Source of the DNA: Halomonas sp. M20
Lineage (GTDB): Bacteria; Pseudomonadota; Gammaproteobacteria; Pseudomonadales; Halomonadaceae
Reading direction: 5' to 3'
DNA: 64,000 nt
Assembly (NCBI RefSeq): GCF_020622265.1
Contig: NZ_JACNMQ010000002.1
Span: 558,001-622,000, forward strand
Under the pieces are notes generated by a model. That model made no database searches, was not told where the DNA came from, and worked only from the letters and a program-made list of their open reading frames with translations. The translations under genes and the position numbers were made by a program. Shown here piece after piece: positions 1 to 64,000 of the stretch (positions are counted from its first letter, which is position 1; every line of letters starts with the position of its first letter).

Positions 1-1
1 G

Positions 2-1705
2 GCGGACAAGGGGCTGGCGGCGTGTCAGGAAGAACCCCTGACCGGGCCGCCGCCCTCGCCGGGGGGCAATCTGCTTGCGGAACCCGCCCTGGTACTCAAT
101 CGCGAGCAGACCGGCGTACTGGCGGAGCTGCATCAACGACTCGATGGCTATCATGCAAGCCTGCTGCAGGGAGTCACTGGCAGCGGCAAGACCGAAATCT
201 ACCTGCAACTGATCGAATCGGTCATCGCCAAGGGGCGCCAGGCCCTGATACTGGTACCCGAAATCGGTCTGACGCCTCAGACCCTGACGCGTTTTCGCCA
301 GCGCTTTCGCGTGACGGTGGTCGCCTTGCACTCCAGCCTGACGGATGCAGAGCGCCTGGATGCTTGGGAAGCGGCGCGCTCGGGGCGCGCGCCCATCGTC
401 ATTGGCACCCGCTCCGCGGTGTTCACCCCCCTGGCAAAGCCCGGCGTCATCGTCGTCGATGAAGAGCACGACAACTCCTTCAAGCAACAGGAAGGGCTGC
501 GTTACCATGCCCGGGATCTGGCCATTGTTCGCGCCCATCATCACGACATCCCCATTCTTCTGGGGAGCGCTACGCCATCGCTCGAAAGCCTTATCAAGGC
601 ACGCAGTGGCCATTACCGTCATTTACACCTGACCCGACGGGCCAGCCATCACGCACCAGCCCGGCTAGAGCTCGCCGATTTGCGGGGTCGACCAACCCAA
701 GGGGGACTGATCCCGCCCAGCATCGATGCCATCAGCGCAGCGCTGGCCGGAGGTGGGCAGGTGCTGATCTTCATCAACCGGCGCGGGTTTGCGCCAACCC
801 TTGCCTGCCACGGCTGCGGTTGGTTGGCGGAGTGTCGTCACTGCGATGCCCGTATGACGCTACATCGCCAGCCTTCTTGTTTGATCTGCCATCACTGCGA
901 ACGCCAGGAGCGGCTCCCTGAGCTCTGTGCGGACTGCGGCAGCGCCGACCTGCGCCCGCTCGGCACCGGCACCGAACGCAGCGAAGAAACGCTATCCGCC
1001 CTGTTTCCCAAGACCCCGATATATCGTATCGACCGGGACAGCACCCGACGCAAGGATGCCTTGGAGCATGCCCTCACCGAGGTGCGGCGCGGCGAACCCT
1101 GTCTGCTGGTGGGTACGCAAATGCTGGCAAAAGGGCATCACTTGCCTCATGTCACCCTGGTCGTGGTGGTCAATGCGGACGCGGGGCTTTATGCCAGCGA
1201 TTTTCGCGCCCTCGAACACAGCGGCCAATTGCTGGTTCAGGTAGCGGGCCGCGCCGGCCGGGCCGAGCGCCCGGGCCGCGTGCTGGTGCAGACCTTGCAC
1301 CCGGACGACCCCCATCTGCGTCTGCTGGCGGAGAGCGGCTATGACGCCCTGGCAAGCACGCTTCTCGAAGAGCGGCGGCTCGCCGGCCTCCCGCCCTATC
1401 GCCACATGGCATTGCTGCGCTTCGAGAGCCCCCAAGAAGCAGAAGCTACCGCCCTTGCAAGCGCGGCGGCGACCTCATTGCGAAGCTGGCTGGATCAACG
1501 CGGACTGGACGTATACTGTCTGGGGCCGGCACCGGCTCCTATGGAGCGACGTCAGAATCGCTATCATGTGCATCTGATGCTCTCTGCGGCCAAGCGCAGC
1601 GCGCTACACGAGGCCAGCGCCTTTCTCGTCGACTGGCTGGAACGCTCGTCGGAGGCGCGCCGTGTGCGCTGGTCCATCGATATCGATCCGCAAACCTTGA
1701 GTTGA
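2..1705 (+). CDS. priA: Primosomal replication restart helicase PriA (5' end cut by window)
   Basis: PriA is the 3'-to-5' superfamily 2 DNA helicase that restarts stalled replication forks by loading the primosome. The reading frame is open from base 2, so the N-terminal DNA-binding part lies outside the window; about 567 codons remain, against roughly 730 in the E. coli protein. Visible features are Walker A GVTGSGKT (visible residues 57-64), the DEEH box (VVDEEHDNSFKQQEG), a GSATPS motif III, and a cysteine-rich zinc insertion with CHGCGW, CRHCDA, CHHCE and CADCGS in the second half. The helicase C-terminal motif QVAGRAGRAERPGRV follows. It ends at TGA 1703-1705, directly against a palindromic element, and is followed by argS on the same strand. 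The identification is firm; only the start is missing. Confidence 0.97.
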   Translation, partial: ADKGLAACQEEPLTGPPPSPGGNLLAEPALVLNREQTGVLAELHQRLDGYHASLLQGVTGSGKTEIYLQLIESVIAKGRQALILVPEIGLTPQTLTRFRQRFRVTVVALHSSLTDAERLDAWEAARSGRAPIVIGTRSAVFTPLAKPGVIVVDEEHDNSFKQQEGLRYHARDLAIVRAHHHDIPILLGSATPSLESLIKARSGHYRHLHLTRRASHHAPARLELADLRGRPTQGGLIPPSIDAISAALAGGGQVLIFINRRGFAPTLACHGCGWLAECRHCDARMTLHRQPSCLICHHCERQERLPELCADCGSADLRPLGTGTERSEETLSALFPKTPIYRIDRDSTRRKDALEHALTEVRRGEPCLLVGTQMLAKGHHLPHVTLVVVVNADAGLYASDFRALEHSGQLLVQVAGRAGRAERPGRVLVQTLHPDDPHLRLLAESGYDALASTLLEERRLAGLPPYRHMALLRFESPQEAEATALASAAATSLRSWLDQRGLDVYCLGPAPAPMERRQNRYHVHLMLSAAKRSALHEASAFLVDWLERSSEARRVRWSIDIDPQTLS

Positions 1706-1848
1706 GAAATCACTGTGTAAATGCCTGCGTGAACGAATTGCTGCGTTGCGCGGTGCTCGAATACTCGCCTAACCCCATGTTATGTCTCGTCTTCTGTGCT
1801 CCGTGCGCCTTGCACTTCATCTCACTCGGCGATTTATTCAGCGATTCT
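1706..1848. repeat. Palindromic intergenic element, family B
   Basis: About 143 bp between priA and argS form one imperfect palindrome along their whole length. The ends are inverted repeats: GAAATCACTGTGTAAAT on the left, and AGAATCGCTGAATAAAT when the right end is read on the minus strand. The centre is TAAC-CCCAT-GTTA at 1770-1782, exactly midway. The element starts at the base after the priA stop codon. Only one copy is in this window, so its being a dispersed family is inference from its MITE/REP-like architecture. ORFs running through it look spurious. Nothing else is evident in the remaining 140 bp before argS. Confidence 0.6.
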
Positions 1849-1990
1849 CTAAGAACCATCAAAGGTTTAAAGCCAGGGCGCAATTGTCGATAATGCAGGT
1901 TACATTTACGCGCGAACGACGCCTTCAAGCCAATGCCTGCGTCGTGCCGACGAATACTCGCTAGAGCCACAGGACACCCCACGCACTCTC

Positions 1991-3676
1991 ATGAAAGACA
2001 CCATTGCTTCACTGCTCGACCAGGCACTGGCCGCGCTCAAGACTCAGGGGCTCGTGCCCGACGACGCCCACCCGACGATCAAGATCGAGGCAACCCGAGA
2101 CAAGGCTCATGGCGATTACGCCAGCAATCTGGCCATGCTGCTGGCCAAACCGGCACGCCGTAACCCCCGGGAAGTCGCGACGGCACTGATCGAGGCCCTG
2201 CCGGTGAGTGACAGCGTGGAGCGTGTCGAGATTGCAGGCCCGGGATTCATCAATTTCTTTGCCGCCACGGATGCGATTGCCCGCATCGTGCCGACGGTAC
2301 TCGATGCCGGCGACACCTTCGGTCGCAGCCTGGAAGGCATGGGCCAGAAGGTGCAGGTGGAGTTCGTTTCCGCCAACCCGACCGGCCCCTTGCACGTCGG
2401 CCACGGTCGCGGCGCGGCGATCGGCGATTGCCTATGCCGCTTGCTGGAAGCAACCGGTTACGACGTTACCCGGGAGTTCTACTACAACGATGCCGGCGCC
2501 CAGATTACCAATCTGGCGCTGTCGGTAAAGGCGCGCATTGATGGTCTGACTCCGGAAAACGAGGCCTGGCCCAAGGATGGCTATCGCGGCGATTACATCA
2601 GCGATATTGCCAGAAACTATCTCGCCGGCGAGACCGTGGATGCGGACGACCAGCACGTCACCGCCGCCGCGGACCCGGAAGATCTCAATGCGATTCGTCG
2701 CTTTGCGGTGGCCTATCTGCGCAGGGAACAGGATCTGGATCTCAAGGCCTTCGGTGTCGCCTTCGATGTCTATTTTCTCGAGTCCTCGCTATACAACGAG
2801 GGCAAGGTCGAAGAGGCGGTGCAGCGACTTATCGACGGCGGCCATACCTATGAAGAGGACGGCGCTCTGTGGCTGCGCACCACCCGCTTCGGTGACGACA
2901 AGGATCGCGTCATGCGCAAGCGTGACGGCGACTACACCTATTTCGTTCCCGATGTGGCTTATCACCTCGGCAAATGGCAACGAGGCTTCACTCACGTCAT
3001 CGATGAGCAGGGCGCCGATCACCACTCCACGGTGACGCGCGTTCGGGCCGGGCTGCAGGCACTTGAAGCCGGCATTCCCGCCGGCTGGCCGGACTACGTG
3101 CTGCACCAGATGGTGCTGGTGACCCGCTCCGGGGTGGAGGTAAAACTCTCAAAGCGTGCCGGCAGCTACGTCACCCTGCGGGATCTGATCGATGAGGTCG
3201 GCCGGGACGCCACTCGATATTTCCTAGCTGCACGCCGGGCTGACTCTCAGTTGACCTTCGATATCGACCTGGCCCGTTCCAAGTCCAACGACAACCCGGT
3301 CTACTACATCCAGTATGCTCATGCCCGCATCAGTAGCGTGATGCGCCGCGCCGAGTCGGATGCCCGCCCTTTCGACCTGACGCTTGCACACGATAATCTG
3401 TCCCTGCTCGTGGAAGAGCAGGAGAAGGCATTGATGAACCGCCTTGCTCGCTTCCCCGAAGTGGTTTCTCATGCCGCCGCGAGCCGCGAACCCCAGCAGA
3501 TCGCTCAGTATCTGCAGGATCTCGCCGCGGATTTCCATACCTGCTACAACGCCGTCAAGGTAATGGTCGATGACGCTGCGCTGCGTAATGCGCGCCTGGC
3601 GCTGGGACTGGCGACCCGCCAGGTCATCCGTAACGGCTTGAACTTGCTGGGTGTCGGCGCCCCGGAGGAGATGTAA
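1991..3676 (+). CDS. argS: Arginyl-tRNA synthetase
   Basis: Class I aminoacyl-tRNA synthetase that charges tRNA(Arg) with arginine. The 561 residues match the family length (E. coli about 577). The N-terminal additional domain spans roughly residues 1-110 and recognises the tRNA D-loop. The ATP-binding HIGH-type motif is HVGH in [12 protein letters not shown] near residue 130. VKLSKRAG near residue 385 occupies the KMSKS position; many ArgRS have a degenerate version. The C-terminal DALR anticodon-binding domain ends in [12 protein letters not shown]. It begins at an ATG and is followed after 3 bp by the SPOR-domain gene, so the two are probably co-transcribed. Confidence 0.97.
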
Positions 3677-3679
3677 ATC

Positions 3680-4351
3680 ATGGCCAGCCGCAGTACGAGT
3701 CAGAAATCGAGCCCATCCTCGCGTAGGAAGGGCGCCACCGCACGTCGTTCGTCGCGTCAGAAGCAGCGCAGTGGCTTCAGCATCCCCGGCTGGCTATGGG
3801 GCCTTTGCGGTCTCATTGCCGGCTTCGCCCTGTCCCAGTACTTTCAGGAAACCTCGCCCCCCATGGCCACGGTGGTCCCCAAGCCTGCCAGTACACAGAG
3901 CGCTTCATCCAAGGGCGCCTCGAACGCCGGGAAGCCTGCAGCGAAAGAAGAGGCTCGCATGCCGACCTTCGAATTCTATACGCTGCTGCCGGAATCCGAG
4001 GTCATCGCCCCCAAGGTCGATGAGTCGGACAACACACCCAAAACGGCGGCGGTCGCGGACGTGGTTGAAAGCGATACGGCGGTCAAGAAGTCGCAGCCAG
4101 CGCCCGCAAGCGACGGCAGCTACATGCTGCAGGCGGCATCGTTCAAGAATATCGCCGATGCCCAGCGCCTGTCCGGGCGGCTCAAGGACTTTGGCCTGCT
4201 GGCCAAGATCACCGAGGTCAAGGCACAGGGCAATCAGACCTGGCATCGGGTGCAGGTAGGCCCCTACAAGGATACGCGGGAACTCAATCGCGCCCAGGAT
4301 TTGATGGTGACTCAGGGTATTGAGCCGCTGATGATCAAGCTGCAGAACTAG
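3680..4351 (+). CDS. SPOR-domain cell-division protein, FtsN-like
   Basis: A 223-residue single-pass inner membrane protein. The N-terminus is short, basic and Ser/Arg/Lys-rich (cytoplasmic). One membrane helix lies around residues 36-58 (GWLWGLCGLIAGFALSQYF). A low-complexity periplasmic linker follows, then a C-terminal SPOR domain (about residues 150-223, starting SYMLQAASFKN). SPOR domains bind denuded septal peptidoglycan, so a role in division is likely. The position between argS and hslV is the one held by an FtsN-like SPOR protein in pseudomonads. The TAG stop codon at 4349-4351 coincides with the first three bases of a palindromic repeat, so insertion of that element may have set the present C-terminus. 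Confidence 0.85.
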   Translation: MASRSTSQKSSPSSRRKGATARRSSRQKQRSGFSIPGWLWGLCGLIAGFALSQYFQETSPPMATVVPKPASTQSASSKGASNAGKPAAKEEARMPTFEFYTLLPESEVIAPKVDESDNTPKTAAVADVVESDTAVKKSQPAPASDGSYMLQAASFKNIADAQRLSGRLKDFGLLAKITEVKAQGNQTWHRVQVGPYKDTRELNRAQDLMVTQGIEPLMIKLQN

Positions 4352-4523
4352 ACTTTGTCTGAAAAGTGCCTGCGCTTGTCTATACAGCGTTAAAAATTGG
4401 CTCGTGCGCGAGTCCGATCAAGATGCTCATTTACAACACGTAAACTCGAGCGCGAGCCCGGTCCGTCTTCGCCAATTTTTGCCTTGTCTAGACTTCGCTC
4501 GCCGATTTTTCAGACGAAGCCTA
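4349..4523 (+). repeat. Palindromic intergenic element, family A, copy 1
   Basis: A 175 bp near-palindrome with terminal inverted repeats TAGACTTTGTCTGAAAA and, read on the minus strand at the right end, TAGGCTTCGTCTGAAAA (15 of 17 identical). Inner arms include GTTAAAAATTGGC and GCCAATTTTTGCC. The centre is TTTAC-AACAC-GTAAA at 4430-4444, exactly midway. A second copy in the opposite orientation lies at 53700-53844. The two agree closely over the outer 50-60 bp of each arm, but copy 1 has about 15 extra bases in each inner arm. The first TAG is the stop codon of the upstream gene. Confidence 0.85.
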
Positions 4524-4534
4524 ATAGAGTGTTG

Positions 4535-4562
4535 CTTGATTTTCGCAACCCCCGCCCACACT
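4535..4562 (+). promoter_or_regulatory. Possible sigma-32 (heat-shock) promoter for hslVU
   Basis: CTTGATT at 4535-4541, a 13-base spacer, then CCCACACT from 4555 resemble the sigma-32 consensus CTTGAAA / CCCATnT. It lies just downstream of the palindromic element and about 110 bp before hslV. hslVU is a known heat-shock operon, which makes the site plausible, but the match is partial and the leader would be long. The rest of the gap to 4670 shows nothing else. Confidence 0.35.
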
Positions 4563-4670
4563 TCCTAGAGTGATTGCACCGGGCGTTCTGCTTGCTTTTG
4601 AGAGCGCGCCCAAAGCCACCGGGCAGGCAAGATACTTTCAGACTGGCCTGCCTTCAGGGAGTTTCTATTC

Positions 4671-5189
4671 ATGACGACGATCGTATCCGTGCGTCGCGGC
4701 GATCAAGTGGCGCTTGCCGGCGATGGCCAGGTATCCCTTGGCGACACGGTAATGAAAGGCAACGCCAGCAAGGTTCGCCGCCTTTATCACAATCAGGTCT
4801 TGGCAGGGTTTGCCGGCGGTACCGCCGATGCCTTTACGCTGTTCGAGCGCTTTGAAGCTCAGCTGGAAAAATACCAGGGCCATCTGGTCAAGGCCGCCGT
4901 GGAAATGGCCAAGGAGTGGCGTACCGATCGCGCCCTGCGCCGGCTCGAAGCGATGCTGGTAGTGGCGGACAAGAACGCCTCGCTGGTATTGAGTGGCACC
5001 GGCGACGTGCTCGAGCCGGAGCACGGAGTGATCGCCATCGGTTCCGGCGGCAACTACGCCTTGGCCGCCGCCCGAGCGATGCTCGACAACACCGAGCTTG
5101 ACGCCCGGGAGATCACCGAAAAGGCGTTGAATATCGCCGCCGACATCTGTGTCTATACCAACCACCAGATCAAGCTCGAAGAGCTGTGA
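4671..5189 (+). CDS. hslV: ATP-dependent protease peptidase subunit HslV
   Basis: Proteolytic subunit of the HslUV (ClpQY) complex, a proteasome-like double hexamer that degrades misfolded and regulatory proteins in the cytoplasm. Removal of the initiator Met exposes the catalytic Thr2 ([19 protein letters not shown]), which confirms the ATG start at 4671. The 172 residues match the family (E. coli 176). [17 protein letters not shown] and [13 protein letters not shown] are typical proteasome-beta fold segments. The stop at 5187-5189 lies immediately before hslU, the usual two-gene operon. Confidence 0.97.
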
Positions 5190-5194
5190 GCCTC

Positions 5195-6526
5195 ATGAAT
5201 CAATCCCAGATGACGCCCCGTGAAATCGTCCACGCCCTGGACCAGTACATCATCGGCCAGCACGATGCCAAGCGCGCCGTGGCCATTGCCTTGCGCAATC
5301 GCTGGCGGCGCATGCAGCTCGACGACGAGCTGCGCCCAGAAGTCACTCCCAAGAACATTTTGATGATCGGCCCCACCGGCGTGGGCAAGACCGAGATCGC
5401 CCGCCGTCTGGCCAAGCTAGCCCGAGCGCCCTTCATCAAGATCGAAGCGACCAAGTTTACCGAGGTCGGCTATGTGGGTCGCGATGTGGAATCCATTATT
5501 CGCGATCTGATCGAAATGGCGATCAAGATGGTGCGCGAGCAGGCCAAGGAAGAAGTAGGCCACCGAGCTGAGGATGCGGCGGAGGATCGCATTCTCGATG
5601 CGCTGCTGCCGCGCCCCCGTGGCAGCGAGTACGACAGCGCGCGGGACGACTCTTCGACCCGGCAAACCTTTCGCAAGAAACTGCGCGAGGGCCAGCTCGA
5701 CGACAAGGAGATCGACATCGAGATCACTCCCCAGAGTGGCGGCTTCGACCTCGCCGGCCCTCCGGGCATGGAGGAGATGACCAGCCAGCTGCAGAGCATG
5801 TTTTCCAACATGGGCAAGCAAAAGCCGGAAACCAAGCGGGTGACGGTCAAGGAAGCCTGGCCCCTGCTGCGAGACGAAGAAGCCGCCAAACTGGTCAACG
5901 ACGAGGACATCAAGCGGCGTGCCATCGAAGCGGTGGAAGAGAACGGTATCGTCTTCCTCGATGAGCTCGACAAGGTAGCCAAACGCGGTGATTCCGGCGG
6001 CGGGGCGGAGGTCTCCCGGGAAGGCGTGCAGCGCGATCTGCTGCCGCTGATCGAAGGCTCCACGGTATCCACCAAGCACGGCATGATCAAGACCGATCAC
6101 ATTTTGTTCATTGCCTCCGGCGCTTTTCATCTGTCCAAGCCTTCGGACCTGATCCCGGAACTGCAGGGTCGTTTGCCCATTCGTGTCGAACTCAACGCTC
6201 TGACCCCGGAAGACTTCCGCCGCATCCTGACCGAGCCCTCCGCAGCCCTGACCAAGCAGTACCAGGCTTTGCTGGCCACAGAAGGGTTGACCGTCGAGTT
6301 CACCGAAGACGGCATTGCGCGTATTGCGGAAATCGCCTATCAGGTCAATGAAGGTACCGAGAACATCGGCGCCCGGCGTCTGCATACGGTGATGGAGCGT
6401 CTACTCGAGGAGGCTTCGTTTCAGAGCAATGACATGCCAGACCCGCTGGTCATCGACGCGGATTACGTCGATTCCCAGCTCGGCGAACTGGCGCTGGATG
6501 AGGATTTGTCGCGGTATATTCTCTGA
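5195..6526 (+). CDS. hslU: ATP-dependent protease ATPase subunit HslU
   Basis: AAA+ unfoldase that feeds substrates to HslV. The ATG at 5195 gives 443 residues, the E. coli length, starting [20 protein letters not shown] at 5186 overlaps the hslV stop and would add three residues, but the purine-rich GAAGAG at 5178-5183 is better spaced for 5195. Walker A is GPTGVGKTE (about residues 59-67). The intermediate (I) domain spans about residues 110-240. Walker B is VFLDELDK and the sensor/arginine-finger region is [11 protein letters not shown]. The C-terminus DEDLSRYIL carries the conserved tail that docks into HslV. A strong terminator follows. Confidence 0.97.
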
Positions 6527-6534
6527 CACATCTT

Positions 6535-6564
6535 GCGGCGAGCTCGGTCTGCTCGCCGCTTTTT
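6535..6564 (+). terminator. Rho-independent terminator after hslU
   Basis: Perfect 9 bp stem GCGGCGAGC / GCTCGCCGC with loop TCGGTCT, followed by TTTTT. It starts 8 bases after the hslU stop codon and ends 12 bases before the next start codon, so the DUF971 gene may be expressed by read-through. Confidence 0.85.
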
Positions 6565-6576
6565 CAGGAGATCAAG

Positions 6577-6972
6577 ATGACTGCCCCGATTCCCACCCGC
6601 GTGCACTATCACAAGCAGGATCGTGAACTCGAACTTGGCTATGGCGAAGGCAAGGACGAAGGCGAAAGCTATCGCCTGAGTGCCGAGTACCTGCGGGTCT
6701 TCTCTCCTTCCGCCGAGGTACGCGGCCATGGCCCGGACACCGCAACCCTGCAGACGGGCATGAAATATGTCGGCCTGAAGAACATCACCCAGACCGGCCG
6801 CTACGCCCTCAAGCTGCATTTTGACGACGGCCACGACACGGGCCTTTACAGCTGGGACTATCTCTACGACCTTGCTACCAACCAAGAAGCCAATTGGGCG
6901 GACTACCTGCGCCGTCTCGAGGAAGCGGGGGCTTCCCGGGAGCCGCTGGGGATTCCACTTAAGCAGCTGTGA
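6577..6972 (+). CDS. DUF971 protein (gamma-butyrobetaine hydroxylase N-terminal-like domain)
   Basis: A 131-residue single-domain protein of the DUF971 family. The characteristic segments are VHYHKQDRELELGYGEG at the N-terminus, the middle LSAEYLRVFSPSAEV, and the near-C-terminal HFDDGHDTGLYSWDYLYDLA. This fold resembles the N-terminal domain of gamma-butyrobetaine dioxygenase and often occurs alone near hslU or Fe-S/ubiquinone genes. The biochemical function of stand-alone members is not settled and I do not assign one. A purine-rich AGGAGATCAAG precedes the ATG. The neighbourhood hslU-DUF971-ubiE resembles Pseudomonas, where I recall polyhydroxyalkanoate genes between DUF971 and ubiE; none are present here. 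Confidence 0.8.
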   Translation: MTAPIPTRVHYHKQDRELELGYGEGKDEGESYRLSAEYLRVFSPSAEVRGHGPDTATLQTGMKYVGLKNITQTGRYALKLHFDDGHDTGLYSWDYLYDLATNQEANWADYLRRLEEAGASREPLGIPLKQL

Positions 6973-7080
6973 TAAAAGCGCATCCTGCGTTGACGCCCAG
7001 CTGCATTGAAAGACAAACCCTACTCCCCGAGTCTACAATGGCGGCATACCCATTTTTTGATTCGAGTCACAAGGATGGAC

Positions 7081-7827
7081 ATGGATAAACGCACGACTCA
7101 TTTCGGCTATCAGGAGGTGGCACTCGAGGAAAAAGCTTCCCGAGTAGCAGATGTCTTTCATTCGGTAGCGGCCCGCTATGACGTCATGAACGATCTCATG
7201 TCGTTGGGCATTCACCGCTTCTGGAAACGCGTGGCCCTGGAGCGAGCCGGCGTGCGGCGGGGCCATCAGGTGCTCGACATTGCCGGTGGCACCGGCGACC
7301 TGACCCTCAAGTTCTCGCGGCTGGTCGGTCCCAATGGCCGTGTGGTGCTGGCGGACATCAATCAATCGATGCTCAAGGTGGGGCGCGACAAGCTCATCGA
7401 CAACGGCGTAGGCGATAACGTCGAGTACGTTCAGGCCAATGCGGAAAGCCTGCCTTTTCCGGACAACAGCTTCGACTGCATCACCATTGCCTTCGGTCTG
7501 CGCAATGTCACCGACAAGGACGCAGCCCTGCGCTCCATGACCCGGGTGCTCAAGCCCGGCGGGCGCCTGTTGATATTGGAATTCTCCAAGCCGCCCAATG
7601 CCTTGCTGTCGAAGGTCTACGACAACTACTCCTTCAACGTGCTGCCTCGAATGGGTGAATGGGTTGCCAACGATGCAGAGAGTTATCGCTATCTAGCGGA
7701 GTCCATCCGCATGCATCCGGATCAGGAAACACTCAAGACCATGATGGAGATTGCGGGCCTCGAACGGGTGGAATACACCAACATGACCGGGGGCATCGTT
7801 GCCCTGCATCGTGGCATCAAGCTATGA
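7081..7827 (+). CDS. ubiE: Ubiquinone/menaquinone C-methyltransferase UbiE
   Basis: SAM-dependent methyltransferase that methylates the demethylated benzoquinol intermediate of ubiquinone (and menaquinone) synthesis. The frame is open upstream, but the ATG at 7081 is preceded by AAGGA at 7071-7075 with good spacing and gives [19 protein letters not shown], aligning with known UbiE N-termini (248 residues; E. coli 251). Family signatures are [17 protein letters not shown], the SAM-binding [15 protein letters not shown], and the C-terminal [15 protein letters not shown]. It is followed closely by ubiJ and ubiB, the standard ubiquinone operon. Confidence 0.96.
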
Positions 7828-7843
7828 GGATCCTTTTTCGTTG

Positions 7844-8479
7844 ATGTACACCTTACTGTTCGGTGGCGCCGAAAAAACGCTCAATGCAATGCTCGCCCGA
7901 GATCCGGCCGCCCCTTCGCGGCTAAAAAAACTTGCCGGCAAACGGTTACTCCTGAGACTGGAAAGGCCCCATGTCGACCTGCTGATCGTCTTCGATGAAC
8001 ACGGCCTCAATCTGTTGCACCAGCCTCAGGCCGAGGAAAACGACGCCGATGCGGTCGTTGAAATCGACAGCGATACCCTAGGCGCCTTGCTGGGTGGGGA
8101 GCCGTTGGAACGCCTGATGTTTTCCGGCCGCTTGGCCGTGCGTGGCCAGGTCGCCATCCTGGAAGGCGCACGCACTCTTTTGATGGATATCGATCTCGAT
8201 TGGGAAGGCGCACTGGCGGAGTGGTTCGGCGATCGGCCCAGCCATAGCTTGGCGGAGGGGCTGCGCCGCTTCGGACGCTTTGGTCTACGCAGCCAGCGTG
8301 AGTTTCGCGCAGATCTCGCCGACTTCGTGTTCGAGGAAGCGCGCCTGTTGCCCGGCCATCCTCAACGCGATGCGCTGAGGGATTATTTGACCGGGCTCGA
8401 AATTGCCACCGATCGCCTCGAAGCCCGAGTTGCCCGGCTGCAGAAAAAGCTGGCCCCTCATCAGAAGGATATTGCGTGA
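7844..8479 (+). CDS. ubiJ: Ubiquinone biosynthesis accessory factor UbiJ (SCP2 domain)
   Basis: A 211-residue protein between ubiE and ubiB, the invariant location of ubiJ. The N-terminal half is an SCP2-like lipid-binding domain ([15 protein letters not shown], then the [20 protein letters not shown] segment). The C-terminal half is helical with a charged coiled-coil end ([19 protein letters not shown]). UbiJ binds ubiquinone intermediates and scaffolds the soluble Ubi complex with UbiK. I chose the ATG at 7844 over upstream in-frame codons because it aligns with the family length (E. coli 201) and GAGGA lies upstream. Its stop overlaps the ubiB start in GTGA. Confidence 0.88.
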
Positions 8480-10098
8480 ACCTGCGATTGCTGCGCATTT
8501 TTTGGGTAGTGACCCGATTTCGCCTGGACACGCTGATTCCTCTGGAGCGCCTGCCTGGGGTGCTGCGCCTACTGCTTCGCCTTTCTCCTTTACGTCTTGT
8601 TCCAACCGGCCCGCACTCCCGGGGCAAGCGTTTGCGTCTGGCACTGGAAGCCTTGGGGCCGGTATTCATCAAATTCGGTCAAATGCTGTCCACGCGTCGC
8701 GATCTATTGCCGCCGGAGATTGCCGATGAGCTAAGACGCCTGCAAGATCAGGTGCCTCCTTTCCCGGGGGAACAGGCCCGCGCGCTCATCGAAGCCGAAC
8801 TCGAATGCTCCATCGAGACGAGCTTTGCCCAGTTCGATACGGTTCCCATGGCATCGGCGTCCATCGCTCAGGTACATGCGGCCCGTTTGCATACCGGCGA
8901 AGAGGTGGTGGTAAAGGTGATTCGTCCGCGCATCGAAGAAGTCATGCGCAAGGATATCGGCCTGCTGTACACCTTCGCCCGCATGATTCGTCGAATCCCC
9001 GAGGCGCGCAGGCTACGCCCTGTGGAAGTAGTCAAGGATTATGAATCGACGCTTCTGGATGAGCTCGATCTACGCAAGGAAGCCGCCAATACCTCCCAGC
9101 TCAAGCGCAATTTCAAGCACTCACCGCTGCTCTATGTTCCCGCTATCTATTGGCCGCTGACGCGTCAACGCATCATGGTGATGGAGCGAATCTACGGCAT
9201 ACCCGTAGCGGACATGCAGGCACTGGAAGAACAGAATTTTGATCTGCGCAAGCTTGCTGAACGCGGGGTGGAAATATTCTTCACTCAGGTGTTTCGGGAC
9301 AATTTCTTTCATGCGGACATGCATCCGGGCAATATCTTCATTAATTACGAACATCCCGATGACCCTCAATACATTGCCATCGACTGCGGCATCGTGGGCA
9401 GCTTGACCCGGGAGGATCAGGATTATCTGGCACGCAACCTGCTCGCTTTTTTCAATCAGGATTACTACGAAGTCGCCGCATTGCACATCGAGTCCGGGTG
9501 GGTTGGCGAAGGTACCCGAGCCAACGAGTTTGCTGCGGCTATTCGTACGGTTTGCGAGCCCATTCTCGAGCGCCCGCTCAAAGAGATATCTTTCGGGCAG
9601 GTATTGCTAGGGCTTTTTCAGACGGCGCGCCGTTTCAACATGGAAGTACAGCCGCAGCTCGTGCTGCTGCAAAAGACGCTACTCAATATCGAGGGCCTGG
9701 GACGTCAGCTCTATCCGGATCTCGATCTATGGACGACTGCCCGGCCCTATCTGGAACGCTGGATGAAGGAGCGTGTCGGCCCCCATGGACTATGGGAATC
9801 CTTCAAGAAGCAGGCGCCGGAACTTAGCCGCCAGCTTCCAGAGCTACCGGGGCTGGCCCATAATGCCTTAAGCCGTGCAAGCCACATTCAGAAAGAGCAA
9901 ACGCGCCTGGCCAAGGGCATCACCGGCATACGTCAACAACTTAGCCGCAGCTCCCGCCAGACATGGCGCTTGCGCCTGGGGCTATTGCTGATTGCCGCGG
10001 CACTTGCCTGGCGTCCGCTGATAGAATGGGCAGACCAACAGCCTTGGCCGGTACTGGTTGCGGCGACCATCGGTACCTTGATGCTCTTGTGGCGCTAG
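8476..10098 (+). CDS. ubiB: Ubiquinone biosynthesis regulatory kinase-like ATPase UbiB
   Basis: ABC1/ADCK/UbiB atypical kinase family member needed for ubiquinone synthesis, anchored in the inner membrane. It starts at GTG 8476, overlapping the ubiJ stop by 4 bases (translational coupling). The 540 residues match the family (E. coli 546). Visible features are the KxGQ motif in [17 protein letters not shown], the alanine-rich nucleotide loop [21 protein letters not shown] with the core lysine, the catalytic loop [10 protein letters not shown], and IDCGIVG in the DFG-like position. One to two hydrophobic helices end the protein ([14 protein letters not shown] and [15 protein letters not shown]). 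Confidence 0.96.
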
Positions 10099-10129
10099 CC
10101 CTACACTTGATTTCGAGAAGGAACTCGCG

Positions 10130-10468
10130 ATGAGCGATATACTCGAACGGTTAAGCAATGTGCTTGATGAACGCCGTCATGCCGACCCGGCGTCCTCCTA
10201 TGTGGCCTCGCTGCATGCCAAGGGGCTCAACAAGATTCTCGAAAAGATCGGCGAAGAGGCAACCGAGACTATTCTCGCTGCCAAGGACAGTGATCAGAAT
10301 CTTGACAAGGATCATCAGGCAGTGGTCGCCGAAACCGCCGACCTGTGGTTTCATAGCCTGGTGATGCTGTCGCATCTCGATATCGATCATCGAGCGGTGC
10401 TCGACGAGCTGGCACGACGTTTCGGCATTTCGGGACTAGATGAAAAAGCCGCTCGCAGAGCTGAATGA
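10130..10468 (+). CDS. hisE: Phosphoribosyl-ATP pyrophosphatase HisE
   Basis: Second enzyme of histidine biosynthesis, hydrolysing phosphoribosyl-ATP to phosphoribosyl-AMP. It has 112 residues, an all-alpha MazG-like NTP pyrophosphohydrolase fold. The metal-binding helices contain [15 protein letters not shown] and [17 protein letters not shown]. In E. coli this activity is fused to HisI; here HisE stands alone. In pseudomonads hisI lies directly upstream of hisE at this position, but the 31 bp between ubiB and hisE leave no room for it, so hisI must be elsewhere in the genome. Confidence 0.95.
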
Positions 10469-10501
10469 ACGGGGTCATGGCCCCTTACTAGGAGAACCTC
10501 A

Positions 10502-10774
10502 ATGTTAGGTGGTATCAGTATTTGGCAGTTGCTGATCGTACTCGGCATCATCATCTTGATCTTTGGCACCAAGAAACTGCGCAATGTCGGCGGAGATCTT
10601 GGCGGCGCGGTCAAGGGCTTCAAGAAAGCCATGAGCGAAGACGACAAGGATGGCAAGGAAAAGGACGACAGCGTTCAGCGCCAGGTTCGACATGACGAAG
10701 AGGGTGAAACCTATGAGGTCAAACCCGAGCAACGTAGTAGCGACCATGTCGAAGACAAGCATGAGCGGAAATAA
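10502..10774 (+). CDS. tatA: Twin-arginine translocase subunit TatA
   Basis: Pore-forming subunit of the Tat system that exports folded proteins. It has 90 residues with one N-terminal membrane helix ([20 protein letters not shown]), an FGTKKLRN hinge, an amphipathic helix ([15 protein letters not shown]) and a charged acidic/basic tail. AGGAGAACCTCA precedes the ATG. It is the first of the tatABC operon, with tatB starting 6 bp downstream. Confidence 0.95.
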
Positions 10775-10780
10775 TCCTTC

Positions 10781-11242
10781 ATGTTCGATATCGGCTTTCT
10801 CGAACTACTGATCATTGGCGTGGTCGGTCTATTGGTGCTGGGCCCCGAGCGGCTACCCAAGGCTGCTCGTACGGCGGGATTATGGATCGGCAAGATCAAG
10901 CGTACCGTCTCGAACATGCAGCGTGAGATCAACTCTCAGCTGGAAGCGGAAGAATTGCGCCAGAAACTCGAGGAGCATCAGAAGAAACTCGACAGTGGTT
11001 TCGACAAGACCCGCAAGGACGTCGAAAATTTCATCGGTGGTTCTGGGTCGAGCAGTGCCGACAAGACGTCGACGCAATCAGCCTCTGACAGGCAAACGAA
11101 CGCGCCTAAAAACATCGATGCCCCTCTTGACCGGGGCATGGGTCAGGAAGAACCCGAGCAGACATCGAGTGAATCTACCGCCTCCTCGTCCCCCAATATT
11201 GCCAACGCCAACGCCAACGACAAGGATGCCAAGGCGCGATGA
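10781..11242 (+). CDS. tatB: Twin-arginine translocase subunit TatB
   Basis: TatB forms the signal-peptide receptor complex with TatC. It has 153 residues: an N-terminal membrane helix MFDIGFLELLIIGVVGLLVL, the hinge GPERLPKAAR that separates TatB from TatA, a long amphipathic helix rich in Glu/Gln/Lys (to about residue 85), and a low-complexity Ser/Thr/Asn tail. The stop overlaps the tatC ATG by 4 bases. Confidence 0.95.
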   Translation: MFDIGFLELLIIGVVGLLVLGPERLPKAARTAGLWIGKIKRTVSNMQREINSQLEAEELRQKLEEHQKKLDSGFDKTRKDVENFIGGSGSSSADKTSTQSASDRQTNAPKNIDAPLDRGMGQEEPEQTSSESTASSSPNIANANANDKDAKAR

Positions 11243-12024
11243 GTGACGCACCCTCTCCGCGAAACGAGACGCCGGAAGAACCGCCCCAGGCACCGCTGAT
11301 CGAACACCTCATCGAGCTACGTTCGCGCTTGATGCGAGCAGTGGTCGCGATTTTGCTGATCTTCCTGGCGCTTTACGCGTTCTCCAACAACATCTACACC
11401 TTCGTTGCCGACCCCCTGATGGCCCTGCTGCCACCAGGGTCGCAGATGATCGCCACCGAGGTTGCCTCACCGTTTCTCGCGCCGTTCAAATTGACCCTGG
11501 TGGTGGCGGTATTCATTGCCATCCCTTTCGTACTGCATCAATTCTGGGCTTTCATCGCGCCGGGGCTTTACGAGAACGAGAAGGTGCTGGCCGTGCCGTT
11601 ACTGGCGTCCAGCGTCCTGCTATTCTATGGCGGCGCTGCTTTCGCCTACTACGCGGTCTTTCCGCTGCTGTTCGATTTCTTCGTGCATACCGGCCCCGAG
11701 AACGTCGCGGTAATGACGGATATCAACCAGTATCTTAATTTTGTGCTCAAGTTGTTCTTCGCCTTCGGCGTCGCCTTCGAGATTCCGATCGCCACCTTCC
11801 TGTTGATCTGGACCGGTGCCACCACCGTCGAGAGCCTGTCGAAAAAACGTCCTTATATCGTGCTTGGCTGCTTCGTCGTGGGCATGCTGATGACGCCGCC
11901 GGATATCATCTCGCAAAGCCTGTTGGCCGTTCCCATGTGGCTGCTTTATGAGATCGGCATCCTGGCCGGGCGGGTCCTTCGTGGGCGTCGGCGCAAGAAA
12001 GAAGAGGCGGACGAGGTTGAATAG
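11239..12024 (+). CDS. tatC: Twin-arginine translocase subunit TatC
   Basis: Polytopic subunit that recognises the RR signal peptide. It has 261 residues and six predicted helices. Diagnostic segments are LIEHLIELRSRLMRAV near the N-terminus (conserved HLxELRxR), FLAPFKLTLVVAVFIAIPF, PGLYENEKV, and FAFGVAFEIPIATFLLIW. MLMTPPDIISQSLLAVPMW is the family signature near the end. The cytoplasmic tail is basic (GRRRKKEEADEVE). It ends the operon; a bidirectional terminator follows. Confidence 0.97.
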   Translation: MSDAPSPRNETPEEPPQAPLIEHLIELRSRLMRAVVAILLIFLALYAFSNNIYTFVADPLMALLPPGSQMIATEVASPFLAPFKLTLVVAVFIAIPFVLHQFWAFIAPGLYENEKVLAVPLLASSVLLFYGGAAFAYYAVFPLLFDFFVHTGPENVAVMTDINQYLNFVLKLFFAFGVAFEIPIATFLLIWTGATTVESLSKKRPYIVLGCFVVGMLMTPPDIISQSLLAVPMWLLYEIGILAGRVLRGRRRKKEEADEVE

Positions 12025-12066
12025 CTTGAACCGTTATAAGCGGTATGCTGACCTAAATAGCATACA

Positions 12067-12092
12067 AAAGAGCCGCCTATTGGCGGCTCTTT
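12067..12092. terminator. Bidirectional terminator between tatC and elbB
   Basis: Perfect 11 bp inverted repeat AAAGAGCCGCC / GGCGGCTCTTT with loop TATT. A-runs and T-runs flank the GC core on both sides, so it can serve tatC on the plus strand and the convergent elbB on the minus strand. Confidence 0.9.
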
Positions 12093-12143
12093 CCATCTAT
12101 AAGCATGCCATTCATACAGTCTGGTTTTTGCAGTGCAGAAGCT

Positions 12144-12800
12144 TCAGCGCATCATTTCATCGATTTTGTCCACCAGCTTGGAGATGCCCAAGGCTGCTTC
12201 GGCAATTCCCTTGGCCGTCATGAAAGCGGGCGTCGTCACGATGCGATGCTCGCGATCCAGCACGACATCATCGGCAGCACAGGTCTTGTGCAGCCCTCCC
12301 ATACTGCTGATGGCGCCAGCAATTTTGGCATTATGACCCACGGTCACTGGAATGGTGACATCCAGCAGTCGCGGCGCCAGCAAGGATGAGTAGCACATCA
12401 GCCCGATCGGCTTTTCAGCCTCATAGAATGCCAGGATCTTGTCACGCAACAGCGGCAGTACCGTCATGTCGGCTCCGGCCTCCGTAAAGTTCGAAAGATT
12501 CTTCGCCACTCCCTGGCCGCCAGGCAAAATAACCGCATCGAAACTCGCCGGATCCAGTGCCTCGAGGGAGTCGATCTCGCCCCGGGCCAAGCGTGCAGAT
12601 TCGACCAGCATGTTGCGGATCTCTTTACATTGCTCGCCGCTGGCATGATCGATCACTTGAGGTTGATCCTGATCCGGGGCGAAGCAACGGTACGCGATGC
12701 CCAACTGATCGAGACGCAGCAACGTCAGCGTCGTTTCGTAAATTTCCGAGCCGTCGCGAAAACCACAGCCTGACAGAATGATCGCCACCTGTTTGCTCAT
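12144..12800 (-). CDS. elbB: ElbB-type glyoxalase / isoprenoid biosynthesis protein
   Basis: DJ-1/PfpI superfamily protein of 218 residues, the length of E. coli ElbB, reported there as a glyoxalase and linked to isoprenoid synthesis. Visible features are the start MSKQVAIILSGCGFRDGSEIYE, the domain motif VILPGGQGVAKNLSNF, and the nucleophile-elbow cysteine in IGLMCYSSLLAPRLL. GLHKTCAADDVVLD and ISSMGGLH follow. It stands alone, convergent with tatC and divergent from hemB. The family name is firm; the physiological substrate is not known from the sequence. Confidence 0.88.
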   Translation of the reverse strand: MSKQVAIILSGCGFRDGSEIYETTLTLLRLDQLGIAYRCFAPDQDQPQVIDHASGEQCKEIRNMLVESARLARGEIDSLEALDPASFDAVILPGGQGVAKNLSNFTEAGADMTVLPLLRDKILAFYEAEKPIGLMCYSSLLAPRLLDVTIPVTVGHNAKIAGAISSMGGLHKTCAADDVVLDREHRIVTTPAFMTAKGIAEAALGISKLVDKIDEMMR

Positions 12801-12907
12801 GCCTTGCTCCTTGAAGTAGACGCCGGGATTCGCACCTTACTAACGCTTTACTCTAAGAGGTCTTGCTCGGTGCGACAAGGCGCCGGCATACCCGGGTTGC
12901 CCATGCT

Positions 12908-12916
12908 TGATATAAT
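12908..12916 (+). promoter_or_regulatory. Extended -10 promoter for hemB
   Basis: TGA followed by TATAAT at 12911-12916 is a consensus extended -10 element. No good -35 hexamer sits 17 bp upstream, as usual for extended -10 promoters. It would give a leader of roughly 85-90 bases ahead of the hemB TTG start. Confidence 0.5.
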
Positions 12917-12992
12917 GGACGGCACTACTTGTTGACGCGCTATCGTCACATCATTCGAGCAGACTGATCGAGTATGTGTCCGCGATTCCTAG

Positions 12993-14015
<1,023 letters not shown>

Positions 14016-14055
14016 GCGCGGTGCGTCGCGCCTCGCCGAACCAGGACATCATGGA

Positions 14056-16272
14056 ATGGACAAGCCGCGCGATCGCAAGAAGATAGCAACCGATGCGAAC
14101 AAGGAACAGAAAACGTCGCCGGCACTGGCGGCGGCCAGTACGTCGGCTTTGAGGGTCAATCGCACCCGCACGGGTATTCACGCCAAGCCGACACCGTCGC
14201 CGAAGGCGGAACTGGACGACGCGGTTCTCTACTTCAATCGTGAGCTGTCGCATCTACAGTTCAACATACGGGTACTCGAGCAGGCGCTGGACGCGTCTCA
14301 TCCGCTGCTCAATCGTCTGATGTTCCTGGTGATCTTCTCCTCGAATCTCGATGAATTCTTCGAAATCCGAGTAGCAGGTCTCAAGCATCGCCTGGCCCTG
14401 GGGCGTGATGACATCGGTGACGACGGTCTGACACCGAAACAGGTGCTCGATGATATTGCGCGCATCACCCACGAGCAGATCGAGCGGCAGTATCGGATAC
14501 TCAACGACGAGCTGATTCCGGCACTGGAAGAGCACCGCATCCGCTTCCGGCGTCGCTCGCAATGGACGGAGCCTCAGCGCAAATGGGTCGGCGAGTACTT
14601 CGAGAAAGAGATCATGCCGGTGATCAGCCCCATCGGGCTCGACCCATCCCACCCTTTTCCCCGGCTGGTCAACAAGAGCCTCAACTTCATCGTCGAACTC
14701 GAAGGCAAGGACGCCTTTGGCCGCGAGGGAGGACTGGCGATCCTGCCTGCCCCGCGTTCACTTCCCCGCTTGATACGCCTGCCTGAAACACTGGCCGAAA
14801 AAGGCTATGCGGATCACATCTTCCTTTCCTCGATGATCCACGCCCATGCTCAGACGGTTTTCCCGGGCATGAAGGTCAATGGCTGTTATCAGTTTCGCCT
14901 GACCCGTAACGCGGATCTCAGCGTGGACCCGGATGAGGTGTCGGATCTGGCCTCGGCGCTACGGGGCGAATTGCTGGCCCGGCGCTACGGCGACGGCGTG
15001 CGCCTGGAGGTGGCGGATAACTGCCCTGACGAGCTGGCGGCCTTCCTGCTCGAACAGTTCGAACTCGAGGCCCAGGATCTTTATCGCGTCCACGGTCCGG
15101 TCAATCTGACCCGCATGATGGCCTTGATCGACGACATGGATCGACCGGATCTGCTTTACCGCCCTTTCACGGCGGGAACACCCAAGGGACTCAAGTCCGA
15201 AGGCAGCCTGTTCGATACCATTCGCCAGGGCGACATTCTGCTGCATCACCCGTTTCAGTCGTTCTCTCCCATCGAGGACCTATTGCGCGAAGCCGCCCAG
15301 GACAGCGACGTGCTGGCTATCAAGCAGACGCTATACCGTACCGGCGCAGACTCCCCGATCGTCAGCGCCCTGGTGGATGCAGCGCGCAGAGGCAAGGAAG
15401 TGACAGTCGTCATCGAACTTCGGGCACGTTTCGATGAGGCGGACAATCTCTCCCTGGCCTCACGGCTTCAAGAAGCCGGCGCTATCGTCATCTATGGGGT
15501 GATCGCCTACAAGACCCATGCCAAGATGCTGCACATCGTACGCCGGGAGAAAGGCGAACTGCGTTATTACGCGCATCTGGGCACCGGCAACTATCATTCC
15601 AAGACGGCCAAGCTGTATACGGATTACAGCCTGCTCACCGCTCACGAGACGCTTTGCGAGGACGTACACAAGGTCTTTCAGCAGCTTTCCGGCATGGGCA
15701 AGCAGCGCAACATCGACCTGCTGCTGCATGCGCCCTTCGTATTGCACGAGCGCCTGCTCGAGATGATCGAGCGTGAGGCCAAGCTGGCGGAGAAAGGCAA
15801 GAAGACGCATCTGATCATCAAGTGCAATTCGCTTACCGAGCCTCGATTGATTCGCGCGCTCTATCGCGCCTCCCAGGCCGGAGTGACGTGCGATCTGATC
15901 ATTCGCGGCACCTGCTGCCTGCGCCCGGGTGTGCCAGGTATCTCCGAGAACATACTGGTGCGCTCGATCGTTGGCCGCTTTCTCGAACATACCCGGGTAT
16001 TCTACTTTCACAACGACGGCAAGCCCGAAGTGTGGGCGTCCAGCGCGGATTTCATGGAACGTAACATGTTCCACCGGGTGGAAACCTGCTTCCCTATCCT
16101 CGAAAAGAAACTTGCGCAGCGGGTGCGCAAGGATCTGGAGACCTATCTGGTGGATAATTGCCAGAGCTGGCTGCTGCGCGAGGATGGCAGCTACCAAAGG
16201 CAGGAAGCCGGCGAGGCGGCACCGGTCAGTGCCCAGGAGACGCTATTGTATGCCTACGCCGCCAAGTCCTGA
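14056..16272 (+). CDS. ppk1: Polyphosphate kinase 1
   Basis: Reversibly polymerises the gamma-phosphate of ATP into inorganic polyphosphate at the inner membrane. The 738 residues are slightly longer than E. coli PPK (688), owing to a basic, low-complexity N-terminal extension of about 50 residues before the conserved YFNRELSHLQFNIRVLEQA. The catalytic core contains LAIKQTLYRTGADSPIV and the phosphorylatable-histidine region YKTHAKMLHIVRREKG. The second phospholipase-D-like domain contains HLGTGNYHSKTAKLYTDYSL. It is co-oriented with hemB, as in pseudomonads. Its functional partner ppx lies 6.5 kb away in the same window. Confidence 0.97.
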   Translation: MDKPRDRKKIATDANKEQKTSPALAAASTSALRVNRTRTGIHAKPTPSPKAELDDAVLYFNRELSHLQFNIRVLEQALDASHPLLNRLMFLVIFSSNLDEFFEIRVAGLKHRLALGRDDIGDDGLTPKQVLDDIARITHEQIERQYRILNDELIPALEEHRIRFRRRSQWTEPQRKWVGEYFEKEIMPVISPIGLDPSHPFPRLVNKSLNFIVELEGKDAFGREGGLAILPAPRSLPRLIRLPETLAEKGYADHIFLSSMIHAHAQTVFPGMKVNGCYQFRLTRNADLSVDPDEVSDLASALRGELLARRYGDGVRLEVADNCPDELAAFLLEQFELEAQDLYRVHGPVNLTRMMALIDDMDRPDLLYRPFTAGTPKGLKSEGSLFDTIRQGDILLHHPFQSFSPIEDLLREAAQDSDVLAIKQTLYRTGADSPIVSALVDAARRGKEVTVVIELRARFDEADNLSLASRLQEAGAIVIYGVIAYKTHAKMLHIVRREKGELRYYAHLGTGNYHSKTAKLYTDYSLLTAHETLCEDVHKVFQQLSGMGKQRNIDLLLHAPFVLHERLLEMIEREAKLAEKGKKTHLIIKCNSLTEPRLIRALYRASQAGVTCDLIIRGTCCLRPGVPGISENILVRSIVGRFLEHTRVFYFHNDGKPEVWASSADFMERNMFHRVETCFPILEKKLAQRVRKDLETYLVDNCQSWLLREDGSYQRQEAGEAAPVSAQETLLYAYAAKS

Positions 16273-16289
16273 CTCGGTTTAGACGGTAT

Positions 16290-16808
16290 TCAGTGAGCGG
16301 TGCGAAATGCCTTCAGCGCTTGAGGATCGAGCCCAGTGACTTCGGCGGGCATGTTCAACGATTCCCGGGTTTTTCGTACCCGCAACCGCTCGGCAAGCCG
16401 CTCGCTGTCATCATCCGTGGTGCGTCCATTGAGCTCGTTCAGTTGCTCTATTCCTTGATGATAGAACGCCAGCAGATCCAGTGCGGCAGGATCATGGCGC
16501 TCAAGCCCGACCTTTCGCAGCCTCGATAGATGCGCACTCACGCGTGTTACATGACGCTTGAGCTCCCAGGCATAGCGCTGATCCTGCAACCAGGGTTTTT
16601 GACGCAGTATCGCCACCATGGCACTGGTCGCCAGCAGTCCTAGCAGCACTCCCGCTGCATTCATGGCCAGACTGGAACCAAAACGCGTCGTCAACAGCTG
16701 GGAGAACACCAGTCCAAGAACGACGAACTGAGCCGTCACGCCGATCGTCATGAAACGCGATTTACGCCGAAACTGCTCGGGATCATGATATTCGAAGCAA
16801 AAACTCAT
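16290..16808 (-). CDS. DUF3087 inner membrane protein
   Basis: A 172-residue protein with two membrane helices near the N-terminus (about residues 21-38, TIGVTAQFVVLGLVFSQLL, and 50-66, AAGVLLGLLATSAMVAIL) followed by a long charged helical cytoplasmic part (WELKRHVTRVSAHLSRLRK, LDLLAFYHQGIEQL). This layout fits the DUF3087 family, for which I know no established function. Its ATG overlaps the stop codon of the DAHP synthase gene (ATGA), so it is probably translationally coupled and under the same attenuator. Whether this means a link to aromatic metabolism is inference. Confidence 0.7.
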   Translation of the reverse strand: MSFCFEYHDPEQFRRKSRFMTIGVTAQFVVLGLVFSQLLTTRFGSSLAMNAAGVLLGLLATSAMVAILRQKPWLQDQRYAWELKRHVTRVSAHLSRLRKVGLERHDPAALDLLAFYHQGIEQLNELNGRTTDDDSERLAERLRVRKTRESLNMPAEVTGLDPQALKAFRTAH

Positions 16809-17902
16809 GCGCTGGCGTTATCCTTTGAATCGATACGCAGCCGCTCGGCGGCACGTAAAAGCAGATCGGCTGTGGTGTCCCACCCAAGACAAGCATCGGT
16901 GACCGAGACTCCATAGCGCAGTGCATCCGGATTGAGTGGCTGTTTGCCTTCATGTAGATGCCCTTCCAGCATTACCCCGACCAGGCTGGCATCGCCGGCC
17001 AGGCGCTGCGCCAGCACATCGAGCAACACCTCGCTCTGACGTCGATGATCTTTATGGGAATTTGCGTGACTGCAATCCACCATGATGCGAGGTACAAGAC
17101 CGGCTTCCAGCATCGCACGCCGGCTGGCCCCAACACTGGCACTTTCGTAATTAGGCTGGCCATGACCACCGCGCAATACCAGATGGGTATGAGGGTTGCC
17201 CTGGGTTTCGCGCATGACCGGTCTCCCTTGAACATCCATGGCGAAATGGCACTGAGGATGTGCTGCGGCACGGATGGCGTCAATGGCCACCCCGATGCCC
17301 CCATCAGTGGCGTTCTTGAACCCTACCGCCGCTTCTAGTCCACTGGTCAGTTCGCGATGCACTTGAGACTCGGTGGTACGTGCGCCAATGGCTGCCCAGC
17401 TCAACAGATCCGTGAAATAGGGCGCCACCATGGGTTGCAAGAGCTCGGTGGCGACCGGCAACCCCAGGGCAGCGACATCGCGCATCAGACGTCGGGAGAG
17501 CTGAAGTCCATGAGCCATATCGTCGCTACCATCCAGATGCGGATCGTAGGCAAGTCCTTTCCAGCCCACCGTGGTACGCGGCTTCTCGATATAGACCCGC
17601 ATGACCAGTTGCACCCGATCGGCGATATGCTCGCTCAGTTCCGCAAGCCGATGGGCATACTCCATCGCCGCCCTGGGATCATGAATCGAGCAGGGACCGA
17701 CCACCACCAGCAGACGGTCGTCATGGCCATCGAGAATGCCGCGTACGGCCTGGCGTTGGGCGGTGATCCGAGCGCGCAGCTCAATATCGACCGGTAGCTC
17801 GCGGCGCAGCTCGTCAGGGGTCGGCATTATGCGTTCGTTACTCAACGCTTGATGTGATTCGATAGCGGTCTCGATACTAGGCATTTGTGCGTTCATCTTC
17901 AT
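16805..17902 (-). CDS. 3-deoxy-7-phosphoheptulonate (DAHP) synthase, class I
   Basis: First enzyme of the shikimate pathway, condensing phosphoenolpyruvate with erythrose 4-phosphate. The ATG at 17902 gives 365 residues; in-frame TTG/ATG codons up to 17929 would start inside the terminator region, and the ATG at 17896 is an alternative. Signatures are VVVGPCSIHDPRAAMEYA, MRVYIEKPRTTVGWKG, IGARTTESQVHRE, VDCSHANSHKDHRRQ and GVSVTDACLGWD. These are the metal ligands and substrate-binding residues of the AroF/AroG/AroH family. The sequence does not decide which amino acid inhibits it. Upstream lies a leader peptide rich in Tyr and Trp with a terminator, implying transcription attenuation. The DUF3087 gene overlaps its stop codon. 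Confidence 0.95.
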   Translation of the reverse strand: MKMNAQMPSIETAIESHQALSNERIMPTPDELRRELPVDIELRARITAQRQAVRGILDGHDDRLLVVVGPCSIHDPRAAMEYAHRLAELSEHIADRVQLVMRVYIEKPRTTVGWKGLAYDPHLDGSDDMAHGLQLSRRLMRDVAALGLPVATELLQPMVAPYFTDLLSWAAIGARTTESQVHRELTSGLEAAVGFKNATDGGIGVAIDAIRAAAHPQCHFAMDVQGRPVMRETQGNPHTHLVLRGGHGQPNYESASVGASRRAMLEAGLVPRIMVDCSHANSHKDHRRQSEVLLDVLAQRLAGDASLVGVMLEGHLHEGKQPLNPDALRYGVSVTDACLGWDTTADLLLRAAERLRIDSKDNASA

Positions 17903-17927
17903 GTTTCTCGGCCGGCTCATTGCCAAC

Positions 17928-17984
17928 AAAAACCCCCCGATGGGGTTGCCACCGGAGGGTTCATGCGTGCGATGGAGGCAACCC
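17928..17984 (-). promoter_or_regulatory. Attenuator: terminator / anti-terminator in front of the DAHP synthase gene
   Basis: Read on the minus strand. Terminator: AACCCTCCG (17961-17953) pairs with CGGGGGGTT (17939-17931) with one U-G wobble, followed by a T-run to 17928; the shorter AACCCC / GGGGTT pairing from 17947 is an alternative. Anti-terminator: GGGTTGCC (17984-17977) is perfectly complementary to GGCAACCC (17950-17943), and formation encloses the terminator's 5' arm in its loop. The structures exclude each other. The terminator ends 25 bases before the DAHP synthase start and the anti-terminator arm lies 31 bases after the leader-peptide stop. Confidence 0.7.
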
Positions 17985-18015
17985 TGCTGATTCAGGATGC
18001 GCCTCTTGGTTCAAG

Positions 18016-18159
18016 TCATCTGACGTGGTTCATCGAGACCTGACCGCTGAGCGCATCGCGAGTAAACCAGCGCCAATAGCCTGCCCGATAACATGCACAC
18101 GCACACGCCAGCAATGGCTGAACGCGAATGGCGGTGTAGCTACTGGAAACAGGCAACAT
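18016..18159 (-). CDS. Leader peptide for aromatic-amino-acid attenuation
   Basis: A 47-codon ORF with AGGAG at 18170-18166, six bases before its ATG. Its middle reads Tyr-Arg-Ala-Gly-Tyr-Trp-Arg-Trp-Phe (codons at 18090-18064): two Tyr, two Trp and one Phe within nine codons. This is what a ribosome-stalling leader for an aromatic pathway gene should look like. It lies between a promoter-like site and an alternative-hairpin terminator ahead of the DAHP synthase gene. The end of the ORF (GATGCGCTC, 18057-18049) can also pair with GAGGCGCATC (18005-17996), giving a further hairpin across the stop codon. A tandem Cys-Ala stretch (ACACAC) precedes the aromatic run. I recognise no named homologue; the regulatory role is inferred from composition and position. 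Confidence 0.72.
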   Translation of the reverse strand: MLPVSSSYTAIRVQPLLACACACYRAGYWRWFTRDALSGQVSMNHVR

Positions 18160-18183
18160 GGTCAGCTCCTAAATTTTTCTTCT

Positions 18184-18211
18184 ATCCTACACGGCTTGCC
18201 TGGGTTGGCAA
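18184..18211 (-). promoter_or_regulatory. Promoter for the DAHP synthase leader transcript
   Basis: On the minus strand, -35 TTGCCA (18211-18206), a 16-base spacer and -10 TAGGAT (18189-18184). This would start transcription about 15-18 bases before the leader ATG, a spacing typical of attenuator leaders. It lies in the short gap directly after the 41-codon membrane-peptide gene. Confidence 0.5.
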
Positions 18212-18214
18212 CCG

Positions 18215-18340
18215 TCATTCGAAATACTGTACCCAAACGATGGTTGCAGGCAAGGCGCTCATGCCAATCAGCACCACCAGACCAAGAAAGAGGGACAGGA
18301 AGCCGCTTTTATCCTTGAAGTTGGGATCGTACTCAGCCAC
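18215..18340 (-). CDS. Small single-pass membrane protein, 41 residues
   Basis: A short gene with a GTG start at 18340 preceded by GGAG at a workable spacing of 7 bases. The product is hydrophilic at the N-terminus (MAEYDPNFKDKSGF), then one hydrophobic helix of about 21 residues (LSLFLGLVVLIGMSALPAT), and ends IVWVQYFE. The clear membrane-protein layout and Shine-Dalgarno support a real gene. It sits between fre and the DAHP synthase leader on the same strand. I cannot name a family or function. Confidence 0.65.
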   Translation of the reverse strand: MAEYDPNFKDKSGFLSLFLGLVVLIGMSALPATIVWVQYFE

Positions 18341-18391
18341 GTGGGTATCTCCGTTCGTTGAATAGCATCAGGGGTGAAATATTTTAGCTCA

Positions 18392-19141
18392 TCAATGAGG
18401 ATTCGACGATTCTCGCGGCGCGTAGGAAAAGACATCCGAAAATACGCGCTCGAGCTTGAGTCCCAAGGGCTTCAAGGTATCAATGCAGGCATAGACCATC
18501 CCCGGAGAACCGGACAGATAGACATCGTATTGTGAAACATCCTGCAGATTCGCCGCCAACGCCTGATCGATACGCCCTTGGTGCCCGTATACGCGCTCTT
18601 CCTCGAAGCCTGCCTCGATAGGCGTTTCTGACACTGCGTGAAAAAAGAAGTTGGAATGGGTTTCGGCCCATTCCCGAGCCAGGCTTTCGAGATAGAAATC
18701 CCGACGCTCCCGCACCGCCCACCAGAACGATACCGGCAATGCCTGGTCTGCGACGAGAGCGGCTTCCAGCAGGGCCTTCATCTGGGCAAATCCGGTCCCG
18801 GCGGCAATCAGCAGTAGCGGGCGCGAACTGTCCGGGTCCAAGCGACATTCACCACCAGGCATTCGCACCCTCAATATTCCCGACTTTAGAATCAATTCCC
18901 GCAACCGCTGGGAATTGTCATGCTCCGGCCAGTGCTGAATGTGCAACTCGATGGCGCCATCGCCGCGATGAGCGTTGGCGATGGAAAAAGGCACCCAGAT
19001 GTCACCCTCGAGATTGAGTTCCAGGTACTGTCCCGGGGCATGGGCCATCGCTTCGGCGCGGCCTTCCAGATGTACGCGAAAGACATCCGGGGTCAGGTCT
19101 TCCACCGCGCTCACGTGACAGGTCAGAGTCCTTGCCGTCAT
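18392..19141 (-). CDS. fre: NAD(P)H-flavin reductase (Fre-like)
   Basis: Reduces free flavins with NAD(P)H. It has 249 residues and belongs to the ferredoxin-NADP reductase fold. The N-terminal FAD/flavin beta-barrel contains APGQYLELNLEGDIWVPFSIAN (split here as the PGQYLEL and PFSIAN motifs). The C-terminal NAD-binding domain has LLLIAAGTGFAQMKALLEAAL and DVYLSGSPGMVYACIDTL. It lies downstream of ubiD on the same strand; ubiD-fre adjacency is also seen in E. coli, and reduced FMN is the precursor for the prenyl-FMN cofactor of UbiD. The family is firm, the exact physiological electron acceptor is not. Confidence 0.85.
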   Translation of the reverse strand: MTARTLTCHVSAVEDLTPDVFRVHLEGRAEAMAHAPGQYLELNLEGDIWVPFSIANAHRGDGAIELHIQHWPEHDNSQRLRELILKSGILRVRMPGGECRLDPDSSRPLLLIAAGTGFAQMKALLEAALVADQALPVSFWWAVRERRDFYLESLAREWAETHSNFFFHAVSETPIEAGFEEERVYGHQGRIDQALAANLQDVSQYDVYLSGSPGMVYACIDTLKPLGLKLERVFSDVFSYAPRESSNPH

Positions 19142-19169
19142 GCTGTCCTCATAAGATTATCGAAGCGAT

Positions 19170-20657
19170 TCATTGGTTTGTTGTGTCAGGCAAGACAATG
19201 CCCAACTCTTCCCAGCGTGCATCGACGCCTTCCTTGACCGCAGCGTCCATGGTAATCGGCACACCCCACTCGCGATCGGTCTCGCCGGGCCATTTGTCGG
19301 TCGCATCCATTCCCATTTTCGATCCTAGACCGGCCACGGGGGAAGCGAAATCAAGGTAATCGATCGGCGTATTCTCGACCATCACCGTATCACGAGCCGG
19401 GTCCATGCGGGTGGTGATAGCCCAGATCACATCCTCCCAGCGCCGTGCATCCACGTCGTCGTCCAGCACGATCACGAACTTGGTGTACATGAACTGGCGC
19501 AGGAAGCTCCACACGCCCATCATCACCCGCTTGGCATGGCCAGGGTACTGTTTCTTCATGGTCACTACCGCCATGCGATAGGAGCAACCTTCCGGCGGCA
19601 GGTAGAAATCAACGATCTCGGGAAACTGCTTGCGCAGGATCGGCACGAACACTTCGTTCAATGCCAGGCCGAGAATCGCCGGCTCGTCCGGCGGACGCCC
19701 GGTATAGGTAGAATGATAGATCGGATCGCGACGATGGGTGATGCGCTCGACGGTGAATACCGGAAAGGTCTCCACTTCGTTGTAGTAGCCGGTGTGATCG
19801 CCATAAGGGCCTTCCGGTGCGGTATCGTCAGGGTAAATGAAGCCTTCCAGCACGATCTCGCTGGACGCCGGCACCTGAAGATCCGCATGCCCACACTTGA
19901 CCAGCTCGGTGCGCGAGCCGCGCAGCAAGCCGGCAAATGCATACTCCGACAGTGTATCCGGCACCGGCGTGACCGCGCCGAGGATGGTCGCTGGATCGGC
20001 GCCCAGGGCTACCGCCACGGGAAAGGGCTCGCCGGGATGCGCTTCGCACCACTCCTTGAAATCCAGCGCCCCGCCGCGGTGGGAGAGCCAGCGCATGATC
20101 AGGCGATTCCGAGAAAGCTTCTGCTGACGATAGATTCCCAGATTCTGGCGCTCCTTGTGCGGCCCCTTGGTCACCACCAGGGCCCAGGTCACCAGCGGCG
20201 CTACATCACCGGGCCAACAGTGCTGAATGGGAATGCGATCGAGATCGACCTCGTCACCCTCGAGCACTACCTCCTGCACCGGAGCGCGCCTGATCGTCTT
20301 CGGCCCCATGCTCATCACCTGACGAAAGACCGGCAGCTTGTCCAGCGCATCGCGAAAGCCCTTGGGCGGCTCCGGCTCCTTGAGAAACGCCAGCAGTTCG
20401 CCCACTTCGCGCAGCGCGGCCACCGAGTCCTGGCCCATGCCCAGCGCCACTCGCTTCGGCGTGCCGAACAGATTGCCCAGCACCGGCATGTCATGGCCCT
20501 TGACGTTCTCGAACAGCAACGCCGGCCCGCCGGCGCGCAGAGTACGATCGCAGATCTCGGTGATTTCCAGGTACGGGTCGACCTCGGCGGAGACGCGCTG
20601 GAGCTCGCCGGATTTCTCCAGCGCCGCGATGAACTCACGCAGATCCTTGTATTTCAT
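19170..20657 (-). CDS. ubiD: 4-hydroxy-3-polyprenylbenzoate decarboxylase UbiD
   Basis: Prenyl-FMN-dependent decarboxylase of ubiquinone biosynthesis. The ATG at 20657 gives [20 protein letters not shown] and 495 residues (E. coli 497); the open frame further upstream is not needed. Conserved segments are [32 protein letters not shown] and the active-site region [32 protein letters not shown] and DATDKWPGE near the C-terminus complete the family pattern. It is convergent with nothing and lies downstream of rho, separated by a strong hairpin. Confidence 0.96.
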
Positions 20658-20680
20658 GCGATTACCATCTCCCGAACGAC

Positions 20681-20711
20681 AGAAGGGGCAGCATAGCATG
20701 CCGCCCCTTCT
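20681..20711 (-). terminator. Hairpin terminator after rho
   Basis: Inverted repeat AGAAGGGGC / GCCCCTTCT (9 bp) extended inside by GCAT / ATGC around a 3-base loop. It lies between the rho stop codon and the ubiD start. There is no long T-run on the minus strand, so termination may be partial. Confidence 0.5.
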
Positions 20712-20747
20712 TTCACTGCCTGGCTAACTGATACGATCCTGGATGGA

Positions 20748-22007
20748 TCAGCGGCGTTTCATTGCTTCGAAAAACTCAAGATTCGTCTTGGTATCTTTCA
20801 GACGATCGATCAGGAATTCCGTGGCCGCGGTATCGTCCATCGGATGCAGCAGCTTGCGCAGGATCCACATGCGCTGCATTTCGTCTTCCGAGGCGATCAG
20901 GTCCTCGCGGCGGGTGCCGGAGCGGCGGATGTTGAGTGCCGGGTAGACGCGCTTCTCCGCCAGCTTGCGGTCAAGGTGGGCTTCCATGTTGCCGGTTCCC
21001 TTGAACTCCTCGAAGATCACTTCATCCATCTTCGAACCGGTATCGACCAGCGCGGTGGCAAGAATGGTCAGGCTGCCGCCCTCCTCGATATTACGCGCGG
21101 CACCGAAGAAACGCTTGGGCTTCTCCAGCGCGTGGGCATCGACACCACCGGTAAGCACCTTGCCGGAAGAAGGCACCACGGTGTTGTAGGCCCGGGCCAG
21201 ACGCGTGATGGAGTCGAGCAGGATGACCACGTCCTTCTTGTGTTCCACCAGACGCTTGGCCTTTTCGATGACCATCTCGGCAACCTGCACGTGGCGCGCG
21301 GGAGGCTCATCGAAGGTCGAGGCAACCACCTCGCCACGCACGGTGCGGGACATCTCGGTCACTTCTTCCGGGCGCTCGTCGATGAGTAGCACGATCAGAT
21401 GGCACTCGGGATTGTTGCGGGTGATCGAGGTGGCGATGTTCTGCAACATCAACGTCTTGCCCGCCTTGGGCGGTGACACGATCAAGCCCCGCTGCCCCTT
21501 ACCGATGGGCGCGGTAAGGTCGATGATACGAGACGTTAGATCCTCGGTGGAGCCATTGCCGATTTCCATGAACATGCGTTCCTGAGGAAACAGCGGCGTG
21601 AGGTTCTCGAAAAGTATCTTGTGCTTGGCGTTCTCGGGCTTATCGAAGTTGATCTGATTGACCTTCAATAGCGCGAAGTAACGCTCGCCCTCCTTGGGGG
21701 GGCGAATCTTGCCAGCGATGGAATCGCCCTTGCGCAGATTGAAGCGACGTATCTGGGAGGGCGACACATAGATATCGTCGGGTCCCGCAAGATAGGAGCT
21801 ATCCGAGCTACGAAGGAAGCCGAAGCCATCCTGGAGAATTTCCAGCACGCCATCGCCATAGATGTCTTCACCGCTCTTGGCATGCTTCTTCAAAATGGCA
21901 AAGATAATATCTTGCTTGCGGGAGCGGGCCAGATTATCGATACCCATCTGCTGAGTGATTTCCAGCAGTTCCGGCACGGTCTTTTGCTTGAGTTCGGTAA
22001 GATTCAT
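20748..22007 (-). CDS. rho: Transcription termination factor Rho
   Basis: Hexameric RNA-dependent ATPase that terminates transcription. It has 419 residues, the same as E. coli. The N-terminal [17 protein letters not shown] and the RNA-binding cold-shock-like domain ([22 protein letters not shown]) are followed by the ATPase core: Walker A in [15 protein letters not shown], Walker [18 protein letters not shown], the Q-loop [18 protein letters not shown] and the R-loop [20 protein letters not shown]. It lies downstream of the thioredoxin gene on the same strand, the trxA-rho order known from enterobacteria and pseudomonads. Confidence 0.98.
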
Positions 22008-22357
22008 CGGTTTGTTCAGAAATTGCTCTTGTCAGCGTGGCGGCGTGCGCCGGAATAGGACAGGAGGCGGTGTTATACGCCGCACAATGCGTTCAGAGCC
22101 CTGAGGGTTTTCGCTTGCCAATAGACTCACAGGATGGCGACTCCACAAGGAGTCCAAGAATGCTATCGGTATCGAGAAAGGCGCTGTTCTTGTCGCCTGA
22201 TATCATTCAAGTTCGACCGATATATCGGATGCGAAGATTGAAATCAGTGGGCTACTGACGACTTGGAAATTGATCACGTTTTGCGATCGAAAAAATATTC
22301 GGAACAGGCGAATGCTTCGATGGTAGTTAAGCTCCGCGTCAAACGCAAGCCCTGTCG
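22008..22357 (-). other. rho leader / trx-rho intergenic region, no gene seen
   Basis: 350 bp without a convincing ORF. It contains a perfect 12 bp palindrome CCGATATATCGG at 22217-22228 and, nearer rho, a TATAAC hexamer on the minus strand around 22073-22078 without a clear -35 partner. A long untranslated leader would fit the autoregulation of rho known in E. coli, but I see no specific structure to prove it. Confidence 0.35.
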
Positions 22358-22690
22358 TCAATGTATTGAAGCAATCAAGGCCTCGAGCTGCTCTTCGCTT
22401 ATGGCCCCCACCCGGGATGCTTCCAGATCGCCATCGACGAACAGTAGCAGCGTAGGCATGCCGCGCACATTGTACTTGAGTGTCGCTTCGGGGTAGCGGT
22501 CGATATCGACGAGATAGCAACGGCACTGGGGGCCCTGCCGCTCCATCACTCTATCCAGACGTGGCGTCAACGCCTGGCACGGCGCGCACCAGTCCGCCAT
22601 GAACACGACGAGAGTGGCGCCTGGGAGCGTAAGCACATCCTCCAGAGCCGTCTCGGAAAGCCATTCCAGGGCATTGCTCGTCTTTTCCAT
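22358..22690 (-). CDS. trxA: Thioredoxin-family protein
   Basis: Thiol-disulfide oxidoreductase of 110 residues with the active site WCAPC in VVFMADWCAPCQALTPRLD, the cis-proline region NVRGMPTLLLFVDGD, and a C-terminal helix. It is a canonical single-domain thioredoxin in length and motif, positioned before rho as trxA usually is. The sequence around the active site (MADWCAPCQALTPRL rather than WAEWCGPCK) diverges from the classical Gly-Pro form, so it could be a paralogue of the main thioredoxin. It is divergent from ppx. Confidence 0.85.
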   Translation of the reverse strand: MEKTSNALEWLSETALEDVLTLPGATLVVFMADWCAPCQALTPRLDRVMERQGPQCRCYLVDIDRYPEATLKYNVRGMPTLLLFVDGDLEASRVGAISEEQLEALIASIH

Positions 22691-22800
22691 ACTCGGGATT
22701 GCCTTTTTTATTGCGCAGTATCATTGAACGATGCACGTGCATAATTGACAAGCTCCATGGAGCCCAGCAACCTGACACCATTATCACATAGGGACGACTC

Positions 22801-24330
22801 ATGCGCAGGACGCCACAGGCCGACGCAGGGCAGCTACGACGTCTGGCAGCCATCGATCTAGGCTCCAATAGCTTTCATCTGTTAGTTGCAAATTATGAGA
22901 ATGACCAATTGCAGGTCGTCGCCAAGCTGGGCGAGAAAGTACAACTGGCCGCCGGTATCGATGATAACGGGAACCTCAGCGAAGACGCCATGCAGCGTGC
23001 GCTTGATTGCCTGACGCGTTTCGTCACCTATATCGAAGATATTGCCTCACCCGACTTGCGTATCGTCGGCACCAATGCCCTACGTGTCGCTTACAACAGC
23101 CATGTCTTGATCGAACGTGCCGAAGCATTGCTCGGGCACGAGATTGAGATCATCGCCGGACGTGAAGAAGCCCGCTTGATCTATCTTGGTGCAGCTCATG
23201 CTCTGGCGGACGTTTACGGTAAGCGGTTGATCGTGGATATCGGAGGTGGCTCGACGGAGCTCATTATCGGGGAGCGTTTCGAACCCCTGGCTTTGGAAAG
23301 CCTGCATATGGGCTGTGTTACCTATACCCGTCGTTTTTTTGGCGAAGGGAATATCACCGAGAAACATTTTCGTCAGGCCGAGCTGGCCGCGCTGTCCGAA
23401 CTAGCCAATATTCGTCGTCCCTACCTTGAGCTCGGCTGGTCCGACCCGATTGGCTCGAGCGGTACGGTCAAGGCCATCGCCTCGATTCTCAACGCCAGCG
23501 GCGATAGTCCGGAAGGGTTGATCCGTGTGGATGGACTGCGCGCCTTGCGTGACAGGGTCATCAAGCAAAAGCGGCTCGACAAGGTCGCCATGGAGGGGTT
23601 GAAGGAAGATCGCGCCAGAGTCTTTCCAGCGGGCCTGGCTATCTTGTGCGCGATCTTCGAGGCTTTCGACCTGACCTACATGCGCTACTCGGATGGCGCC
23701 TTGCGCGATGGTGTGCTTTACGACGTCGTTGGCCGCAACACTCCTGAAGACTCCCGCCTCAAGACTCTATACGGTCTACAGCGCCGTTATTCCGTCGATA
23801 CGCGCCAAGCCGCCAACGTCGCAAGCAGTGCCGCAACGGCTTTCGATCAGGTACGAGAGGCGTGGCAGCTTGGAGATGTGCAACATCAATTCCTAACCTG
23901 GGGTGCCTGGCTACATGAGCTGGGGCTGGCCGTGTCCCATAGCAAGTTTCATCGCCATGGCGCCTATCTAATCGAAAACTCGGATTTGCCCGGCTTCTCG
24001 CGCCCAGAGCAGCGCGCGCTGGCTTTTCTGGCTCTTGCGCATCGGCGTAAATTCCCACACAAGGAGCTTGCGACCCAGCCTGCCTCGATTCGCTTGCGCT
24101 ATGCCAGGCTGTCACGCTTGTTGCGCCTGGCGGTCATTTTCAATCACTCACGTCCAGAGCAGCCCATCCGGGACTTTACCTTGCATGTCGAAGGTGAGGC
24201 CTTGCATCTTTCATTATCCGAGGAGTTGGCGGAGCGAACGCTGCTTCTCGACGATCTCCGACAGGAAAGGCGATATCAAAAAGCCGCAGGCTTCGTGCTG
24301 GAAGTCAGTCAACTCGCCGAAGCAGTGTGA
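22801..24330 (+). CDS. ppx: Exopolyphosphatase
   Basis: Releases phosphate processively from polyphosphate, opposing PPK1. It has 509 residues (E. coli Ppx 513) of the actin/Hsp70-like Ppx/GppA family. Features are the N-terminal phosphate-binding loop LAAIDLGSNSFHLLVANY, the second domain signature LIVDIGGGSTELIIG, GSSGTVKAIASI, and a C-terminal HD-like domain (ELGLAVSHSKFHRHGAYLI). The last 22 bases overlap the 3' end of the convergent tilS gene. Ppx rather than GppA is supported by the length and the neighbouring rho/trxA context. Confidence 0.94.
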   Translation: MRRTPQADAGQLRRLAAIDLGSNSFHLLVANYENDQLQVVAKLGEKVQLAAGIDDNGNLSEDAMQRALDCLTRFVTYIEDIASPDLRIVGTNALRVAYNSHVLIERAEALLGHEIEIIAGREEARLIYLGAAHALADVYGKRLIVDIGGGSTELIIGERFEPLALESLHMGCVTYTRRFFGEGNITEKHFRQAELAALSELANIRRPYLELGWSDPIGSSGTVKAIASILNASGDSPEGLIRVDGLRALRDRVIKQKRLDKVAMEGLKEDRARVFPAGLAILCAIFEAFDLTYMRYSDGALRDGVLYDVVGRNTPEDSRLKTLYGLQRRYSVDTRQAANVASSAATAFDQVREAWQLGDVQHQFLTWGAWLHELGLAVSHSKFHRHGAYLIENSDLPGFSRPEQRALAFLALAHRRKFPHKELATQPASIRLRYARLSRLLRLAVIFNHSRPEQPIRDFTLHVEGEALHLSLSEELAERTLLLDDLRQERRYQKAAGFVLEVSQLAEAV

Positions 24331-25583
24331 TCGGTTTGCCACCAGCCCGGCGCCGTGGCAATACCCAACACCGCCACCAGCGTGCCATCGTGCCAAGCCA
24401 ATAACTGCTGAGGGCGTTGCCAGGGAGGAACGGCCGCCTCTTGAAGCAGTCGCTTGACGTCTCGCCGACCCCGCCCGGTAACCGTCAACGCCTCTCCGCC
24501 CCGGCGCAAGGTCAATGTCAGCAGATCACCGAATGCCTCGTCACTGGGCCTGAGGCTCTGCTCGACGCGCCCGACCGGCGTCATCAACCCGGCACGTCCG
24601 TCCCATTCGCACTGCCAATCTATCGGCGGCTCTATGACGGGTGCTTGCAGAAAGAGTCCGCCTTGCCAGCAGCGGGCCTCAGCACCGGGCCACTCGATCT
24701 TCATTTGAGCATCCTGGCGGACATTGAGCTGGGCAAGCAGCGTCTGTAAACGCGCTAGCGGCGGCGTTGATAAACCAAGGCGTTGGCAAGCATAGCGAAC
24801 CAGCAATCGTTGGCGCGGTTCGGACAGCTCGCGAAGCGGCTTGATCTGAAGACAGTGAGGCGTATCGCCTACCCCATGAAGATCCAGCGCCGCCAACTCA
24901 TCGAGCAGCGAATCTGCCTCGCTGCTCAAGCGCGCACTCTGGGCCAGCAGATGGGGGGCCTTGGGCCAACGAGACACCAATACCGGCATGACCCGCCGGC
25001 GCAGGAAATTGCGATCGAAGGCGGTATCCGCGTTGGTGGGATCTTCAATCCATTCGACCTCCAGCGCCTGAGCCTGCTCTTCGAGAACACTGCGAGGGCA
25101 GTCCAGCAATGGCCTTTCTACTGTTCTGCCCTGCCACTCACGCCTTGCCGGCATGCCGGAAAGACCTCTGACGCCGCTGCCCCGCAGCGCGGCCAGCAGC
25201 AGCGTCTCGGCCTGATCGTCCGCGTGCTGGGCAAGCCACAGCGACTCACCAGCCCTCACTCGACGCGCGAAAGCCTTGTAGCGTGCTTCTCGAGCCGCCG
25301 CCTCGATCCCCTGACCGCCCTGTTCGACCTGCACCTGCTCGATGAAAAGCGGCACACCAAGACACCCACACAGCTTGCGACAATGCTGCTCGAAATCGAT
25401 GGCCGCGGGCTGCAGGCCGTGATTGACATGCAGAGCGTAGATAGATCGAGGAGAACGATAGGCAGCCTGCACTGCCAGCGTCAGCAGCAGGCAGGAATCC
25501 AGCCCGCCGGACAGGGCGATCCAGACGGGTTGGTTCGAGGGTGTGTCCCCGAGGGCACCATCGATCAGGGTCTGAAGCGGCAT
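24309..25583 (-). CDS. tilS: tRNA(Ile)-lysidine synthase
   Basis: ATP-dependent enzyme that converts C34 of the CAU-anticodon tRNA(Ile) to lysidine, so that it reads AUA. It has 424 residues. The PP-loop SGGLDS lies in WIALSGGLDSCLLL near residue 25; HVNHGLQ, AREARYKAF and LAQHADDQAETLLL follow in the catalytic domain. IEDPTNADTAFDRNFLRRRVMPVL is a conserved TilS stretch. The C-terminal half carries the tRNA-binding domain (TVTGRGRRDVKRLLQEAAVP, split around residue 385). It lies 6 bp after accA, with the order dnaE-accA-tilS as in other gammaproteobacteria. Confidence 0.95.
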   Translation of the reverse strand: MPLQTLIDGALGDTPSNQPVWIALSGGLDSCLLLTLAVQAAYRSPRSIYALHVNHGLQPAAIDFEQHCRKLCGCLGVPLFIEQVQVEQGGQGIEAAAREARYKAFARRVRAGESLWLAQHADDQAETLLLAALRGSGVRGLSGMPARREWQGRTVERPLLDCPRSVLEEQAQALEVEWIEDPTNADTAFDRNFLRRRVMPVLVSRWPKAPHLLAQSARLSSEADSLLDELAALDLHGVGDTPHCLQIKPLRELSEPRQRLLVRYACQRLGLSTPPLARLQTLLAQLNVRQDAQMKIEWPGAEARCWQGGLFLQAPVIEPPIDWQCEWDGRAGLMTPVGRVEQSLRPSDEAFGDLLTLTLRRGGEALTVTGRGRRDVKRLLQEAAVPPWQRPQQLLAWHDGTLVAVLGIATAPGWWQTDHTASAS

Positions 25584-25589
25584 GGCGCC

Positions 25590-26543
25590 TTACGCCGGCG
25601 CTCCATAACTCATGAGACGTTCGTAACGTCTTTCCAGCAACACCTCTGTCTCCATCCCCTGCAAACGCTCAAGGCTTGCCAGAAGTTTTTCCTTGATGCG
25701 ATCCGCTGTGACCTGCGGGTAGCGATGCGCCCCGCCCAACGGCTCGTCGATCAATGTATCGACGAAACCCAGCTCCTTGAGGCGTTCGGCGGTGATGCCC
25801 ATGGCCTGAGCCGCATCCGAGGCCTTTTCAGCGCTCTTCCACAGGATTGAGGCACAGCCTTCCGGAGAGATGACCGAGTAGGTCGAGTATTGCAGCATCT
25901 GAAGCTCATCGCAGACCCCGATGGCCAAGGCGCCACCGGAGCCCCCTTCGCCAACGACAGTGGCAACAATGGGCGTTTTCAGACGCGACATGACTGCCAG
26001 GTTATAGGCGATTGCTTCGGACTGGCCGCGCTCTTCGGCGCCGATACCGGGATAAGCCCCCGGTGTGTCGATGAAGGTCAGCACCGGCATCTTGAAGCGT
26101 TCGGCCATTTCCATCAAACGACAGGCTTTGCGGTAACCCTCCGGCCGTGGCATGCCGAAGTTGCGGCTCACCTTGTCGCGTACGGTACGACCCTTCTGAT
26201 GACCGATGACCATCACCGGCTTGTCATCCAGCCGCGCGATTCCACCCACGATGGCAGCATCGTCGGCAAAATGACGATCGCCATGCAGCTCATCGAAATC
26301 GCTGAAAATAGTTTCGAGGTAATCGAGGGTATAAGGACGCTGCGGATGACGCGACAACTGGGATACTTGCCAAGGCGTCAGGTCGCGAAAAATCGACTCG
26401 GTGAGCTTCTTGCTCTTCTCTTCGAGCCGTGAAATCTCGTCACTGATATTGATCTTGCTGTCATTATCGACCAGCCGCAGTTCTTCAATCTTGGCCTGCA
26501 ATTCGGCGATCGGCTGTTCGAAATCCAGATAGTTGGGATTCAT
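25590..26543 (-). CDS. accA: Acetyl-CoA carboxylase carboxyltransferase subunit alpha
   Basis: Alpha subunit of the carboxyltransferase that forms malonyl-CoA for fatty acid synthesis. It has 317 residues (E. coli 319), starting [19 protein letters not shown]. Crotonase-like carboxyltransferase segments include [59 protein letters not shown] and [17 protein letters not shown] dyad-overlapped promoter lies 130 bp upstream. Confidence 0.97.
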
Positions 26544-26954
26544 GGCACATCTGCTTGTTGAAATAGGCAGCCGGCATCATTGGCTGTGAGTCATATCCCT
26601 GTAACCCCATACATCCACGCTTATGGCTAGCTGTCTATATGGTTATACACTTTTATGGCTCGCTGTAGGTGCGCATTATCGCACCTTGACTCAATGACGC
26701 AAGACAAGGGTATGCAGTAAGGCAAACGTCGATAACCCCTAATTGCTTGACTTGTAGAGCATGGACGGTGGCAGGTTGGAGCGAAGGTCTTTTGCCATGG
26801 CCGGAAAAAGCTCCATGCAGTTCCGGCATTCCCGCCATCCATGGCGGTCAGATAGCAAAAGTAGCGCCCAAGGAAGGGTTCACAGCGCCTTCGCGCAGGC
26901 CTGCCACCGATCCTGGGCAATAATCAACTACGACAAATCTACGTGACACAGAGT
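26544..26954 (-). other. dnaE-accA intergenic region
   Basis: 411 bp between two co-oriented genes. The accA-proximal half carries the promoter/dyad described separately. The dnaE-proximal half holds several short inverted repeats (CCGCCAT-GG-ATGGCGG around 26846; GCCGGAA / TTCCGGC from about 26801) that could end dnaE transcription, but none has a T-run in the right place. No convincing ORF was seen on either strand. Confidence 0.4.
26668..26702 (-). promoter_or_regulatory. accA promoter with overlapping operator-like dyad
   Basis: On the minus strand, -35 TTGCGT (26702-26697), a 16-base spacer and -10 GATAAT (26680-26675). The -10 box is the centre of a perfect dyad GGTGCG-CATTAT-CGCACC (26668-26685), extended by one more pair to AGGTGCG / CGCACCT. 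A repressor bound there would block RNA polymerase. No regulator is identified. Confidence 0.45.
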
Positions 26955-30458
<3,504 letters not shown>

Positions 30459-30507
30459 AAATCGGACTCGTTGCAAAGCATGAAATCGATGCGGTTTATC
30501 GTTACGT

Positions 30508-31173
30508 CTAAAGAGTACCGAGCAGCCTTCTTACCGGCGCAAAGGAACGGCGATGCTCCGGCAGAGGCCCAAGTCGGGACAGGGCCGCCAGGTGTTCGGA
30601 GGTCGGATAGCCCTTGTGGCGTGCAAAACCATAATCAGGAAAGTGCTCATGGAGTGCCACCATCTGCGCATCCCGGGCCACCTTGGCCAGAATCGATGCG
30701 GCGCCGATCGCCGGATGCCGGGCATCGCCCTTGATCACCGCCTGCCCCGGAACATGATGCCCGGGCAGACGATTGCCGTCCACCAGCAGGTACTCGGCAG
30801 AAACCTTCAAACCGTCGATGGCTCGGCGCATGGCCAGATGCGTCGCGTGGTAGATGTTGAGTTCATCGATTTCTGAGGGGGATGCCTCCGCCACCGCAAA
30901 GGCCAGCGCCTGATGGCGAATTTCAATGTCTAGGGCCAAACGGCGTTTTTCGGTGAGCGCCTTGGAGTCGCCGAGCCCGGCGATGGGTCGCTGTGGATCG
31001 AGGATCACCGCTGCGGCGACGACCGCGCCGACCAAGGGGCCACGACCGACCTCATCGACACCGGCCAGACGTTCGCCTGTATAGTCGACGATCAGGGGAG
31101 GAAAGGCCTTGGCACCGCTACGCTTCTGCTTGGCCGATGTCTTCGTGGCCGTTTGATTCGTCTCGCTTGTCAT
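30508..31173 (-). CDS. rnhB: Ribonuclease HII
   Basis: Cleaves RNA in RNA-DNA hybrids and single ribonucleotides in DNA. It has 221 residues including a 30-residue Lys/Thr-rich N-terminal extension. The catalytic acidic residues are in the canonical [21 protein letters not shown], and [32 protein letters not shown] and [15 protein letters not shown] match the family. Its ATG overlaps the lpxB stop by 4 bases. If the internal start is used the extension would be shorter; I kept the upstream ATG because it is translationally coupled. Confidence 0.96.
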
Positions 31174-32354
31174 GCGTCGTTCTCTAGCGTCTGGGGCAAC
31201 ACTTGCACAGGAAGGGCTCGCCTATCGGCCACCGCAATCACCGCCTCCGCGGCGCGCTGGCTGGCACCCCGCTGCAGGGAAGCATGCATCGTCGCGAAGC
31301 GTCTCTCCAGTGCCTGACGGCCCTCGTCGTCCTCGAACCATACGGCCAGGTGAGCGGCGATGGCTTCTGGAGTCGCTGCCTGCTGAATCAACTCCGGCAC
31401 CAGGGTTTCCCGGGCGATCAGGTTGGGCAGCGAGATCCACTCGGTCTTGACCAGATATTGCGCCAGCCAGTGAGTCGTTGGCGCCATCTTGTAGGCTACC
31501 ACCATGGACCGATGACACAGCATCGCCTCCAGGGCCGCCGTGCCGGAGGCGAGCAGTACGGCGTCGCTTGCGATCATGGATTCGCGGGATTGGCCATCCA
31601 ATAAAAGTGTGCGATGACGCAACTGCGGATAGTCCATCAGCAGCATTTCCAGCTCCTCGCGTCGCTTAGCGGAAGCGGCGGGAATCACCAGCTGCAGCTC
31701 TTCGATACGCTCGCACAGACGTTCGGCGGCCTCGAGAAAGGTCGCGCCAAGAAATCGGATCTCGTTGGCTCGGGAGCCGGGAAGGATGGCCAGCAGGGGT
31801 GCCTCCAGGCTCAACCCCAGTGCACTGCGTGTCGCCTCACGCTCGTTGACCAATGGCATGTCATCCGCCAAGGGATGCCCAACAAAGGCGACCGGTACCT
31901 GATGACGTTCGTAGAACGCCGCTTCAAAGGGCAGGAAGGTCAGGATGGCATCCACCGACCGGGCGATCTTCTTGACTCGTCCTTGGCGCCAGGCCCACAC
32001 CGAGGGGCTGACGTAATGGGCTGTGGGAATGCCTGCTTCACGCAGCTGGTGCTCGAGCCCCAGGTTGAAATCCGGCGCATCGATGCCGACCATCACTTCC
32101 GGTTGCCAGGCCTGAGCGTCGCGCTTGAGATGACGCCGGACCTTGATGAGTTCAGGTAGATGTTTGAGCACCTCGACCAGCCCCATCACCGACAGGGTTT
32201 CCAGCGGATAAAGACTCTCGAGGCCCTCGGCGATCATGCGCGGGCCGCCAATACCGCGGAACTCGATGTTATCCTGCTGAGCTTTCAGAGCTCGCATCAA
32301 GCCGGCGCCGAGAATATCACCGGACAGCTCGCCGGCTACCAGATAGACACGCAT
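31170..32354 (-). CDS. lpxB: Lipid A disaccharide synthase
   Basis: Glycosyltransferase (family 19) that joins UDP-diacylglucosamine and lipid X to form the lipid A disaccharide at the inner membrane. It has 394 residues. The N-terminus [20 protein letters not shown] is typical, followed by [34 protein letters not shown], the nucleotide-binding [15 protein letters not shown] and [20 protein letters not shown]. It lies 2 bp after lpxA in the lpxD-fabZ-lpxA-lpxB block. Confidence 0.97.
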
Positions 32355-32356
32355 CC

Positions 32357-33127
32357 TTAACGCGTGATTCCCCGCGAGGACGCTTTCAATGACGCCATGA
32401 AGATATCAACCTCCGTGGGCCTATTCTCCTTCGCATCGAGTTGATCGAGCGCCTGCTCTAGGGTCAGTCCTTGACGATAGACGATCCGATAGGCATCGGT
32501 CAGTGCGTGCAATGCCTCCCGGGAAAACCCGCGGCGTTTCAGTCCCACCAGGTTCAGACCATGGGCCTGAGCCGGATGGCCGTTGACCATCAGGTAGGCA
32601 GGCACGTCCTTGGTGACGATGGAGCCACCGCCACACATGGCATGCTCCCCCACGTAACAGAACTGATGCACTGCGACCAACCCGCCCAGGATGACGAAGT
32701 TGCCGATCTTGACATGGCCGCCGAGGGTAACCTGATTGGCGAGGATGCAATCATCGCCGATCACACAATCGTGCCCGACATGGGTGTAGGCCATGAACAG
32801 ATTGCGACTGCCGATGGTGGTCACACCGCGATCCTGAACGGTGCCGCGATGCAGGGTTGCCCCCTCGCGAACGACATTGTCGTCACCCATCTCCAGACGC
32901 GTCGGCTCGCCGGCGTACTTCTTGTCCTGACAATCTTCACCCACCGATGCAAATTGAAAGATGCGTGTGCGCCGTCCCAACCGAGTCGGTCCCTTGATCA
33001 CGACATGGGGTCCGATTCGGCTTCCGGCTCCGATCTCTACATCCGGGCCAATGACGGTGAACGGCCCCACTTCGACGTCGTCCGCTAGACGTGCACCAGG
33101 GTCGACGATGGCGCTGGGATGAATCAA
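32357..33127 (-). CDS. lpxA: UDP-N-acetylglucosamine acyltransferase
   Basis: First enzyme of lipid A synthesis, transferring hydroxyacyl from ACP to UDP-GlcNAc. It has 256 residues (E. coli 262), a left-handed beta-helix of hexapeptide repeats visible from [20 protein letters not shown] onwards. The catalytic histidine lies in [20 protein letters not shown]. The C-terminal helical domain starts at [20 protein letters not shown]. Its ATG overlaps the fabZ stop (ATGA). Confidence 0.97.
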
Positions 33128-33567
33128 GCGACCTTCCTCTCGGCACAGATGATGTCTGCCTCGCAGGCCAGTTCGCCATCGACGGTGGCACGACAGGCAA
33201 ACTTCCAGATACCCCGTTTGCCACGAATCACCCGCGCCTCTAGACGCAACTGATCGCCGGGCATGACTGGGCGCTTGAACCGCGCATTGTCACTACCTAC
33301 CAGATAATAGACATAGCCATCCGCAGGCAGCTTGTTGACCGTCTTGAAGCCGAGAATACCGCAAGCCTGGGCCATCGCTTCGATGATCAACACGCCGGGC
33401 ATGATCGGATGATGCGGAAAATGACCATTGAAGAACGGCTCATTGATACTGACATTCTTGTAGGCGACGATTATTTCGCCCACTCCCAACTCTACGACCC
33501 GGTCCACCAGCAAAAACGGATAGCGGTGGGGCAAGTATTCTCGGATCTCGTTGATGTCCATTACCAT
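33124..33567 (-). CDS. fabZ: 3-hydroxyacyl-ACP dehydratase FabZ
   Basis: Dehydrates beta-hydroxyacyl-ACP in fatty acid elongation, competing with LpxA for hydroxymyristoyl-ACP. The ATG at 33567 is preceded by AGAGG at good spacing and gives 147 residues starting [20 protein letters not shown]. Hot-dog fold signatures are the catalytic His in [20 protein letters not shown] and Glu in MAQACGIL, with [17 protein letters not shown]. Upstream in-frame codons are not supported by family alignment. Confidence 0.96.
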
Positions 33568-33686
33568 CGATGCAACCTCTAAAAGTGCGTAATGCCTACT
33601 CATGACGGGCAGGCATCGTTTGGCGATCCAGGAACTGCCTTGCTTGGCGGTGGATTATAGCGGCATTTATGATATCAAGCAGCCGA

Positions 33687-34733
33687 TTACTCGCTCCGCC
33701 CTTGACGCTCGAGCCTTGTTACCCGCCTGGCAATTTCGTCGAGTTGCTTAAAGCGCACAGCGTTCTTGCGCCACAAGCCATTGCTCATGGCGCCCGTCCC
33801 GGAGGAGTAGACGCCTGGCTCGGTAATGGAGTTGGTCACCAGACTCATACCGGTGATCTGTACACCATCGCACAGCGTGATATGCCCGGAAAGCCCTACG
33901 CCGCCACCGAGCATACAATGGCGCCCTACCCTGGTCGAACCTGCAATTCCTACGCAACCCGCCAGGGCACTGTGGTCACCGACATGCACGTTGTGAGCAA
34001 TCTGTACCTGGCTGTCGATCTTGACGCCGTTACCGATACGAGTGTCGTCCAGCGCACCGCGATCGATACTCGAACAGCTCCCCACCTCGACGTCATCCCC
34101 CAGCACGACACCCCCAAGCTGGGCAATCTTGTGCCAGCGACCGCCATCATGAGCAAAACCGAAGCCATCGCCACCGATGACGCACCCGCTGTGCAGGATC
34201 GCCCGTTTTCCGATGACGACGCCATGACTGACCGTCACGTTGGCATGTAGTCGTGAACCGGCGCCAATGCTGGATTGCTGACCGACGACACTGCCGGCGC
34301 CAACAATCACATCGTCATTCAATATGGCGCCTGCCTCTATCACCGCATGGGGCCCGACTTCGACATCACGTCCAACGGCCACATCCTCGGCGACAAACGC
34401 CGTGGCATGAATGCCAGAGGAGGCCTGCATCGTCAAGGGATCGAAGAGCCGCGAGAGCTCGGCATAGGCAAGATAGGGATTATCGAGTTCCAGGCGTGCT
34501 GTCTTGGCAGGACAGTCGGCGGCATGAGCCGGATGCAGCAGAACAGCTGCTGCGTTGGTATTCGCGAGATACTTGAGATACGCCTTGTTGGCCAGAAAGC
34601 TGATGTCGGAAGAGCCCGCATCGCTTAGGGTGGCGAGACCACCAATGCAGCGCTTGCCATCGCCGACAAGGGTCGCTCCGAGACGCTCGGCCAGATCAGC
34701 CAATGAAAGTGAAAGGCCGTTGGTTTTATTCAT
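33687..34733 (-). CDS. lpxD: UDP-3-O-acylglucosamine N-acyltransferase LpxD
   Basis: Third step of lipid A synthesis: adds the amide-linked hydroxyacyl chain. The ATG at 34733 gives 348 residues starting MNKTNGLSLSLADLAERLGA; a GTG 24 bases further up is possible but no better supported by a ribosome binding site. The N-terminal uridine-binding domain (ISFLANKAYLKYLANTNAAA) is followed by hexapeptide repeats, and the catalytic His lies around IGGDGFGFAHDGGRWHKIAQ / QIAHNVHVGDH. In most gammaproteobacteria skp precedes lpxD; here the 149 bp up to bamA contain no skp. Confidence 0.96.
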   Translation of the reverse strand: MNKTNGLSLSLADLAERLGATLVGDGKRCIGGLATLSDAGSSDISFLANKAYLKYLANTNAAAVLLHPAHAADCPAKTARLELDNPYLAYAELSRLFDPLTMQASSGIHATAFVAEDVAVGRDVEVGPHAVIEAGAILNDDVIVGAGSVVGQQSSIGAGSRLHANVTVSHGVVIGKRAILHSGCVIGGDGFGFAHDGGRWHKIAQLGGVVLGDDVEVGSCSSIDRGALDDTRIGNGVKIDSQVQIAHNVHVGDHSALAGCVGIAGSTRVGRHCMLGGGVGLSGHITLCDGVQITGMSLVTNSITEPGVYSSGTGAMSNGLWRKNAVRFKQLDEIARRVTRLERQGRSE

Positions 34734-34827
34734 GGTTGCATGCCAGTCCTGCGACACCCGTTGTCAGTGGGCAATTTGTTCCTGGTAGATTCGCCGGCAC
34801 AAGGCAGGGTCATCGTTTGCTTAAAGC

Positions 34828-34866
34828 GAGAACGAGGATACGCTTTCATGATGTATCGCCGTTCTC
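34828..34866 (-). terminator. Hairpin between bamA and lpxD
   Basis: Inverted repeat of 14-base arms, GAGAACGGCGATAC on the minus strand against GTATCCTCGTTCTC, with two mismatches and an 11-base loop. It occupies the place where skp would normally be. No strong T-run follows, so it may attenuate or protect mRNA rather than fully terminate transcription. Confidence 0.45.
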
Positions 34867-34906
34867 GACGTGGCTATCCTTTACCTTCGTCGATCCCGTG
34901 CCAAGC

Positions 34907-37240
34907 CTAGAACGTCTGGCCGAGAGAGAACTGGAAGGTTTGGGTATCGTCCCCGCTTTCATCATTTAGCGGCTGGGCTATGCTGAAGGTAAGCGGCCCT
35001 ACCGGCGTCAACCAGTTCAGCCCCAGCCCTACGCTGTAGCGCAGGTCGCCAATATCCACCCCGCTTTCACAATTTGATGTAACGCCATCGGGTACGGCAT
35101 AGCAATCGGTCAGGAAGGTATTACCCGCATCAAAGAATACGCTGGTTTGCAATGAACGGCGATCCTCCACCCAAGGGAAGGGGTAAATCAGATCGACCGT
35201 GCCTTCGATAAGCACGTTGCCGCCGAGGGTGTCGTCGTCACCAAAATTGCTGGCAGTGGTCTTGGGACCCAGCGTATTGGCCGTGAAGCCTCGAACCGAC
35301 CCCAGGCCACCGGAATAGAAATTCTCGTAGAACGGGTAAGGGTCGTTGCCGATACTGTCGGCATAGCCCAGTTCGGTACCGAATTTGAGTGACCAGTCGG
35401 AATTCAGTTCGAACAGCTTCTGACCGCGATAGCGCATCTTGTAGTACTCGGCATCGGAGCCGGGCACGGCGGTTTCCAGAGACACCCGCTGATAGCTGCC
35501 TGCGGTCGGCATGATGCCACGATTGAGCTTGTTGCGGGTCCAGCTGGCGGTGAGCTTGTAGCTTGTAGCATCCGCGCCCTGAGCATCGGTGTACTGGACG
35601 ATTTCTGCCGGCGTGTCTCGATAGGTCTCGATGGAAAGATCCTCGAGCCCGACACCGAAATTGAGTCGACTGAATTCATTGACCGGATAGCCGAAGTCGA
35701 TGCTGCCACCATAGGAGTCGGTGGAGTAGGTCGAGATGTCGGAGTCCTCGTAATCGGTCTCGCGATAGAACAGGTTGTACCCTCGCGAGACCCCGTCCAG
35801 CGTCCAGTAAGGATCGGTGAAACCGAAATTCACGCTGGTGAAGGTGTCACTCTTCTGAGCCCCTACATTGACTCGGTTACCGGTGCCGAGGAAGTTCTTC
35901 TGGGCCAGAGAAGCCCCGTAGATGACCCCGGCACTTTGGGAATAACCGACACTTGCCGATATCGATCCCGAGGGCTGCTCCTCGACATTATAGGTGACAT
36001 CAACCTGATCCGACTCGCCGGCCACCGGCCGTGTTTCCACATCGACCTGACGGAAGAAGCCGAGGCGTTCCAGTCGCTGCTTGGACTGACTGATGCGATC
36101 CGTGGAGGCCGGTGCGCCTTCCATCTGCGTCATCTCGCGGCGCAACACCTCATCCTGGGTCGTGGTATTGCCTTCGAAATTGATACGCCGCACATAGGCA
36201 CGCCGACCGGGTTCCACCAGGAAGGTCACATCGACGGTATCACCGCTCTCTGCCACCTCCGGAATACCTTCGACATTGGCAAAGGCATAGCCTTCGGCGC
36301 CCAGTTTCTGCCGCAGCGCCTCGGCGGAGGCAGTCAGCGCACTGCGGGAGTAGATCTCACCACTCGAGGTAGTGACCAGTGAGCGCGCTTTCTGCTCGGA
36401 TAGCGTCAAGTCGCCAGCAAAGTCGATATCGCCGATACGATAGCGCTGCTCTTCATCCACGTTCACAGTCACGAAGATTTTTGAATTATCGGGACTGATC
36501 GCCACCTGGGTCGAGGTAATGGCGAAATTGACGAAACCGCGATCAAGATAGTAAGAGCGTAGGGTTTCCAAGTCGCCGGAGAGTTTTTCCCGGGAGTATT
36601 CATCATCGGAGAACCAGCCGAAGAACCAGCCCGGGCTGTCCTCTAGCTCGATCAAATCCCGTAATGTCTCATCGGAAAACGCCTGGTTACCAACGATATT
36701 GATCTGACGAATCTTGGCGACAGCACCTTCATCGACCTCGATATTGACCTGAACCCGATTGCGATCGACGGGCTCGATGGAGGTGTCGATGCTGGCGCTG
36801 TAACGCCCCTGGGAGTGGTAGAGTTGCTCAAGCTGGCGCTGTACCTCATCCAGAGATGCGCGCTGCAACACCTGACCTTCCGCCAGCCCTGCCTCTGCCA
36901 TGCCCTTGCGCAGATCCTCGTCGGCAACCTGGGAGTTTCCGTCGATCTCGATGCGGGAAATGGACGGGCGCTCTTCTACCTGGATGATCAGCACGTCGCC
37001 ATCGCGTGCCAGTTGTACATCGTCGAATAGTCCGGTGGCGAATAGCTCCTTGGCGGCCGCCGCCAGTTCCCGCTCGTCTACGCGTTCGTTGGCGCTCACG
37101 GGGAAGGCATTGAATACCGATGCCGCCGAAACCCGTTGAAGTCCCTCGACACGAATGTCGGAGACGGTGAACTCATCTGCCAAGGCCGTTTGGGTGCTTA
37201 ATGTCAGTGCTATCGCCAATCCGATGGTCTTAAATTTCAT
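34907..37240 (-). CDS. bamA: Outer membrane protein assembly factor BamA
   Basis: Core of the BAM machine that inserts beta-barrel proteins into the outer membrane. The ATG at 37240 gives 777 residues starting with a signal peptide (MKFKTIGLAIALTLSTQTALA, cleaved before DEFTV). Five POTRA domains span about residues 23-420 (ISRIEIDGNSQVADEDL, KIRQINIVGNQAFSDETLR and others). The Omp85 barrel follows, with SVRGFTANTLGPKT carrying the conserved VRGF loop motif. It ends in the barrel-sorting signal FQFSLGQTF with a terminal Phe. It is downstream of rseP. Confidence 0.97.
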   Translation of the reverse strand: MKFKTIGLAIALTLSTQTALADEFTVSDIRVEGLQRVSAASVFNAFPVSANERVDERELAAAAKELFATGLFDDVQLARDGDVLIIQVEERPSISRIEIDGNSQVADEDLRKGMAEAGLAEGQVLQRASLDEVQRQLEQLYHSQGRYSASIDTSIEPVDRNRVQVNIEVDEGAVAKIRQINIVGNQAFSDETLRDLIELEDSPGWFFGWFSDDEYSREKLSGDLETLRSYYLDRGFVNFAITSTQVAISPDNSKIFVTVNVDEEQRYRIGDIDFAGDLTLSEQKARSLVTTSSGEIYSRSALTASAEALRQKLGAEGYAFANVEGIPEVAESGDTVDVTFLVEPGRRAYVRRINFEGNTTTQDEVLRREMTQMEGAPASTDRISQSKQRLERLGFFRQVDVETRPVAGESDQVDVTYNVEEQPSGSISASVGYSQSAGVIYGASLAQKNFLGTGNRVNVGAQKSDTFTSVNFGFTDPYWTLDGVSRGYNLFYRETDYEDSDISTYSTDSYGGSIDFGYPVNEFSRLNFGVGLEDLSIETYRDTPAEIVQYTDAQGADATSYKLTASWTRNKLNRGIMPTAGSYQRVSLETAVPGSDAEYYKMRYRGQKLFELNSDWSLKFGTELGYADSIGNDPYPFYENFYSGGLGSVRGFTANTLGPKTTASNFGDDDTLGGNVLIEGTVDLIYPFPWVEDRRSLQTSVFFDAGNTFLTDCYAVPDGVTSNCESGVDIGDLRYSVGLGLNWLTPVGPLTFSIAQPLNDESGDDTQTFQFSLGQTF

Positions 37241-37390
37241 GCAATCGCTTCGCTCGAGTTGTTCCGCCGGCTCGCTGAACAGGCACCTTATACATTTCCC
37301 GGGGTAACTGACAAGCGTCGTCATACTGCTCGTCAGGAGATTGCCACGGCACGAGGGGCGCCAAGAGCGCCACTGTTGTAGATACGTCCG

Positions 37391-38743
37391 TCACAGACGC
37401 ATTAGATCGAAATAGATCGCCATCAGCATCAAGGTGCCGACCATGGCCATACCGATACGTAACCCGACTGCTTGGGCCGCGTCGGAGACCGGTCGGCCAC
37501 GCGCGGCTTCAATCAGGTAATAGAGCAAGTGGCCACCATCGAGCACCGGTATCGGCAATAAATTGAGCACACCGAGGCTGATAGACAGATACGCCATGAA
37601 GCTGATGAAGCTCTCGAGACCACTGCGAGCGGTATCACCCGCGATACGCGCAATGGTAATCGGCCCGGAAAGATTGGAGGGAGAGATAAGCCCCACGAGC
37701 ATCTTGCGAATCGAATCAAGGGTCAACACGGTCATGTCCGCGGTACGGGACAAGGCGCGCCCCACGGAGGCCAGTGCGCCGTAACGAATTTCACGCTGAT
37801 ACTCTTCCGGCCAGGAGACCGCTTCGACGCCGGCGCCGATGTAACCTATCGTTTCGCCCTGAGCTTCGCGCTGCCCGGGAGTCAAGGTAAGCTCCTGGGT
37901 CGTTCCATCGCGCTCGATGCGAAGCGTCAAGGTTTCATCGGGTCTTGATCGCACGGTTTCGACGAAATCCATCCAGCTGGTTACATCTTCGCCATTGAGC
38001 GCGACGATGCGATCACCAGTCTCGAGACCGGCCTGGGCAGCGGCTTCCCCCTCGAGCACCTGCCCCAGCACTGGTGGAATATCCGGCCGCCATGGCTCGA
38101 TACCCAGGCTTCCCAAGGGTTGAGGTGGATCTTGCCGGGCCAACCAATCGGTGACTTGAACCCGGTGACTGCGTGCGGCGCTGCCCTCATTTTCTCGGGT
38201 CGTTACCTCGAGGGTGCCATTGAATCCGATGCGGGATATCAGCTCGAGGTTGACGTCCTCCCAGGAGCGGGTTGGGTCATCCTGGATCGCCACAATCTCC
38301 TGACCTGAACTCAAACCGGCACGGCCCGCCGGCGAATCCGGCGCCACTTCGCCGATCACCGGCGCGATCGTTGTGGTGCCGACAACGAACAGCAGCCAGT
38401 AAGCCACGACTGCCAAAATGAAATTGGCCAGCGGCCCGGCCACGACGATGGCGATACGTGCCCAGACACTCTTGCGATTGAACGCCAGGTGCTCCTCCTC
38501 GGGAGCCACCGGCGCTTCACGCTCGTCCAGCATCTTGACATAGCCACCCAGCGGAATGGCGGCAACGGCAAACTCGGTGCCATGACGATCGAACCGCGAC
38601 CACAGCGGCTTGCCGAACCCCACGGAGAAGCGTAACACCTTGACTCCACAACGGCGCGCCACCCAGAAATGGCCGAACTCGTGGAAGGTGATCAGCAACC
38701 CCAACACCACGATGACCGCCAGCACGTTCTGTATCACGCTCAT
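37391..38743 (-). CDS. rseP: Site-2 protease RseP
   Basis: Intramembrane zinc metalloprotease that cleaves anti-sigma factor RseA in the sigma-E envelope stress response. The ATG at 38743 has GAGGA six bases upstream (an earlier ATG at 38749 touches it) and gives 450 residues. The zinc motif HEFGH lies in LLITFHEFGHFWVARRCG (about residues 20-24). Two PDZ domains span about residues 115-300 (GRAGLSSGQEIVAIQDDP, AQAGLETGDRIVALNGEDV). The third zinc ligand is in the C-terminal LLPIPVLDGGHLLYYLIE. Confidence 0.97.
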   Translation of the reverse strand: MSVIQNVLAVIVVLGLLITFHEFGHFWVARRCGVKVLRFSVGFGKPLWSRFDRHGTEFAVAAIPLGGYVKMLDEREAPVAPEEEHLAFNRKSVWARIAIVVAGPLANFILAVVAYWLLFVVGTTTIAPVIGEVAPDSPAGRAGLSSGQEIVAIQDDPTRSWEDVNLELISRIGFNGTLEVTTRENEGSAARSHRVQVTDWLARQDPPQPLGSLGIEPWRPDIPPVLGQVLEGEAAAQAGLETGDRIVALNGEDVTSWMDFVETVRSRPDETLTLRIERDGTTQELTLTPGQREAQGETIGYIGAGVEAVSWPEEYQREIRYGALASVGRALSRTADMTVLTLDSIRKMLVGLISPSNLSGPITIARIAGDTARSGLESFISFMAYLSISLGVLNLLPIPVLDGGHLLYYLIEAARGRPVSDAAQAVGLRIGMAMVGTLMLMAIYFDLMRL

Positions 38744-38759
38744 AGTCATTCCTCTTTGG

Positions 38760-39956
38760 TCAGCGTGTCAGATATCGCTCGGCGACACGCCGCGCTCGAC
38801 CATCTTCATCGAGAACCACATTCAACTCATCGGCGGCGACCACTTCACAGGTATCGAGCACCGCCGCAACGACGTTGGCAATACCGGTGAACCCCAGGCG
38901 CCGCTCGAGAAAAGCCGCGACCGCCACCTCATTGGCGGCGTTGAGCAGTGCCGGTGCCGTGCCACCGGCAAGCATGGCGTTGCGGGCCAGGCGCAGACAA
39001 GGAAACGCCGCTTCATCTGCCGGCTCGAAATCAAGGCGTGCCACCTTGAACAGATCGAGACGTTCCACCCCCGCGGCAATACGTTCCGGCCAGGCGAGGC
39101 CAAAGGCGATCGGCGTGCGCATGTCCGGATTACCCAGTTGGGCGATCACCGATCCGTCGCTATAGGCCGCCATAGAGTGAATCACGCTCTGTGGATGCAC
39201 GACCACTTCGATCTGCTCCGGGCGCGCTTCGAACAACCAGCACGCTTCGATCAGCTCAAGCCCCTTGTTCATCAAGGTGGCGCTGTCCACGGAGATCTTG
39301 CGGCCCATCGACCAATTGGGATGAGCGCAGGCCTGCTCCGGGGTGATCTCGCTCAGCTGAGCGGCATTCCAGCCGCGAAACGGACCACCGGAAGCAGTCA
39401 GCAGCAGCTGCGTGACCCCCATGCCGGTCAGACCATTACGTCGGTCCGATGGTAGACACTGGTAGATGGCATTATGTTCGGAATCGATGGGCAAAAGTAC
39501 GGCGTCGTGATGTGCCACTGCCTGCATGAACAGCGCACCGGACATGACCAACGCCTCCTTGTTGGCCAGCAGCACGCGCTTACCGGCATGCACTGCTGCC
39601 AGCGTCGGCAGCAAACCGGCGGCGCCGACGATGGCGGCCATTACCACGTCCACTTCAGCCGCCTCGGCCACTTCCACCAGAGCCTTTTCACCGGAGCGCA
39701 CTTCCGTTGCAAGCCCGGCCTCTTTCAACTCGGCACGCAGCCAAGCTTCGTCACGATCGTCCGCCAGCACGGCCAACGCCGGACGATGGACCAGACACTG
39801 ATCGCGCAAGGCTGCACTACTGGTAGAGGCCGTCAACGCATGCACCCGGAAGCGATCCGGATGGCGCGCCAGCACATCGAGCGTACTCTTGCCAATCGAC
39901 CCGGTGGCGCCGAGCACGGTCACCGTCTGCACTCGGGAGGCGGCTTCACTGTTCAT
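38760..39956 (-). CDS. dxr: 1-deoxy-D-xylulose 5-phosphate reductoisomerase
   Basis: NADPH-dependent second enzyme of the MEP isoprenoid pathway. It has 398 residues (E. coli 398). The NADPH motif is [16 protein letters not shown], and [60 protein letters not shown] and [20 protein letters not shown] are conserved active-site and metal-binding blocks. It lies between rseP and cdsA, the usual order, and feeds precursors to UppS in the same cluster. Confidence 0.97.
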
Positions 39957-39971
39957 TGCGTCTCACCTATT

Positions 39972-40769
39972 TCAACCCCACAGGCGCAATAGCGCGAACA
40001 GTGGCACCGCGGCGGTAAGGCTGTCGATACGATCGAGCACGCCACCATGGCCAGGTAGCAGATCACCGGAATCCTTGATGCCGCGCACTCGTTTGAACAT
40101 GCTTTCAAGCAGATCTCCGAGTACCGACACCAAGGTCACGATCACTGTCGTCACCATCAATTCCAGGCCGCCAGCGGCACCCAGCCCGAGAATGATGGAA
40201 AAACCGATGGCCAGGAAGGCGGTGGCAATCATGCCGCCATAAACACCTTCCCAAGACTTGCCTGGACTCACCCTGGGAGCCAGTTTGCGTCGCCCGAAGC
40301 GTCGTCCGGCAAAGTAGGCGCCGACGTCTGCAAACCATACGATCAACAGCACATAGAGCAGCCATTCCGCGCCACTCAAGCGCAACTGTACGAATCCGAT
40401 CCAGCAGGGCAGCAGTACCCAAACCCCTGACAGCAAACGCAACCATGGTCGAGACCACTGCTTGAGACTGTCAGGATACGTCGCCACCCAGTAGAAGCTT
40501 ACCAGCCATCCGAGCAGTGCAAGCCATAGCGGCCACGCTGCAAACGCTATGAACGTATGCCAGCTGATCAGCATGACCAGCGCTATCGCCAGAACGTATG
40601 CCAGGCGCGACAAGGTGGCTGAAAACCCGGATAGATTAGCCCATTCCCAGGCGGCCAACAGCACCACGACTGCAGTGAACAGGGCAAATCCGACACCACT
40701 GAGGCCGAACAATCCTAGTAGCGCCAAAGGAATGAGTACCAGCGCCGTTAACACACGTTGTCTAAGCAC
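39972..40769 (-). CDS. cdsA: Phosphatidate cytidylyltransferase
   Basis: Makes CDP-diacylglycerol, the precursor of membrane phospholipids. It has 265 residues and about seven to eight membrane helices. The family signature appears as FKRVRGIKDSGDLLPGHGGV followed by LDRIDSL near the C-terminus. It starts at GTG 40769, overlapping the uppS 3' end by 8 bases, so translation is probably coupled. Confidence 0.96.
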   Translation of the reverse strand: MLRQRVLTALVLIPLALLGLFGLSGVGFALFTAVVVLLAAWEWANLSGFSATLSRLAYVLAIALVMLISWHTFIAFAAWPLWLALLGWLVSFYWVATYPDSLKQWSRPWLRLLSGVWVLLPCWIGFVQLRLSGAEWLLYVLLIVWFADVGAYFAGRRFGRRKLAPRVSPGKSWEGVYGGMIATAFLAIGFSIILGLGAAGGLELMVTTVIVTLVSVLGDLLESMFKRVRGIKDSGDLLPGHGGVLDRIDSLTAAVPLFALLRLWG

Positions 40770-41505
40770 CTTGGGCCTCTATCTGCTCTTGAGTCATACC
40801 GAAGCGTCGCTGGCGACGTAGGAAATCATCCACTGCTTCGTCGAAGGCATCGGCGCCGAAATCCGGCCACATCAATGGCGAGAAATGAAGTTCGGAGTAG
40901 GCTAGCTGCCACAGCAGGAAATTGGAGAGACGCTGTTCGCCACTGGTACGAATGCACAGATCCACCGCTGGCGCACCACCGGAAGCAATTTCGGCATCAA
41001 GCCGCTGTTCGTCGATATCCGTAGCGCTCAACTCGCCATTCTCGACCCGTTGAGCCAAGCGCCTGGCAGCGCTTGCCACATCCCAACGGCCGCCGTAGTT
41101 GGCAGCAACGATTAGATGCAAGCCCTGGTTATGCTGGGTCAGTGCCTCGGCGCGCTCGACATATTGTTGAATCGATCGGGAAAATTCGTCGCGCTCACCA
41201 ATAATGGTTAGACGGATATCGTTGTCGTGAAGCTTCTTGACTTCACGCTTGAGCACCATCAGGAATAGTTCCATCAGTGCATTGACCTCGACTGCAGGGC
41301 GCTTCCAGTTTTCACTGGAAAAGGCAAACAGGGTCAATACTTTCACGCCACGTTGCGCGGCACGACGGATGACGGCACGCACCGGCTCGACGCCGGCACG
41401 ATGGCCACGTATACCGGACAACCCCCGGGACTGAGCCCAGCGGTTATTGCCATCCATGATAATGGCGACATGATTCGGCACTTGGGGAGATTGCGGTGAC
41501 GTCAT
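40762..41505 (-). CDS. uppS: Undecaprenyl pyrophosphate synthase
   Basis: Cis-prenyltransferase that makes the C55 lipid carrier for peptidoglycan and O-antigen. The ATG at 41505 gives 247 residues starting MTSPQSPQVPNHVAIIMDGN. Motifs are IIMDGNNRWAQSRG with the catalytic Asp, GHRAGVEPVR, LTLFAFSSENWKRP, and the dimer/Mg-binding block DLCIRTSGEQRLSNFLLWQ. A GTG four codons upstream is possible. cdsA overlaps its end. Confidence 0.96.
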   Translation of the reverse strand: MTSPQSPQVPNHVAIIMDGNNRWAQSRGLSGIRGHRAGVEPVRAVIRRAAQRGVKVLTLFAFSSENWKRPAVEVNALMELFLMVLKREVKKLHDNDIRLTIIGERDEFSRSIQQYVERAEALTQHNQGLHLIVAANYGGRWDVASAARRLAQRVENGELSATDIDEQRLDAEIASGGAPAVDLCIRTSGEQRLSNFLLWQLAYSELHFSPLMWPDFGADAFDEAVDDFLRRQRRFGMTQEQIEAQGA

Positions 41506-41559
41506 GATAGCTCGCACGGAGAAATGAACACGAACGACGAATCAGCCGTTCGCCACCGC

Positions 41560-42117
41560 TCAGACCTGCATCAGGTCATGTTCCTTGGATTCCAGAAGCT
41601 TGTCGATCTCGGCAACGTACTTGTCGGTCAGCTTCTGAATGGCATCCTCGGCACGATGTTCGTCGTCCTCGGAAATTTCCTTTTCCTTGAGCAGCGCCTT
41701 GATGTCGCCATTGGCATCGCGACGCACGTTGCGTACGGCAACCCGTCCGTTCTCAGCCTCGGCCCGCGCCTGCTTGATATAGTTCTTGCGGGTTTCCTCG
41801 GTCAGCGCCGGCATCGGCACCCGAATCACGTTACCCGCCGTCGTCGGGTTGAGCCCCAGATCGGAGGTCATGATCGCCTTCTCGATCTTGGGTACCATGG
41901 GCCTTTCCCAAGGAGTTACAGCCAGGGTGCGGCCATCTTCGACGTTGACGCTCGCCACCTGGTTGAGCGGCATCTGCGAGCCGTAATATTCTACGGTCAC
42001 TGCATCCAGAATACTGGGATGCGCGCGCCCGGTACGAATCTTGTGGAGATTGGCCTGTAACGATTCCAGGCTCTTCTGCATACGCTTTTCAGCGTCTTTC
42101 TTGATGTCATTGATCAC
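41560..42117 (-). CDS. frr: Ribosome recycling factor
   Basis: Releases ribosomes from mRNA after termination together with EF-G. It has 185 residues, the family length, beginning with a GTG (Val-Ile-Asn-Asp-Ile-Lys-Lys) preceded by AAGGG. The conserved segments are [64 protein letters not shown] and RNVRRDAN. It follows pyrH by 4 bp. Confidence 0.97.
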
Positions 42118-42121
42118 GATG

Positions 42122-42862
42122 TCACCCTTTATCTATCAGCGTACCTTCCTTGCCACCCACTACGAGATTCAGTAAGGCACCAGGCTTGGTCATGTCGAAC
42201 ACGCGAACCGGCATGTCATGGTCCCGTACCAGGCAGATGGCGGTCAAATCCATCACTCCCAGCTTCTGATCGAGGACCTCGTCGTAACCCAGACGCTCGT
42301 ATTTCACCGCCTCCGGATACTTGACCGGATCCCGATCATAGACGCCATCGACCTTGGTGGCCTTGATCACTACATCCGCATCAATCTCGATACCGCGTAG
42401 ACAGGCCGCGGAATCGGTAGTAAAGAACGGATTCCCGGTACCGGCGGAAAAGATGACTACATCACCGGAAGTGAGATAGCGAATACCGGTACGCCGATCA
42501 TAATGCTCGACCACGCCACTCATGGGAATGGCGGACATGACCCGGGAGCGGATATTCGAGCGCTCGAGGGCATCACGCATAGCCAGGGCGTTCATCACCG
42601 TTGCCAGCATACCCATATGATCGCCGGTCACTCGCTCCATACCCGCAGCATGAAGCGCCGCGCCGCGAAACAGGTTGCCGCCACCGATCACGATACCGAT
42701 CTGAACCCCGATGCCGACCAGCTGCCCGATCTCCAGCGCCATGCGATCCAGCACCTTGGGATCGATACCGAACTCGGCATCACCGGTCAATGCTTCACCC
42801 GAGAGCTTGAGCAAGATCCGCTTGTACTTCGACTTTGCATTACGCGAGGCAGTGGCAGACAT
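42122..42862 (-). CDS. pyrH: Uridylate kinase
   Basis: Phosphorylates UMP to UDP in pyrimidine synthesis. It belongs to the amino-acid kinase fold. The ATG at 42862 has GGAG seven bases upstream and gives 246 residues starting [63 protein letters not shown] and [18 protein letters not shown] are diagnostic. The rpsB-tsf-pyrH-frr order is the universal one. Confidence 0.97.
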
Positions 42863-42973
42863 ATTGAGTCTCCTGAAGACAGCGAACTGGTGTGATGTAG
42901 TGACGACTTGGCTGCCGAATACAGAATGGCGTGCGCTCGTGCGCACGCCATCCTAACAACTGGCTATCAGGAC

Positions 42974-43843
42974 TCAGCTGCGACGGGCCTGTTCCATGAC
43001 TTCCTTGGCAAAGTCGACGTCTTCCTTCTCGATACCTTCACCCACTTCGAAGCGGATGAAATCGACGACCTCACCACCGTTGGCCTTAGCGTACTCCGCC
43101 ACGGTGGTGTTCGGGTCCTTGACGAAGGGTTGCTCAGTCAAACTGTTCTCGGCCAAGTACTTCTTGAGGCGCCCCTGAACCATTTTCTCAGCGATCTGCT
43201 CGGGCTTGCCGGCCATGTCCGGCTGAGCCAGGATAATGCTCTTTTCCTTGTCGAGCTGTTCCTGAGGCATCTGCTCCGGACGTGCTACCGCAGGGTTGAT
43301 GGCGGCCACGTGCATGGCAACGTCCTTGGCCGCCTCGGCATTGCCACCCTTGAGCAGGGTCAGCACGCCGATACGCCCGCCGTGAACATACTCACCCACC
43401 ACGCCGTCTGCCGGGGCATTGGCAACCGTGGCGCGACGCACGGAGATATTCTCGCCGATCTTCTGCACCAGCCGCTGGCGAGTTTCTTCCATCTCGCCAT
43501 CCATGATGGCGGCAACATCGTCAGACTTGGTTTCGAAAGTCTTGGCCAGCACTTTCTCGGCGAAGTCCTTGAAGTTGTCATCTCGTGCGACGAAATCCGT
43601 CTCGGAGTTGATCTCTACCATCACCCCAAAACTGCCGTCCTCGGCCACGCGGGTCACGACAGCGCCTTCGGCGGCGGTGCGACCGGCTTTCTTGGCGGCC
43701 TTGAGACCGGAGTTCTTGCGCAGATCCTCGATGGCTCTTTCGATGTCACCATCGGCTTCCGTGAGGGCCTTCTTGCACTCCATCATGCCAAGACCGGTAC
43801 GCTCACGCAGTTCCTTGACCATAGATGCACTGATAGCTGCCAT
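42974..43843 (-). CDS. tsf: Elongation factor Ts
   Basis: Guanine-nucleotide exchange factor for EF-Tu. It has 289 residues starting [20 protein letters not shown]. The N-terminal UBA-like domain includes [20 protein letters not shown]. The core has [19 protein letters not shown], the contact site for EF-Tu, and [11 protein letters not shown]. It follows rpsB after 151 bp containing a strong hairpin. Confidence 0.98.
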
Positions 43844-43956
43844 GGTAATTAACCTCTGAATATTTCGATATCGGATAGTCGAATGCAGTCATGCACTGGC
43901 ATTCGACATGCGCGATGAGAAGACGCTTCCCCATCACCTGCTGATCGATCGCAACC

Positions 43957-43985
43957 CCGGTCCGGCAGGGTAAACGCCGGACCGG
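43957..43985 (-). terminator. Strong hairpin between rpsB and tsf
   Basis: Perfect 10 bp inverted repeat CCGGTCCGGC / GCCGGACCGG with a 9-base loop, starting 10 bases after the rpsB stop. There is no T-run downstream on the minus strand. It is best read as an attenuating or mRNA-stabilising hairpin that lets rpsB be expressed above tsf, as found at this junction in E. coli. Confidence 0.55.
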
Positions 43986-43994
43986 CAGGCTGCG

Positions 43995-44729
43995 TTACTC
44001 GGCGACGGCGTCGTCGTTCTCGGCCACTTCGACGAATTCGTCGGGGCGGCCTTCTTTCGACTTGGCGCAGGCATCGGCGATGGCCTTGACATAGATCTGG
44101 ATCGCGCGAATGGAGTCATCGTTACCGGGAATGACGTAATCGACGCCGTCCGGGTCGGAGTTGGTATCCACCGTACCGATGACGGGGATGCCCAGCTTGT
44201 TGGCTTCATTGATGGCAATACGCTCGTGGTCGACGTCGATCACGAACAGCGCATCCGGCAAGCCGCCCATGTTCTTGATGCCGCCGATGGAGCGCTCGAG
44301 CTTGTCCTGCTCCCGAGTCGCCATCAGGACTTCTTTCTTGGTCAGCTTCTCGAAAGTACCGTCTTCGCGCATGGTCTCGAGTTCGCGCAGACGCTTGATC
44401 GACTGCCGAATGGTCTTGTAGTTGGTCAACATACCGCCCAACCAACGATGATTGACGAAGGGCTGACCGACCCGATTGGCTTCTTCCTTGATGACCTTGC
44501 TGGCGGCGCGCTTGGTGCCGACGAACATGATCTTGTTGTTGGAAGCCGCCATCTTCTCGACCACAGACACCGCTTCATTGAGGGCGGGTAGGGTGTGCTC
44601 GAGGTTGATGATGTGAATCTTGTTGCGGGCACCGAAGATGTACTTGCTCATCTTCGGATTCCAGTACTTGGTCTGGTGACCGAAGTGGGCGCCTGCCTTG
44701 AGCAGATCGCGCATGCTGACTTGTGCCAT
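43995..44729 (-). CDS. rpsB: 30S ribosomal protein S2
   Basis: Small-subunit ribosomal protein of 244 residues (E. coli 241). The ATG at 44729 follows AGGAG and gives [20 protein letters not shown]. Other family blocks are [37 protein letters not shown] and [20 protein letters not shown]. The first in-frame codon of the open frame lies 28 codons further up and is not used. It is divergent from map, as in E. coli. Confidence 0.98.
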
Positions 44730-44774
44730 GGGTGACTCCTGATATGACGGGTTAGGCCTCCACGCACCCCATGG
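44726..44774 (-). promoter_or_regulatory. rpsB leader able to mask its own start codon
   Basis: On the minus strand, CCATGGGGTG (44774-44765) in the leader is complementary, with one bulge, to CACCCATGG (44734-44726), which covers the rpsB ATG. Pairing would hide the start codon. S2 is known to repress its own mRNA through leader structure in gammaproteobacteria; that this pairing is part of such control here is inference. Confidence 0.35.
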
Positions 44775-44950
44775 ATCCGACCGCGCATCGTGGACTGCTG
44801 CAATGAAATGCAACGATAGCGACTACGCAGCACCCGGGACCATGTGACGGTGCATGTGTGTTTTTAAGGCATTTAAGCTCATTGACGCTTGCCCCAATCG
44901 GCTCTACAACTGCGAACGCAGATGCATTGGATTGCAGGAAAGCGCGCGGC

Positions 44951-44965
44951 TTTATACCATATAAT
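44951..44965 (+). promoter_or_regulatory. Promoter-like -10 region for map
   Basis: AT-rich stretch with TTTATA at 44951-44956 and a consensus TATAAT at 44960-44965, about 85 bases ahead of map. TTGGAT about 18 bases before the first hexamer could act as a -35. The remaining divergent gap (44775-45048) holds no ORF I would support. Confidence 0.35.
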
Positions 44966-45048
44966 GGTGCCAAGATGAAGCCGTTGTCGCCTTTTGACCA
45001 TCAGTCAATCGTGTCTGACCGGCTCGCCATTTCCCGAATCGAGACCCC

Positions 45049-45840
45049 ATGAACATTCCTATCAAAACGCCCTCCGAGATCGATAAAATGCGTGAGGCCG
45101 GTCGTCAGGCAGCCTCCGTTCTCGAGATGATCACGCCCCATGTCCAGCTCGGCGTCAGCACCGGCGAGCTGGATCGTCTGTGCCATGAGTACATCGTCAA
45201 TGAGCTGGGATCGACGCCGGCCCCGCTCAACTATCACGGCTTTCCCAAGGCGACCTGCACCTCGATCAATCATGTGGTGTGCCATGGCATTCCCGACGAA
45301 GCCAAGAAGCTGAAGAGCGGCGATATCATGAACATCGATATCACCGTCAAGACCGCGGATGGCTATCACGGCGATACCAGCAAGATGTTCATCATCGGCG
45401 AAAATACCCAAGGCGAACGGCTATGCCGTATCACTCAGGAGTGCCTTTACAGGAGCATCGCCGAAGTACGCCCCGGGGCGCGTCTTTCCGATCTTGCCAA
45501 GCCAATTCAGCGGCATGCGGAAGCCAATGGTTACTCCGTGGTGCGTGACTTCTGCGGGCACGGCCTCGGCGCCGTGTTTCACGAAGAGCCTCAGGTGCTG
45601 CACTATGATGGCTACGCTCCGGAGGCGGATATCGCCCTGGCCGAAGGCATGTGCTTCACCATCGAACCGATGATCAATGCCGGTGGCTATCGCACCAAGG
45701 TGCTGCGGGATGGCTGGACCGCGGTGACCCGGGACAAGAGCCTTTCCGCCCAGTGGGAACACACTCTGCTGGTTACTGCCACCGGTGTCGAAATACTGAC
45801 GCCCCGGGGCGAAGAAGATCTGAGCTTTCTTGCGAACTGA
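45049..45840 (+). CDS. map: Methionine aminopeptidase type I
   Basis: Removes the initiator methionine from nascent proteins. It has 263 residues (E. coli 264), starting MNIPIKTPSEIDKMREAGRQ. The five metal ligands of the pita-bread fold can be placed: Asp in MNIDITVKTADGYHGDTSKMF (split at the DITVK and DGYHGDTS parts), His in FCGHGLGAVFHEEPQVLHY, and Glu in CFTIEPMIN and SAQWEHTLLVT. It is followed one base later by glnD, conserved in gammaproteobacteria. Confidence 0.98.
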   Translation: MNIPIKTPSEIDKMREAGRQAASVLEMITPHVQLGVSTGELDRLCHEYIVNELGSTPAPLNYHGFPKATCTSINHVVCHGIPDEAKKLKSGDIMNIDITVKTADGYHGDTSKMFIIGENTQGERLCRITQECLYRSIAEVRPGARLSDLAKPIQRHAEANGYSVVRDFCGHGLGAVFHEEPQVLHYDGYAPEADIALAEGMCFTIEPMINAGGYRTKVLRDGWTAVTRDKSLSAQWEHTLLVTATGVEILTPRGEEDLSFLAN

Positions 45841-45841
45841 C

Positions 45842-48517
45842 ATGCTCCTTCACCACTACCGCTTCGAGCCGGACGAGACGCTCTTCGATACCGACGACTT
45901 ACGCCGGGAACTTGCGACAGGCTCCTCGCCGGTAGTGCTGTTCAAGCAGGCCCTGAATCTCATTCAGCGCAGGCTCGATGCACGGTTTCACGACGGCGCC
46001 GACATCCGGGATCTGGTGCATGGCCGCGCCTGGTGTCTCGATCGCTTACTCACCCTTGCCTGGTCGCGCCATGCCTGGCCAGACGACGGTATCGCACTGC
46101 TCGCTGTGGGCGGCTACGGGCGGGGCGAACTGCACCCGCACTCGGATATCGATCTCATGGTGCTGCTGGAGCGGGAAGACGACGTGCCCTACCGGGAGCC
46201 TTTGAGCGCGTTCATTACCTTTCTATGGGATATCGGACTCGAGATCGGTCACAGCGTGCGCTCCCTGGCGGACTGTCGACGCGAGGCGGAAGCGGACGTC
46301 ACGGTCATTACCAACCTGATCGAGACGCGCACCCTGGCTGGCCGGGATCGGCTGCGCGAGAACATGCGCGAGCAGCTGTCTTCCCGCAACATGTGGCCCT
46401 CTCATCGTTTTTTCGAGGCCAAATGGCAGGAGCAGATAGCACGGCATCGCCGTCATAACAATTCCGAGTACCAGCTAGAACCCAATATCAAGAGCTCCCC
46501 GGGGGGCTTGCGCGATATCCAGATGATCGGCTGGGTCGCCAAACGGCATTTTTGCCTGCCACGCTACGAGGACGTAGTGGCCCAGGGGTTCATGCACGAC
46601 TCGGAGCTGCGCATTCTCAGCCAGGGGCAGGCCTTCCTATGGCAGGTGCGTTATGCCCTGCACATGCTCACCGGCCGCGCCGAGGATCGCTTACTGTTCG
46701 ACCATCAGCGTGCCATCGCCAAGCTGTTCGGCTTCCAGGACACCCCGGAGCGCCTGGCGGTAGAGCAGTTCATGAAGCGCTATTATCGTCATGTCACGGC
46801 ACTGGCGGGGCTCAATGACATGCTGTTGCAGCATTTCGACGAGGTCATTCTACGGGCCGATGAAACACTCGAAACCGAACCGCTCAATGCGCGCTTTGTT
46901 ATAAAAGGGGGCTATATCCAGGCCCGGGACGACCAGGTCTTTTATCGGCGCCCCGCCGCCCTGCTCGAACTCTTCCTGCTGATGGCCCAGCATCCTGGCA
47001 TCGAAGGCGTGCGCGCCCAGACCATTCGCCTGATTCGCGATCATCGCCACCAGATCGACGACACCTTCCGAGACGATGTTCGGCATCAAAGCCTGTTCAT
47101 GGAACTGCTGCGCAGTGGCGGTAACGTGTCGCGTCAGCTAAGGCGCATGAATCGCTACGGCGTACTCGGCAAGTACCTGCCGGAGTTCGGTCAGGCGGTG
47201 GGGTTGATGCAGCACGACTTGTTTCACATCTATACGGTGGACGCCCACACTCTGCGCCTGTTGAAGTTCGTGCAGCATTTTCGTGATCCCGACAGCCGGG
47301 AGGCATTTCCGATCGCCGCCGCGCTGATCCAGCAGCTACCCAAGCTGGAACTTCTGTGGATCGCGGGGCTGTATCACGATATCGGCAAGGGGCGCGGCGG
47401 CAACCACTCCCTGCTCGGCGCCCAGGATGCCAAGGAATTCTGCGAGCGTCATGGCCTGTCGACGCGGGACACCCGCCTGGTCGTCTGGCTAATCGAGCAA
47501 CACCTGCTGATGTCGATGACCGCTCAAAAGCGAGACATCAGCGACCCGGACGTGATCCGTGAATTTGCCGAGCAGGTAAGCAATGAAATGCGTCTCGACT
47601 ATCTTTATGTGCTCACGGTGGCGGATATAAATGCGACCAACCCTACCTTGTGGAACGGTTGGCGTGCTTCGCTCCTGCGTCAGCTGTATGGAGAGACCAA
47701 GCGCGCACTGCGCCGGGGGCTTGAAAACCCCATCGACCGCGATGATTGGATAGCCGAAACCCGTACCGAGGCGCTGGCGCTGCTGCGCACCCTTGGCAGC
47801 GACGTGGCGCGCATCGAGCGCTTGTGGAACACCCTCGGGGATGACTACTTCTTGCAGTACCAGGCAAGCGAAATCGTCTGGCAGACCCAGGGCATCCTCG
47901 AGCATGGCGATTCCCCGCTGCCTTTGATCATGATCAGCGCGCCCGCGGAGGATTCGAGTGAGGGCGGCACCAAGGTCTTCATCCACACTCGTTCCGTGAA
48001 CGACCTGTTCGCCGCCAGCGCTGCAGCCATTGATCAACTGGATCTATCGATCCACGATGCGCGTATCGCCACTTCAAGCAACGACTGGACGCTCAATACC
48101 TTCATCGTACTCGACGATCAGGACGAGCCGATCCGCGATGCTGCCAGACTCGAAGACATTCGACGCCACCTAGTGGAGGAACTCGACGACCCGGATGACT
48201 ACCCCCAGATCGTCAGCCGCCATACACCGCGTCAGCTCAAGCATTTCCGAGTACCGACCCGGGTGCTGATCGAGCAGGACCCAGCCAACGAGCGCACCGT
48301 TCTCGAGCTTATCGCCCCGGATCGGCCGGGGCTTCTGGCCCGGGTCGGCCGTATCTTCATGGAGCAGGAAATCGCCCTTTCCGCAGCCAAGATCGTCACC
48401 CTGGGCGAGCGAGTGGAGGATGTATTCTTCATTACCGATCGCACTGGTGCGCCGCTCACGGATCAGGCTCATCAGGCCCGTCTGCGCGAACGTCTATGTG
48501 AAATGCTGGATGTTTGA
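45842..48517 (+). CDS. glnD: Bifunctional PII uridylyltransferase / uridylyl-removing enzyme
   Basis: Nitrogen sensor that uridylylates and deuridylylates PII proteins according to glutamine. The ATG at 45842 gives 891 residues (E. coli 890); a TTG at 45830 inside map is less likely. The nucleotidyltransferase motif is VGGYGRGELHPHSDIDLMVL (about residue 90). The HD hydrolase motif lies in LYHDIGKGRGGNHSLLG (about residue 510). Two C-terminal ACT domains sense glutamine (FIHTRSVNDLFAASAAAID and TVLELIAPDRPGLLARVGRI). All parts are present and intact. Confidence 0.97.
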   Translation: MLLHHYRFEPDETLFDTDDLRRELATGSSPVVLFKQALNLIQRRLDARFHDGADIRDLVHGRAWCLDRLLTLAWSRHAWPDDGIALLAVGGYGRGELHPHSDIDLMVLLEREDDVPYREPLSAFITFLWDIGLEIGHSVRSLADCRREAEADVTVITNLIETRTLAGRDRLRENMREQLSSRNMWPSHRFFEAKWQEQIARHRRHNNSEYQLEPNIKSSPGGLRDIQMIGWVAKRHFCLPRYEDVVAQGFMHDSELRILSQGQAFLWQVRYALHMLTGRAEDRLLFDHQRAIAKLFGFQDTPERLAVEQFMKRYYRHVTALAGLNDMLLQHFDEVILRADETLETEPLNARFVIKGGYIQARDDQVFYRRPAALLELFLLMAQHPGIEGVRAQTIRLIRDHRHQIDDTFRDDVRHQSLFMELLRSGGNVSRQLRRMNRYGVLGKYLPEFGQAVGLMQHDLFHIYTVDAHTLRLLKFVQHFRDPDSREAFPIAAALIQQLPKLELLWIAGLYHDIGKGRGGNHSLLGAQDAKEFCERHGLSTRDTRLVVWLIEQHLLMSMTAQKRDISDPDVIREFAEQVSNEMRLDYLYVLTVADINATNPTLWNGWRASLLRQLYGETKRALRRGLENPIDRDDWIAETRTEALALLRTLGSDVARIERLWNTLGDDYFLQYQASEIVWQTQGILEHGDSPLPLIMISAPAEDSSEGGTKVFIHTRSVNDLFAASAAAIDQLDLSIHDARIATSSNDWTLNTFIVLDDQDEPIRDAARLEDIRRHLVEELDDPDDYPQIVSRHTPRQLKHFRVPTRVLIEQDPANERTVLELIAPDRPGLLARVGRIFMEQEIALSAAKIVTLGERVEDVFFITDRTGAPLTDQAHQARLRERLCEMLDV

Positions 48518-48655
48518 ATCAGCCGCCAGCCTCGGTTGCCTTATTTGTGGCGCCTTCGTCGCTTCCCTATAATCGAGTGCCTTAGAAAATCTCGTGCGGC
48601 TTTTGGCGTTTCATCGAACAATACCACTGCACACTTCTCCGAAGAGGCTCCTCGA

Positions 48656-49006
48656 ATGATCACGCTTTACGGGATCAAGACCTGTGATACCTGCCGCAAG
48701 GCACGCAAGGCACTTGATACCCAGGACACACCCTACCGCTATCACGATCTACGTGAACAAGGGCTGGACGAGACCCTACTTGAGCACCTTGTCGACCGAG
48801 TCGGCTTGGCAACGTTACTGAACACCCGCAGCACCACCTGGCGCTCCCTCGATGCAGCCGATCAGCAGTCCGCCAAGAATGATGCCGAGGGCGCGCGCTC
48901 CTTGATGCTGGCGAACCCGACCTTGCTCAAGCGCCCGCTGCTCGATACCGGCGACCGAGTGATCGTCGGCTTCAAGCACGATGAGTATGCTGACCTGCCC
49001 CACTGA
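48656..49006 (+). CDS. ArsC/Spx-family reductase (YffB-like)
   Basis: Thioredoxin-fold protein of 116 residues. The ATG at 48656 gives MITLYGIKTCDTCRKARKAL, with a CxxC (CDTC) near residue 10, LNTRSTTWRSLD around residue 59 and LKRPLLDTGDRVIVGFKHDE near the end. These match the Spx/MgsR/ArsC-like family, and E. coli yffB, which also sits just before dapE, is the closest parallel in context. The substrate is unknown; arsenate reduction should not be assumed. Here it lies between glnD and dapD. Confidence 0.82.
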   Translation: MITLYGIKTCDTCRKARKALDTQDTPYRYHDLREQGLDETLLEHLVDRVGLATLLNTRSTTWRSLDAADQQSAKNDAEGARSLMLANPTLLKRPLLDTGDRVIVGFKHDEYADLPH

Positions 49007-49033
49007 TTCGATTTTTTCATTCAGGAGATCTTT

Positions 49034-50059
49034 ATGTTGAGCTTCGCTCTCGGAATCGGTAGCCAGAACACCCAAGGGGACTGGCTGGACGTCTACTACC
49101 CGGCGCCGCTGCTCGAGCCGGAAGACGCGTTGGTCGCCGCCGCTCGCAAGGCGCTGGACGCCCCAGGCGGCAATGCCGTGGTCAGCTTTCTACCGGAGCA
49201 TTGCGCGGCGCTTGCCCAGGCACTCGAGGCAGCGGGAAATGCCGAGCAGACAGAGCTGGTCGAGGCACTTTCCGCCAGTCAGCGCCCGCTGGTCGCCGTT
49301 TTCCTCGAATCCGATCAGGCGCCGGAAAGCGTGCCGGAGGTATACCTCAAGCTGCATCTGCTTTCACATCGTCTGGTCAAGCCTCATGGCGTCGATCTCA
49401 GCGGCATGTTCGGCGTGCTGCGCAACATCGCCTGGACCAACGAAGGCCCCATCGACATCGAGGAGCTGCCGTCACGTCGCCTCAGGGCCCGGATGGAGGG
49501 CCGTCCGCTCTCCGTTGACTGCGTCGACAAGTTCCCCAAGATGACCGACTACGTGGTGCCCGCCGGCGTGCGCATCGCGGATACCGCCCGGGTGCGTCTT
49601 GGCGCTTACCTGGGTGAAGGCACCACGGTCATGCATGAAGGCTTCGTCAACTTCAATGCCGGCGCCGAAGGGCCTGGGATGGTAGAAGGCCGTATTTCTG
49701 CCGGCGTGGTAGTGGGCAAGGGATCTGATCTGGGCGGCGGCTGCTCCACCATGGGCACCCTTTCCGGGGGCGGCAATATCGTCATCAAGGTCGGCGAAGG
49801 CTGCCTGATCGGTGCTAATGCCGGTATCGGTATTCCCCTGGGGGATCGCTGCACCGTCGAGGCAGGGCTTTATATTACCTCCGGTGCCAAGATCGCCGTG
49901 CTCGACGAGAAAGGTCAGGAGGTAAAGACCGTCAGTGCTCGCGAACTGGCGAACCAGGACGACATGTTGCTGCGCCGCAACTCGGTCAGCGGTCGCATCG
50001 AGTGTCTGACCAACAAGAGCGCCATTGCCTTGAATGAGGCGCTGCACGCACACAATTGA
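49034..50059 (+). CDS. dapD: Tetrahydrodipicolinate N-succinyltransferase (long, Pseudomonas-type)
   Basis: Transfers succinyl from succinyl-CoA to tetrahydrodipicolinate in lysine and diaminopimelate synthesis. The 341 residues match the long DapD of pseudomonads rather than the 274-residue E. coli form. The N-terminal alpha/beta part starts MLSFALGIGSQNTQGDWLDV. A left-handed beta-helix follows, visible as VVPAGVRIADTARVRLGAYL, GEGTTVMHEGFVNFNAGAEG and GGGCSTMGTLSGGGNIVIKV. dapE follows within about 50 bp. Confidence 0.95.
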   Translation: MLSFALGIGSQNTQGDWLDVYYPAPLLEPEDALVAAARKALDAPGGNAVVSFLPEHCAALAQALEAAGNAEQTELVEALSASQRPLVAVFLESDQAPESVPEVYLKLHLLSHRLVKPHGVDLSGMFGVLRNIAWTNEGPIDIEELPSRRLRARMEGRPLSVDCVDKFPKMTDYVVPAGVRIADTARVRLGAYLGEGTTVMHEGFVNFNAGAEGPGMVEGRISAGVVVGKGSDLGGGCSTMGTLSGGGNIVIKVGEGCLIGANAGIGIPLGDRCTVEAGLYITSGAKIAVLDEKGQEVKTVSARELANQDDMLLRRNSVSGRIECLTNKSAIALNEALHAHN

Positions 50060-50110
50060 TCAATGGCGCCCGCCTTGCGGGCGTCGCTTCATTTCTTTTC
50101 AGGACACTAC

Positions 50111-51277
50111 ATGCCCTCATCGGAAACTGCCCTGACCGCCACCGCCCTCTCACCCACTCTCGACCTTGCCATCGAGTTGATGCGCCGCCCGTCGGTCACG
50201 CCGGACGATGCGGGCTGTCAGGCCGTGATGATCGAACGCCTGACACACCTCGGGTTTCGTATCGAGCGCCTACCCTTTGGGGATGTCGATAACGTCTGGG
50301 CGGTACATGGCCATCATGGGCCGGTACTGGCGTTTGCTGGTCACACGGACGTAGTGCCCAGCGGCCCCGAAAGTCAGTGGCAATATCCCCCTTTCGAGCC
50401 CTGCATCGATGACGAAGGCATGCTTTGCGGTCGAGGGGCGGCGGACATGAAGGGCAGCCTTGCGGCCATGGTCACCGCGGTGGAGCGATTCATGACCGCG
50501 CATCCGGATCACCCGGGCAAAATCGCCTTTCTGATTACCTCCGACGAAGAAGGCCCCGCCCAGGATGGCACCCGGGCGGTGGTCGAGCATCTGCGCGAGG
50601 CTCATGAGCGTCTGGATTACTGCATCGTTGGCGAACCCTCCTCCAGCGAGCGGCTGGGGGATGTCATTAAAAATGGCCGCCGCGGCTCCCTGGGCGGTGT
50701 GCTGCATGTGCATGGCATTCAAGGCCATGTCGCCTATCCACATCTGGCGCGCAATCCCATTCATGAAGCCGCCCCCGCCCTGGATGCGCTGTGCAATGAG
50801 CATTGGGATAGCGGAAATGACTTCTTTCCCGCTACCAGTTTCCAGATATCCAACATTCGCTCTGGCACTGGCGCCACCAACGTCATTCCCGGGGAACTGG
50901 AAGTGATCTTCAATTTTCGCTACTCCACCGAGGTCACTGATCAAGAGCTACGGGAACGCGCCGAATCGATTCTTGAGGCCCATGGCCTCGATTACCGCCT
51001 TGACTGGACTCTCAACGGCGAGCCTTTTCTCACCCAGGAAGGCGCCTTGACCGAAGCGACCATTGGCGGCGTCGAGGAGATCCTCGGATCAAGACCTGCG
51101 CTTTCGACCTCCGGTGGCACCTCGGATGGGCGCTTCATCGCGACGCTCGGCTGTCAGATAGTCGAGCTTGGGCCGCTCAACGCGACCATTCATAAAATCA
51201 ACGAACGCGTACGTGCCGCCGACCTGGACACCCTAAGCCGGGTCTATGAAGCGATCATCCAGCGCCTGCTCATCTGA
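50111..51277 (+). CDS. dapE: Succinyl-diaminopimelate desuccinylase
   Basis: Di-zinc M20-family hydrolase following DapD in lysine and peptidoglycan precursor synthesis. The ATG at 50111 has AGGA seven bases upstream and gives 388 residues. Zinc-binding blocks are [14 protein letters not shown] (His, Asp), [40 protein letters not shown] (Glu-Glu) and the C-terminal His in [36 protein letters not shown] is the dimerisation-lid start. The order dapD-dapE completes two steps of the pathway. Confidence 0.97.
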
Positions 51278-51285
51278 GGTCCATA

Positions 51286-51672
51286 ATGGAGCGTTACCCC
51301 GATATCGAAATTTATCTGGCCCAGGCGGATATCAAGCGCCTCGATGCCTGGCTGGGTGATCGGCTAAATGCGCCTCCCCTTGCGCCGGCCGGAAAACGTA
51401 AATGGCGTACTCAAGGTCATCAGAACGGGGAAAGCATTCCTGTGCTGCTGATCGAAAATGCCGCAGACGGCTATGCAAGCCTCTGGTTCGATAGTGCCGC
51501 AACGCCTTGGCCGCGGGATGTGGACTGCGCCCGGGAAGCGGTCGAGAGGCTAGGCTGCGAAGTACGCTGCTCTCTGGGCGGCTGGCAGCCCGGCGACGAA
51601 CCCGACCGCTTCTTGCAGGTTTGTTCCGACGGCAACGAAGGCGCCATTCACTGGCCGGATTCGGGGCGATAG
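51286..51672 (+). CDS. Hypothetical protein downstream of dapE
   Basis: A 128-residue soluble protein that I do not recognise as a named family. It starts MERYPDIEIYLAQADIKRLD only 8 bp after dapE, so it is probably co-transcribed. Trp- and Asp-rich stretches (SLWFDSAATPWPRDVDCARE, LGGWQPGDEPDRFLQVCSD) and three Cys in the C-terminal half are visible; there is no signal peptide or membrane helix. Codon usage looks like that of the neighbours, supporting a real gene. A 7 bp GC hairpin (CGCTCCG / CGGAGCG, 51686-51707) follows. Confidence 0.7.
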   Translation: MERYPDIEIYLAQADIKRLDAWLGDRLNAPPLAPAGKRKWRTQGHQNGESIPVLLIENAADGYASLWFDSAATPWPRDVDCAREAVERLGCEVRCSLGGWQPGDEPDRFLQVCSDGNEGAIHWPDSGR

Positions 51673-51735
51673 CCAGAGACGACAACGCTCCGCCGGGAGA
51701 CGGAGCGCTGTGATCGAGCATCGACAATTTTCAGG

Positions 51736-52200
51736 TCAGGTAATGACGGTGACGTCGTCGGCCTGCAACCCGCGTTCGTTTTGCACCACGTGATAGCGCA
51801 CTTTCTGCCCCTCGGCCAGAGTACGATGCCCCTTGCCGCGAATGGCGCGAAAATGCACGAAGACATCGCCGCCGTCTTCACGCGTAATGAAGCCATACCC
51901 CTTGTTGACGTTGAACCACTTGACCTCGCCAATCTCGCGATCGTCATTCTCGACGTCCGCTAGATTGACCAGCTTGGGAGTCAACGCATGCATGAGGAGC
52001 GTTGCGATCAACAAGGCGATGAATATTGCCAATGCGGCCGCTATGTAAATCAGTGTCATGCCGCTCGATGCCAGCACCTCCATCAGCGCATCGGCAACGG
52101 GGGCGTCGAACAACAAGATGAACAAGGCAATCAGCAGAGGAGTGACAGCAGCAAGTAGAAGACTGACAAGACTACAACGAATTACAACCTTACGATTCAT
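51736..52200 (-). CDS. Membrane-anchored cold-shock-domain protein
   Basis: A 154-residue protein fusing two membrane helices (about residues 10-30, [19 protein letters not shown], and 47-70, [20 protein letters not shown]) to a C-terminal cold-shock domain (about residues 88-154). The domain has both nucleic-acid-binding motifs: KGYGFI (RNP1) and VFVHF (RNP2). Ordinary Csp proteins are soluble and about 70 residues. The layout suggests a nucleic-acid-binding domain held at the inner membrane on its cytoplasmic side; the target is unknown. It is divergent from slyX and convergent with the dapE-linked gene. Confidence 0.82.
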
Positions 52201-52322
52201 GGACCTCAGATTCTCTTTTTATGATGGACAAAGACCGCCCCGGTTCGCACCAGAGTGCGCATATGGGGCAAAGATGCAAAGGTGACGCGATGACCGGCGT
52301 CCCACAGCGCAAGGATTCTAGC

Positions 52323-52574
52323 ATGACAGACGAAACTACGCTTGCCCGCCTGGAACGGCGTTTTGAAGCACTGGAGAGCCGGATAACCCATCAGGAATAC
52401 TGGCTGGATACTCTCGACCAGGCAGTGTCAGCGCAAGAGCAACGACTCGCACAACTGGAGCGGCTCAGCGATCTGATGCAAGCACATTTGCGCGATCAAC
52501 ATCAGTGGCTGAAAAGTATGGATCCGGAAGAAAGCGACTATTCAGAACAACACGAAAAGCCGCCCCATTATTGA
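52323..52574 (+). CDS. slyX: SlyX family protein
   Basis: An 83-residue, mostly coiled-coil protein. The ATG at 52323 is preceded by AAGGA and gives MTDETTLARLERRFEALESR. The heptad-rich segment ITHQEYWLDTLDQAVSAQEQ and a C-terminus rich in Ser/Glu/His/Pro-Pro ending PPHY are hallmarks of SlyX. The function of SlyX is not established. The longer frame upstream runs over the divergent promoter region and is not used. Confidence 0.88.
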   Translation: MTDETTLARLERRFEALESRITHQEYWLDTLDQAVSAQEQRLAQLERLSDLMQAHLRDQHQWLKSMDPEESDYSEQHEKPPHY

Positions 52575-52617
52575 AAGATGATCATGCCGTACGCTGGGTA
52601 ATGGTTACCCGCTCCCT

Positions 52618-53589
<972 letters not shown>

Positions 53590-53699
53590 TCATCAAACGT
53601 CATAACGGCGGCGTTTGCATGTGATTGTCAGGACTAAATTGAGGGCTGGGTTCGCCTGATGCAACAAGCCCATGCCTCAAGTCATCCAGAACACTGCGC

Positions 53700-53844
53700 T
53701 AGGCTTCGGCTGAAAAGTCAGCGAGCGACGTATAGATAAGGCAAAAATTGGCGAAAGAACGGAGTTTACGTGGTGTAAATGAGTATTTTGAGCCAATTTT
53801 TAACGCCGTATAGACGAGCGCAGGTATTTTTCGGGCAAAGTCTA
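53700..53844 (-). repeat. Palindromic intergenic element, family A, copy 2
   Basis: A 145 bp near-palindrome, inverted relative to the copy at 4349-4523. Ends are TAGGCTTCGGCTGAAAA and, on the minus strand, TAGACTTTGCCCGAAAA. The inner arms again carry GGCAAAAATTGGC and GCCAATTTTTAACGCC, and the centre TTTAC-GTGGT-GTAAA (53765-53779) is exactly midway. It lies between the peroxiredoxin terminator and the trxB upstream region; the rest of that 318 bp gap shows nothing further. Confidence 0.85.
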
Positions 53845-53847
53845 ACG

Positions 53848-53873
53848 AAAAAAGGGCGACCCTGAGGCCGCCC
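53848..53873 (-). terminator. Rho-independent terminator after the peroxiredoxin gene
   Basis: On the minus strand GGGCGGCC, loop TCAG, GGTCGCCC (8 bp with one G-U pair), then six Ts. It lies 16 bases beyond the stop codon and abuts the palindromic element. Confidence 0.85.
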
Positions 53874-53889
53874 CGATACGCAAGAACGC

Positions 53890-54492
53890 TTATAGCTGCG
53901 TGGAGTGGGTGCCCAGATATTTGGCGACACCTTCCGCGTTATCCTTCATGCCTTCCTGGCCTTCGTCCCAGCCTGCGGGGCAGACTTCACCGTGCTTCTG
54001 GTGGTGCTGCAGCGCCTTGACCATGCGCAGCATCTCATCGACGTTGCGGCCCAGGGGCAGGTTGTTGACGGTCTGGTGTTGAACGACACCGTCTTCGTCG
54101 ATCAGGAAAGACGCGCGCAGCGCCACACCGGCCTCAGGATGCTCGATGCCATAGGCCTGAACGATCTCGTGCTTGACGTCGGCGACGATCGGGAAGCCGA
54201 CTTCACCGATACCGCCCGCGTCTGGAGAGGTCTTGCGCCATGCATAGTGAGAAAACTGAGAATCGATGGACGCACCGATGACTTCGACCCCAAGCTCCTT
54301 GAACTGTGCCAGACGGTTGTCATGGGCGATAATTTCCGAAGGGCACACGAAGGTGAAGTCCAGCGGCCAGAAGAACAGCACGCGCAGCTTGCCATTGCTA
54401 TCGGACAGCTTGAAATTTTCGACGATGTCACCGTTGCCTAGAACAGCAGCGGCTTCGAAATCCGGAGCCTGACGTCCAACCAATACACTCAT
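53890..54492 (-). CDS. 2-Cys peroxiredoxin (AhpC/Prx1 type)
   Basis: Thiol peroxidase of 200 residues that reduces hydrogen peroxide and organic peroxides. The peroxidatic cysteine is in DFTFVCPSEIIAHDNRL (about residue 50) and the resolving cysteine in GEVCPAGWDEGQEGM (about residue 171), so it is a typical 2-Cys enzyme. RASFLIDEDGVVQHQTVNNL is the conserved beta-sheet block. AAAAGGAGATATTC gives a strong ribosome binding site. The reductant may be thioredoxin, whose reductase gene is adjacent; no ahpF is in the window. Confidence 0.92.
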   Translation of the reverse strand: MSVLVGRQAPDFEAAAVLGNGDIVENFKLSDSNGKLRVLFFWPLDFTFVCPSEIIAHDNRLAQFKELGVEVIGASIDSQFSHYAWRKTSPDAGGIGEVGFPIVADVKHEIVQAYGIEHPEAGVALRASFLIDEDGVVQHQTVNNLPLGRNVDEMLRMVKALQHHQKHGEVCPAGWDEGQEGMKDNAEGVAKYLGTHSTQL

Positions 54493-55014
54493 GAATATCT
54501 CCTTTTGATCAAAACGATCATTTCAAACGAATTCGGTGACGAGACTAGGGGCTCTACTGACATTTGCCAATTTGATTCCCCCAATAGTCCACATAGCAGC
54601 AACCTATCGGAGTGGCGGTAATACAAGCGTTCCAGCGCTCGCAGCCTTCCGTTCAACTTCTGAATGTGGTGTCTGTCTAGTGCATTTTCAAGTGGCACAG
54701 TTACAAACGGTTCAGGCGTTTTCATCAGGTTCGATGAGGGTGCCCATGCCACTACTGACTTATTTCATCGCGGGCATTACATCCTCGCGCCACTGGCAGG
54801 TGCTTGAAATCCCCCTCTATCATGCCCATGTAAAAAAGTCGTAGGGAGCAGCAAATGGCCTCTTTAGCAGAGTATGCTGCTAAGCTGCCAAGTAAGCACC
54901 GGACGTTTAAGATTCGGATTAGTAAGTGACCCGCATTCTCGCAAGTCGATCTGCCAGCGGCATCCTAGCGCCAGTAGGCGACACGACTATCGAGGACAGC
55001 AAAGGAGGAGTTCC
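54493..55014 (+). other. Peroxiredoxin-acnA divergent intergenic region
   Basis: 522 bp between divergent genes. Two ORFs of about 90-100 codons overlap on opposite strands here, but neither has a good ribosome binding site or recognisable domain. A 24-codon ORF at 54855-54929 has GGGAG at good spacing and overlaps a small inverted repeat (TTAGCAG-AGTATG-CTGCTAA); its status is open. The acnA ribosome binding site AAAGGAGGAG lies at the right edge. Confidence 0.35.
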
Positions 55015-57768
55015 ATGAGCACGGACAAGACACCGGATACCTTGAGCACTCTCGAAGCCTCAGGTTCCACCTACCACTATTACAGCTTGCCCAAGGCCGC
55101 CGAAGCGTTCGGCGATATCAAGCGGCTGCCTTTCACGCTCAAGGTGCTGCTCGAAAACCAGCTGCGCTACGCCGATGACGAGAGCGTGTCCAGTGATGAT
55201 ATGCAGGCCCTGGTCGACTGGCAGAAAGATGCGCGCTCCACTCGCGAGATCGGCTATCGCCCTGCCCGGGTTCTGATGCAGGATTTTACCGGCGTACCCG
55301 GTGTCGTCGACCTGGCGTCCATGCGCGACGCCGTGGAGCGCTTGGGTGACGATCCGGCCCGCATCAACCCGCTTTCCCCGGTGGATCTGGTCATCGACCA
55401 CTCGGTAATGGTCGATCACTTCGGTGACCCCTCAGCGTTCAAGGACAACGTTGCCATCGAGATGGAGCGTAACCACGAGCGCTATGAATTTCTGCGCTGG
55501 GGTCAGCAGGCCTTCGACAATTTCCGCGTGGTTCCGCCAGGCACGGGCATCTGCCACCAGGTCAATCTGGAGTATCTAGGCAGAACGGTCTGGACCAAGG
55601 AGCAGGACGGCAAGACCTTCGCCTATCCTGACACCTTGGTGGGTACCGATTCTCACACCACCATGATCAACGGCCTGGGCATTCTCGGCTGGGGCGTGGG
55701 CGGTATCGAAGCCGAAGCGGCCATGCTGGGCCAGCCGGTCTCCATGGTGATTCCCGAGGTCATCGGCTTCAAGATCACCGGTAAACTCAAGGAAGGCATC
55801 ACCGCCACGGATCTGGTGTTGACCGTGACCGAAATGCTGCGCAAGAAAGGCGTGGTCGGCAAGTTCGTCGAATTCTACGGCGACGGTCTCAAGGACATGC
55901 CCGTGGCGGACCGAGCCACCATTGCCAACATGGCCCCAGAGTACGGTGCTACCTGTGGTTTCTTCCCGGTAGACGACCAGACCTTGAACTACATGCGTCT
56001 GACCGGCCGCGAGGACGATCAGATAGCCTTGGTCGAAGCTTATGCCAAAGAGCAGGGCTTGTGGCGCGAGCCAGGGCATGAGCCCATCTACACCGACACC
56101 CTCTCGCTTGACATGGGCGATGTCGAAGCCAGCCTTGCGGGTCCCAAGCGCCCTCAGGATCGGGTCGCGCTTTCCGATATGAAAGCGACCTTCGAAAAGC
56201 TGATGAAAAGCGATGCGCCGGACGTGTCCCAGGAAGAACAGGACAAATGGCAGGCGGAAGGTGGCGGACAGCCGGCATCGGAATCTGTCACCGATTACGA
56301 TCACAGCAGCTACGAAGGTAGCGATAGCCAGCTTTGCAAGATCGACGGCGAAGAGTTCAAGCTCAACGCCGGTGCCGTGGTCATCGCTGCCATCACTTCC
56401 TGTACCAATACGTCAAACCCAAGCGTGATGCTGGCTGCCGGTCTGCTGGCACGCAAGGCAGTAGAAAAGGGTCTGACCACCAAGCCCTGGGTCAAGACCT
56501 CACTGGCCCCTGGCTCCAAGGTGGTTACCGAGTACCTCGCCGCCGGCGGCGTGCAGGAGGATTTGAACGAGCTGGGCTTCAATCTGGTCGGCTATGGCTG
56601 TACTACCTGCATCGGCAACTCCGGCCCATTGCCGGAGGCGGTCGAGAAAGCGGTCAACGATGGCGATTTGACCGTGGCATCGGTGCTTTCCGGCAACCGT
56701 AACTTCGAAGGCCGCGTGCATCCGCTGGTCAAGACCAACTGGCTGGCGTCACCGCCCTTGGTCGTAGCCTATGCTCTGGCAGGCAACGTGCGTCTCGATC
56801 TATCCAAGGAGCCTATCGGCAAGGGCAAGGACGGCGAAGAGGTCTATCTGAAGGATATCTGGCCTTCTCAAGCGGAGATCGCCGAGGCGGTGGAGCAGGT
56901 CAAGACCGACATGTTCCGCAAGGAATATGCCGAAGTATTCGACGGCGACGAGCAGTGGCGCTCTATCAAGGTGCCGGAGAGCAAGGTCTACGAATGGTCC
57001 AAGGATTCCACCTACATCCAGCATCCACCGTTCTTCGAAGGCATGGGCAAGGAGCCCGACTCCATCGAAGACATCAAGGATGCCAAGGTGCTGGCCATGC
57101 TCGGTGACTCGGTGACCACGGATCACATCTCGCCGGCAGGCTCGATCAAACCCGATAGTCCCGCCGGACGCTATCTGCAGGAGCACGGCGTCGAGATCAG
57201 CGATTTCAACTCCTACGGCTCCCGGCGCGGTAACCATGAAGTCATGATGCGTGGCACCTTCGCCAACGTCCGCATCAGAAACGAGATGCTTGACGACGTG
57301 GAAGGCGGTTATACCCGCCACGTGGATTCCGGTGAGCAGATGGCAATCTATGATGCGGCCATGAAGTACGCCGAAGATGACACGCCGCTCGTGGTAGTTG
57401 CTGGCAAGGAGTACGGAACGGGCTCCTCGCGGGATTGGGCGGCCAAGGGTACGCGGCTACTTGGCGTACGTGCGGTCATCGCCGAATCCTACGAGCGTAT
57501 CCATCGCTCCAATCTGATCGGCATGGGCGTGCTACCGCTCCAGTTCCCGGAAGGCGAGGATCGCAAGTCTCTGGGTCTGACCGGTGACGAGACCTTCTCT
57601 ATCGAAGGCCTCAACGATCTCAAGCCGGGCGCCAGTGTCAAGGTGACGATCAAGAGCGACAAGGGGGAAAAGACCCTGGACGCCAAGTGTCGCATCGACA
57701 CCGCCAACGAGATGGCCTACTACCAGCATGGCGGCATCCTGCACTACGTGCTGCGCAACATGTTGTAA
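55015..57768 (+). CDS. acnA: Aconitate hydratase A
   Basis: [4Fe-4S] enzyme interconverting citrate and isocitrate in the TCA cycle. The ATG at 55015 follows AAAGGAGGAG and gives 917 residues starting [20 protein letters not shown]; the open frame upstream is not needed. Iron-sulfur ligands are in [20 protein letters not shown] and [56 protein letters not shown] and the swivelling-domain [20 protein letters not shown] identify AcnA/IRP-type rather than AcnB. The length is slightly over E. coli AcnA (891). Confidence 0.97.
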
Positions 57769-57781
57769 TAGCGCTGAAAAG

Positions 57782-57812
57782 ATGGAGCAAGCCGCAAGGC
57801 TTGCTCCATTTG
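57782..57812 (+). terminator. Rho-independent terminator after acnA
   Basis: Perfect 12 bp stem ATGGAGCAAGCC / GGCTTGCTCCAT with a GCAA tetraloop, followed by a short TTG. It starts 14 bases after the acnA stop. The short T-run means termination may not be complete. Confidence 0.75.
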
Positions 57813-57838
57813 TATCTGGTGCTTGCCGAGCGTTCTGA

Positions 57839-57925
57839 TTAGATAGATGGCTTTATCTCTTTACCACCGGTTTCGCCGTTCTTGACGACCGGTTTTGGAT
57901 AAGCAAGCATTCGCCCGATCTGCAT
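57839..57925 (-). CDS. Candidate small peptide gene, 28 residues
   Basis: A 28-codon ORF on the minus strand beginning ATG at 57925, with GGAAGGAG ending 10 bases upstream. The product starts MQIGRMLAYPKPVVKNGETG and ends GKEIKPSI; it is basic, hydrophilic and without a membrane helix. It lies between the acnA terminator and the Fur-box region, transcribed away from the siderophore operon. The Shine-Dalgarno is the main support; I know no homologue. It could also be chance in an AT-richer gap. Confidence 0.35.
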   Translation of the reverse strand: MQIGRMLAYPKPVVKNGETGGKEIKPSI

Positions 57926-57968
57926 TAGTCGATATCTCCTTCCAAAAGCCCTCCCCTGCCATGGTGAT

Positions 57969-57999
57969 CGTTTTCAACAAGCTCAGGGTTGAAAAAACG
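57969..57999. repeat. Inverted repeat with AT-rich arms
   Basis: CGTTTTCAAC (57969-57978) and GTTGAAAAAACG (57988-57999) form a near-perfect 10 bp palindrome around AAGCTCAGG. A-runs and T-runs lie in the arms rather than after them, so it looks more like an operator or weak bidirectional terminator than a strong terminator. It lies between the 28-codon ORF and the Fur-box-like site. Confidence 0.45.
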
Positions 58000-58048
58000 A
58001 CCTTGAATTAGCGTCAGCCAGGTTAATAAATACAGCAAGCACGTCTTT

Positions 58049-58076
58049 GATAATGCGAATACTATTGATTATCATT
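58049..58076 (+). promoter_or_regulatory. Fur-box-like site upstream of the siderophore operon
   Basis: Bases 58055-58073 match the 19-base Fur consensus GATAATGATAATCATTATC at 13 of 19 positions by my count. Just outside, GATAAT at 58049-58054 and ATTATC at 58068-58073 form an inverted pair. The site lies about 100 bp before the first siderophore gene, where iron-dependent repression would be expected. Confidence 0.6.
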
Positions 58077-58174
58077 TGATACCTGTTCTAGCATGGCCTC
58101 TCGCTGAACCGTCAAAGAATCCGCTTCCTGTCGGATCTGACGCATCCTCCTGCGAGTGACAAGGAGTCAACGCC

Positions 58175-59386
58175 ATGCCCCACCCGATCGTCTTCGTCGC
58201 CCACGTGGTCACGGAGGTTCTCAATGAGGGCTTTCTGCTCGCGGCACGTGAGCTAGAGCTTGCCCCGGTGATCGTCACCGACCTACCCAGCGATCATCGT
58301 CGGCATTTCGCTCAGGAAGGCCTTATCGCCTACCCGGAGGCAGTGCTCGGCTGCGATGTGTTCAACCCCATCGCCATTCTCGAAACGCTGCAGGAAGCCG
58401 GGATCACACCACAGGCGGTATTTTCCCATAGCGACCATCTGCAGGCCGCCACGGCCCTGGTGGCGGACGCTTTCGGATTGCCGGGCAAGGATTGGCGAGT
58501 GTGCTTCGCGGCCAAGAACAAGGCGGCCATGCGTCAGCGTCTCGACGAACTGGCACTGTCGCCGTGTTGGCACCGCCTGGTGACGACCCCCGAACGGCTC
58601 GACGAGATAGCCCCCGAATGCCCCCTCCCCTGCGTGGTCAAGCCTCGAGAAGGTGTGGCGAGCCTTGACGTCAGTCGGATCGACACTCGCGAGGCGTTGA
58701 TCTCTTGCTGCGAAGATCTTTGGCGACGCCATCCCGGTCAGGCGCTGCTGATCGAGGAATACCTGGAAGGGCCACTTTACACTCTGGAAACCCTGGGGGA
58801 CGGCGATCGATGTGAGTTGCTCGGTGGCTTTCGCGTCGAGCTTTCGCCGCCACCACATTTCATCGAGCTGGCCGCGCACTGGGGGCTCGATCTCGCGCAG
58901 CCAGTGATCGACGATATCATCGAGCAGATTCGCCGCTTCGGCATCGGCTTCGGTTCCTGCCACAGCGAGTTCGTGTTGACGCCGACAGGGCCACGACTGA
59001 TCGAGATCAACTACCGCACCATCGGCGATGGCCGCGAGTTCCTCCTCGATGAGACCCTTGGCATCGAGCTTTTCCAGACCATCTTGCGTTTGCACCTGGG
59101 CGAGGCACTACCCAGGCTCGATATTGCCAGGAAGGAATTACGCATCGAGTACGTTCGGGCCACCCGCTCCGGTCGTCTGGTACAGGCGCCTGAAGCATTT
59201 CGTCGACGTTGGGAAGATGGCTTCGTCGACTTCCACCCGCTGCGTCGGCCCGGCGAACAGCTGACCCTGAGCCACTCCAACAAGGATTACCTCGGCGTGC
59301 TGCGCGCCGCCGGTGACTGCACCGATCATCTCAAGGAGCACGTAGCGACGACGCTGTCTTCGCTGACCTGGGAGGTTCAGCCATGA
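58175..59386 (+). CDS. pvsA: ATP-grasp ligase, PvsA-like (vibrioferrin biosynthesis)
   Basis: ATP-grasp enzyme of 403 residues with AAGGAG eight bases before its ATG. The N-terminal pre-ATP-grasp domain (VFVAHVVTEVLNEGFLLAAR) is followed by the ATP-binding core: PLPCVVKPREGVASLDVSRI with the ATP-contacting lysine, LLIEEYLEGPLYTLETLGDG, and the metal-binding GPRLIEINYRTIGDGREF. In the vibrioferrin pathway the ATP-grasp enzyme PvsA forms an amide bond involving alanine. It is the first gene of a four-gene run whose order (ATP-grasp, IucA/C, MFS, IucA/C) matches pvsABCD; the name rests on this order plus family, not on alignment. Its stop overlaps the next ATG by 4 bases. Confidence 0.8.
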   Translation: MPHPIVFVAHVVTEVLNEGFLLAARELELAPVIVTDLPSDHRRHFAQEGLIAYPEAVLGCDVFNPIAILETLQEAGITPQAVFSHSDHLQAATALVADAFGLPGKDWRVCFAAKNKAAMRQRLDELALSPCWHRLVTTPERLDEIAPECPLPCVVKPREGVASLDVSRIDTREALISCCEDLWRRHPGQALLIEEYLEGPLYTLETLGDGDRCELLGGFRVELSPPPHFIELAAHWGLDLAQPVIDDIIEQIRRFGIGFGSCHSEFVLTPTGPRLIEINYRTIGDGREFLLDETLGIELFQTILRLHLGEALPRLDIARKELRIEYVRATRSGRLVQAPEAFRRRWEDGFVDFHPLRRPGEQLTLSHSNKDYLGVLRAAGDCTDHLKEHVATTLSSLTWEVQP

Positions 59387-61311
59387 CCCGCGACGCGAGC
59401 ACGGCGACCGAGGCCAATTGCCATGAGCATGCTCTTGACACTAGCCTCGACGAGGTCCGTCGCTACGTACTGGCGCGGGTAGTGGACGCCCTGCTACGTG
59501 AAGACGTTCAAGGCATCACGCAACAGGCAAGGGTGCTGGCTACCCTGCCGCCGGCGTTGTCCTCCAGAGCTGGCGGCTCCTTCACACCAGGCCCGTGGCT
59601 CGAAATCCCAACGCTGGCCTCGGGGACTCTGTGGCTACCGGTGACACCGGCGCGCTTCATGCAGCGCTGGCGCTATCGCCATGGGCCCATGCTGGTGGCC
59701 GATGCGCAGATGGGCTTACAGCGCGGCGCAATGCCAGATGCCAGTGAGACGAGGGAGTTCGAGGATGCGGCCAGTCTTATTGCCTGGCTCGGCGAGGGCT
59801 TGGTGCCAGAAGAGAGCGACTACTACACCGCCTTCGCCGAAGAGTGCCGCCAGGCCGAGGCTCAGTGGCTCGTCTGCCGCGAAGCCCAACGCGATTATTT
59901 TGCCCATTGTGCGGCCCAGGACATGGCCCTCTCTCTCTCCGTCGACTGGTCGACCCGCTTTGCCCACTATGACCGGCTGGCGGCGTTTCAGGACCATCCT
60001 TATTATCCCACCGCTCGCGCCAAGCTGGGCTTCGATGAGGTGGCGCTCAGACACTTCGCTCCCGAGTGCCAGCCGCGCTTCATGCTGTGCTGGTTGGCGG
60101 TGCCACGTGCACTCTGGCATATGAGCAATACAGCGCGACCCGACTGGTGGCCGAGCATGGCAGCGGTGGGACTGGATACCCGCCTGGCGGAGGACTACCG
60201 GTTGCTGCCCGTGCATCCTTTTCTGTGGGCATCAGGACTCGACGCCATGCTAGAGGAAGCGGGCCTGACCAATAGTGTGATCAAGGCACCGCTGACGGCG
60301 GTCGAAGTGCAGCCCACCCTGTCGGTGCGCAGCCTGATGCTCACCGAACGACCCACCACGCACCTCAAGCTGCCGCTGACCATCCGCACCCTGGGCAGCC
60401 GCAACATCCGTACCATCAAACCCAGCACCATTGGCGATGGCCATCGGGTGCAGCGTCTGCTCGGCGCCATCGCCGAGCAGGAACCGCTACTCGCCGGGCG
60501 CCTGCTGCTCACCGATGAGCATCAGGGCGCCCACATTGCGGGGCAGCCGTTTCTCGGCTTCATCCTGCGCCGCTATCCGCCGGCGGTCGAGGACGCCACC
60601 CTGGTCTCGGTGGCGGGGCTGGTCGCGGCCTGCCCCACGGGTGCAGTAGTCTACGAGGACCTGGCCGAGCGCTTCTTCGGCGCCGATATCCGTGCCTTCC
60701 TCGAGGCCTATCTGCGGCTTACCTTCGATATCCATCTGCCTCTGTGGCTCCGCTACGGGGTGGCGCTGGAGTCCAACCAGCAGAACTCGATGCTGTTGCT
60801 ACGCGAGAGCGGCGAGATGCGCCTGTTGCTCAAGGACAACGATGCGCCCCGCCTGCATCGGGCAATGCTCCAAGAGCGCTGGCCGGCGCTGTATCGTCTG
60901 GTGGAGGCCCTCGAAGATACGCGTATCTGGTGCGAGACGCCCCGGACGCTCGAGCAGATGTTCGTCACCATCACCCTGCAACTCAACATCGCGCCGCTGA
61001 TCGAGCATCTGGCCGCCCGCGGTCATGGCGAGCGGACCGAGCTATACGGCGAGGTGCGCCGGGCCATGGCCCAAAGCCTGGCCGACCTGCCGGACGATGA
61101 CGCCTCGCCGCTGACGGCGCTACTGGAGGAAGACTTCCTCGACGCCAAGTATCTGCTGACCGCGGGCACCCTGGCCAGTAAGGCGAGTACCGGGGCCCAG
61201 GACATCAACAAGTTCTACGGCAGGACTGCGCCGAACTTTCTGAAAGAGGTAGCCTGCGAGGTAAGCCCCGGGCATGAGCCCCCTGTTGCCGACCCCAGGG
61301 GGGCGCCATGA
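59383..61311 (+). CDS. pvsB: NRPS-independent siderophore synthetase, PvsB-like (IucA/IucC family)
   Basis: A 642-residue NIS synthetase that adenylates a carboxylate (citrate or a derivative) and joins it to an amine or alcohol. Family blocks in order: DHPYYPTARAKLGFDEVALR (about residue 204, the substrate/ATP HP motif), LLPVHPFLWASGLDAML (about 275), PTLSVRSLMLTERPTTHLKL (about 310), PLTIRTLGSRNIR, and the C-terminal FhuF-like region with LESNQQNSMLLLRESGEMRL and LKDNDAPRLHR. It starts ATGA-overlapped with pvsA and ends ATGA-overlapped with the exporter gene, implying translational coupling. Confidence 0.85.
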   Translation: MTRDASTATEANCHEHALDTSLDEVRRYVLARVVDALLREDVQGITQQARVLATLPPALSSRAGGSFTPGPWLEIPTLASGTLWLPVTPARFMQRWRYRHGPMLVADAQMGLQRGAMPDASETREFEDAASLIAWLGEGLVPEESDYYTAFAEECRQAEAQWLVCREAQRDYFAHCAAQDMALSLSVDWSTRFAHYDRLAAFQDHPYYPTARAKLGFDEVALRHFAPECQPRFMLCWLAVPRALWHMSNTARPDWWPSMAAVGLDTRLAEDYRLLPVHPFLWASGLDAMLEEAGLTNSVIKAPLTAVEVQPTLSVRSLMLTERPTTHLKLPLTIRTLGSRNIRTIKPSTIGDGHRVQRLLGAIAEQEPLLAGRLLLTDEHQGAHIAGQPFLGFILRRYPPAVEDATLVSVAGLVAACPTGAVVYEDLAERFFGADIRAFLEAYLRLTFDIHLPLWLRYGVALESNQQNSMLLLRESGEMRLLLKDNDAPRLHRAMLQERWPALYRLVEALEDTRIWCETPRTLEQMFVTITLQLNIAPLIEHLAARGHGERTELYGEVRRAMAQSLADLPDDDASPLTALLEEDFLDAKYLLTAGTLASKASTGAQDINKFYGRTAPNFLKEVACEVSPGHEPPVADPRGAP

Positions 61312-62522
61312 GCGGAGAGGAACGGAGTCGTGTCCGCAGTGTCATGCTGTGCCATTTCGTGGCGTCCCTGGCGGCGTTGGGCATGCCGCCTTTCTTCGCC
61401 ATCCTGTTGAGTGAGGAGTTCGCCACCACGCAGCTTCACCTGGTCGGCTGGCTGTATGTGCTACCCACGGTGTTTTCCGCGTTGGCGGCGCCCTGGTGGG
61501 GGCGCTTCGCCGACCGCTTCGGCGCCCGGCGCTCTTTGATCCGCGCCCAGATCGGCCTGGCCCTGGGATTCTTGCTGGCGAGCCAAGCTGACTCGGTGGG
61601 TGGCTTCGCCCTGGCGCTAGCCGTGCAAGGACTGCTCGGTGGCACTTTCGCCGCCTCCAATACCTGGCTCGCCAGCGAACTTGCCGGGGAGCATCTGACC
61701 CGGGCTCTCACTGCCATGCAGGCGTCTGCCCGGGCCGCCCTGGTAGTCGCTCCGATTCTGTTCGGCACCCTGATCGGCATGATATCCCCGTTGACTCTGT
61801 ACGCCTGGCTTGCGCTGCTGCCGCTGGCAGCGGCGGTCCTGGTGGCGACCTTCCTGCCCCCCAGACCGGCTCGCCCCCCTGAACCATCGAGCGACGGTGC
61901 CCGCGCCGCGCCATCGCCGAGCGGTACCGCAACGGTATCGCCTGGGCTCTTGTTGTGGCTGCAGTTCGGCTTCTCCTTTGCTTGCGTCGTCACTTATCCC
62001 TATTTTATCGCCGACTTCCAGGTCCGCTTTCCTGGCCTTTCCACAACCACGCTGGCCATCCTGTTCAGCCTGCCTCACCTGGTGTATTTGGCGCTTTCCG
62101 CACCGCTGGGAAGGGCGCTGGGACACCATTGTCCACAGCGCACCCTGACGCTCGCCCTTGTTGCCATGGCGCTCACTTGCTGGGCGCAGTACGACCTCGA
62201 TGGCAACGGTTGGCCATGGCAGGTCGGCCTGTGGCTGGCGCGGCTGGCGATGGGCATCGCCATGACCGCCGCCTTTATTGCGCTCCACCGGCTGATGAGT
62301 GGTGCAAGCCGGCAGCGGGCCGGGCGACTGTTCGGTCGCCTCGATGCCGCCGCCAAGTGGGCAGGAGTCGCCGCCGGTCTTGGTGCCGGCATCCTGGTAT
62401 CGCGCTTCGGCCTGGCAAGCCCCCTGCTGGCCTCGACCTGGGTGCTGGCCGCACTAGGCCTGAGCCTTTCTGCAAGTCTTATCCGCCCCCTCCTTTCCCT
62501 TTCGCAAAGGAAGCGAACATGA
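61308..62522 (+). CDS. pvsC: MFS transporter, PvsC-like siderophore exporter
   Basis: Major facilitator of 404 residues with about 12 membrane helices. The loop 2-3 signature appears as WGRFADRFGARRSLIRAQIG near residue 66. A Pro/Arg/Ser-rich central loop separates the two six-helix halves (about residues 185-210, PPRPARPPEPSSDGARAAPS). Placed between the two IucA/IucC synthetase genes, it most likely exports the finished siderophore; PvsC does this in Vibrio parahaemolyticus. The substrate is inferred from context. Both ends overlap their neighbours by ATGA. Confidence 0.82.
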   Translation: MSGEERSRVRSVMLCHFVASLAALGMPPFFAILLSEEFATTQLHLVGWLYVLPTVFSALAAPWWGRFADRFGARRSLIRAQIGLALGFLLASQADSVGGFALALAVQGLLGGTFAASNTWLASELAGEHLTRALTAMQASARAALVVAPILFGTLIGMISPLTLYAWLALLPLAAAVLVATFLPPRPARPPEPSSDGARAAPSPSGTATVSPGLLLWLQFGFSFACVVTYPYFIADFQVRFPGLSTTTLAILFSLPHLVYLALSAPLGRALGHHCPQRTLTLALVAMALTCWAQYDLDGNGWPWQVGLWLARLAMGIAMTAAFIALHRLMSGASRQRAGRLFGRLDAAAKWAGVAAGLGAGILVSRFGLASPLLASTWVLAALGLSLSASLIRPLLSLSQRKRT

Positions 62523-64000
62523 TCCTTGGCTCCTCCGTCGACACCCTTCCCCAGGCGTTCAAGGCTCAGGGACTGCGCGACCAAGCCAGCTCTCGTTCGA
62601 GCTGGGCGCTGCTCAACGCCTATTGTCGTGAGGTGGCAGCGCCGGCCGGCGAGCTCACTTGGGATAGTCCCTTCGGCGCTCGCGCCTGGCCGCTGGTGAT
62701 CCAGCAGCACCAACGCCTGAAGGGCGGCCATGTGCTGCAAGTCTCCCTGCCACTTAGCGCTCAGCAGCTATTGATTGCGGTCGAGCGCCCCTCTGTCACC
62801 CTCAATCACACTTACCGTTCCGAACCCTTCGGCGCCACCTTCGGCAAGCCCTGGCAGGCGCTGGACTGGCAGCACCTGGCTCGAGTGCTGCTGAACGAGC
62901 TGGCGCTGCGCTTCGATCAGCCTTTCAACGACGAGCTGCTGACTCAGATCGGTAACAGTGCCGCGCTGATGGAAGAGTTCATCCCCGCCGCCGGGGACGA
63001 CGACTGGGGCCAGGGCGAGCACGCCTATCTGCGCTCGGAGCAGTCGCTGACCTTCGGCCACGCCTTCCATCCCACCCCCAAGAGCCGCGAAGGCATTGCG
63101 CTCGAGGCCATTCGGCGCTACTCCCCGGAACTCGGCGCGGCTTTCCCGTTGCACTACTTCGCGGTGGCGGAGCCCGATCTGCATCAGGCATCGCACTTCG
63201 ATGAGAGCGCCTATGCGCAACTCGAGCGCCAGCTACCGGCAATCCCCCTCCCCTCCGGCTACCGGGCGCTGCCGGTGCATCCCTGGCAGGTAGAGCATCT
63301 CCTCGGCCTGACAGTGGTGCGTCAGGCCCTCGATAGCGGTCGTCTACTCGATCTGGGGCCGGCCGGTGAGCCCTGGCACCCCACCGCCTCGGTGCGCACC
63401 CTGTTTCAGCCCGGCCGCGACCGTTTTCTCAAGTGCTCGCTGCATGTACGCCTGACCAACTGCGTGCGCAAGAACGCCTGGTACGAACTCGAGAGTGCCG
63501 TCGGCGTGAGTCGCCTGCTAAGCGAAGAGACCCGCGTTCTGAGCGAAGTCTTCCCACGGCTGACGCTGATGGCCGAGCCCGGCTTCGTCACCGTCGACTT
63601 TCGCGATCATCCCCTAGAGGCGCGCATTGCGCTGCAGGAAGCCTTCGGCCTGATCCTGCGCCAGACCCCCGACTGGGCGGAAGACGAGACCCCCCTGCTG
63701 GCGGCGGCGCTGTTTGCCGACACCCCCTCGGGGGACTCGCCGGTGGAGCATGAGGTCATGCGTCTGGCCCGACATCGGGGCCTATCGTGGGAGACAGCGA
63801 CACAGGTCTGGTTCGAGGCCTACATCGAACGTCTGGTCCCCCCGATGCTGTTCGCCCTGTGCCGGCTCGGGGTGGTGTTCGAGCCCCATCTGCAAAACGT
63901 GGTGGTGGGGCTACGCCACGGCCTGCCTAGCCACGTTTATATCCGCGATCTGGAAGGCACCAAGCTGCTGCCCGAACAGTGGCCCGATGAACGACTGACG
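62519..64000 (+). CDS. pvsD: NRPS-independent siderophore synthetase, PvsD-like (IucA/IucC family), cut by window end
   Basis: Open from the ATG at 62519 (overlapping the exporter stop, with AAGGAAG upstream) to the last base: 494 codons with no stop. The hallmark GHAFHPTPKSREGI lies at about residues 180-193. It is followed by LPAIPLPSGYRALPVHPWQV (around the LPVHPW block), PTASVRTLFQPGRDRFLKCS, LHVRLTNCVRKNAWYELESA and the C-terminal LFALCRLGVVFEPHLQNVVV. It is a second, distinct NIS synthetase, as vibrioferrin assembly requires two. The 3' end and any pvsE decarboxylase gene lie beyond the window. Confidence 0.85.
   Translation, partial: MILGSSVDTLPQAFKAQGLRDQASSRSSWALLNAYCREVAAPAGELTWDSPFGARAWPLVIQQHQRLKGGHVLQVSLPLSAQQLLIAVERPSVTLNHTYRSEPFGATFGKPWQALDWQHLARVLLNELALRFDQPFNDELLTQIGNSAALMEEFIPAAGDDDWGQGEHAYLRSEQSLTFGHAFHPTPKSREGIALEAIRRYSPELGAAFPLHYFAVAEPDLHQASHFDESAYAQLERQLPAIPLPSGYRALPVHPWQVEHLLGLTVVRQALDSGRLLDLGPAGEPWHPTASVRTLFQPGRDRFLKCSLHVRLTNCVRKNAWYELESAVGVSRLLSEETRVLSEVFPRLTLMAEPGFVTVDFRDHPLEARIALQEAFGLILRQTPDWAEDETPLLAAALFADTPSGDSPVEHEVMRLARHRGLSWETATQVWFEAYIERLVPPMLFALCRLGVVFEPHLQNVVVGLRHGLPSHVYIRDLEGTKLLPEQWPDERLT

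Follow-up and report, generated by a model that had tools for sequence, protein, structure and literature searches.

Attenuators such as those of the enteric trp, his and pheA systems combine a leader ORF containing regulatory codons, alternative RNA helices and an intrinsic terminator. In the classic trp-type arrangement, the regulatory codons lie inside the first RNA segment, where the stalled ribosome masks it. Attenuation has also been described at genes for DAHP synthase, the entry enzyme of the shikimate pathway. The part of PMC11802643 that concerns the aroR–aroF system of Corynebacterium glutamicum reports an aromatic leader peptide ahead of the DAHP synthase operon, and stalling there raises transcription. 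In Acholeplasma, the relevant passage of PMC8632094 predicts a motif, ‘uORFC-13-1’, upstream of aroF, in which a uORF with one or more Phe codons and an adjoining terminator precede DAHP synthase; the same passage cites an earlier attenuation hypothesis for aroF of E. coli. For Shewanella aroF, the section concerned of PMC2659441 predicts only a structured 5′-UTR, and for the Shewanella leuA leader it predicts an anti-antiterminator, an antiterminator and a terminator, with compensatory changes. Finally, the RNA catalogued by Rfam as ‘Pseudomonas sRNA P15’ (RF00627) was already suspected to act in cis in the lines devoted to it in PMC2527527, which cite Livny 2006.

The locus described here lies in a 64,000-nucleotide stretch of Halomonas sp. 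DNA (the ‘window’), and comprises a DAHP synthase gene preceded by what is probably a ribosome-mediated transcription attenuator, one that switches the gene on when charged tRNA-Tyr, tRNA-Trp or tRNA-Phe is in short supply. A sequence-only reading of the window had proposed such an element, and the promoter, 47-codon leader ORF, Shine–Dalgarno sequence, exclusive hairpins, terminator and gene that it listed all read as claimed, on the minus strand from 18211 to 17896. The promoter is of the sigma-70 type (TTGCCA-16-TAGGAT, 18211–18184), and is followed by the Shine–Dalgarno sequence AGGAG (18170–18166) and by the leader ORF, MLPVSSSYTAIRVQPLLACACACYRAGYWRWFTRDALSGQVSMNHVR (18159–18016). Within the ORF, Y24, Y28, W29, W31 and F32 form an aromatic cluster (YRAGYWRWF, 18090–18064); the cluster had been recognized correctly, its spacing had not, the real order being Tyr-x-x-x-Tyr-Trp-Arg-Trp-Phe rather than Tyr-x-x-Tyr. 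The type I DAHP synthase gene occupies 16805–17896 of the minus strand, with the ATG at 17896 or 17902 as its probable start, and its product matches PF00793 (266 bits), TIGR00034 (439 bits; cut-off 173) and NF009395. A DUF3087 protein gene (16290–16808, minus), which shares its first 4 nt with the end of the DAHP synthase ORF, is perhaps co-transcribed with it. Upstream of the promoter is a 41-amino acid hydrophobic ORF, MAEYDPNFKDKSGFLSLFLGLVVLIGMSALPATIVWVQYFE (18215–18340, minus), with no match in Pfam or NCBIfam; in some other Halomonadaceae, too, the leader is preceded by similar ORFs. Elsewhere in the window, Rfam RF00127 (t44) matches at 44751–44877, minus, with 71 bits.

The promoter pattern by itself is within chance expectation (1 found and 1.5 expected in a pattern scan), and the same kind of scan finds four terminator-like sites at 16500–18800 where 1.7 are expected. 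The leader RNA folds with a z-score of −3.28, and none of 200 shuffles is as stable. Were the element simply the terminator of an upstream gene, accompanied by an ORF that is there by chance, an unremarkable promoter pattern is what one would find; we give this reading next to no probability, because a conserved promoter motif, TTGYCAA...GTGTAGGAT, stands ahead of the leader in all 14 genomes of the genus, the aromatic codons are present in 92 of 92 leaders, and the helices covary. DAHP synthase is present in each of the 14 genomes, with an aromatic leader ORF upstream, and in each the predicted ORF has both the aromatic cluster and a Shine–Dalgarno-like motif. This conservation of promoter motif and leader ORF (14/14), together with double-sided changes in every helix, is why we take the window's element to be real. 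The peptide is another matter. Pairwise comparisons within the window's clade give 23 synonymous and 69 nonsynonymous codon differences; by this measure the leader ORF is, overall, without protein-level constraint, and the codon differences are no proof of translation.

Five RNA segments, here called A to E, follow one another between the aromatic codons and the gene, all on the minus strand, and as judged from their complementarity they form four consecutive helices: A:B and C:D, for antitermination, versus B:C and D:E, for termination. Segment A (GAUGCGCU, 18057–18050) begins 6 nt after the Phe codon UUU, and all eight of its bases pair with B in the window. Segment B (GAGGCGCAUCCUG, 18005–17993) is the partner of A or C, and segment C (CAGGGUUGCCUC, 17986–17975) that of B or D. 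Segment D (AACCCUCCGGUGGCAACCC, 17961–17943) is the 5′ arm and loop of the terminator, a 13-bp hairpin at 17961–17931; segment E (17943–17928) comprises the 3′ arm (17943–17931) and the T-run (17932–17928). Helix C:D pairs GGGTTGCC (17984–17977) with GGCAACCC (17950–17943). A:B is compatible with C:D, and B:C with D:E, and the two sets are mutually exclusive. C:D and D:E both use GGCAACCC, and C:D covaries; we infer that C:D blocks termination.

Covariation was counted in an alignment (A2) of 93 rows, 92 of them distinct, including one spurious reverse-strand row (L129:434–510). The model structure to which it was fitted contained B:C, the stop-codon hairpin and the terminator, but neither A:B nor C:D. 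The hairpin at 18057/17996, which the sequence-only reading had suspected of being its missing link, is helix A:B: 98.5% of its cells are paired, and four of its eight pairs, 53 cells in all, have changed on both sides. Controls slid along the alignment reach 26–62%, and none of 500 shuffles reaches 98.5%. For B:C, 94.5% of cells are paired (7 of 12 pairs and 68 cells changed on both sides); for C:D, 95.3% (3 of 8 pairs, 20 cells); for the terminator helix D:E, 97.6% (8 of 13 pairs); and for the stop-codon hairpin, 91.4% (4 of 4 pairs). None of 500 shuffles attains the observed numbers of changed cells. The numbers of changed pairs are less striking: 10 of 500 shuffles attain the value for A:B, 18 that for B:C and 40 that for C:D. 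The proposal of an aromatic leader and attenuator before DAHP synthase thus holds up in relatives, where aromatic codons and pairings are kept and the pairings covary.

Segment A lies 6 or 7 nt past UUU and is complementary to B in most rows, by way of many different sequences. Examples of A/B pairs are GGUGCGCC/GGCGCACC, GAUGCGCU/GGCGCAUC (the window), GGCGUGCC/GGCACGCC, GGUGUGCC/GGCACACC and, with the two reversed, GGCACGCC/GGCGUGCC. The 21 A/B haplotypes, drawn from 82 rows (10 of the 92 having no 8-nt B to score) and with the offset of 6 or 7 picked by hand row by row (7 in 13 listed loci), match their own partners at 7.67 of 8 positions and swapped partners at 6.88, a sum reached in none of 10,000 permutations; 15 of the 21 pair perfectly and the others at 6 or 7 positions of 8. 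For 18 C/D haplotypes the corresponding values are 7.11 and 6.56, reached in 1 of 10,000 permutations. The reading frame of segment A differs between genera (GVP or RHA), and it is therefore the RNA, not the peptide, that is conserved at this point. This bears on the suggestion that the leader is an arrest peptide like TnaC, in which the nascent chain would itself stall on sensing an aromatic amino acid in free form. In its favor, the leader is short and its aromatic block, close to the C-terminus, is conserved; fixed residues are also needed, however, and across segment A the frame is not kept, and the clade of the window shows free variation of the peptide everywhere but in its aromatic run. 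We regard an arrest peptide as most improbable.

The leader ORF, its aromatic codons, the five segments and the four helices are established as features of sequence; the mechanism that they suggest, and the direction of its response, we infer. When aromatic amino acids are sufficient, the ribosome would pass through A to the stop codon and make A unavailable to B; B:C would then form, followed by the terminator, D:E. In starvation, the ribosome would stall at the Tyr, Trp or Phe codons, just short of A, and A:B would form first. C would thereby be left free to engage, as C:D, both the loop and the upper arm of the terminator as it emerges, and RNA polymerase would read through. The stalled ribosome can leave A free because A begins 6–7 nt past the last Phe codon. 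If starvation is to relieve termination, stalling must favor A:B. In contrast to the trp scheme, the first hairpin would be allowed to form, not masked, during the stall, and read-through is therefore also predicted for a leader that is not translated.

Folding calculations agree with this relay once D is complete. In transcripts ending at 17942, with D complete and E absent, a ribosome stalled at Trp29 gives 8.2 expected pairs for A:B, 9.7 for C:D and 0.0 for B:C; a ribosome at the stop codon gives 11.8 for B:C and 0.15 for C:D; and with no ribosome, A:B and C:D form. In transcripts ending at 17946, where D is incomplete, the result goes against the relay: a ribosome at Trp29 gives 11.6 expected pairs for B:C against 0.2 for A:B, and absence of a ribosome gives 6.2 against 4.0. 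A:B must therefore persist kinetically until D is finished. In the full-length leader of the window, the terminator is the most stable structure in all of the states computed, as would be expected of a kinetic switch. Across 88 loci, stalling at Tyr puts C:D ahead in all 88 and stalling at Trp in 87, again once D is complete. For stalling at Phe, C:D leads in 88 loci with a footprint of 5–6 nt, in 81 with one of 9 nt, and in 45 with one of 10 nt; in the window, a stall at Phe32 yields C:D if the footprint extends no more than 9 nt past the codon, and B:C if it extends 10 nt or more. Sensing of Phe, in these models, depends on the footprint that is assumed. The OFF state is clear in 22–42 of the 88 loci, varying with footprint. 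As modeled, the ON state is general, and the OFF state is well supported only where B:C is strong, for example in the window's clade.

These same calculations provide the case for classic masking, in which the stalled ribosome would cover A, B:C would form and transcription would stop, so that the response is reversed or B:C has some other role. With a rigid footprint of at least 10 nt, a stall at the last Phe codon hides half of A and B:C results in about half of the 88 loci and in the window, and while D is incomplete B:C is the better fold even with a ribosome at Trp29. Masking would, however, shut off the pathway's first enzyme in starving cells. Moreover, wherever A:B can be read, A starts 6–7 nt beyond the last Phe codon and overlaps none of the aromatic codons, and C:D predominates after Tyr and Trp stalls once D is complete. 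We consider masking unlikely.

The element is widespread in the Halomonadaceae. A covariance model (R1) was built from 14 sequences that begin with the last aromatic codons and end with the T-run, and has the stop-codon hairpin, B:C and the terminator as its structure. At E ≤ 0.1 it matches in 250 of 275 Halomonadaceae genomes, a number that includes the 14 used to build it, and in 21 of 24 genera; this is an upper figure, because stray background terminators also score, at E of about 1e-5. Among 86 loci that were picked for spread over genera rather than at random, DAHP synthase adjoins the element at 80, two of which (L078 and L103) are the same place. Six matches (L165, L167 and L169–L172) were dropped as having no DAHP synthase; they are among the weakest. 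Loci with DAHP synthase, the window's genus included, come from 20 of the 24 genera. Alignment of 93 loci gave 92 true rows, the one without a row (L168) having a DAHP synthase hit and, at 1e-5, no match. In 92 of 92 rows, DAHP synthase is downstream on the same strand, at distances of −3 to 406 nt from its extrapolated start (median 231), and in 92 of 92 leaders Phe, Trp and Tyr codons all fall within the 12 codons that end at the last Phe, before segment A. An in-frame start codon with a Shine–Dalgarno sequence was found in 86 of the 92 aligned rows and not in the other six. The leader peptide itself is a poor probe, giving strong matches in only 4 of 57 relatives (E 7e-22 to 7e-7); weaker matches were accepted only if beside DAHP synthase. 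A contig from an Acidobacteria MAG (L093) matches the B–C pattern exactly, whether by chance or through transfer.

Many of these loci have a second aromatic leader ORF between the terminator and the gene. In the window's genus it reads ...GYWRFS.ARSVQSA.S.R... and is found in 10 of the 14 genomes, the exceptions being the window's and those designated G012, G006 and G004. Neither the clade of the window nor the loci that were read from another genus, g4, yielded one. The gap from terminator to gene is less than 60 nt, leaving no room for a second leader, in 13 rows: the window's clade (4), six of genus g4, and L117, L118 and L163. In L043, L041, L074, L225 and their relatives, a second leader (..YYGYWRFSDARSAQSATSGR..GG..RC) with a conserved UGGCGAUUUA lies between the first terminator and DAHP synthase. 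By eye, in the 34 sequences aligned of 89 extracted, it displays interlocked helices (CGGUCGG/CCGACCG and GCCACC/GGUGGC), and no T-run was noticed downstream. Translational, Rho-dependent and pseudoknot control are candidate roles for it.

Beyond the family, a second model (R2) was run over 390 genomes of the order, Halomonadaceae included, and matches 111 of them at E ≤ 1e-4, leaving 279 without a match. The first 17 loci that we looked at (11 from family f43, 5 from f21 and 1 from f20) all have DAHP synthase, as do 15 of the next 20 (f20 5/5, f38 2/2, f39 1/1, f43 3/3 and f21 4/5, the fifth f21 locus, L248, being cut by a contig end). Single matches in f40, f24, f26 and f16 are false, and L237 (an rRNA) and L238–L240 were dropped for want of DAHP synthase. 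The element thus stands upstream of DAHP synthase in six families, Halomonadaceae and five others; the sequence-only reading had called the layout unusual, and for this lineage it is not. Family f39 rests on a single locus with a poor leader (...SWFGYRLR*). Elsewhere, leaders end in ...YFYGYWFSRSSA* (f43), ...FYFGYWFSHWRA* (f21) and ...FFWWFGYGFYFSQSRGRP* (f20). Among 21 genomes of other families, 20 of them with a DAHP synthase match and 26 loci in total, such a leader was found only at L173 and L176, in a scan where L192 and L198 lacked the anchor motif used. Helix A:B was assessed outside the Halomonadaceae on the best row per locus of an alignment (A3) containing many reverse-strand terminator matches; six f20, two f38 and one f43 loci were left out. 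Helices of 5–9 bp are found in f21 and f43 and are individually weak, shuffles reaching their scores in 0–35% of cases; at L243 the best helix is not the A:B one expected, and in f39 A:B fails (82% of shuffles).

The counterpart of this element in f21 and f43 appears to be P15. In leader 1 the RF00627 model takes in the aromatic codons and the stop codon, and beyond them B, C and the stem of the terminator; P15 sits in the same place, upstream of DAHP synthase, with the same anatomy. Its cut-off of 70 bits is reached by 11 of 27 loci scanned, all from f21 or f43, with scores of 70.6–125.6 bits (5 of 14 loci) and 94–111.6 bits (6 of 13 loci). The window, at 14.9 bits, is under this gathering cut-off of 70, as are two f43 loci (64.5 and 59.9) and the Halomonadaceae loci (at most 47), and none of the f20, f38 and f39 loci scanned attains it. 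From the Rfam name, f21 would be Pseudomonadaceae. Rfam files P15 as an sRNA with no stated function, whereas we read it in cis. That it acts instead in trans, lying before DAHP synthase by chance with a terminator that merely ends the sRNA, is in keeping with the Rfam description and with the terminated leader being a short RNA. Yet the P15 model itself includes aromatic codons, stop codon and terminator stem, the element precedes DAHP synthase in six families, its alternative helices covary, and cis action was the suspicion voiced in the P15 lines of PMC2527527. A trans-acting role is, we believe, very improbable. In the open-licence PMC literature, none of the matches listed connects an aromatic leader ahead of DAHP synthase with P15, Halomonas or Pseudomonas, or shows an attenuator before that gene in either genus.

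Attenuation need not be the only control. TrpR has no match in the window's genome, by a search that finds E. coli TrpR when run identically, which speaks for attenuation; the genome encodes two TyrR-type HTH_50 domains, and so repression may also act. It also contains a second DAHP synthase paralogue, of 49% identity, with no leader of this type in the approximately 560 bases upstream.

A broader proposal, to which we would give slightly less than an even chance, is that an ancient five-segment attenuator of inverted logic, in which stalling permits the first hairpin and the untranslated leader is ON, reads all three aromatic amino acids together and governs DAHP synthase across the Halomonadaceae and several further gammaproteobacterial families, Pseudomonas among them. 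‘sRNA P15’ would be its terminated product, and many lineages would add a second aromatic leader ORF, with an interlocked fold of its own, for two-stage control, lost in the clade of the window. The element would give P15, which has no function among the open-licence PMC matches listed, a concrete and testable role, and it suggests that the enzyme at the entrance to the shikimate pathway is commonly controlled by attenuation in a large gammaproteobacterial group for which the E. coli TyrR/TrpR picture would be the default. The relay, with A fixed 6–7 nt beyond the stall codons, would depart from the textbook, and on it a leader that is not translated is predicted to be ON. The element could also offer a handle on aromatic-compound production in Halomonas and Pseudomonas putida.

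How, then, does the window's element compare with what has been described? In Rfam 15, none of the amino-acid leaders (Trp_leader, Phe_leader and others) has a match in the window. With the enteric trp, his and pheA attenuators the element has in common a leader ORF with regulatory codons, alternative helices and an intrinsic terminator; it differs from the trp type in having an odd number of segments, not four, and in the position of segment A, past the codons at which the ribosome would stall. The extra stem of the Shewanella leuA leader, as presented in the section on it in PMC2659441, is open when the ribosome stalls, unlike what is proposed for A:B, and belongs to a different operon. Two further likenesses, drawn from descriptions, are in other phyla. 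The C. glutamicum aroR–aroF system likewise has an aromatic leader before DAHP synthase, but a Phe-Tyr-Phe one that, in the portion of PMC11802643 concerned, responds to Phe and not to Tyr; uORFC-13-1 likewise has a uORF with one or more Phe codons and a neighboring terminator before DAHP synthase, but is a prediction only. The sequence-only reading had thought attenuation of DAHP synthase itself unusual; from the pertinent parts of these two papers, it is in print for Corynebacterium (PMC11802643) and proposed for Acholeplasma (PMC8632094). Because such attenuation is already described, and no earlier connection with P15, Halomonas or Pseudomonas appears among the matches listed, the window's element can be taken as a new form of a known kind of control, and one that brings with it a probable new function for the catalogued P15 RNA.
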